IMG/VR virus record: IMGVR_UViG_3300025137_000178
Coordinates: 1-29,945 of that record
Strand: one strand, 5' to 3'
DNA length: 29,945 bases
Origin: a virus
Shown here: one piece after another, positions 1-29,945 of the stretch
How positions within the stretch are numbered: position 1 is the stretch's first letter
Layout of the letters: each line of letters starts with the position of its first letter
The notes under the pieces: generated by a model
What the model saw: the letters and a program-made list of their open reading frames with translations, nothing else
Databases searched by the model: none
What the model was told of the DNA's origin: nothing
Made by a program: the position numbers and the translations under genes

Positions 1-16
1 TATCTAAATAACTCAT
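1..16 (-). CDS. Start of next gene, truncated by window edge
   Basis: The stop codon of the 1615-aa fibre gene overlaps an ATG by one base (TAATG). This is the junction used at five other places in the window. The frame opens with Met-Ser-Tyr-Leu-Asp and then leaves the window. Nothing can be said about function. From its position it could be a fibre chaperone, another fibre or a baseplate protein. The call rests only on the TAATG junction. Confidence 0.4.
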
Positions 17-3000
17 TAAGCATGTACAATAAAGTCATTAGACGGATTAAAGTAAATTTGCCCATTAGAAGCATCTAAGCAATATCCTATTATTCTAGCA
101 ACGTTGCCGGTAGAACCAGGAGCACTATTAAGGGCTAATCCATTAGAAGTTCTAAGAAATAATTTATCACCTACTGCACCTGGGTCATGGTCTAATGTTA
201 CCATACCTTTAATTAACATACCATTGGTGTCAGAGACCGCTCCTAATGCCACTGCTAATAATCCTGTAGATTTAGTATTGTCTGTAGCATTTGCTAATTC
301 CCAATTACCACTAGCATTATAGTGATAAATTTTACCAGCATCCATACTAAGAGTACCTCCAAAGAAAACTACGTCACCTTGGTGATCAGCATCTGTTGTA
401 GAAGTTTTAGCTAATTTATTAGATGTAGCATCTATTGTAGTTGCGGTAACATCATCAAAAGTAACATCAGAGGTTGTAGTTAATCCTTGGTTAATTGCCT
501 TAACTGCCGCTAAATCTGTTAATTCACTGTCCATTAAAGCACCTGCACTGGTTACGTTTGCTGTGTCAGTTACGTCGGCACCATCTTCTACATTTATATC
601 GGATCTGAATTGGGTAAATGTTCTACCTTTAACATTACTACTACCCATTAGCAGGACATCATTAGTAGTTAATGCTTCTTCTGATTTTAAAGCGTTACCA
701 CTTGATTTACCAAAGGTTAAGGTAGCTTGTTTTCCATTTATGTTTGTTTGTAGAGCTGAGCTAGAAGCATTTAATTGTATTAATGTTGCGGCATTATCCG
801 CTTTAGTTCCTTGGGCTGAGGTTGCATAATCAGATGAATCGAAGGCTTTAACTTGTGCCAAGTTTGTGACTTCGGAGTCCATTAAAGCTCCTGCACTGGT
901 TACGTTTGATGTGTCAGTAACATCTGCACTGGTTTCTATTCCATCTAATTTGGTTTTATCACCATTAGCGAAAGCGCCTTCTGAAGGCTTAACTTGTAGT
1001 GTTGAGATTGTTACTCCTTTAACACCCGCTAAATCGGTAAGTTCACTATCCATTAATGCTCCAGCAGCAGTTACGTTTGTTGTGTCTGTTACGTCTGCGC
1101 CATCTTCTACGTTTATATCGCCTCTAAATTGTGCATATGTGCGACCTTTAACATTACTACTACCCATTAGCAGGACATCATTAGTAGTTAATGCTTCTTC
1201 TGATTTTAAAGCATTACCGCTTGATTTACCAAAGGTTAAGGTGGCTTGTTTTCCGTCTATATTTGTTTGAAGTGCAGAACTTGAAGCATTTAATTGAACT
1301 ACAGTTGCTATAGTAGCGTCAACTGCTATGTCATTTGCGTTAGCTGTAATACCAGTACCACCCACAACATTTAAAGTAACTGTTCCTGAAGTGCCACCAC
1401 CTGTTAATCCATCTCCAGCTGTTACACCTGTTAGACCACCTGCTGTAGCTGAGGCTAATGAAGCTGATACATTAGGAAATCCATTAATAGATAAATCTCC
1501 ACTTGCACTTATGTTACCCGAAGCTGTTATGTGAGATGTTGTATTTATATTCCCAGCTACATCTAATTTAGCTGTTGGGGTTGCATCTCCTATACCTACA
1601 TTATCAGTTGAAGCATCAGCATATATTAAGTTTAAATCATTTTCACCAGCGTACTGGAAATCTGCGTTATTTTGTTGTGAGTTATATAAAAATTTATCCC
1701 CAGCATTAGCTTCAAAACCAATACCATTTGTATTTAAGGTTACAAATACATCACTATCAGCAGTAGATGATATAGCGTTACTATTTAATATTAAATCATC
1801 AACTGTTAATGTTGTTAATGTTCCTAATGATGTTATATTTGTTTGTGCTGCTGTTCCTAATGTACCTACTAATGAGTTACCTGTAATGGTTCCTGATGCA
1901 CTTACAGCGGATGCTGTTACATGAGTGGTAGAAACAGAAGTTGCTCCAAAATTATCAGCAAATAAAGAAGAAACAGTACCTGCACCACTAAATAACCACC
2001 CCAAAGAAGAATTATATGTTATTCCGTTAGCCATATTGACTTCTCTAGTACCGTTACTTCCGGTAAACATAAGAAGTTTACTATCAGTAGGAATAACATC
2101 ACCTGCTACCCTTACATAAGGCATAGACGCTTGTGCAGCTTGTTTTACTACACCTTCATCAAGTATTAATACAGTATTAGCTGCTTCTACTGTTGCTTGT
2201 GTAGTAAGAGTTGGAAGCTGTAAATATGACCCACTTAATTGTACATTAGCTGTTGTTGTAAGGGTATTAGTTGTAGTATTACCATCTACTATTAAATTAT
2301 TAGCTCCCGGATCTTCAGAACTACCTACTTTTAAACCACCTATAAATGCACCATAATCTTCTACAAGTAATACTCCATCTCCTGGGTCTGTGTTGGTAGA
2401 ACCTATTCTTACTGCATTTAATAAAGCAAAATCGCTTACTGTTAAATCATCTCCTACAGTAACATCCGTATCAAATGCAGCAGAACCCGTAAATAGGATA
2501 GAAGGCCCACCTCCCGGGGAACCTATTATTTTAATTCTTTCAATGGGTTCTTCACTTTTAACTGCTGATACCCTTAATGATAGACTTCCTTGTATACCTT
2601 GGGTACTTACTTCATCTACAAGTGCTACTATTTCAGCAGCCGATCCTGAAACATCTATTTGGGTATAGCTTGAACTGTCAATAGAAAAATTAACTCTACC
2701 TACTTCATCTCCAGGGTCAGCTCCCTTAGTTGTTCTAGAGCCTCTAATTAATATTTCTCCTCCTCTATTGTCATCTCTAATTTCTTTAAAGTCAAATGCC
2801 CTAATAGGAGTATCAGTACCTATCCCAATTCGTGGGTTATTTCCAGATTTAGAAATAAATAACACATCTACTAAATCTGTAGTTGTATCTCCTACAGAAA
2901 ATTTAACAGCACTACTTCCTGTGTCAAATTTAATTTGGGCAGAAGCACTAGCGAAATTAAATGATCCAGAAATTGAGGAAGAAGCATCATTATTAAAGAA

Positions 3001-4863
3001 GTAAATCGCAGGGTTTCCTGATATAGTAACGCCTGTTCTTTCTTGCCTGTCGGCAACTTGCATCCTACCTATTACACCTAATGTTCCATCGTCATCCGTA
3101 CCTCCATGTCCCCCATCTCCTCCTGTAGTAGGGTCATAAAATAAACTTGAAGTATATCGAATATAATTAGCAGTTGAAATAACTCTTCCATTTCGATCTA
3201 GTGCTACTCCTAATACACCCATCCTTTGGGTGTTTTTTTGAGGAGTAACGTAAGTTCTAAGTTGGGAAGATTCTAAAAATTGTCCTGCTTTATAGCTAGT
3301 AGCTTGGGGGTTACCCCCAAATATTCCATTTTGTAAATAACCCAATTGGGCATCTTGAGCAACTCTTAGACCATTTGAGGTATTAAATGTTAAAGCAGCC
3401 TCACCATTAATAGTAGTACCACCTGTTGCTGTAAGTATATTGTCGTTAGTATTGTTAGTAATTGCTGTTACAGCCCCACCACCACCACCGCCTCCATAAG
3501 AACCTGTGTGGTATAATTCTCCGGTTGCCGTATTAATTAATACTACATTGTTAGGGGCATGAGATGCTGAAAGTGAAGTTGAGGCAAATAATGCTCCACT
3601 TGCACTTATAGCACCTGACGCTGTTATGTTACCCTCACCCATAGTAACGTCTGATATAAGTTCTAAACTACCAGTTATGCCAACGTTAGTCCCTGTGTCA
3701 TGTATGGTAAGGATATTATTATCATTGTACCCTAAGTGTAAAAAATCTCCGCTATCTATTAGGAATCCATTGTCACCTCCCGGGGAGCCAAAGGATATCC
3801 CCCCATTAGTAGGTGTAGTGGTTGTAGGTAATTGAAGGTGTTTAGTAAAAGTTGTTTCACTTGCACTTATTACAGATCCAGTAAAAGCAACATTTGTAAT
3901 AACACTATTGCCTAATAATGTAGTGGTTCTATTGTTAGAGGAGAATCTAATTTCTGTTGAGTTAAAATCATTAGCAAGGTTTTGACCATCTACTAAATAT
4001 TTTGAGGCATGAATATCTAAACTAGAACTTATGTCTGCAGAAGAAGTAATTGCTACTGTAGTAATAGATCCTTGATCCATTACTTGTTGTAAAGTAGGGG
4101 TAGGAGTACTACCACCTGATCCATAAGAACCTGTGTGGTATAATTCTCCGGTAGTTGTGTTAACTAACACTACATTGTTAGAAGCATGAGATGCCGAAAG
4201 TGAGGTTGAAGCAAATAAATTATTACTTGCACTTATGCTACCTTGTACTGTTAATGCTTCACCAGGGGTTGGGACGTTTATACCTAACTTAGCATCACCA
4301 AGGGAGCTTGATATAAAATTTGGAGAAGTACCTGCTGTAAATTGGGTTTGTATGTTAGCATTATCTCTTAAAACTAATCTACCTTTATGTGCATTTGTCC
4401 CACTACCTACTCTTGTAAGTTGAACTACGTTATTACTATCGGCATCTTGTAATGCAATAATAGCTGAGTCGTCTGTGTTTCGAGCTATAAGTTTTAGTGC
4501 TACTACTTCAGATCCTGAAATTGCACCACTCGCACTTACAATTGATCCTGTAATAGGACCATCTACAAATAAAGATGCGCCTTGAGCATCGTCAAATATG
4601 AACCCATCGTCGCCATCAAAAGCACCACCGTTATTAAATTGAATGTTTTGATCATTTCCTCCAGGAGTACCACCACCTCCACCTGAACCCCCACCAAAAG
4701 AACCAGTGTAATAAAAAGCCCCTGAAGAAGTATTATAAACTAATACTTTTTCTTCTACACCCGGGGATTGAGTGTTTCCACCCGTGTTAGTAATTGCAGA
4801 AGCAGTAATACCTGCTATGTGAGCATTACTTCCTGATATTAATACTTTTCTCCAAGATCCCAT
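16..4863 (-). CDS. Giant tail fibre / receptor-binding protein (1615 aa)
   Basis: This is a very long Ser/Thr/Gly/Asn-rich beta-repeat protein, typical of phage fibres. It opens with W-R-K-V-L-I-S-G-S-N (residues 4-13), a motif shared with the two fibres encoded just upstream, so this end probably docks on the baseplate. A poly-Gly linker follows at about 57-65. Modules with the pattern N-T-x-x-G-x-x-Y-x-T-G-S occur near residues 44-55, 235-248 and 445-457. Many S-A-S-G-x-I-S-A-S-G type strands follow. A duplicated block lies at about 1188-1280 and 1360-1453. The last 85 or so residues form a distinct beta-rich end (K-S-T-G-L-L-A-V-A-L-G, then G-N-V-A-R-I-I-G-Y) that is the best candidate tip or receptor-binding domain. 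A putative promoter element lies 20 bases before the ATG. The fibre call is firm; receptor and symmetry are unknown. Confidence 0.88.
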   Translation of the reverse strand: MGSWRKVLISGSNAHIAGITASAITNTGGNTQSPGVEEKVLVYNTSSGAFYYTGSFGGGSGGGGGTPGGNDQNIQFNNGGAFDGDDGFIFDDAQGASLFVDGPITGSIVSASGAISGSEVVALKLIARNTDDSAIIALQDADSNNVVQLTRVGSGTNAHKGRLVLRDNANIQTQFTAGTSPNFISSSLGDAKLGINVPTPGEALTVQGSISASNNLFASTSLSASHASNNVVLVNTTTGELYHTGSYGSGGSTPTPTLQQVMDQGSITTVAITSSADISSSLDIHASKYLVDGQNLANDFNSTEIRFSSNNRTTTLLGNSVITNVAFTGSVISASETTFTKHLQLPTTTTPTNGGISFGSPGGDNGFLIDSGDFLHLGYNDNNILTIHDTGTNVGITGSLELISDVTMGEGNITASGAISASGALFASTSLSASHAPNNVVLINTATGELYHTGSYGGGGGGGAVTAITNNTNDNILTATGGTTINGEAALTFNTSNGLRVAQDAQLGYLQNGIFGGNPQATSYKAGQFLESSQLRTYVTPQKNTQRMGVLGVALDRNGRVISTANYIRYTSSLFYDPTTGGDGGHGGTDDDGTLGVIGRMQVADRQERTGVTISGNPAIYFFNNDASSSISGSFNFASASAQIKFDTGSSAVKFSVGDTTTDLVDVLFISKSGNNPRIGIGTDTPIRAFDFKEIRDDNRGGEILIRGSRTTKGADPGDEVGRVNFSIDSSSYTQIDVSGSAAEIVALVDEVSTQGIQGSLSLRVSAVKSEEPIERIKIIGSPGGGPSILFTGSAAFDTDVTVGDDLTVSDFALLNAVRIGSTNTDPGDGVLLVEDYGAFIGGLKVGSSEDPGANNLIVDGNTTTNTLTTTANVQLSGSYLQLPTLTTQATVEAANTVLILDEGVVKQAAQASMPYVRVAGDVIPTDSKLLMFTGSNGTREVNMANGITYNSSLGWLFSGAGTVSSLFADNFGATSVSTTHVTASAVSASGTITGNSLVGTLGTAAQTNITSLGTLTTLTVDDLILNSNAISSTADSDVFVTLNTNGIGFEANAGDKFLYNSQQNNADFQYAGENDLNLIYADASTDNVGIGDATPTAKLDVAGNINTTSHITASGNISASGDLSINGFPNVSASLASATAGGLTGVTAGDGLTGGGTSGTVTLNVVGGTGITANANDIAVDATIATVVQLNASSSALQTNIDGKQATLTFGKSSGNALKSEEALTTNDVLLMGSSNVKGRTYAQFRGDINVEDGADVTDTTNVTAAGALMDSELTDLAGVKGVTISTLQVKPSEGAFANGDKTKLDGIETSADVTDTSNVTSAGALMDSEVTNLAQVKAFDSSDYATSAQGTKADNAATLIQLNASSSALQTNINGKQATLTFGKSSGNALKSEEALTTNDVLLMGSSNVKGRTFTQFRSDINVEDGADVTDTANVTSAGALMDSELTDLAAVKAINQGLTTTSDVTFDDVTATTIDATSNKLAKTSTTDADHQGDVVFFGGTLSMDAGKIYHYNASGNWELANATDNTKSTGLLAVALGAVSDTNGMLIKGMVTLDHDPGAVGDKLFLRTSNGLALNSAPGSTGNVARIIGYCLDASNGQIYFNPSNDFIVHA
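505..783. repeat. Direct repeat copy A inside the giant fibre gene
   Basis: About 280 bases closely match 1024-1302, with a constant offset of 519 bases (173 codons), so the reading frame is kept. The core around 630-755 is nearly identical between copies. It encodes the protein block containing G-K-Q-A-T-L-T-F-G-K-S-S-G-N and A-G-A-L-M-D-S-E-L-T-D-L-A. Confidence 0.9.
1024..1302. repeat. Direct repeat copy B inside the giant fibre gene
   Basis: This is the partner of 505-783. Differences are mostly single bases, concentrated at the outer ends. A shorter third copy of just the A-G-A-L-M-D-S-E segment lies between them, at about 850-935. Confidence 0.9.
3494..3612. repeat. Direct repeat module, copy 1 (fibre gene)
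   Basis: About 120 bases match 4121-4239 with an offset of 627 bases (209 codons). Both encode L-F-A-S-T-S-L-S-A-S-H-A followed by N-N-V-V-L-[VI]-N-T-x-T-G-E-L-Y-H-T-G-S-Y-G. A Gly-rich linker follows in each. Confidence 0.88.
4121..4239. repeat. Direct repeat module, copy 2 (fibre gene)
   Basis: This is the partner of 3494-3612. A more diverged protein-level version lies near the fibre N-terminus (residues about 38-60). The module therefore appears three times in the N-terminal third of the protein. Confidence 0.88.
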
Positions 4864-4883
4864 GTGTTGTTAATTATTTTCCT

Positions 4884-4891
4884 ATAAATAT
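4884..4891 (-). promoter_or_regulatory. Putative late promoter element before giant fibre
   Basis: The coding strand reads AATATTTATAGG, 20 bases upstream of the ATG at 4863. It lies just past the stop of the 55-aa gene. It matches the ATATTTATA element seen at the other block starts. Confidence 0.55.
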
Positions 4892-4892
4892 T

Positions 4893-5060
4893 TTATTTTT
4901 GAAGAGGGGGTGGAGGGGGTACTTCAGAAAGTTTTTTATAATTGCTTTCTAATTTTTTTAATACATTAGAAACAAAATGGGCATCTTTACCTTGTAAAGT
5001 TGAATTATGAAGGGACGATATTAAAAGACCACATTCATTTACATCTAATTTAATACTCAT
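4893..5060 (-). CDS. Small protein preceding giant fibre (55 aa)
   Basis: A 55-codon frame begins M-S-I-K-L-D-V-N-E-C and ends after a run of five prolines (P-P-P-P-P-L-Q-K). It fills the only gap of more than 200 bases between large genes. It has its own upstream ATATTTATA element and an A-rich leader. The central part (L-x-x-x-E-C-x-x-L-I-x-x-L, then V-x-x-x-x-K-L) aligns without gaps to the 62-aa protein at 9058-9246. That gene also sits immediately upstream of a fibre. The protein is predicted mainly helical. Function is unknown; a fibre-assembly or regulatory partner is conceivable from position only. Confidence 0.72.
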   Translation of the reverse strand: MSIKLDVNECGLLISSLHNSTLQGKDAHFVSNVLKKLESNYKKLSEVPPPPPLQK

Positions 5061-5077
5061 AACGATTTATTTTATAT

Positions 5078-5085
5078 ATAAATAT
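5078..5085 (-). promoter_or_regulatory. Putative late promoter element before 55-aa gene
   Basis: The coding strand reads ATATATTTATATAT, 17 bases upstream of the ATG at 5060. It lies in the 32-base gap after the 816-aa fibre gene. Confidence 0.55.
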
Positions 5086-5092
5086 ATGGTTT

Positions 5093-7543
5093 TTAATCAA
5101 AAACACCATAAATATAAATGTTACTGTCGGCTCCCGCAGGATTCGATGCTGTATCTATAAACCATGAACCTAAAGTAGCTAGTGCCCCAGATTCATAAAA
5201 AGCTAAATCTTGGTCTATGTTTTCGGGGTTTACGGCTGTTGCCCCTACTGAGAGTTTTACTGTTGAGATTAATCCTATATTTTCGGCACTTGCTGTTACT
5301 TCTCCAATAGTAGGAATACCTGTTGGTTTTGTTGGGGAGTGCCAATCCGATCCCATCCCTTTAGCAAGACCCCAACCCGCGGCTTCCCAAGTTGTACCTG
5401 CAATCTGGGTGGAATTTGCGTTTAAATGGAATATTGCAGAGCCTGACCCTGCTGTAAATGAAGAAGTTTGGACTAAAAATCCTCCAGCATCATAATTAAA
5501 AGGGACTGTACTATTACTTCCACTATTTAAAGTAATAAACTTATCAGTAGTTTGAAATTTATCAGCATGAATTGCTGTTACATTACTATCATTTATTACT
5601 CTAAAATTACCCTTAATTAAAATATCATCTTTAAAAGTATAAGCAGCAGTCCAAGTTTTATTTATGTTAAGTTGGGCATTATTTAAACCAGTAGAATTTA
5701 AGGCTGAATTATTATTATAAAATACTTCTTGAGATCCTCCTACGCTATTACCCCCATTATGATTTTGTTGAATAGAAAGGGGGTTGGAATCTGCTCTTGC
5801 TAATGTAATAGAACCAGATCCAGTTACTGCAAAACTAGTGTCTAAAAAGAGATCTGATCTATCGTTAGCACTAAGGCCAAAAGTTAATCCATTCCCTGCT
5901 AAATTAGAGTTTAAAGCTAATTTACCTGCACCCATAATACCATCAGTAGTAGTTAAACCACTTTGGCTAGGGTTTAGGTTTATACTACCCGAGCCATCTA
6001 GTGCTCCCCCAAAACTTCCTGAAAGGCCATTTCCTAAGAAAGTGTTATTAACCTTTAAATCGCCCGTAGCAAAAGCCAAGCCGGAGTTTGATGCAAGATC
6101 AACGCTAATTTGATCCTTACTTCCATCAAATTCTAAACCTGCTTGAGGTAAACCATCAGCTAATGCAAGGGTTGTTGGAACAGTGGTTTCAACTGTATTA
6201 CCACTAAATAAATTAGCATCAGATATTTCAGGAACTTCTAATCCTGATTTGTTAATATTTCCAGTAGAAGCTCCATTAACGTTCATAGGAAATAATTTAA
6301 CACTCATAGTAGTTAATGACTCCCCATTCCATTCAGGATTATTTGTACCATTAGGATTTCTCATAAGAATACCATCTCCACGTACAACTCCTTGGCTGTC
6401 ATTTAATGTTACTCCATATAATGATGAAGACATATCTCCAAACACATTACCTGCAAAACTCCCTGAGAAGTTTCCTGTGAGTTCATCTCCTACAACTGCA
6501 GTAGAGCCTGATATTTTGAATAAAGGACCATCTCCATAAAATGCTGAGGGTAAGTTTGTATAACCTAATCCAAAATCTTCATGAGCTCTTATTCTTAATT
6601 GAAATCTTTCTCCTTGTTCAATTGGAAAGTTATCGCTACTTGCTACTTCAAAGGATCCAGAAAATGAAGCAGAAAGAGGAAGAGGATTTAAACCCGACCA
6701 ACCATTCATACCTTGGAATACTGTAATTGGAATTGAAATTTCATCAGAATCTATAAATTCAGCAGAACCTCCTGTAGCATATCCTCCAGGTTGGTATCTT
6801 CTTAAGGTAGCTCTAATGTCTTTATTTGGAACTAATGAACCTGTAAAGAAGAAAGGAATAACAAATGATGCTGTAATGCCTGATCCTACAGGCATCGCTC
6901 TATTAAATTCTATAAAATCACCATTACTTGTATCTAAGTAAGTTACTTCAGATTGGGAACTATAAAAACCAGTTGCTGCAGATCCTGTAAAAGTAAAGGG
7001 AACATTTGCTGCTGTCTGCCCCTCCATATTTTGGAATTGGTTATCAATAGGAAGTGTTCCTCCCGTAAATCCTTCTAATGTTGATCCTGTCCTAATGTAA
7101 TTATTATTAGTAGCTGCTTGATCACTACCTGATTGGAATCCTTCAAATTTTAATACGGGATCAAATGCTATACTAGAGGTTATTTCAAACCCTCCGTGGG
7201 GTTCGTTTTTAAATACTACAGGGAATGTTGTTAAAGGGGGGTCAGCTGTAGGAATTGGAATAGGATTAGCTACAGTAGAGGCAGAAATCGGAAGGTTGGG
7301 TACATTTACACTTTCACTTCGTAAAAATAAATTAGGGTTAGTGCCTCCTTGATGTTTATTGTTTATAGAGCCTGTAGTTTGGAAATGTCCCCTATCACCA
7401 CTAGATCCTGAAGAAGCAAATACTAGTCTTCTTCCTGTATTAGGAGTAATATAAGGATCTAAAGCAATTGAAGAAGTTAAATGATTAACCTCAAAATTAG
7501 ATCCTGAGATTAGGACTTTTTTCCATTTTGGTGATCCACTCAT
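5093..7543 (-). CDS. Tail fibre protein (816 aa)
   Basis: This is a Ser/Gly/Asn-rich fibre. It starts M-S-G-S-P-K-W-K-K-V-L-I-S-G-S-N, carrying the same docking-like motif as the fibres at 16-4863 and 7547-9046. The N-terminal half includes a globular beta region (about residues 150-370). The middle has G-x-G-L-x-x-x-L-A-x-x-S type repeats with D-T-S-F-A-V-T-G-S-G-S. The C-terminal third (F-K-D-D-I-L-I-K-G-N-F, then L-N-S-G-S and G-G-F-L-V-Q) aligns with the 499-aa fibre upstream, so the two are paralogues. The start is four bases after the preceding stop. A GTATTTATA element lies inside the last codons of that upstream gene. Likely a baseplate-attached adhesin. Confidence 0.85.
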   Translation of the reverse strand: MSGSPKWKKVLISGSNFEVNHLTSSIALDPYITPNTGRRLVFASSGSSGDRGHFQTTGSINNKHQGGTNPNLFLRSESVNVPNLPISASTVANPIPIPTADPPLTTFPVVFKNEPHGGFEITSSIAFDPVLKFEGFQSGSDQAATNNNYIRTGSTLEGFTGGTLPIDNQFQNMEGQTAANVPFTFTGSAATGFYSSQSEVTYLDTSNGDFIEFNRAMPVGSGITASFVIPFFFTGSLVPNKDIRATLRRYQPGGYATGGSAEFIDSDEISIPITVFQGMNGWSGLNPLPLSASFSGSFEVASSDNFPIEQGERFQLRIRAHEDFGLGYTNLPSAFYGDGPLFKISGSTAVVGDELTGNFSGSFAGNVFGDMSSSLYGVTLNDSQGVVRGDGILMRNPNGTNNPEWNGESLTTMSVKLFPMNVNGASTGNINKSGLEVPEISDANLFSGNTVETTVPTTLALADGLPQAGLEFDGSKDQISVDLASNSGLAFATGDLKVNNTFLGNGLSGSFGGALDGSGSINLNPSQSGLTTTDGIMGAGKLALNSNLAGNGLTFGLSANDRSDLFLDTSFAVTGSGSITLARADSNPLSIQQNHNGGNSVGGSQEVFYNNNSALNSTGLNNAQLNINKTWTAAYTFKDDILIKGNFRVINDSNVTAIHADKFQTTDKFITLNSGSNSTVPFNYDAGGFLVQTSSFTAGSGSAIFHLNANSTQIAGTTWEAAGWGLAKGMGSDWHSPTKPTGIPTIGEVTASAENIGLISTVKLSVGATAVNPENIDQDLAFYESGALATLGSWFIDTASNPAGADSNIYIYGVFD

Positions 7544-7546
7544 ATT

Positions 7547-9046
7547 TTATGCGTATATAAATACAGAGCTTTCGTTAGTCGTTGCTCCCGTTGTTATAGC
7601 TAATTGACCTACCCTTGAGTTAGCAACACCACTAGTACCAAATGTTGGGGTTGTATTAATTAATACAGACTCTATACTTGCGGTAACCATAGTAGTAACT
7701 ATAGCAGCATGAGATGCTGATGTTATAGTGTGGCTTTCTGAGTTAATACCCTGTAATCTATTTGAAACCCCCCACCTAATACTGTGGGAGTCGTAAAATA
7801 AAAATGCACCTTGCCCTTGGTCGGTGTTGGTAGATTGGACAACAAAACCTCCATCACCTCCTGTTGTTCCCCCCGTTGAACCACTATTTATTAGTACAAA
7901 TTGATCAGCAATATTTAAATTTTCAGTTTCAATAGAAGCACTTATTAAAGTCCCAGAAACTGTAAAATTACCTTCAACATTTACATCATTTTGGAAAGTA
8001 AAGTCTCCTGTTAAAGTAGTATTTAAGTCGTAAGTAAATGTTGGATTATTTATTAATTTTTGAGAAAATCCACCTCCACTTTGAAGACTTGAAGTTTGAA
8101 GATCAGCCTCAGGAGTAACTGTTAAAGTTAAATTTGAAGATCCTGTTTGAAATATAACTCTATTAGAAGAGGTAACTGCAAAATTTGTATCAACTGCTAA
8201 TACACTGTTAGCTGTACTATATTCTAATCCATCACCAGGTAAACCATCAGCTAATTTAAGCTCATCCGAAGCAAGGGCTAAACCACTATTAGTAGCAAGA
8301 TCTATAGCAATTACACCAGTAGAAAAAGATAACCCATTTCCTGCTATTGATGAATTAATTGCTAATTCATCACTACCTGTAGTTAAACCTGAAGTGCCCC
8401 CAGGAGTAAGGGCTATACTCATAGAAGTAAAATTATCAGTACCTGTTCCTGAAAAGTAAAGGCCTTGGTTAGCTAGTGTTGAAGCTAATCGTAAACCACC
8501 ACTTTGGAATTCTAATCCCCCATTGGAAGCTGTTGCTACCGTTATTGTAACAGGTTGGTTTCCATTGTATGAAAAAATTGCTCCCGAAGAGGATGCAATA
8601 CCATTAGCACCTACTAAAGAATTTTCTAAAGTACCTATTACTCCTGTTAATCCTGATCCGTCTCCTGCAAAACTACCTGAAAAAGTACCTGCAGCTGTAC
8701 TACTTGAAAATACAAGTTGATCACTAGTAGCATTATAAAATAAACTACTTGTAGCCTCTATTCCTGTAGAATCAGCATTCCTAAAAAGAACTTGGGAATT
8801 ATTTAATACGGCGTTGGGAGTGCCCGAAGCAGAAATATTAAAAGCACTAAGACCTGTTTTATCTAAAAATAGTTGATTACCTTGACTTGCTGTAAAAAAT
8901 ATAGATCCTGTGCTAAAAAAGCGTCCTGTTACCGTGTCCCTAAAAATTACTTCAGATTTATCCGTAGGGGTACCTGTTACAGAAGCTGTAATTGCTGCTA
9001 CGTGGGCATTAGATCCCGATACTAATATTTTACGCCATACTGCCAT
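7547..9046 (-). CDS. Tail fibre protein (499 aa)
   Basis: This fibre begins M-A-V-W-R-K-I-L-V-S-G-S-N-A-H-V, nearly matching the N-terminus of the 1615-aa fibre. Next comes D-T-V-T-G-R-F-F-S-T-G-S, a variant of the N-T-x-x-G-x-x-Y-x-T-G-S module. Then S-G-S-F-A-G-D-G-S-G-L-T-G, a segment I recall from many marine phage fibres. The C-terminal half shares its order of motifs with the 816-aa fibre (F-x-x-D-V-N-V-E-G-N-F, L-I-N-S-G-S, G-G-F-V-V-Q). It starts 11 bases after the 62-aa gene with no promoter element between, so the two are probably co-transcribed. Confidence 0.86.
   Translation of the reverse strand: MAVWRKILVSGSNAHVAAITASVTGTPTDKSEVIFRDTVTGRFFSTGSIFFTASQGNQLFLDKTGLSAFNISASGTPNAVLNNSQVLFRNADSTGIEATSSLFYNATSDQLVFSSSTAAGTFSGSFAGDGSGLTGVIGTLENSLVGANGIASSSGAIFSYNGNQPVTITVATASNGGLEFQSGGLRLASTLANQGLYFSGTGTDNFTSMSIALTPGGTSGLTTGSDELAINSSIAGNGLSFSTGVIAIDLATNSGLALASDELKLADGLPGDGLEYSTANSVLAVDTNFAVTSSNRVIFQTGSSNLTLTVTPEADLQTSSLQSGGGFSQKLINNPTFTYDLNTTLTGDFTFQNDVNVEGNFTVSGTLISASIETENLNIADQFVLINSGSTGGTTGGDGGFVVQSTNTDQGQGAFLFYDSHSIRWGVSNRLQGINSESHTITSASHAAIVTTMVTASIESVLINTTPTFGTSGVANSRVGQLAITTGATTNESSVFIYA
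7557..7564 (-). promoter_or_regulatory. Putative promoter element inside end of 499-aa fibre gene
   Basis: The coding strand reads TGTATTTATATAC, 13 bases upstream of the ATG at 7543. It overlaps codons for the last residues (V-F-I-Y-A) of the upstream gene. It is the weakest member of the set, with G instead of A at the first position. It could be chance codon use. Confidence 0.35.
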
Positions 9047-9057
9047 TTAAAAAATTA

Positions 9058-9246
9058 TTATTTGTTAAATTCTTCTGTTTGATTTATACATTCTTGTAGT
9101 TTATAAATTAAATCATAAACAATTTGAATGTTTTTAATTTTACAAGTTCCTTCAGCTAAAAGAGGAATTAAAACTTCACATTCTTCTCCATTAAGTAATA
9201 CTTTAGGAGCTTGTGCTTGCTTTCTTAGTGATTTTTGATCTGACAT
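9058..9246 (-). CDS. Small protein preceding 499-aa fibre (62 aa)
   Basis: A 62-aa frame with a basic N-terminus (M-S-D-Q-K-S-L-R-K-Q) is followed by a helical-looking core with L-N-G-E-E-C-E-V-L-I-P-L-L and K-L-Q-E-C-I. About 11 of 36 central positions match the 55-aa protein at 4893-5060, counted by eye. Both precede a fibre gene that shares the W-R-K-x-L-x-S-G-S-N N-terminus. A good ATATTTATA element lies 14 bases before the ATG. I do not recognise a family; the function is unknown. Confidence 0.75.
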   Translation of the reverse strand: MSDQKSLRKQAQAPKVLLNGEECEVLIPLLAEGTCKIKNIQIVYDLIYKLQECINQTEEFNK

Positions 9247-9260
9247 AACGATGTTTTTAT

Positions 9261-9268
9261 ATAAATAT
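9261..9268 (-). promoter_or_regulatory. Putative late promoter element before 62-aa/499-aa fibre pair
   Basis: The coding strand reads TAATATTTATATAAAAAC, 14 bases upstream of the ATG at 9246. It lies in the 27-base gap after the 168-aa gene. Confidence 0.55.
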
Positions 9269-9273
9269 TATAA

Positions 9274-9780
9274 TTATCCAATTCCTGCATAAAAATTAGA
9301 TGATGAATACATAAGACCTCCTACACGTGCGGTAGGGTTTGCACCTGATATTGGGTCAAAAACAAACCCTGAACCTGAAACCATGATAGAATCATCAGTA
9401 GCGTGCTTTTTAAGTTTAATAGGAATTACTGAGGATCCTATAAATGACACTTCATCTACGTGAGCAAAACTAGCGGTTAATCCTAAACTTGCAGAATTGC
9501 CTCCTTCTAATGTTCCTTGTAAACCTAACCCTGAGCCACTTAGGGAGATGTCTACTTGAGCCCAACCATTGTCATTACCTACGTTACTTTTATCAACTAG
9601 TACATACACTTCACCATTAGGTCCATAGGCACTACCAGTTTGTTGGTAGACTATTAAACCATTAAAAAGAACTGCAGGATCAATATTATTAAACCTTTCC
9701 CCAGAAGAGCTCACCACAGCCCTGCTATCAATAGGATCTGCTGCGTTAATTAAAAAGCCTTCTGGAAATGTTACTGCCAT
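9274..9780 (-). CDS. Virion-associated protein, unknown (168 aa)
   Basis: This mid-sized protein is rich in Ser, Gly and Val and begins M-A-V-T-F-P-E-G-F-L-I-N-A-A-D-P. It contains short beta-strand-like stretches (G-E-V-Y-V-L-V-D-K) and ends L-M-Y-S-S-S-N-F-Y-A-G-I-G. No signal peptide or membrane segment is visible. It lies six bases after the 596-aa gene and is the last member of the baseplate operon before the next promoter element. A small baseplate-distal or fibre-adaptor protein fits its composition and place, but I do not recognise the family. Confidence 0.72.
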   Translation of the reverse strand: MAVTFPEGFLINAADPIDSRAVVSSSGERFNNIDPAVLFNGLIVYQQTGSAYGPNGEVYVLVDKSNVGNDNGWAQVDISLSGSGLGLQGTLEGGNSASLGLTASFAHVDEVSFIGSSVIPIKLKKHATDDSIMVSGSGFVFDPISGANPTARVGGLMYSSSNFYAGIG

Positions 9781-9786
9781 AATTTA

Positions 9787-11577
9787 TTAATCTGCTGTGT
9801 AAGTATATGTTACTGCTGCTGAACCTTGTTGTCCGGTTCTAAATACCCTGTATCCTACTCCTCCTTCAATAGCAGTATATTCAGCAACTTGAGGGAAAGT
9901 AACTGGGGAGTTATTAACTGTAATAGTTGGGGATGCCCCTGCTACGTTGTTTGCTACTATTAAATAATGGAAGTCAAATGAAGCACCTTGAATTGTAAAA
10001 CTGTCGCCTTGAGGATCAGTATCAAACTGGGTAGAAGAAGATTGGAATCCTAAATTTTTAAGGTAAGTTAAATCAAGAACATCTCCTTCTAATAAACTTG
10101 CAGTTGCGGCTGCTCCAAATTTATACACAAATACTCTGTCTGAAGAAACAATTCTTGATGAAGTAAAGAAAACATCAGGATCATTTTCACCTGAAGGGCT
10201 TTTGAAGAAATTTCTTAATGTAGCACTAGGTTGGTTAGTTCCTCCTGTATAGTCAAGAGTTAAATTACCATTGCTTGCTAGTGTTGCATTACTTAAACTT
10301 TGACCATCACCCCCATCATATTCATAACTATTTAATGTGCCTGATCCCGAATCACGAACTATGCTACCTGTAGCTCCTATGTGAACTTTAAAAGTAGAAG
10401 TAGAAGTTGAATTACTTTGATTAAATCCTCCTTGTATATCACTGCTTACTACTGAAGTAATTGAAGGGTTACCTGGGGGAGATTTCACTAAAGTTCCACT
10501 AAAGTTAGAAGTTTCAAAGCTTTGTTCAGTACCATCAGTTAAAGTAACTCTTAAACTTGCTTTAAATGTTCTCGAGCCGGTTGCTTGTGGATCTGTTCCA
10601 CTAAAATCGCCAAATGAAATATTTCCATCCCCATCTGTGCTTGTTTTTACAATTTGACTCCCTCCAGTAACATCTATTAGTGAAGCAGATATAAATGTAG
10701 TGCCATTTAAATTATATGTAAGTTTACCATTGTAAGTGTCTGTATTCTTATTAAATCTATTAGTATTAAAACCAATAAGACTGCCTGCTAAACTTGTGGG
10801 TTCTGATGGTGTACCAAACTGTAAAGTAAGTTGACCTGTTACGGGATCAGAGGTAACAAATACATTTGAGTCAAAATCTTTAATTAGTAAATTTGATAAT
10901 TCAGTTTGGACTACTGATGATCCAGTTTGGTAAGTGGTGGAGGTTCCACCACCACCCCCTGAAGTGAGTATTTCAACACAAACTCTTTCTCCATTAATAA
11001 AAGGAATATTTGAAGTTGTAGTAAGTACTGTAAACTGGGGGTTGGATCCAGTTGGAACAGCATTAGAATTACCTAAAATAATTTTATTATCCCCTAAACT
11101 CCCAGTTATCGATTGTGCAGTGTAATTTATTTGAACTGCTTGGGTAGTAGTACTTAATTTTAATGACCCTGATTGAGTGTTTTGAAGTAAATAAGTTGAT
11201 AAATTTCCAGCGTTAGCTGAAGAACTATCAAACATAATAAATTTAGTATTATTTATATTATTTATGGGATCACTTACATCATCATCTATTGGTGAAGAGT
11301 TTAGGGGTAAACCAACAAATTGAAAACTTTGTGCTGGGGGGTTTGCTTGATGGTCTGCGGTTTGTTTGTTTAGTGTTATTGTTCTTTCATTATCAAAGAA
11401 AAACTCATAACAAAAGTCATTAGATGCTGTTATGTAGCAGACAGTACCAGTATCTAAATCATAAAATAAAGAGGCAAACTCATCAGGGTTATTACTAGGG
11501 CATGCTATGGCATTAAGGCTTACACTGCCTACGAAACTTTGGGTAAAATTCCCATCTATTGCAAATCTTTGTGCCAT
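9787..11577 (-). CDS. Fibre-like structural protein with Ig/FnIII-type regions (596 aa)
   Basis: The N-terminus (M-A-Q-R-F-A-I-D-G-N-F-T-Q-S-F) is followed by F-Y-D-L-D-T-G-T-V-C-Y-I-T-A-S. That segment resembles the N-T-x-x-G-x-x-Y-x-T-G-S module of the fibres downstream. The middle has stretches resembling Ig-like or fibronectin-type domains, such as a Pro-Pro-Gly-Asn-Pro hinge near residue 370. The C-terminus ends in a short beta segment (A-A-V-T-Y-T-Y-T-A-D). It follows the 277-aa gene by six bases and has no promoter element. Likely a baseplate-peripheral structural protein or adhesin. The domain assignment is by composition only. Confidence 0.75.
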   Translation of the reverse strand: MAQRFAIDGNFTQSFVGSVSLNAIACPSNNPDEFASLFYDLDTGTVCYITASNDFCYEFFFDNERTITLNKQTADHQANPPAQSFQFVGLPLNSSPIDDDVSDPINNINNTKFIMFDSSSANAGNLSTYLLQNTQSGSLKLSTTTQAVQINYTAQSITGSLGDNKIILGNSNAVPTGSNPQFTVLTTTSNIPFINGERVCVEILTSGGGGGTSTTYQTGSSVVQTELSNLLIKDFDSNVFVTSDPVTGQLTLQFGTPSEPTSLAGSLIGFNTNRFNKNTDTYNGKLTYNLNGTTFISASLIDVTGGSQIVKTSTDGDGNISFGDFSGTDPQATGSRTFKASLRVTLTDGTEQSFETSNFSGTLVKSPPGNPSITSVVSSDIQGGFNQSNSTSTSTFKVHIGATGSIVRDSGSGTLNSYEYDGGDGQSLSNATLASNGNLTLDYTGGTNQPSATLRNFFKSPSGENDPDVFFTSSRIVSSDRVFVYKFGAAATASLLEGDVLDLTYLKNLGFQSSSTQFDTDPQGDSFTIQGASFDFHYLIVANNVAGASPTITVNNSPVTFPQVAEYTAIEGGVGYRVFRTGQQGSAAVTYTYTAD

Positions 11578-11583
11578 ATTCTT

Positions 11584-12417
11584 TTAGTAACCTGATCCAT
11601 TATTTGTGGGTCCGTTATAAATATTTGGAGATGATGGAGCAGGTTGGGAAGGGTTTAAGGGAGTTTGACCTATAGGAGTAAGAGAACTATGTGGGGTAGA
11701 AACATGAGTGCGTCCTACCATAGGTCCTTTATCAGGGTGGATATGGTATAATCCTACGTAATTCTTTCCATTAGGTAGTAAATATTCTCCACCATTAGTA
11801 AATAACCCATAAAGTTGAGAGTAATTAAATTTTAAATAATTCCCTAATCCTATAAATCCTTCAGTATTTTCTAAATACTCAACTTCAATTCGATTTTCAT
11901 TAGTAACCGAAAAAGTATCTCCAGTAATAACCCAATTTAGTTTAAAAGGTTTATATAATTTAAATAATAAATTTTTATCTTTATTTATTAATTTTATATA
12001 TTCATCACTACTAATTTCTATAAATAAAGATTCATTTATTTTTTTACATAAAAACCTCGTAAAAGCTCCTGTTTGATAATCTTTATCAGTTGGTTTTGGA
12101 GGACTGTAAGTTGGAACTCTTGAATTTCTGGTGAAATTATCTCCTATAAGTTCAGTATATTTTAAAGTGTCTATTGAAGCTGCTATGTATGAAGTAGCAG
12201 GTTGAGCACCTGGTTCATTTAAAGGAGCAAAAAATCCTTCATTTACTGTTCTTCCTAATTCTAAACCTCCTCCTTTACTACTAGGAGTTCTACCTGAGTA
12301 GGATTTGCCTCCTGATGTTGTCCAGTAATATCCCGTATAGGCTTTTTTAGTAGATAGTACCATAAGATCTCCATTACTATATAAATTAGTTTGTATTTGG
12401 GATTTAGGATAATACAT
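11584..12417 (-). CDS. Baseplate-associated structural protein (277 aa), HxH motif
   Basis: The start overlaps the stop of the hub gene by one base (TAATG), which implies translational coupling and a baseplate-linked job. The N-terminal part is Gly/Ser/Tyr-rich (G-Y-Y-W-T-T-S-G-G-K-S-Y-S-G-R). The central part is charged and globular (about residues 120-215). Near the end is Y-H-I-H-P-D-K-G-P-M-V-G (His at about 225 and 227), then two more His, followed by a Pro/Asn/Ser-rich tail. HxH pairs bind metal in some phage tail tips and fibres. The HxHP string also recalls JAMM proteases, but the rest of that motif is missing. Function is not recognised. Confidence 0.75.
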   Translation of the reverse strand: MYYPKSQIQTNLYSNGDLMVLSTKKAYTGYYWTTSGGKSYSGRTPSSKGGGLELGRTVNEGFFAPLNEPGAQPATSYIAASIDTLKYTELIGDNFTRNSRVPTYSPPKPTDKDYQTGAFTRFLCKKINESLFIEISSDEYIKLINKDKNLLFKLYKPFKLNWVITGDTFSVTNENRIEVEYLENTEGFIGLGNYLKFNYSQLYGLFTNGGEYLLPNGKNYVGLYHIHPDKGPMVGRTHVSTPHSSLTPIGQTPLNPSQPAPSSPNIYNGPTNNGSGY

Positions 12418-15400
12418 TATGTTGTTACTATATCTACGTCAAATATTTCTACTCCTATATCTTTATAATCCATTCCTTTAGCAACGGCGTATTCCTTAGC
12501 TTTTTCAAGAGAGGCATCAATCTCAACATCAACACCAAAGTGGACTGGGTCAAAGTAATTCTTGAAGTTAGCTCCCCATGTAGGAACACCTGATCTAATT
12601 GCTATTTCTGGGATTCCTAGTTTAGTCCAAGTGGCTCTAATGTTTTCTTCAGTTCCTACTACAGTTTTACCTGCTACTACTCTGCCGGTTTTTTGGTCAA
12701 AAATGTTTACATCAAAAGCACACCCATAATTATGTTTCGATCTTCCGGCTTTAGCGTTCTCTGAATTTTCCCTACGAAGTTTTGCTTGTTGAGCAAATGT
12801 TCTTAGACTTGAAGTAAGCAATATTTTAGATCCTTTTAATTTACTATCTTTAAGAAGATTTTGTAAAAATAATTTAAGGGGGGCCCTAGCTTTAGGGTGA
12901 ATAAATTGTACAGCTTCATCAGGAGTTAATTGGGTGCCAGAGGCTACATTAAAGTTGGTAGTTATAGAATTTGAAAAGACTTCAAGGTAAGGTTCTAAAG
13001 TAGGATCTGCAAAGCCTTCAAATGTTGTGGTTACGTCGGATGATTTTTTATTTGGGTTTTCATGCTCGTCTCCAGTAAATATTTGTCCGTCAAAAATAAA
13101 TCCTTCTTCTTCAGCAGACCATGATAAAGTTTGCAATTGTGTAGTCCAATTACCATTATTTAAAGTATGAGATACTCCTTGTATTACAAAATTAAGATTA
13201 TTAGGATAAGAAGTTGGTAAAATATATTCAGGAGTAATATCGAATTTTTCATAAAGTTTAAATCCAGAAATTCCATCTAAATCTAAAGATAATTCTACTG
13301 GGATGAAATAAGGGGAAGTTATTTGTCCTAAATTTGATCTGTAAGCAAAATCATATTCTAATACTGTTTTTAAAATATCACTCATATTTTCAACCACATC
13401 GTCCTTCTCCACAAAAGCTCGTTGATTATATATGTTAATAAAATGATTAGTTAAATCAAAAATTTCTTTAGTATACTTTTGCATAGAACCTTGTGAAACA
13501 CCCCCCGAATCATACTCATAATATCCTCTTGCTCCTTTAGCAGTTCTATCGTTAATTCCTCTATTTAATCTTTGAAATGAACTAACTTTTTCCCCTACAG
13601 ATTCATCACTCGGGTTTTGTGCAGCAATAGCTACGGCATTCTGCATTTTTGGAAAGATTTTACTACTAAAGTTTAAGTTAGTAACAAAACTTCCTAAACC
13701 TTTTGAGGTTAATTTTGAAGAATTCTTAGCAGCTAAATCATAAACGTGAATAGGAGTTCTTTTTCCACCACTTCCTCCTTTTTGGGGAATAGTACTATCA
13801 TCATATATTACAACCTCATTTTTTTCTTCAGAGTACGAAATATTAAAACTATTTAAGGCTCCAGTTACTTTATTAATTTCATTTAAAATGTATGTTAAAA
13901 ATTCTTTTAAATTTACATTTCCTTCCTCATCTTTGTTAACTTGTAGGGCTTTTATTACAAAGACCATATTTACCATAATCCCCATTATGTCCGCGGCGTA
14001 AGGATTAGCTACCTCTGATCCGGGGATATTAGATGCATTTTTAAAAAGGTCTACTGCCCCTCCTTTGGGGGTTGAGGTTGCATCCATTCCTAGTATTGGT
14101 AATTCTTCTCCGGGAAAAAGAGGACCATTAAAGTTAGTATCTGACATGAATACGTCAGGGGTTGAGTTCTTTAACCTACAAATTCTAGGATCAGTTGATT
14201 GTTGAAAGGGGTGGGATAACATCCAATGTTTTCCATACTCACTATTAATACTAACTATTGGGGTTTCCTGATCGTCTTCATAAACTAAACATTTTTTACT
14301 AATAATACTTAAAAGCAAACCCATGCTTAAATAGTAAAAGTCATTTTCTTCTCCTAATGAAGTATTTACTTTATGAGAGTTAAGGAGCATTTGAAATCTT
14401 TCAATTTCATAAGCTGTATCAAAAGGAGAAAAATTAAATAATGCTTCTGCGTCGCCACCTCCTGCTGATTGGTAAGTCTTTACAACTGTGCCATTTTGGG
14501 TTCTTGATTCTGCTTCCAAAATAGCATCACTTACCGGGAAACCCGTAGGTAGAAGATGGGTAGGGTTAGATGTTGCTATTTTAAATCTTTGATAAAATCC
14601 TTTTAAAAATTCACTAATAATAGTTCCACTTCCTCCAACTTCAGAAAAAACTTCTTTACTAGCTCCCGTTTTATTAGTAGTTAGAGAATCTATTAAACCC
14701 CCTCTTGAAATAACATCTAGAGTTATGTCATAGGAACCATCGGGATTAAATGACCAATTAAAGTTACTTATGTAACCTAAAAACCCATCATAATTATAAT
14801 CTTTTTTCTTTCTTTCTTTTACAAGTGATTCATTAATAGCATTAAAGTTAGAAGAACCACCCATAAATTTATTAAATGGGGTTGTAGCAAAGTCGTTATA
14901 TTGTTGGAGGATACCGTCATTATCATAATATATAGTATGACCCCACTCAACCAATATAGTAAATCCTAAACGTAAATATAAAACCTCTAATAACCTAAAT
15001 TGGTCTGGGTTGTGGGCTTTAATTTTAATCTGACCCTTACGAATAGCTCCTCTATTTAAAGCTTTTATGTTTACTGACTCTACTCCTGGGGGAGGGGTAA
15101 GACCCCACTTAGATGTGTCTCCCCCAACGCCTAATAAAGATTTAGCGGCATTAGCTGTTCCCGACCCATTAGGAAATATTGAATTTGGAACATCACCCTC
15201 TGAGTTTATAGCGGGGCCAAATAAAACTAGGTTTTTGGCTAATTGATCACCTTTTGATATACCTAAATCCCCTATTCCTGCTAATTCAGGGTTATTTACA
15301 TCTACACTAGATGCTACTCTTAACCAAGAAGTTTTACTATTAGTGTAAATAATATCCTCCGTAGAAGGGATTGGGGCTCCTAATTTTTCTTGTCTAATCT

Positions 15401-15449
15401 TAATTTGATTAGAAAGATCAATTCCTATTTTTTCTCCTATAATACCCAT
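12417..15449 (-). CDS. Baseplate hub protein with C-terminal M15 peptidase (1010 aa)
   Basis: This large baseplate protein is coupled by TAATG to the gp53-like gene before it and to the 277-aa gene after it. Roughly the first 800 residues look like a central hub or spike scaffold. The last 140 form a peptidoglycan peptidase of the M15 type: S-S-L-R-T-F-A-Q-Q at about 880, S-K-H-N-Y-G-C-A-F-D at 904-913, and D-P-V-H-F near 967-971. The spacing H906/D913 and D967/H970 equals that of the zinc ligands and catalytic acid of T5 endolysin (H66, D73, D130, H133), an L-alanyl-D-glutamate peptidase. It probably opens the murein during tail penetration. T4 uses a lysozyme domain (gp5) for this. The N-terminal fold is inferred from context. 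Confidence 0.85.
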   Translation of the reverse strand: MGIIGEKIGIDLSNQIKIRQEKLGAPIPSTEDIIYTNSKTSWLRVASSVDVNNPELAGIGDLGISKGDQLAKNLVLFGPAINSEGDVPNSIFPNGSGTANAAKSLLGVGGDTSKWGLTPPPGVESVNIKALNRGAIRKGQIKIKAHNPDQFRLLEVLYLRLGFTILVEWGHTIYYDNDGILQQYNDFATTPFNKFMGGSSNFNAINESLVKERKKKDYNYDGFLGYISNFNWSFNPDGSYDITLDVISRGGLIDSLTTNKTGASKEVFSEVGGSGTIISEFLKGFYQRFKIATSNPTHLLPTGFPVSDAILEAESRTQNGTVVKTYQSAGGGDAEALFNFSPFDTAYEIERFQMLLNSHKVNTSLGEENDFYYLSMGLLLSIISKKCLVYEDDQETPIVSINSEYGKHWMLSHPFQQSTDPRICRLKNSTPDVFMSDTNFNGPLFPGEELPILGMDATSTPKGGAVDLFKNASNIPGSEVANPYAADIMGIMVNMVFVIKALQVNKDEEGNVNLKEFLTYILNEINKVTGALNSFNISYSEEKNEVVIYDDSTIPQKGGSGGKRTPIHVYDLAAKNSSKLTSKGLGSFVTNLNFSSKIFPKMQNAVAIAAQNPSDESVGEKVSSFQRLNRGINDRTAKGARGYYEYDSGGVSQGSMQKYTKEIFDLTNHFINIYNQRAFVEKDDVVENMSDILKTVLEYDFAYRSNLGQITSPYFIPVELSLDLDGISGFKLYEKFDITPEYILPTSYPNNLNFVIQGVSHTLNNGNWTTQLQTLSWSAEEEGFIFDGQIFTGDEHENPNKKSSDVTTTFEGFADPTLEPYLEVFSNSITTNFNVASGTQLTPDEAVQFIHPKARAPLKLFLQNLLKDSKLKGSKILLTSSLRTFAQQAKLRRENSENAKAGRSKHNYGCAFDVNIFDQKTGRVVAGKTVVGTEENIRATWTKLGIPEIAIRSGVPTWGANFKNYFDPVHFGVDVEIDASLEKAKEYAVAKGMDYKDIGVEIFDVDIVTT

Positions 15450-15757
15450 TATGAATTTAACTGGCTTAGAAGATTTATAGCTTGACCCGGATTAGAAGGA
15501 ATTCTAAGTTGGGTGCCAAGAGGAATATTTAAAGAATCTTTAGGAATTTCCCCATTTGCAGAGGAAATTACCCACCATAAATTGGGATTCCCATAAAATT
15601 GATCGGCTAGCAAGTCTAATCTATCTCCTTTTCCAGTTAAAACATAAATATCGTTTTCCGATAGTGGGATTTTAGGATAAATCGTAGTAGAGTAAAACCT
15701 AGCCCCATTATTTTCTTGGGGATCTTGTATTTTTGGTATGTTTGAGTATCTTGACAT
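15449..15757 (-). CDS. 53: LysM-like baseplate wedge protein, gp53-like (102 aa)
   Basis: The compact domain has the gp53/LysM-type core: I-Y-V-L-T-G-K-G-D-R-L-D-L-L-A at about 38-52, then Q-F-Y-G-N-P-N-L-W-W-V-I near 54-65, and G-T-Q-L-R-I-P about 85-91. In T4-like phages gp53 clamps wedge subunits around the hub. T4 gp53 is about twice as long, so this is a minimal version of a kind I recall from marine phages. Its stop overlaps the ATG of the hub gene (TAATG). It follows the 640-aa gene by 12 bases. The tail-X/LysM class is clear; the exact gp53 equivalence is less certain. Confidence 0.8.
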   Translation of the reverse strand: MSRYSNIPKIQDPQENNGARFYSTTIYPKIPLSENDIYVLTGKGDRLDLLADQFYGNPNLWWVISSANGEIPKDSLNIPLGTQLRIPSNPGQAINLLSQLNS

Positions 15758-15769
15758 TAACTTTATTGT

Positions 15770-17692
15770 TTAAATCCCAAAATTATCGAGTGTGTTAAAT
15801 AAATTTTCAACTTTAACTTCGTTTTCTATATTCCTCATTTTTTGACCAATAGCATAGCCCTTACCCTCTGCTCCTAAACTTATATATCTTTGATCGGGTT
15901 TAGCTTTTCCTTTCGAAATATAATCATTTGAAACTGTTTTATCAATAAAGTTATGGATAGGAGTAAAGCTAAACCCTCCTACATCTACTATAAAGGGCAT
16001 TTGTAAAGAATTATCATCTTGTTTTCCCTCAGAATTTCTACCTATGTCCCAAGGAGACTCTGGGGGTATAGAATAGCTTAACCCATTAAGAATACCTACA
16101 GTGTTATTTAAATAATCTCCTACAGTTACCTTTATAAGATTTCCTCTCATAAATCCTCCAGCTGCGTAATTAGGTGCTGTAACTGAGGCTAGATAGTTTA
16201 ATTTATCATATATAATGGATTGTTCATACTTAGAGTGAACTACAACTCTAAAATCCATATTAATAGCTCTAGTATAACCATCATATTTATAAAAACTATT
16301 TCCTCTTCCCATATATTTTACAGGATTCCAAGTAGATTGATACGCATCACTAAAACCGTTAATGTAAGCTCTAAAATGAATCCAAGTAGTATTGCGATTT
16401 ACAGAATCACCGTCTAAATCAATTACTCCTATATTAAATTTAACTATGTCATCATATCCTTCTCCTGCCTTTGCACTTTCTTCTCCTGTAATGTATAAAG
16501 GTTTAGCATTAATTTCATCAGGACGGTAGATTTTATCTCTTTCAGTACCTGTTAAAATATTATTTTTTAAATCAAAATCATAATATACTGATCTATCTCT
16601 GGCAGTGCCTTTTGAATCTATCTTAGCTTCATTACCTGCATCAGATTCGCCATAAGTTTTAACTCTATTAAAGTTAATATAATTCGTGGGTTTTCCTATT
16701 AATTGGTTTCTTCTTTTTTCACTAACATTAGTTTCAGTTTTACCTAAAGTAGTTGAAAACTCTTTTGTAAAGTTAGTAATTCCAGTTAAACCAAATCCAG
16801 TATTTCTGGAGTCACCTACTAGGCCAAATTGACCTTTTCCATTTCCTCTGTTAATAATTAAATCAGGAGTATATAATAAAAATTTATTTTTATCAGCGGT
16901 TGTATTTTTATTAGCAATTAATCCTTCTTGGGTATTAAATACTTTTCTGATGATAGTTTGACCTCCTATTATTGAATTAGGCCCTCCTTGATAGCTTTGT
17001 AATAAAACAGGATTTTGGGATATGCCAAATCTATTTAAATTATTTGCAAATCCTATTGCTCCATTATTGAAACCCTCGAAAGCAGAATTAAAAGCAGAAA
17101 AGTCATTAGTTAATGAAGCAATTTCAATTGCTTGGTCTACTTCACCTGCTGGGGGGATTACAGTCGAGGTTGTAGGGGAAATTATATTTGTTTCGTATAA
17201 AAGTAATAATTTATTTTTATTATCTCTTCCAAAAGTATTAGTATTATAAACTTCCTTAGTTAACTTAAAATACTTTTCGTCATCATCAAGTTTAAGTTTT
17301 TTACCTTGTTTAGTAAAATGAATCCCTATAGGATTAACAGCAGCTTGAGCTAAAGTGCTTGTAGGTAAATAAAATCTACCAGGACCTGCTCCCGTTAAGG
17401 GTCCTTGTTGAGATAATAACTGTTGTTTAGCAGTAAAAAGTAACCCATTAGGGGATTTAAAACTACTAAGAAATTTAGTTAACCGGAGTTCATCTTGTAA
17501 AATAGATACTCCAGAAGCAACCCCACCTCTAACTAGAAAATCGTTTCCTAAAAAGCTATTAGCAAAATTAATAGACTGTAGCCTTCCAGGGATGTCTTTG
17601 GTGAAGTAGGGCTGGCCACTATCACCTCCACCCCTTCTATCCCTCCCAAATTTTAGGGAGGTTAGATCGGAAGTCATTTCTATTAAAGGCAT
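15770..17692 (-). CDS. Baseplate / tail-tube junction protein, gp48/gp54-like (640 aa, tentative)
   Basis: The start is coupled by TAATG to the 66-aa gene and it is followed by gp53-like and hub genes, so a baseplate role is secure. The C-terminal 200 residues carry the most recognisable part: M-G-R-G-N-S-F-Y-K-Y-D-G-Y-T-R, then K-L-N-Y-L-A-S-V-T-A-P-N-Y, G-F-M-R-G-N-L-I-K-V-T-V-G and S-I-P-P-E-S-P-W-D-I. I associate this pattern with T4-like proteins that cap the baseplate and start tube polymerisation (gp48/gp54 class). The match is from memory. The N-terminal 400 residues are long, polar and unrecognised. No membrane segment is visible. Confidence 0.72.
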   Translation of the reverse strand: MPLIEMTSDLTSLKFGRDRRGGGDSGQPYFTKDIPGRLQSINFANSFLGNDFLVRGGVASGVSILQDELRLTKFLSSFKSPNGLLFTAKQQLLSQQGPLTGAGPGRFYLPTSTLAQAAVNPIGIHFTKQGKKLKLDDDEKYFKLTKEVYNTNTFGRDNKNKLLLLYETNIISPTTSTVIPPAGEVDQAIEIASLTNDFSAFNSAFEGFNNGAIGFANNLNRFGISQNPVLLQSYQGGPNSIIGGQTIIRKVFNTQEGLIANKNTTADKNKFLLYTPDLIINRGNGKGQFGLVGDSRNTGFGLTGITNFTKEFSTTLGKTETNVSEKRRNQLIGKPTNYINFNRVKTYGESDAGNEAKIDSKGTARDRSVYYDFDLKNNILTGTERDKIYRPDEINAKPLYITGEESAKAGEGYDDIVKFNIGVIDLDGDSVNRNTTWIHFRAYINGFSDAYQSTWNPVKYMGRGNSFYKYDGYTRAINMDFRVVVHSKYEQSIIYDKLNYLASVTAPNYAAGGFMRGNLIKVTVGDYLNNTVGILNGLSYSIPPESPWDIGRNSEGKQDDNSLQMPFIVDVGGFSFTPIHNFIDKTVSNDYISKGKAKPDQRYISLGAEGKGYAIGQKMRNIENEVKVENLFNTLDNFGI

Positions 17693-17892
17693 TAAATTCT
17701 TCCTGCTTGTCCTTCTGGTGCTGTTTCAGCGTAAGTAGTTGGTCTTTGCCCGTCTAAATCTAATGTAGAAGAATCTAATAAAGATTCTACACCGTTTTCT
17801 CCGGCTACAGTGTTAATAGGGGGTGTTGTTCCGTTAGTACTAATGGTAGATTCACCACTAAGTAGTTTGTCTAAGAGTCCTGGTCCTGCCAT
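17692..17892 (-). CDS. Small baseplate-operon protein (66 aa)
   Basis: This short acidic protein begins M-A-G-P-G-L-L-D-K-L-L-S-G-E-S and is otherwise low in structure (Thr/Asn/Gly/Pro-rich). Its stop overlaps the start of the 640-aa baseplate gene (TAATG). It is the first gene of a coupled baseplate operon, with an ATATTTATA element 37 bases before the ATG. The N-terminal amphipathic helix followed by a disordered tail suggests a small assembly partner of the 640-aa protein. I do not recognise a family. Confidence 0.7.
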   Translation of the reverse strand: MAGPGLLDKLLSGESTISTNGTTPPINTVAGENGVESLLDSSTLDLDGQRPTTYAETAPEGQAGRI

Positions 17893-17929
17893 GATGTTTT
17901 AATTTTTAAATTTATTAATGAATTCTATT

Positions 17930-17937
17930 ATAAATAT
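17930..17937 (-). promoter_or_regulatory. Putative late promoter element of baseplate operon
   Basis: The coding strand reads CAATATTTATAATAG in the 51-base gap between tape measure and 66-aa gene. It is 37 bases from the ATG at 17892, the longest spacing in the set. The seven genes 17892-9274 follow with overlaps or gaps of no more than 12 bases and no further clear element. Confidence 0.5.
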
Positions 17938-17943
17938 TGTAAA

Positions 17944-20757
17944 TTATTGGGTCTTATAAGAAACTAATCCTAAAGCTGTTCCAACTTTGTTACCATCTAA
18001 TTCTACTACTCCTCCTCTTTCAACTGCCGCTACTAAACGTTCTAATAATTGAACTGTTTTTTCATTTCCTCCAAATCCTAATGATGATGCTCTACTTAAA
18101 GGTACTACAGCTTCAGGTTCTCCGCCTTCACCTATTAATGCTGTAGTTGGGCTTGTTACGATACCACCTGTAGCAAGTCCAATTTCTGGGGGAGCACTTT
18201 CAGATTCTCCTGTTCCAAATTCTGTACCTAAAGCGTCAACGTCTGTTCCTTCTTCTAAGCCTAAAGCATCCTCAACCATACCTTTTATGTCAAGCTCTAA
18301 TCCTGTGTCAAATCCTAAGAAACCAGCTATACCATTAATTGCTCCTAAAATAAGATCTATACCTGCTTGAATTGGGGATAATATTATTCTTATAAGACCT
18401 GCACCTATTTTTTTAAACCCTCCACCTATTTTTTCAAATGCTGATTCAAAATTGCCTGAAAAGATATCACCAATGCCACTAGCTATGTCAGCAACACCAC
18501 TAAACATATCTAAAAGACCACCTAAACCACCCATAACCGCCTCTACCCCAGCAGTAATAAGAGATATTGAAGGAATTATCAAAAATTCTATTACTGAACC
18601 TATTGCCCCAAATATATCTATTCCTTCACTAGCCTCACCAAATATTTCTCCTAGTTGTGCTTTTACATTATCAAAAGCATTCATTAACTTTTCTATAGGA
18701 GGATTTAAAGCATTCATAATAGGTTCTATTATTGCTGTAAGGATATTTGCTGTCCATTTAAGAGCAGCCATTATGGGAGTTAAAGCTAACATTAATATAT
18801 TCATAAAAATATCTAAAATGGGATTTAGTATTTGAAATATAGCATTTAATGCTGGTTCTAAAATATCTATAAGCACATTTACTATGGGCATTAAAGCACT
18901 AGCAATTTGCATAAATAGATCTTGAATTTTATCTTGTACCGCTGTAAATTTTTCAGCAACTGAGGCAGATTCTAATTGGTTTAAAAGACCTTTTTCAGCA
19001 AGTTCTTGTTGCTTTTCTTCTGTTAATAAACCTTTTTCTTTTAATCTGTTATATTCTGCTTGGGCCTCTGACATAGATTTAATGTTAGTACCAAATGCTT
19101 CTTGTACAGATGCTAGTTTTTCTTGCTCAACTAAGGCATTTGCTAACTCATCTTTAGTCATGCCAACGGCAGCTGCAATTGCTTCTTGTTCTATGCGATT
19201 CATATCACCAAACTCAGCAGCAGATCCTACTTGTTTTGTAATTTCTTTAGCAACTGTGGCTAAATCATTATCTAAAGCCGCTTGTCTAGCCTTTTCAAGA
19301 TTAAGATCTTTACCTAATAACAATTCAGCTTCTAATTCTTTAGCTATTGAGCCTTCAAAATCTAGTAAACTATCAGCAATGCTTTCTACTTTACTTTGTT
19401 CAACACCTAATAATTTAGCTTGATAAACTTGATTAGCTAATTCTTTAGTATTTCTACCCGCAGATAATAGTTGAGAAGCTGATGCTTTGCCTAATCCTTC
19501 TTGAATTTCTTTTACACTTAAAGCAATACCATTTTGGTTATTTAACTCCATAGTAACTTCTGTTACATCTGCTAATTGGTCCTTAATGGTAGTTCCAGTA
19601 ATCATAGCATTAGAAGCAAACATACCCATTGCTTCAGCAGATAATCCTGTTCTTTCTGAAATTGAAGCAAATTCGGCTGCAAATTTACCTGAGAATTGGA
19701 CTGCTGTACCAAATTCTTTATTTAACGACTGTTGAGCTGCTACAACATCTTTAGTACTTACTAATAAGTCACCTGATAGCCCCGCTGCGTCATTAGCTCG
19801 TTCTACTAATTTTTGTCCTTCGGCTGCGGATACTCCAAATTCTTTTGCTAACTCTCCAGATGATTTATCTAGTTGAGTAAATGCTGAAACTAAACTTTCG
19901 ACTGCAAATGCTAATAGGGCGGCCGGACCTAAAGCTTTAGTTAAATTTTTACCTAAATTCCCAGCAAGGTTTTTTGCAACTTTAAATTTATCACCTAAAC
20001 CTGAGGTGATGTCTCCTGATTCTGTTAGTTTTGAGGCAAATGATCTTGAATCTGCTACAGCATCCTTAATACCTAGTTTTTCTTCTAGGCCTCCCAGCCC
20101 AAGGTTATTTAAAACTGATCCAAGATTATCTGCTACATCTCCAAGTCCTATACCAGACTCTCCTAAATTTAAAGCACTTTCTATATTCCCGGCTCGACGT
20201 TCGATTTCGGCCATATTCTCAGCTTCAGCGTCTAATTCAGCATTAATTCCTGCAAATATGTTTCCTAAATCTAAAGCAGCTTGTAAATCATCTTCTGAGA
20301 TGAGTCCTTTTTCGGCTGAATCTACTAGTGCATCTTCTAATTCTATTCTACCTGCTAAGGTATCATTAATAGCTTCTTCACTTCCTAAGGTAGCTTGAAG
20401 AAATTGTTCATATTCAGTTTGTAAACTATTTGTAGCATCCGCAAGTTTAAGTTTACTTTTTTGAATACTCTCAAGAGTTTTTTCTCCTGAAATAACGTCG
20501 GAATAACTGTCTGTTATCCCTTTTGCTGCACTTGCTACATCTTCAAACGCTTTAGCAGTTTCTGAAGCTGTAATAGAGTTTATATTTAGTGCTTTAGATG
20601 CTTTTTTAACTTCACTAGTATAATCCCTAGAAAAGAATAAAACATCTCTTTGGGCATCTGCTAGACTTAAAAGTCTTTTTAAATTATCCTCCTGAGCACG
20701 GCCTGCCTTTTCAGTTTCCTCTCTATACTCTTTTGCTTTTTTAGGATCTAAAGACAT
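17944..20757 (-). CDS. Tail tape measure protein (937 aa)
   Basis: The N-terminal 200 residues are strongly helical and charged. Long hydrophobic alpha stretches follow (about 285-305, then 650-850) with repeated I-L, A-L and G-G-L patterns. The end has the common tape-measure signature L-A-T-G-G-I-V-T-S-P near 861-870, then I-G-E-G-G-E-P-E-A-V-V-P-L (about 875-887). The protein sets tail length, occupies the tube lumen and is expelled during DNA injection. At about 1.5 angstrom per residue, 937 residues predict a tail near 140 nm, longer than T4 (590-aa gp29). It follows the tube and gp26-like genes, the usual place for a tape measure. An ATATTTATT variant promoter element lies 16 bases upstream. 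Confidence 0.9.
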   Translation of the reverse strand: MSLDPKKAKEYREETEKAGRAQEDNLKRLLSLADAQRDVLFFSRDYTSEVKKASKALNINSITASETAKAFEDVASAAKGITDSYSDVISGEKTLESIQKSKLKLADATNSLQTEYEQFLQATLGSEEAINDTLAGRIELEDALVDSAEKGLISEDDLQAALDLGNIFAGINAELDAEAENMAEIERRAGNIESALNLGESGIGLGDVADNLGSVLNNLGLGGLEEKLGIKDAVADSRSFASKLTESGDITSGLGDKFKVAKNLAGNLGKNLTKALGPAALLAFAVESLVSAFTQLDKSSGELAKEFGVSAAEGQKLVERANDAAGLSGDLLVSTKDVVAAQQSLNKEFGTAVQFSGKFAAEFASISERTGLSAEAMGMFASNAMITGTTIKDQLADVTEVTMELNNQNGIALSVKEIQEGLGKASASQLLSAGRNTKELANQVYQAKLLGVEQSKVESIADSLLDFEGSIAKELEAELLLGKDLNLEKARQAALDNDLATVAKEITKQVGSAAEFGDMNRIEQEAIAAAVGMTKDELANALVEQEKLASVQEAFGTNIKSMSEAQAEYNRLKEKGLLTEEKQQELAEKGLLNQLESASVAEKFTAVQDKIQDLFMQIASALMPIVNVLIDILEPALNAIFQILNPILDIFMNILMLALTPIMAALKWTANILTAIIEPIMNALNPPIEKLMNAFDNVKAQLGEIFGEASEGIDIFGAIGSVIEFLIIPSISLITAGVEAVMGGLGGLLDMFSGVADIASGIGDIFSGNFESAFEKIGGGFKKIGAGLIRIILSPIQAGIDLILGAINGIAGFLGFDTGLELDIKGMVEDALGLEEGTDVDALGTEFGTGESESAPPEIGLATGGIVTSPTTALIGEGGEPEAVVPLSRASSLGFGGNEKTVQLLERLVAAVERGGVVELDGNKVGTALGLVSYKTQ

Positions 20758-20773
20758 ATTAATTGTTTTGGCA

Positions 20774-20781
20774 ATAAATAT
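20774..20781 (-). promoter_or_regulatory. Putative late promoter element before tape measure
   Basis: The coding strand reads GCATATTTATTGCC, 16 bases upstream of the ATG at 20757. It sits in the 33-base gap after the gp51-like frame. The last base of the 9-mer is T instead of A. Confidence 0.45.
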
Positions 20782-20790
20782 GCAAGGGTA

Positions 20791-21090
20791 TTATTTTTTA
20801 GATGCCTTTGTATTAAAAGTAGAAGATTTAGACGATTTAGCATAATCCGGTAAATTGGATCTATCGGGGTTAGCTAAATCTACATTAGTTTTACCAGATT
20901 TAGATCCTTTTGAAGATTTTTTATAAGCATCTGACTGTTGTTTTCTAGCTTCTGCTATCTGTTGATACGTAAATTTACGTAACCAAATAGGCATATCATA
21001 TATCGTAAAGTAATCATAACCCCCATTACCGTAGTAAACGATTTCGTGAATTTGAGTAAATAAGGCTTTTCGATACTTAGGCGTCAGGCC
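20791..21090 (-). CDS. Downstream half of putative frameshift pair, gp51-like (99 codons, no own start)
   Basis: The frame stays open from just after the T-run at 21091-21097 to a TAA at 20791. The first in-frame ATG (20994) would give only 67 residues. The 32 codons before it read as a well-structured segment (F-T-Q-I-H-E-I-V-Y-Y-G-N-G-G-Y-D-Y-F-T-I) running straight into M-P-I-W-L-R-K-F-T-Y-Q-Q-I. I associate this combined pattern with gp51-like or tail-chaperone proteins of marine T4-like phages, from memory. There is no ATG, GTG or TTG in those 32 codons. A +1 or -2 shift on the upstream message would make a fusion of about 342 aa. The C-terminus is Lys/Ser-rich and probably disordered. 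Alternatives: an independent 67-aa protein from 20994, or a homopolymer error. Confidence 0.75.
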   Translation of the reverse strand, partial: GLTPKYRKALFTQIHEIVYYGNGGYDYFTIYDMPIWLRKFTYQQIAEARKQQSDAYKKSSKGSKSGKTNVDLANPDRSNLPDYAKSSKSSTFNTKASKK

Positions 21091-21820
21091 AAAAAAAGTT
21101 AACGGTCACTGGAAGAGATGCTTCTTCCAAGGTGCCGTTACTACTCTCAAATGTAAATGTTAAATCAATGTCTGGTTGGAAACTTTTAATATATTCCCTT
21201 AATGCTCTAGAGTCTCTGGCAAGCATGTAATTATCTACAAACTCCCTAACAGCGGATTTTTCTTCATTTCCGTCTATTGAGGTAATCATATGCTTTAATC
21301 TAGTAGATAATTCAAATGATCCAGTTTTATCAAGTCTTTTAAGCCCTTTAATTTCTTGCTTAATTGCTTTATCGTCTTTATTATTAAGTAATTTAAACTC
21401 AATAGTAGCTTTAGTAGTAGGTAATGTAAAAGAAAATTTATTTATACCTTTTTCTAATTTAGACTCGTCTAAATATCTAGGTTCTAAAGTTGCCAGATCT
21501 ACTGTAACTTCTTCTTCTTTATGAATAAATGTATAGTCTTTACCATAACCTAAAATACGTGATGCCACCATTACTGCGTTTTTATCGCCTACTATAAGGT
21601 CATCATAATTGATTTTTGATACAATCAATGACTTCATCAAACGATCTAAGACCGTGCCATCTTTAATGTAATTTTGGTTGGTAAGAATGTCTTCTTCTTT
21701 AGCGGTCATGTACTTCATTTCGATAGTACCGCTAGATAAGGGATTATCTTCGGGATAGATTAAACCTTTTGAGGGTAGTTCTACTACCTCTGTTGGGAAC
21801 TTAAATTTTTCGTCACTCAT
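21077..21820 (-). CDS. gp26-like baseplate/tail assembly protein (247 aa), probable chaperone G-equivalent
   Basis: The start is placed at the second ATG (M-S-D-E-K-F-K-F-P-T-E-V-V-E-L-P-S-K-G). The upstream ATG at 21880 lies inside the terminator hairpin and adds an implausible leader. The pattern P-S-K-G-L-I-Y-P, M-T-A-K-E-E-D-I-L-T (about 39-48) and a conserved-looking end in N-F-F-W-P-D-A are what I recall from T4 gp26-type proteins. The gene sits between tail tube and tape measure, where most long-tailed phages encode tail-assembly chaperones. Its last codons contain seven T residues at which a shift would enter the 20791-21090 frame. It is soluble-looking, with no membrane segment. Both gp26-like and chaperone readings may hold. 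Confidence 0.8.
   Translation of the reverse strand: MSDEKFKFPTEVVELPSKGLIYPEDNPLSSGTIEMKYMTAKEEDILTNQNYIKDGTVLDRLMKSLIVSKINYDDLIVGDKNAVMVASRILGYGKDYTFIHKEEEVTVDLATLEPRYLDESKLEKGINKFSFTLPTTKATIEFKLLNNKDDKAIKQEIKGLKRLDKTGSFELSTRLKHMITSIDGNEEKSAVREFVDNYMLARDSRALREYIKSFQPDIDLTFTFESSNGTLEEASLPVTVNFFWPDA
21091..21100 (-). promoter_or_regulatory. Putative +1/-2 ribosomal slippage site (AACTTTTTTT, then GG)
   Basis: Frame zero reads AAC TTT TTT TGG CCT GAC GCC TAA and stops four codons past the T-run. A +1 step gives TTT TTT then GGC CTG ACG CCT AAG, which stays open for 99 codons; a -2 step enters the same frame with one extra Phe. A -1 step meets TGA within three codons, so a lambda-type -1 shift is excluded. 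Confidence 0.6.
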
Positions 21821-21841
21821 TTTAATAACATTTTGTTTGAT

Positions 21842-21849
21842 ATAAATAT
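21842..21849 (-). promoter_or_regulatory. Putative late promoter element before gp26-like gene
   Basis: The coding strand reads ATATATTTATATC, just downstream of the terminator and 21 bases before the ATG at 21820. Terminator followed at once by this element supports a new transcription unit. Confidence 0.58.
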
Positions 21850-21851
21850 AT

Positions 21852-21886
21852 AAAAAAAATGAAGGAGCGCATTTCTGCACTCCTTC
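21852..21886 (-). terminator. Intrinsic terminator after tail tube gene
   Basis: On the coding strand GAAGGAGTGC pairs with GCGCTCCTTC across the loop AGAAAT. This makes ten pairs including one T-G, at 21886-21861. A short A-T step and eight T residues follow at 21859-21852. It lies 26 bases past the stop of the tube gene. It would insulate the highly needed tube message from the gp26-like gene. Confidence 0.88.
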
Positions 21887-21911
21887 TTTTTATATAATAT
21901 TTTGGCTTATA

Positions 21912-22400
21912 TTAGAAGTTCAATACTGCGTAGTCAATCGCAAGTGTAAGTGAAATTTCTTGAACGGCATCAACATTTTCGTAGTTATAATCTCCGAATT
22001 GAGCTGCAGTAATAAGAGCGCCTTTAAGCACCCACTCAGAAACAACATCACCTACAGGACCTAGTACATTCAGTGTTAAATCCTTTTTGTAGAAATCGGA
22101 ATACCCGTCTCTACCTGTTACAGATTCGTGTCCCAAACGTACCCACTCCATGACTGCTTGAGCACCAGAAGGTGTAATTGGATCATAAAGTGTTAAGGTT
22201 ACATCATCCCAAGTAGTTTTACCTTTTATATTACGCAGAACGTTAATATAATTTAAGGTAATCTTATTTTGGGTAAGACCTATTGATGATAATCCTCTTA
22301 CCATGTAAGTAGGCATTCCATCCATATATAGTATGAACCGATTTTGTTGTTTGGGTTCAAATGCTGTGAAAAAAATTTCGTTTGAATCTAATACTGCCAT
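21912..22400 (-). CDS. 19: Tail tube protein, gp19-like (162 aa)
   Basis: The length is almost exactly that of T4 gp19 (163 aa). The order of blocks fits the family: R-F-I-L-Y-M-D-G-M-P-T-Y at about 21-32, I-T-L-N-Y-I-N-V near 47-54, W-D-D-V-T-L-T-L-Y-D-P-I near 64-75, then V-M-E-W-V-R-L-G-H-E, and a terminal strand L-T-L-A-I-D-Y-A-V-L. It forms the inner tube through which DNA passes. It follows the sheath gene, as in T4. It has its own promoter element and a strong terminator, consistent with a separately and abundantly transcribed gene. Confidence 0.93.
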   Translation of the reverse strand: MAVLDSNEIFFTAFEPKQQNRFILYMDGMPTYMVRGLSSIGLTQNKITLNYINVLRNIKGKTTWDDVTLTLYDPITPSGAQAVMEWVRLGHESVTGRDGYSDFYKKDLTLNVLGPVGDVVSEWVLKGALITAAQFGDYNYENVDAVQEISLTLAIDYAVLNF

Positions 22401-22417
22401 TGTTGTTGTGTTTATCT

Positions 22418-22425
22418 ATAAATAT
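22418..22425 (-). promoter_or_regulatory. Putative late promoter element before tail tube
   Basis: The coding strand reads TGATATTTATAGATA, 17 bases upstream of the ATG at 22400. It lies in the 54-base gap after the sheath gene. The leader ACACAACAACA is A-rich with no Shine-Dalgarno sequence. Confidence 0.58.
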
Positions 22426-22454
22426 CAGAAATATTTGCCTTTTATTATTTTTTA

Positions 22455-24527
22455 TTAATATCCTCCTGCTGATGCTCCGGCTTCAGGGAATGAAGCTCCA
22501 GTTGGTTGAACATTGAAGTTAAGAATTATAAATTCAGCTGTCTTAGTTGGTTGTAAGTACACCTGTCCTACTAATTCATTCCTATCAATTACTGCAGGAG
22601 TATTGATTGTTTCATCCATTACTACCTTAAATGCGTACAAACCTTGTCTTTGTTGTACTGATTCGAGGTATGGGTTTACAATTGCTAAGAAGTTATTTCT
22701 AGTAGCTACTGTGTTTTGTTCGAAAACAATATTACCTGCTTGCTGGTCTAAGAATTGCTTAACAGTAATTAATAATCTTCTAACATTGATACGATCTAAT
22801 GCTGATGCTTTAGTTTGTAATGTTTTCTGACCAAATACTACAACTCCTGATCTTGGGAATGCTGTGATTGGATTAACCTTATCAGCATATAATGTGTCTC
22901 TTGATGCTTTTGGTAAGCTTAAAGATGTTTTAAGTACCGTTGGTAATGCACCTCTATTTAGACCCGCCGGAGCGAACCAAGGCTCACCTACCTTGTCATT
23001 AAACGCATATACTCCAGGAATAAACGTTGATGCCGGCGCCCACTTTAACCTTCCAGTGAGTGGATCACTGCAGTATAACCATGGGAAGTAAGCTGTTGCA
23101 TAAGAATTATTAATAGATTTTGCTTGTGTAACAGCATTTGCAACTGTTGCATCACCATAATCAGTTAAGTCAAGTATTGCTAAAGCATCTGCTCTTGCTT
23201 CAGTATTAGTTAATAGTATATTTAAAGTAGTTGAATCATCTTTATAATTCAATCCAGGAGCAGCTATTGAAGTGTAATTAAATTGTGGATCATTTAATAA
23301 GTAGAAAGACTGAGTATAATCAAATGGTTGAATGCCCTGTATATTAGTAGCTGAGTCTATGTCTTTACCAAATTTAGCATTTTCTGCAATCCCACCTGTA
23401 GCGCTTATAAACCCTTTTGAGCTAGCTCCTGCAGCTGTATTTTGGGGTAGGGCATTTGGATAGGTAGCTACTCTAACATTTCCTGCACTGTCTAAGTAAT
23501 TAGGAGTTTCTTGAATGCTTGAAACGTAAACATATTTACTAATATTTGGAAAATCTCCATCTTGTACTACTTGAGCTGATGTAGTTCCGGGATTAGCAAT
23601 AGTTTGGAATTGAGTACCTATTGCCTTGCCAATAAAGTTAGTGTCAAATGGATCTAACGTTAGGTTATCATACTGTTCAAGAATAATTTTTTCATTATCG
23701 TCATCGTCTCCTCTTCTAATAACAAGTGTAAATGTACCTGAACCAGTGTTTGCATTTCTTATTTCGTATCTAATATTTTCTTTAGAACCAGATGGAAATA
23801 AACCATTTGAATTTGCTGTAGTTGTTGCAGAGTTTTGATCAGAACCTTGAGCAATTGTTTTTAAAACAAATGAAGCAGGTTCATTAACAACAATATCATC
23901 TTGTACAAGTGTAACTTTTAAGTCGGTTCCTCCTGCATCCGAATCACCTAAAGATTGAGATGGGAAGGTAATTACACTACCTACTGCAAAAGTACCTGCC
24001 TGACCTGTAACAGTAATTGAAGATACATTTGTAGCAGAGTTTAAAGTTATAGAAGCAGTAACATTTGTTCCACCCCCGGTTACTGCAGATGAAGAAACTA
24101 ATGTATAAGTGGCTGCTACTCCTCCTGCTACTTGTTGGCTAATAGAACCTAATATCTCATCCGTTGTAGTTCCTATAGCTCCAGATCCAGATATTTGTCC
24201 TATTGAAGCCTGTGCTGATGTATAGTTTCCATTTACTGCCCTACTAACTAAAAGAGTACTACCACCGTTGTTAAAGTAAGTGTAAGCAGCAGTGCTGTTA
24301 AAGAAAGAGTATTGACTTTGACCTTGTGCTACGGTTCCACTTGTAATTGTAGTACCAAATTTTGCTACGTAATCGTTATACGACGTAACTACTGTAGGGA
24401 CTTGTACAGGGCCTTTAGATGTGGGGCCTACAATAGCAGCTCCAGCTTCAATAATCCCTTGTGGGATAAATGACTGGTCTGTTTCATTAATATAAATGCC
24501 GGGGGAGACGATGTTGTTGTTTGCCAT
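22455..24527 (-). CDS. 18: Contractile tail sheath protein, gp18-like (690 aa)
   Basis: The N-terminus V-S-P-G-I-Y-I-N-E-T-D (about 7-17) is the classic sheath start. It is followed by A-A-I-V-G-P-T-S-K-G-P (about 30-40) and a Y-F-N-N-G-G-S block near 83. Residues about 110-330 form a Ser/Thr-rich beta insertion that probably faces outward. The C-terminal core has L-Y-A-D-K-V-N-P-I-T-A-F-P, then V-N-V-R-R-L-L-I-T-V-K type residues and a final G-Q-V-Y-L-Q-P-T-K-T-A-E-F-I strand. This core makes the interstrand mesh in sheath proteins. Length is close to T4 gp18 (659 aa). It precedes the tube gene and has its own promoter element. Confidence 0.95.
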   Translation of the reverse strand: MANNNIVSPGIYINETDQSFIPQGIIEAGAAIVGPTSKGPVQVPTVVTSYNDYVAKFGTTITSGTVAQGQSQYSFFNSTAAYTYFNNGGSTLLVSRAVNGNYTSAQASIGQISGSGAIGTTTDEILGSISQQVAGGVAATYTLVSSSAVTGGGTNVTASITLNSATNVSSITVTGQAGTFAVGSVITFPSQSLGDSDAGGTDLKVTLVQDDIVVNEPASFVLKTIAQGSDQNSATTTANSNGLFPSGSKENIRYEIRNANTGSGTFTLVIRRGDDDDNEKIILEQYDNLTLDPFDTNFIGKAIGTQFQTIANPGTTSAQVVQDGDFPNISKYVYVSSIQETPNYLDSAGNVRVATYPNALPQNTAAGASSKGFISATGGIAENAKFGKDIDSATNIQGIQPFDYTQSFYLLNDPQFNYTSIAAPGLNYKDDSTTLNILLTNTEARADALAILDLTDYGDATVANAVTQAKSINNSYATAYFPWLYCSDPLTGRLKWAPASTFIPGVYAFNDKVGEPWFAPAGLNRGALPTVLKTSLSLPKASRDTLYADKVNPITAFPRSGVVVFGQKTLQTKASALDRINVRRLLITVKQFLDQQAGNIVFEQNTVATRNNFLAIVNPYLESVQQRQGLYAFKVVMDETINTPAVIDRNELVGQVYLQPTKTAEFIILNFNVQPTGASFPEAGASAGGY

Positions 24528-24552
24528 GAGTTGTTCTTATTTATATTTTGTT

Positions 24553-24560
24553 ATAAATAT
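24553..24560 (-). promoter_or_regulatory. Putative late promoter element before tail sheath
   Basis: The coding strand reads AAATATTTATAACA, 25 bases upstream of the ATG at 24527. A forward TATAAATA also occurs on the same strand 10 bases from the ATG (24538-24545). Which of the two acts cannot be told from sequence. Confidence 0.55.
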
Positions 24561-24578
24561 TTAATTTTTTATCAAAAT

Positions 24579-24830
24579 TTAATCAGTTTTAGTAAAAACT
24601 CCAGAATTTAAATCTATAGAGCCATTACCGTATTTTTCTGTTAAATCTTGTCCAGCTTTGTTTTCAGCTTTTTTTAATTCTTCAATTTGTTCTGTTAAAC
24701 TTTCTTTTTGTAACTCTAACAATTGAATGTTATATTCTAATTGACCTAAACTATTAATAATATTAGATTGGGTTTCTTGTAACTGTGTAAGAGTGGTTAA
24801 CTCTTCTTGTGATAACTTAATTTGTTCCAT
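24579..24830 (-). CDS. Coiled-coil small protein (83 aa)
   Basis: Residues about 5-58 show heptad-like Leu/Ile spacing and Glu/Gln/Lys richness (Q-L-E-Y-N-I-Q-L-L-E-L-Q-K-E-S-L), so a coiled coil is likely. The end has L-T-E-K-Y-G-N-G-S-I-D-L-N-S-G-V-F. I recall a Y-G-x-G-x-I-x-L/I-x-x-G-x-F ending from hypothetical proteins of marine phages, with no known function. It sits between the gp15-like and sheath genes, where T4 carries its two terminase genes. It has its own element 11 bases upstream. It is not long enough for a small terminase of the usual kind. Confidence 0.78.
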   Translation of the reverse strand: MEQIKLSQEELTTLTQLQETQSNIINSLGQLEYNIQLLELQKESLTEQIEELKKAENKAGQDLTEKYGNGSIDLNSGVFTKTD

Positions 24831-24841
24831 AATTTTTATTG

Positions 24842-24849
24842 ATAAATAT
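24842..24849 (-). promoter_or_regulatory. Putative late promoter element before coiled-coil gene
   Basis: The coding strand reads ACATATTTATCAATA, 11 bases upstream of the ATG at 24830. The ninth base is C instead of A. Confidence 0.48.
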
Positions 24850-24866
24850 GTAAAAAAATCTGTAAA

Positions 24867-25736
24867 TTATTCATACGTAGAACTTGTATCAATTGTGTTT
24901 ACTACTGATTCAACTGTAAAATTGATTTTAGAAGGACTTAGTACCTTTTTAGGGGCAACCATGTCTCTTTGTATAACATTAGGAATTAGATATCCCTTAA
25001 GAGTCAAATCAAATGTTGCTCTTACATTTCTATATTCACCTGTGTTAACTTCATTTATAGTAGCAAAAGAGTCAATAAGAGCTTTAAATTTAAATCTTTC
25101 TGGGTCGCCCCAGTAGCTATTAGCTGCAAAATTAATAGCTTCAATAATATTATTTAATTGTTCTACATAGTAAGTGTATGCTATACAACTATAAGTTAAA
25201 GTAATATAATCCGGTACAACTATAGCGTATGATTCCCTTTGGGGGAGAGTGCCGTTTAAAATATTAAATTTACTATATGAGTTTATTTGAGAATAGGATT
25301 TTTGAAAGTATTGAAATTGATGTGGGTTATTAGCATCTATTTTACTAGTAATATTTTCATTTTTAATATTGTTTCTTTTAAAAACAATAAGAGGAGCCAT
25401 AATTTTACCTTTGCTATCTCTAAAAAATCCATCACGTTGGGCGTCTTTCCATCTTTCAGGATCGCCATATTTAATAGGAACAGCAATTCGTTGACCATTT
25501 TGAAATACAGAAGGTTTAATTACATTTGTAAAATAGTAGGCAATTGCTTCATCTATATCTTTAATACCTAAACTAAAGGGTTTTGTAGTGTCATCCTTAA
25601 AAGAAGTTTGTTCTCCTCTATTTAAATCACCACTAGCATTAGGATTCCCCCTACCTAATTTATCATAAGGCTCAATTAAATTGTTACTTATCTCTTTTTG
25701 AGATTTAGGGATTGGTATTCTTCCTTTTGTTGCCAT
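24867..25736 (-). CDS. 15: Tail completion / sheath stabiliser protein, gp15-like (289 aa)
   Basis: It is the third gene of a TAATG-coupled neck operon, and the length is near T4 gp15 (272 aa). Recognisable parts are a conserved-looking N-terminal region (A-Y-Y-F-T-N-V-I-K-P-S-V near 66-77), I-A-V-P-I-K-Y-G-D-P-E-R-W (about 84-96), a middle Y-V-E-Q-L-N-N-I-I-E-A-I-N-F and S-Y-W-G-D-P-E-R-F-K-F-K. The C-terminal part has strands of the type V-R-A-T-F-D-L-T-L-K-G-Y-L-I-P. In T4 gp15 caps the finished tail and joins it to the head neck. The order 13-14-15 supports the call. Confidence 0.8.
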   Translation of the reverse strand: MATKGRIPIPKSQKEISNNLIEPYDKLGRGNPNASGDLNRGEQTSFKDDTTKPFSLGIKDIDEAIAYYFTNVIKPSVFQNGQRIAVPIKYGDPERWKDAQRDGFFRDSKGKIMAPLIVFKRNNIKNENITSKIDANNPHQFQYFQKSYSQINSYSKFNILNGTLPQRESYAIVVPDYITLTYSCIAYTYYVEQLNNIIEAINFAANSYWGDPERFKFKALIDSFATINEVNTGEYRNVRATFDLTLKGYLIPNVIQRDMVAPKKVLSPSKINFTVESVVNTIDTSSTYE

Positions 25737-26245
25737 TATAATCTTTCTTTAGTAATTCCTAACTGGTCACCTGGCACGTATATTGTAGAGCAAATAACTG
25801 ATAGGTTAGCTCCAAATTTTTCTAGCCCAGGGTTTAGGGGGTTTTCGGCATTAGGGTAATCAGGATTTTTTCCAAAGAAATATTGGTTTGAATTTGTATT
25901 AGTTACTTCATAGTAACCATTTTGATATAAAATTATGTCCCCTATTTCAGCTACTACGTTAGCATCTACTAAATCCTGTCTTAAAAATCTAAATTCAACT
26001 CCCCATTGAAAATCTACACCTAAATCACTTTCTGGGTAGCTTTGGTCTTGGCGAGATATTAGGGCATTAAATAATGTAGGACCTTCAAAATATTTACCCC
26101 CAGCTGCTTCACCATAGATGTTAATAGTAGTTTCTTCTAATCTATATTTGTAGAAAGAACATTGTTGGGTAATAATATTCCCCATTAACTCTCGGTTAAT
26201 TTTCTTTATTAAGCTTGTATCACGTACTCCTCCAAATAATGCCAT
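25736..26245 (-). CDS. 14: Neck protein, gp14-like (169 aa)
   Basis: It is coupled by TAATG at both ends to the genes before and after it. The N-terminus L-F-G-G-V-R-D-T-S-L-I-K-K-I-N-R-E-L-M is followed by N-I-Y-G-E-A (about 43-48). Then come F-R-F-L-R-Q-D-L-V-D-A-N (about 87-98) and E-I-G-D-I-I-L-Y-Q-N-G-Y-Y-E-V. This set I recall from gp14-type neck proteins of T4-like marine phages. It is shorter than T4 gp14 (256 aa). It joins the capsid portal vertex to the tail completion protein. The context on both sides agrees. Confidence 0.8.
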   Translation of the reverse strand: MALFGGVRDTSLIKKINRELMGNIITQQCSFYKYRLEETTINIYGEAAGGKYFEGPTLFNALISRQDQSYPESDLGVDFQWGVEFRFLRQDLVDANVVAEIGDIILYQNGYYEVTNTNSNQYFFGKNPDYPNAENPLNPGLEKFGANLSVICSTIYVPGDQLGITKERL

Positions 26246-27396
26246 TATGCAATGTATATAGTATAAGGTACTGCTGCTAAATCTTTTTGTAAATACTCAG
26301 ATTCTTGAGCCTTTTTTTCTAATAACTTAGTTCTAGAGGTTTCTCCTAAATAAGTTCTTAGCCTTTCTACTAAAGCATTTTTTTCGGCAGTAGCGGCAGA
26401 GATTAGGTCTCCATGATTTAAGGTAGTATCAGCACCCGGAATTGGGACTACTGTGTATTTTCCCCTTACATAACCTAACATTTCTTTAGCTAAAGCTAAA
26501 GTGTATTCAAACACCCATTGTCTTCCTATAGAATTAATATTAGAGTAGGTAGGATTTGTGTAAGGTACAGTTGAAATATCTGTTACTACACCTACTCCTA
26601 AACTACCCGAAACGTAAGGATCATTTCTATCAGATTTTAGAATATATTTAAAATATAACTTTTCACTTCTTTGAGGAATAGGAAAGATTCTAATATTGTT
26701 ATTTACTAATTCAAAGCTATAATTTGATTTTCTAATTTGATCGTTAAAATCAATTGCTTGGATTTTAGCTAGATCGTAATTAATAGGCATCATTAAAAAA
26801 TTAATACCCGGGGAGTAACTACCAAATCCAAATACATCTAATAGACCTTGCACATCAGTTCCAGTACCAGCGTAAGGATCAAAGTATCTTATAATTGCGG
26901 GGTCTGATTGGTAGAATATTTCTTTAACTTCAATGTTGTTTTTTTCAGTACTTTGAGAAATAGCAAATTCTGTTAAGTCGTAAACTTGCTTACCTGCAGT
27001 CATTTGGATACTTCCTGTTCTGTATTCAACTGTTCCTCCTACACCTGCTTCAGAACCATACTCGTCTGCTAATCTTATAATAGCTCCTAGATTAGGTTTT
27101 TGTAATTTATAATTAGCTTGGGATCCTGTATTTGATCCTTCGAAGTCTAAATAATTTTCACTTGCTTGGTATGCAAATACTTCATTACCATAAGTAGTTA
27201 CTGCTTCCTCGAATGCAGTATAAAAATTAATGTCTTGTAATTCTACATCAGTAAGAGGATATCCTAAACGACGAGCACAAAATACGGATACCTTATCGGC
27301 GTCAGTTTGGAAATCTGTATCGTTATCATAAAACCCAAAAGGTGTATTTCCCGGGAAAAATGAACTAGAGCCGGGCCATATTAAGGGATTTGCCAT
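26245..27396 (-). CDS. 13: Neck protein, gp13-like (383 aa)
   Basis: It is the first gene of the coupled neck operon, directly after a promoter element. The N-terminal half has D-A-D-K-V-S-V-F-C-A-R-R-L-G-Y-P (about 32-47), then E-L-Q-D-I-N-F-Y-T-A-F-E-E-A-V near 52-66. This resembles the N-terminus of gp13-like neck proteins in T4-type marine phages. Later parts include L-M-M-P-I-N-Y-D-L and L-Y-F-K-Y-I-L-K-S-D-R. A C-terminal helical stretch has L-G-Y-V-R-G-K-Y-T. It is longer than T4 gp13 (309 aa). Its role would be neck assembly under the portal; no enzymatic motif is visible. Confidence 0.8.
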   Translation of the reverse strand: MANPLIWPGSSSFFPGNTPFGFYDNDTDFQTDADKVSVFCARRLGYPLTDVELQDINFYTAFEEAVTTYGNEVFAYQASENYLDFEGSNTGSQANYKLQKPNLGAIIRLADEYGSEAGVGGTVEYRTGSIQMTAGKQVYDLTEFAISQSTEKNNIEVKEIFYQSDPAIIRYFDPYAGTGTDVQGLLDVFGFGSYSPGINFLMMPINYDLAKIQAIDFNDQIRKSNYSFELVNNNIRIFPIPQRSEKLYFKYILKSDRNDPYVSGSLGVGVVTDISTVPYTNPTYSNINSIGRQWVFEYTLALAKEMLGYVRGKYTVVPIPGADTTLNHGDLISAATAEKNALVERLRTYLGETSRTKLLEKKAQESEYLQKDLAAVPYTIYIA

Positions 27397-27408
27397 GTTG
27401 TTTTATTT

Positions 27409-27416
27409 ATAAATAT
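27409..27416 (-). promoter_or_regulatory. Putative late promoter element of neck operon
   Basis: The coding strand reads TGATATTTATAAATAAAAC, 12 bases before the ATG at 27396. Here TATTTATA and TATAAATA overlap in one palindrome, so the sequence cannot tell which orientation is used. Confidence 0.58.
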
Positions 27417-27427
27417 CAAAAAGGATA

Positions 27428-28750
27428 TTATCCTGCTGATACTAAAAGTATCTTTTGACCATCTAAATTACCCCCAGTTCCTGTGCTTTGGGTGGTAAAT
27501 AGTCTTCCAGCTATTCCTGGGTCAGCTGTAGGTAAACCAGGGAGAGACATTTGAGCAAATGAACCAGTACCACTTGCACTTATATTGCCACTAACCGTTA
27601 GTCTTTCTGTAGGGTTAGGGTCATTGATTCCAATAAATCCATTTGAACCTGTAATAGTAAAGTCATTATTTTCAGCAAATCCTTCGTCTCTAGCTATAAT
27701 AAATGAACCTGAGTCTTGGCATACCCCTACTGAAACATTTTGGGGTCCTGGGGTTGTGGCATGTTCAAAATGTATATACGTGTCATTATTAGAACCATTT
27801 TGAGAACGTATTTCAAATATAGCGTCTCCATTAGTTCTCCATTGTAGTGTATTATTTCCTGTATTTTCTAGGTATTTAAGATCTGTGTAACCACTTACCC
27901 TAAATCCATTAGTGCTAGCAATAATATTTTTAGTAGTTCCGTTAATATATAAGCTACTTCCAGATAAATTACCACTTGCGCTTATATTATTTGAAGCTGT
28001 TATATTTCCACTTGCATTTATACCATCAATGTAAATATTATTCCATCTTCTACTAGTAGATCCTAAATCATATGATTTATTACCATTAGGTTGTAGTGCA
28101 TTTGCGAATACAATTTCTGCACCATTTGCTTGTATGTGGGGAGTGTTATTACCTGTAGAACCAAATCCACTTAATAATAGGGTGCCAGCGTCTCCGGGGG
28201 TAGTTATACTTCGTTTAAGCATTATTTCCCCACCACCATCCCAAGTTCCTACTCTAGGACCATCAACCGTTAAACGAGTACGATAATCATCACTTTGATT
28301 ATATTCTACTTGTATAAATTGGCTAGAGGTTTCTGGGTTGGATATTCTAAGACTACTAGCACTAATATCACCACTTGCACTTATTATTGAAGCGGTAATA
28401 GCAGTTGTAGTAGAAGATCCTTGGGATGTTACTTCAGCAAGAGTAGGAGTTGTAGTAGAAATTCCTACATTAAAAGTGCTCCCATCACCCTTAGTTAGTG
28501 TTAAATTAGGATTAGAATATGAAGCAGTTGTTAAAAGTGAACCCGTGTCTTGAGTCGGACCTTGGGGACCTATTGGTCCCGTTGGTCCTGTATTTCCTTT
28601 AACACCTGGTGCTTGGATCTGAACTACACTAGTAGATCCCTGATTAACCGTAATAGGGGTATTAGTAGTTCCTATACTTACCCCAGTATTTTGTTGTGGG
28701 GTAATAGTAACCGTATTGGTTGTAGTAGAAACTGTGACCTTATTAGACAT
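27428..28750 (-). CDS. Collagen-like fibre in whisker position (440 aa)
   Basis: The N-terminal 48 residues are Thr/Val/Gln-rich. Then come six G-X-Y triplets (about 49-66: G-V-K-G-N-T-G-P-T-G-P-I-G-P-Q-G-P), a short collagen-type trimeric stalk. Beta-strand repeats follow with S-A-S-G-D-I-S-A-S-S patterns like those of the large fibres. Next come G-S-T-S-R-R-W-N-N-I-Y-I-D-G (about 229-242) and an end reading L-D-G-Q-K-I-L-L-V-S-A-G. It overlaps the gene before it by eight bases (ATGTCTAA). It precedes the neck operon, where T4 has the whisker protein gene wac. A neck fibre is suggested from position; a tail fibre is possible. Confidence 0.82.
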   Translation of the reverse strand: MSNKVTVSTTTNTVTITPQQNTGVSIGTTNTPITVNQGSTSVVQIQAPGVKGNTGPTGPIGPQGPTQDTGSLLTTASYSNPNLTLTKGDGSTFNVGISTTTPTLAEVTSQGSSTTTAITASIISASGDISASSLRISNPETSSQFIQVEYNQSDDYRTRLTVDGPRVGTWDGGGEIMLKRSITTPGDAGTLLLSGFGSTGNNTPHIQANGAEIVFANALQPNGNKSYDLGSTSRRWNNIYIDGINASGNITASNNISASGNLSGSSLYINGTTKNIIASTNGFRVSGYTDLKYLENTGNNTLQWRTNGDAIFEIRSQNGSNNDTYIHFEHATTPGPQNVSVGVCQDSGSFIIARDEGFAENNDFTITGSNGFIGINDPNPTERLTVSGNISASGTGSFAQMSLPGLPTADPGIAGRLFTTQSTGTGGNLDGQKILLVSAG

Positions 28751-29147
28751 AATTTCCTATGGTTACTTCTTTTATTAACTTAACATTACCTTCAATTAAT
28801 CTAGTTACTACGGCACAATCACCGCTTCCACTAGCTATTTCTAAATCATATGAGGCCTGATCGAAACTTAAAAGAGATGAAGTTGCAGATGAAATAACTA
28901 CTCCTATAGTTCCTGAGGTTGGGGGAAGTAATCCTGTAGATCCACTAAAATTTAGTCCTGAGCCACAAGGTCCTAAACTACTAGATAAGGTAAGATATGT
29001 TACACTACCCCCAGCAGTATCTTTAATTTGCATTCTTCCTTGATATCCCGTTAAATCTATAGGATTATTATTGGAATCTTTATAAGCTACATCAAACTTA
29101 ACAGTAGATCCTTGCTCAACATTAAATGAATATTTTCCAGCAGCCAT
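28743..29147 (-). CDS. Small beta-sandwich-like structural protein (134 aa)
   Basis: The N-terminal 50 residues (V-E-Q-G-S-T-V-K-F-D-V-A-Y-K-D, then P-I-D-L-T-G-Y-Q-G-R-M-Q-I) resemble the N-terminal domain of BppU-like baseplate upper proteins and related Ig-like virion proteins. The rest continues with beta-strand patterns and two Cys (G-P-C-G-S-G and G-D-C-A-V). It has its own promoter element and overlaps the collagen-like fibre gene by eight bases. It may anchor or adapt that fibre. The family match is from memory and limited to the motif. Confidence 0.78.
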   Translation of the reverse strand: MAAGKYSFNVEQGSTVKFDVAYKDSNNNPIDLTGYQGRMQIKDTAGGSVTYLTLSSSLGPCGSGLNFSGSTGLLPPTSGTIGVVISSATSSLLSFDQASYDLEIASGSGDCAVVTRLIEGNVKLIKEVTIGNYV

Positions 29148-29157
29148 GGTTTTTTAT

Positions 29158-29165
29158 ATAAATAT
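29158..29165 (-). promoter_or_regulatory. Putative late promoter element before 134-aa gene
   Basis: The coding strand reads TTAATATTTATATAAAAAAC, 10 bases upstream of the ATG at 29147. It overlaps the last base of the phoH stop codon. It is the first of the series in the direction of transcription. Confidence 0.55.
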
Positions 29166-29863
29166 TAATAAATGGGATTATCCACATAATAGTCTCTTAA
29201 ATCTTCGACAATTTCATTACGGTGGTTAGATGTAAGTGTAATTGCTTCAAGATTTTTAACTTTATAGGATGCCTTATATAAATATTTAAAACCTGAGTCT
29301 GCTTTCTTTTTTAAATCAATTTGGTAGTCATCACCACATACCATCATTTTAGATCGTAAACCTAAACGAGTAGTAATCATTTCCATTTGATCGTGGGTTA
29401 CATTTTGTGCTTCATCTACGATAACACATGAATCTAAAAATGTTCTACCTCTCATAAATGATACAGGAACAATTTCTATTTTACCGTCCGCTATAAGTTT
29501 TTCAACTTTAGCTTTATCATACAACATGTATAAGTTTTGATAAATAGGTTGGACCCAAGGATCCATTTTTTCCCTTAAATCCCCTGGGAGGAATCCTATT
29601 TCTTCTTTACTTACTGTAGGTCGAGTAATAATAATTTTAGTGTAGACTCTTCTAAGTAACCCATCTAGTGCTACTTGACACGCTAATAAGGTTTTTCCTG
29701 ATCCTGCTTGACCTGCTAACAATGTTATAGTGTTATCTAAAATTAGCTGTTTAGCTTCTTTTTGTTCTTCATTAAGTGGAATTTTAAATTTTATAGGGTT
29801 TTTCACTACTTTTTTTTCTCTGAAGATATCTTCAGCTTTTGGGGTATTGTTGAAATGGGTCAT
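29165..29863 (-). CDS. phoH: PhoH-like P-loop ATPase (232 aa)
   Basis: Walker A G-Q-A-G-S-G-K-T lies at 51-58, Walker B V-I-V-D-E-A-Q-N at 147-154, a sensor-type motif G-D-D-Y-Q-I-D-L at 177-184, and T-S-N-H-R at 211-215. R-P-T-V near 81-84 and L-P-G-D near 92-95 also fit the family. PhoH proteins are P-loop ATPases linked to RNA metabolism in bacteria, and they are common in marine phages. Phosphate-stress control is not shown here, since no pho box is visible. It is the only non-structural gene in the window. The start overlaps the frame of the preceding gene. The family is secure; the role in infection is not settled. Confidence 0.95.
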   Translation of the reverse strand: MTHFNNTPKAEDIFREKKVVKNPIKFKIPLNEEQKEAKQLILDNTITLLAGQAGSGKTLLACQVALDGLLRRVYTKIIITRPTVSKEEIGFLPGDLREKMDPWVQPIYQNLYMLYDKAKVEKLIADGKIEIVPVSFMRGRTFLDSCVIVDEAQNVTHDQMEMITTRLGLRSKMMVCGDDYQIDLKKKADSGFKYLYKASYKVKNLEAITLTSNHRNEIVEDLRDYYVDNPIY

Positions 29864-29945
29864 TTCTAAAATTAATTTTAACTAATTTGTCTAATCCAGC
29901 ATTTATATGCATTTCATCATCTAAGACAAGGTCAAAATCGTATCT
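29832..29945 (-). CDS. C-terminal end of upstream gene, truncated by window edge
   Basis: An open frame enters at the window edge (R-Y-D-F-D-L-V-L-D-D-E-M-H-I-N-A-G-L) and ends with TGA at 29832-29834 after 37 codons. It overlaps the first 32 bases of phoH in another frame. Composition and continuity to the edge suggest a real gene end. The fragment is too short to name. Confidence 0.5.
   Translation of the reverse strand, partial: RYDFDLVLDDEMHINAGLDKLVKINFRNDPFQQYPKS

Follow-up and report, generated by a model that had tools for sequence, protein, structure and literature searches.

Frameshifting in tail-assembly chaperone genes is a classic conserved recoding event and goes mostly in the -1 direction. 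For these chaperones, shifts of -1, -2 and +1 are all on record, and that of the haloarchaeal myovirus HSTV-2 is very likely +1, so a +1 tail chaperone was proposed earlier (PMC5009743). In phage T4, gp26 and gp51 are listed as hub assembly chaperones; gp51 is required yet absent from the finished particle, and it has been described as needed for hub assembly, not as a chaperone of the tube and the tape measure (PMC3004832). Being required but missing from the final particle agrees with a chaperone role for gp51. In a literature search that left most subscription papers outside its scope, no prior report of a frameshift in gp26/gp51-type genes was found.

The locus analysed here lies in a 29,945-nt stretch of viral DNA (IMGVR_UViG_3300025137_000178), hereafter the window, and all features of the cassette are on the minus strand. 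Two overlapping frames, G and T, sit between a gp19-like tail tube gene directly upstream of G (21912-22400; phrog_4542, 1.7e-23) and a tape measure gene directly downstream of T (17944-20757; phrog_167, 7.5e-13). The pair has the same position in phages immuto, SP-15 and LIS04. G is a gp26-like tail-assembly chaperone ORF of 247 aa at 21077-21820, with its ATG at 21820 and its stop codon at 21077-21079, and its 3' end reads AAC TTT TTT TGG CCT GAC GCC TAA. The slip site TTT TTT T(GG) occupies 21091-21097, with the P-site TTT at 21094-21092 and the A-site TGG at 21091-21089. The seven T residues noted earlier at 21097-21091 were present, and the separately assembled contig L006, 99.6% identical, had the same run. 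T, the +1-frame C-terminal domain, comprises 99 codons from GGC plus a stop codon (20791-21090) and has no start of its own. Its first ATG is at 20994, giving an ATG ORF of only 67 aa (20791-20994), and the 32 codons before it, counted from GGC, contain no ATG, GTG or TTG. When TGGC was read as a single step, an open G-T fusion of 342 residues was obtained, and this GT (20794-21820) is the inferred product of a +1 shift. A -1 shift in the window runs into TGA within three codons. The short ATG ORF, the start-less codons, the fusion length and the immediate stop in the -1 frame were thus all as first described. The overlap of 14 bases reported in the earlier note is correct if the count begins at GGC (21090) and ends with the G stop codon (21077), that is, the dual-coded segment GGCCTGACGCCTAA at 21077-21090 with the TAA of G at its end; the T frame is, however, already open from 21105 (to 20791) and so opens 26 nt upstream of the G stop codon. 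Those requirements of a lambda-like G/GT organisation that can be read from the sequence, namely a position between tube and tape measure genes, an overlapping start-less second ORF and a conserved slippery site, were met.

Several other properties of the window were recorded. A search of the window for tRNA genes found none. CTG is among its rarest codons (6 of ~9,600), yet T begins GGC CTG. Before the starts of the minus-strand genes, Shine-Dalgarno (SD)-like sequences are few and the DNA is AT-rich, which fits the expectation for Bacteroidota hosts. Positions 16-9046 and 27428-28750 encode four long proteins with repeated S-A-S-G / I-S-A-S-G motifs, which are probably tail fibre or adhesin proteins.

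Scanning IMG/VR with the window gave at least 600 relatives, the best 80 of which were read. Further scans were started from Microcystis phage Mel-JY01 and the uncultured phage LR756508, and 264 loci were classified in all, ~150 distinct ones falling into the +1 class; SP-15, Atu_ph07 and RM378 used as scan queries returned only themselves. Nearly all of the best 80 of the at least 600 IMG/VR relatives carried TTTTTTTGGCCTGA at the end of G together with a T frame at +1. The same layout was found in the isolates Flavobacterium phage immuto, Microcystis phage Mel-JY01, Rhodothermus phage RM378, Bacillus phage SP-15, Listeria phage LIS04 and Streptococcus phage GXN1. Relatives in metagenome-assembled genomes were mostly in Bacteroidota bins, and the site was kept there. 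The T-run or a variant of it, both frames and their relation were retained in ~150 distinct viral contigs, and frame 0 beyond the site (WPD) was itself conserved. Some relatives have chance start codons inside the T frame. In the deposited genomes L002 (4230-4460), L005 (4220-4430), L088 (3717-4000) and L089 (3700-3940) the T frame was either unannotated or started at an internal codon.

Outcomes that would have refuted the proposal had been named beforehand, and none was found, except in L191 and L196 (1501-2320 in each), where the G stop codon is closely followed by an ATG that opens T in another frame. In L191 the slip site itself is degraded, reading TTC TTG TAT. A separate start seems to have replaced the frameshift in these two relatives, as would be expected of a functional module for which more than one route of expression exists.

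The part of T upstream of its first ATG was under purifying selection, with a dN/dS of 0.19 and values below 1 in 199 of 199 pairs, and many of the conserved T residues fall within these 32 codons. With ~150 contigs, the L006 identity and the purifying selection on T, the arrangement of the two frames is not due to chance. Synonymous changes at the slip codon were counted on a tree, allowing for shared ancestry. The P-site Phe codon was TTT in all 144 Phe-bearing relatives (a count that leaves out one cyanophage sequence), with no TTC and no inferred change between TTT and TTC. On the same tree, 7 to 25 changes were inferred for six other Phe columns, 12 to 35 for columns of Tyr, Asn and Asp, and 2 for the first Phe codon of the slip-site pair.

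The earlier note had left the direction as +1 or -2, and from the window alone both are equally possible, since UUU re-pairs on UUU either way. A -2 shift, which would insert one extra Phe at the junction, is documented for phage Mu (PMC5009743). The relatives, however, leave only +1 of the two. Eleven distinct relatives have TTC TTT TGG, and GXN1 has TTC TTT CGT; at these sites a -2 shift would require tRNA-Phe to re-pair on UCU, whereas a +1 shift places it on UUU or UUC. The site of LR756508, TTT CTA TTC, likewise fits +1 at UUU (onto UUC) and not -2. Moreover, the combination of a slippery P-site codon that ends in U with a slow codon in the A site is reminiscent of prfB and other +1 sites (PMC10885494). 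The +1 direction is therefore best supported, because the TTC TTT TGG relatives exclude -2 through P-site re-pairing, and we regard a -2 shift as unlikely. It is very unlikely that RNA polymerase, rather than the ribosome, slips on the T-run and produces a mixed mRNA population. Seven or more T residues are indeed present in the window and in most relatives, but interrupted or shortened runs occur where both frames are kept: TTTCTTTGG in immuto, L032 and L077, TTCTTTTGG in L181-L193 and TTCTTTCGT in GXN1. The homopolymer is broken by the variants TTTCTTT and TTCTTTTGG, and what is strictly conserved is a UUU or CUU codon before UGG, not the length of the run; the immuto site, for instance, reads TTT CTT TGG. 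The interrupted runs argue against transcript slippage and equally against a sequencing error. We give next to no probability to a single uninterrupted gene that such an error, or decay into a pseudogene, has split into two frames. Homopolymers are error-prone and T4 gp51 is an in-frame G-T fusion, but the same break recurs, in varying sequence surroundings, in ~150 contigs drawn from numerous metagenomes and in the genomes of isolates, and the WPD of frame 0 is itself conserved.

T could also be an independent gene read from the internal ATG at 20994 (67 aa) or from a non-canonical start such as CTG. Separate starts are present in L191 and L196, one could be used in some -1-frame relatives (Cygsa01), and T often begins with GGC CTG. 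On the other hand, the 32 codons before the ATG are selected as protein, and the slip codon would need no synonymous constraint if T were initiated separately; we give this possibility little credence, if marginally more than polymerase slippage. CTG as the start codon of T was considered and rejected, as it is not conserved and many members of the Microcystis-type family have CTA or CTT. The preferred reading remains a +1 shift by the ribosome. As for stimulators of this shift, no conserved RNA structure near the site was found in 21 relatives, the fold of the window RNA (z -0.75) gave no stimulatory structure and an Rfam search gave no match. An SD-like stimulator in the +1 class was also rejected, being present in 5% of sequences.

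In a second group of phages the T frame opens in -1. Cyanophages carry, after gp26, a small gene with the annotation 'gp51, baseplate hub assembly catalyst', and although gp26 and this gene are annotated as separate, the break lies at the homologous Phe-Phe and they are apparently joined by a -1 shift. The heptamer xxT TTT TTC was found at the homologous place in ~78 cyanophage-type sequences; the preceding Ser codon is AGT or TCT, with its T kept. The same heptamer occurs in Stenotrophomonas phage Moby, Nitratidesulfovibrio phage SRB7757, Pseudomonas phage PA5oct, Vibrio phages K575 and Bakedbeans and Agrobacterium phage Atu_ph07. A clear slippery heptamer is lacking in Cygsa01 and also in Escherichia phage FEC14 (Ackermannviridae; L293, 1800-2000), where gp26 is succeeded by an unannotated -1-frame T and the site reads GAG ATT TTC. 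Of 77 sequences (L094, L100-L179), 94% had an SD-like GAGGG or AAGGG ~9-13 nt before U UUU UUC. This spacing is near that of SD-like elements stimulating -1 shifts; a conserved Glu-Gly-Leu could also account for the cyanophage GAGGG. Synechococcus phage S-SCSM1 (L093, 3150-3220) has TCT TTT TTC but its T ORF is in +1, unlike the other cyanophages read, which is possibly an indel or a sequencing error.

Profile and structure comparisons were used to relate G to known families. G matched phrog_150 'baseplate hub' at 1.8e-7, and its profile, compared with one combining cyanophage-type gp26, T4 gp26 and the N-terminal region of gp51, gave 99.2% probability over the full length (hhalign); the G and gp26-family profiles both end at the FF motif. 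G of the window scored 15.4 bits against PF12322 T4_baseplate, below the curated cut-off of 24.5, and the SP-15 protein, which passes the PF12322 cut-off, matched it at 1e-11. G and T were folded separately, not as one GT chain. The AlphaFold2 model of G (pLDDT 91) matched the SP-15 baseplate hub subunit with a TM of 0.85 and many other proteins whose names identify them as baseplate hub subunits or assembly chaperones (Foldseek); no match to the model was found in the PDB with Foldseek, nor did a sequence search of the PDB give one. Judged from these profile alignments, G is homologous over its full length to T4 and cyanophage gp26. Similarity to lambda G or T was not detected by hhalign (probability 0.1-0.2%), a comparison of low sensitivity made with single lambda sequences. 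The G model also matched a protein of Leptospira phage LE4 (BFVD A0A343LED6, 9e-5), and the T model had its top match, though a non-significant one, in the consecutive entry A0A343LED7, a hint that this phage has the G/T pair as well.

For T, shuffled controls were used because hhalign values are single comparisons. The T profile scored 44.3 against small cyanophage gp51 (best of 150 column shuffles 17.9), and small cyanophage gp51 scored 53.7 against the C-terminal extension of T4 gp51 (shuffled maximum 16.2). Window-type T compared directly with T4 gp51 was not significant, with a probability of 4% alone and 91% when T of both classes was pooled. No significant fold match to the T model was found with Foldseek. 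The PF12322 profile aligns over its full length with residues 1-206 of T4 gp26 and 1-201 of gp51; the two T4 proteins therefore share one domain, to which gp51 adds a 48-residue extension. T is accordingly homologous to the last ~48 residues of T4 gp51, with the link running through cyanophage gp51. The term 'gp51-like' that had been applied to T thus holds for those residues and for the small cyanophage gp51, but not for the N-terminal 201 residues of T4 gp51, which are a second gp26-like domain.

We consider it very probable that the cassette is a G/GT-type tail-assembly chaperone expressed by programmed +1 ribosomal frameshifting. The expectation that a frameshift cassette of unusual direction, with a protein of gp26/gp51 type, is conserved at the G/GT position was supported, although frameshifting, its efficiency and the chaperone function are inferred and there are no protein or ribosome-profiling data. 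Most ribosomes would translate G to its own stop codon and yield the 247-aa protein. Some would stall at codon 243, with tRNA-Phe paired to UUU in the P site and UGG occupying the A site; a slip of this tRNA by one base forward, again onto UUU, would make GGC the next codon and append T, giving GT of 342 aa. By analogy with lambda (PMC5009743), the partner of the G part would be the tape measure protein, and the T part would bring in the tube protein. In T4 this module takes the form of gp26 (G only) and gp51 (a G-like domain with T in frame), and in cyanophages that of gp26 and the small gp51. It is also likely, though we hold this less firmly, that T4 gp26 and gp51 represent G and GT of T4-type phages in general, made by a +1 shift in this lineage, by a -1 shift at U UUU UUC in cyanophages and others, or by gene duplication in T4, with an own T start in a few relatives; the Phe-Phe break would be fixed while the direction changes. 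The earlier note had suggested this role for the proteins of this lineage; that was supported, and its reach is wider, extending to cyanophages and several other T4-type phages in the -1 frame. The gene pair, joined in different ways, thus occurs across a large group of T4-related viruses, in which it had been classed as two distinct baseplate genes. If true, this reading would give a role and an evolutionary origin to T4 gp26 and gp51, whose contribution to assembly is to this day called contradictory or unknown. It would also explain a stretch that public phage genomes leave without annotation or provide with a wrong start, and it would supply many +1 cases with a clean UUU UGG site in which the determinants of shift direction could be studied.

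Compared with lambda gpG/gpGT, the cassette shares the position between tube and tape measure genes, the start-less second frame and, by inference, a shift close to where the first ORF ends and the G and G-T products. The lambda shift is -1 and there is no detectable sequence similarity, whereas here the inferred shift is +1 at UUU UGG in a gp26/PF12322-like family. T4 provides the homologous domains, G corresponding to gp26 and to gp51 1-201, and T to the last ~48 residues of gp51 via cyanophage gp51, but there the two are separate genes on opposite strands and no frameshift is involved. The phage Mu tail chaperone reaches the same +1 frame by a -2 shift, a direction unusable here by the relatives with TTC TTT TGG. 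As at the +1 sites of prfB (CUU UGA) and Listeria phage PSA (CCC UGA), the P-site tRNA would slip one base forward before a slow codon; different from the prfB, PSA and HSTV-2 sites are the sense A-site codon UGG, the slippery UUU and the lack of a detected stimulatory structure. In the Kyanoviridae, gp26 and the small gp51 present the same two domains in the same order, with T in a shifted frame and a homologous Phe-Phe break, but T is in the -1 frame after U UUU UUC and an SD-like GAGGG lies upstream.
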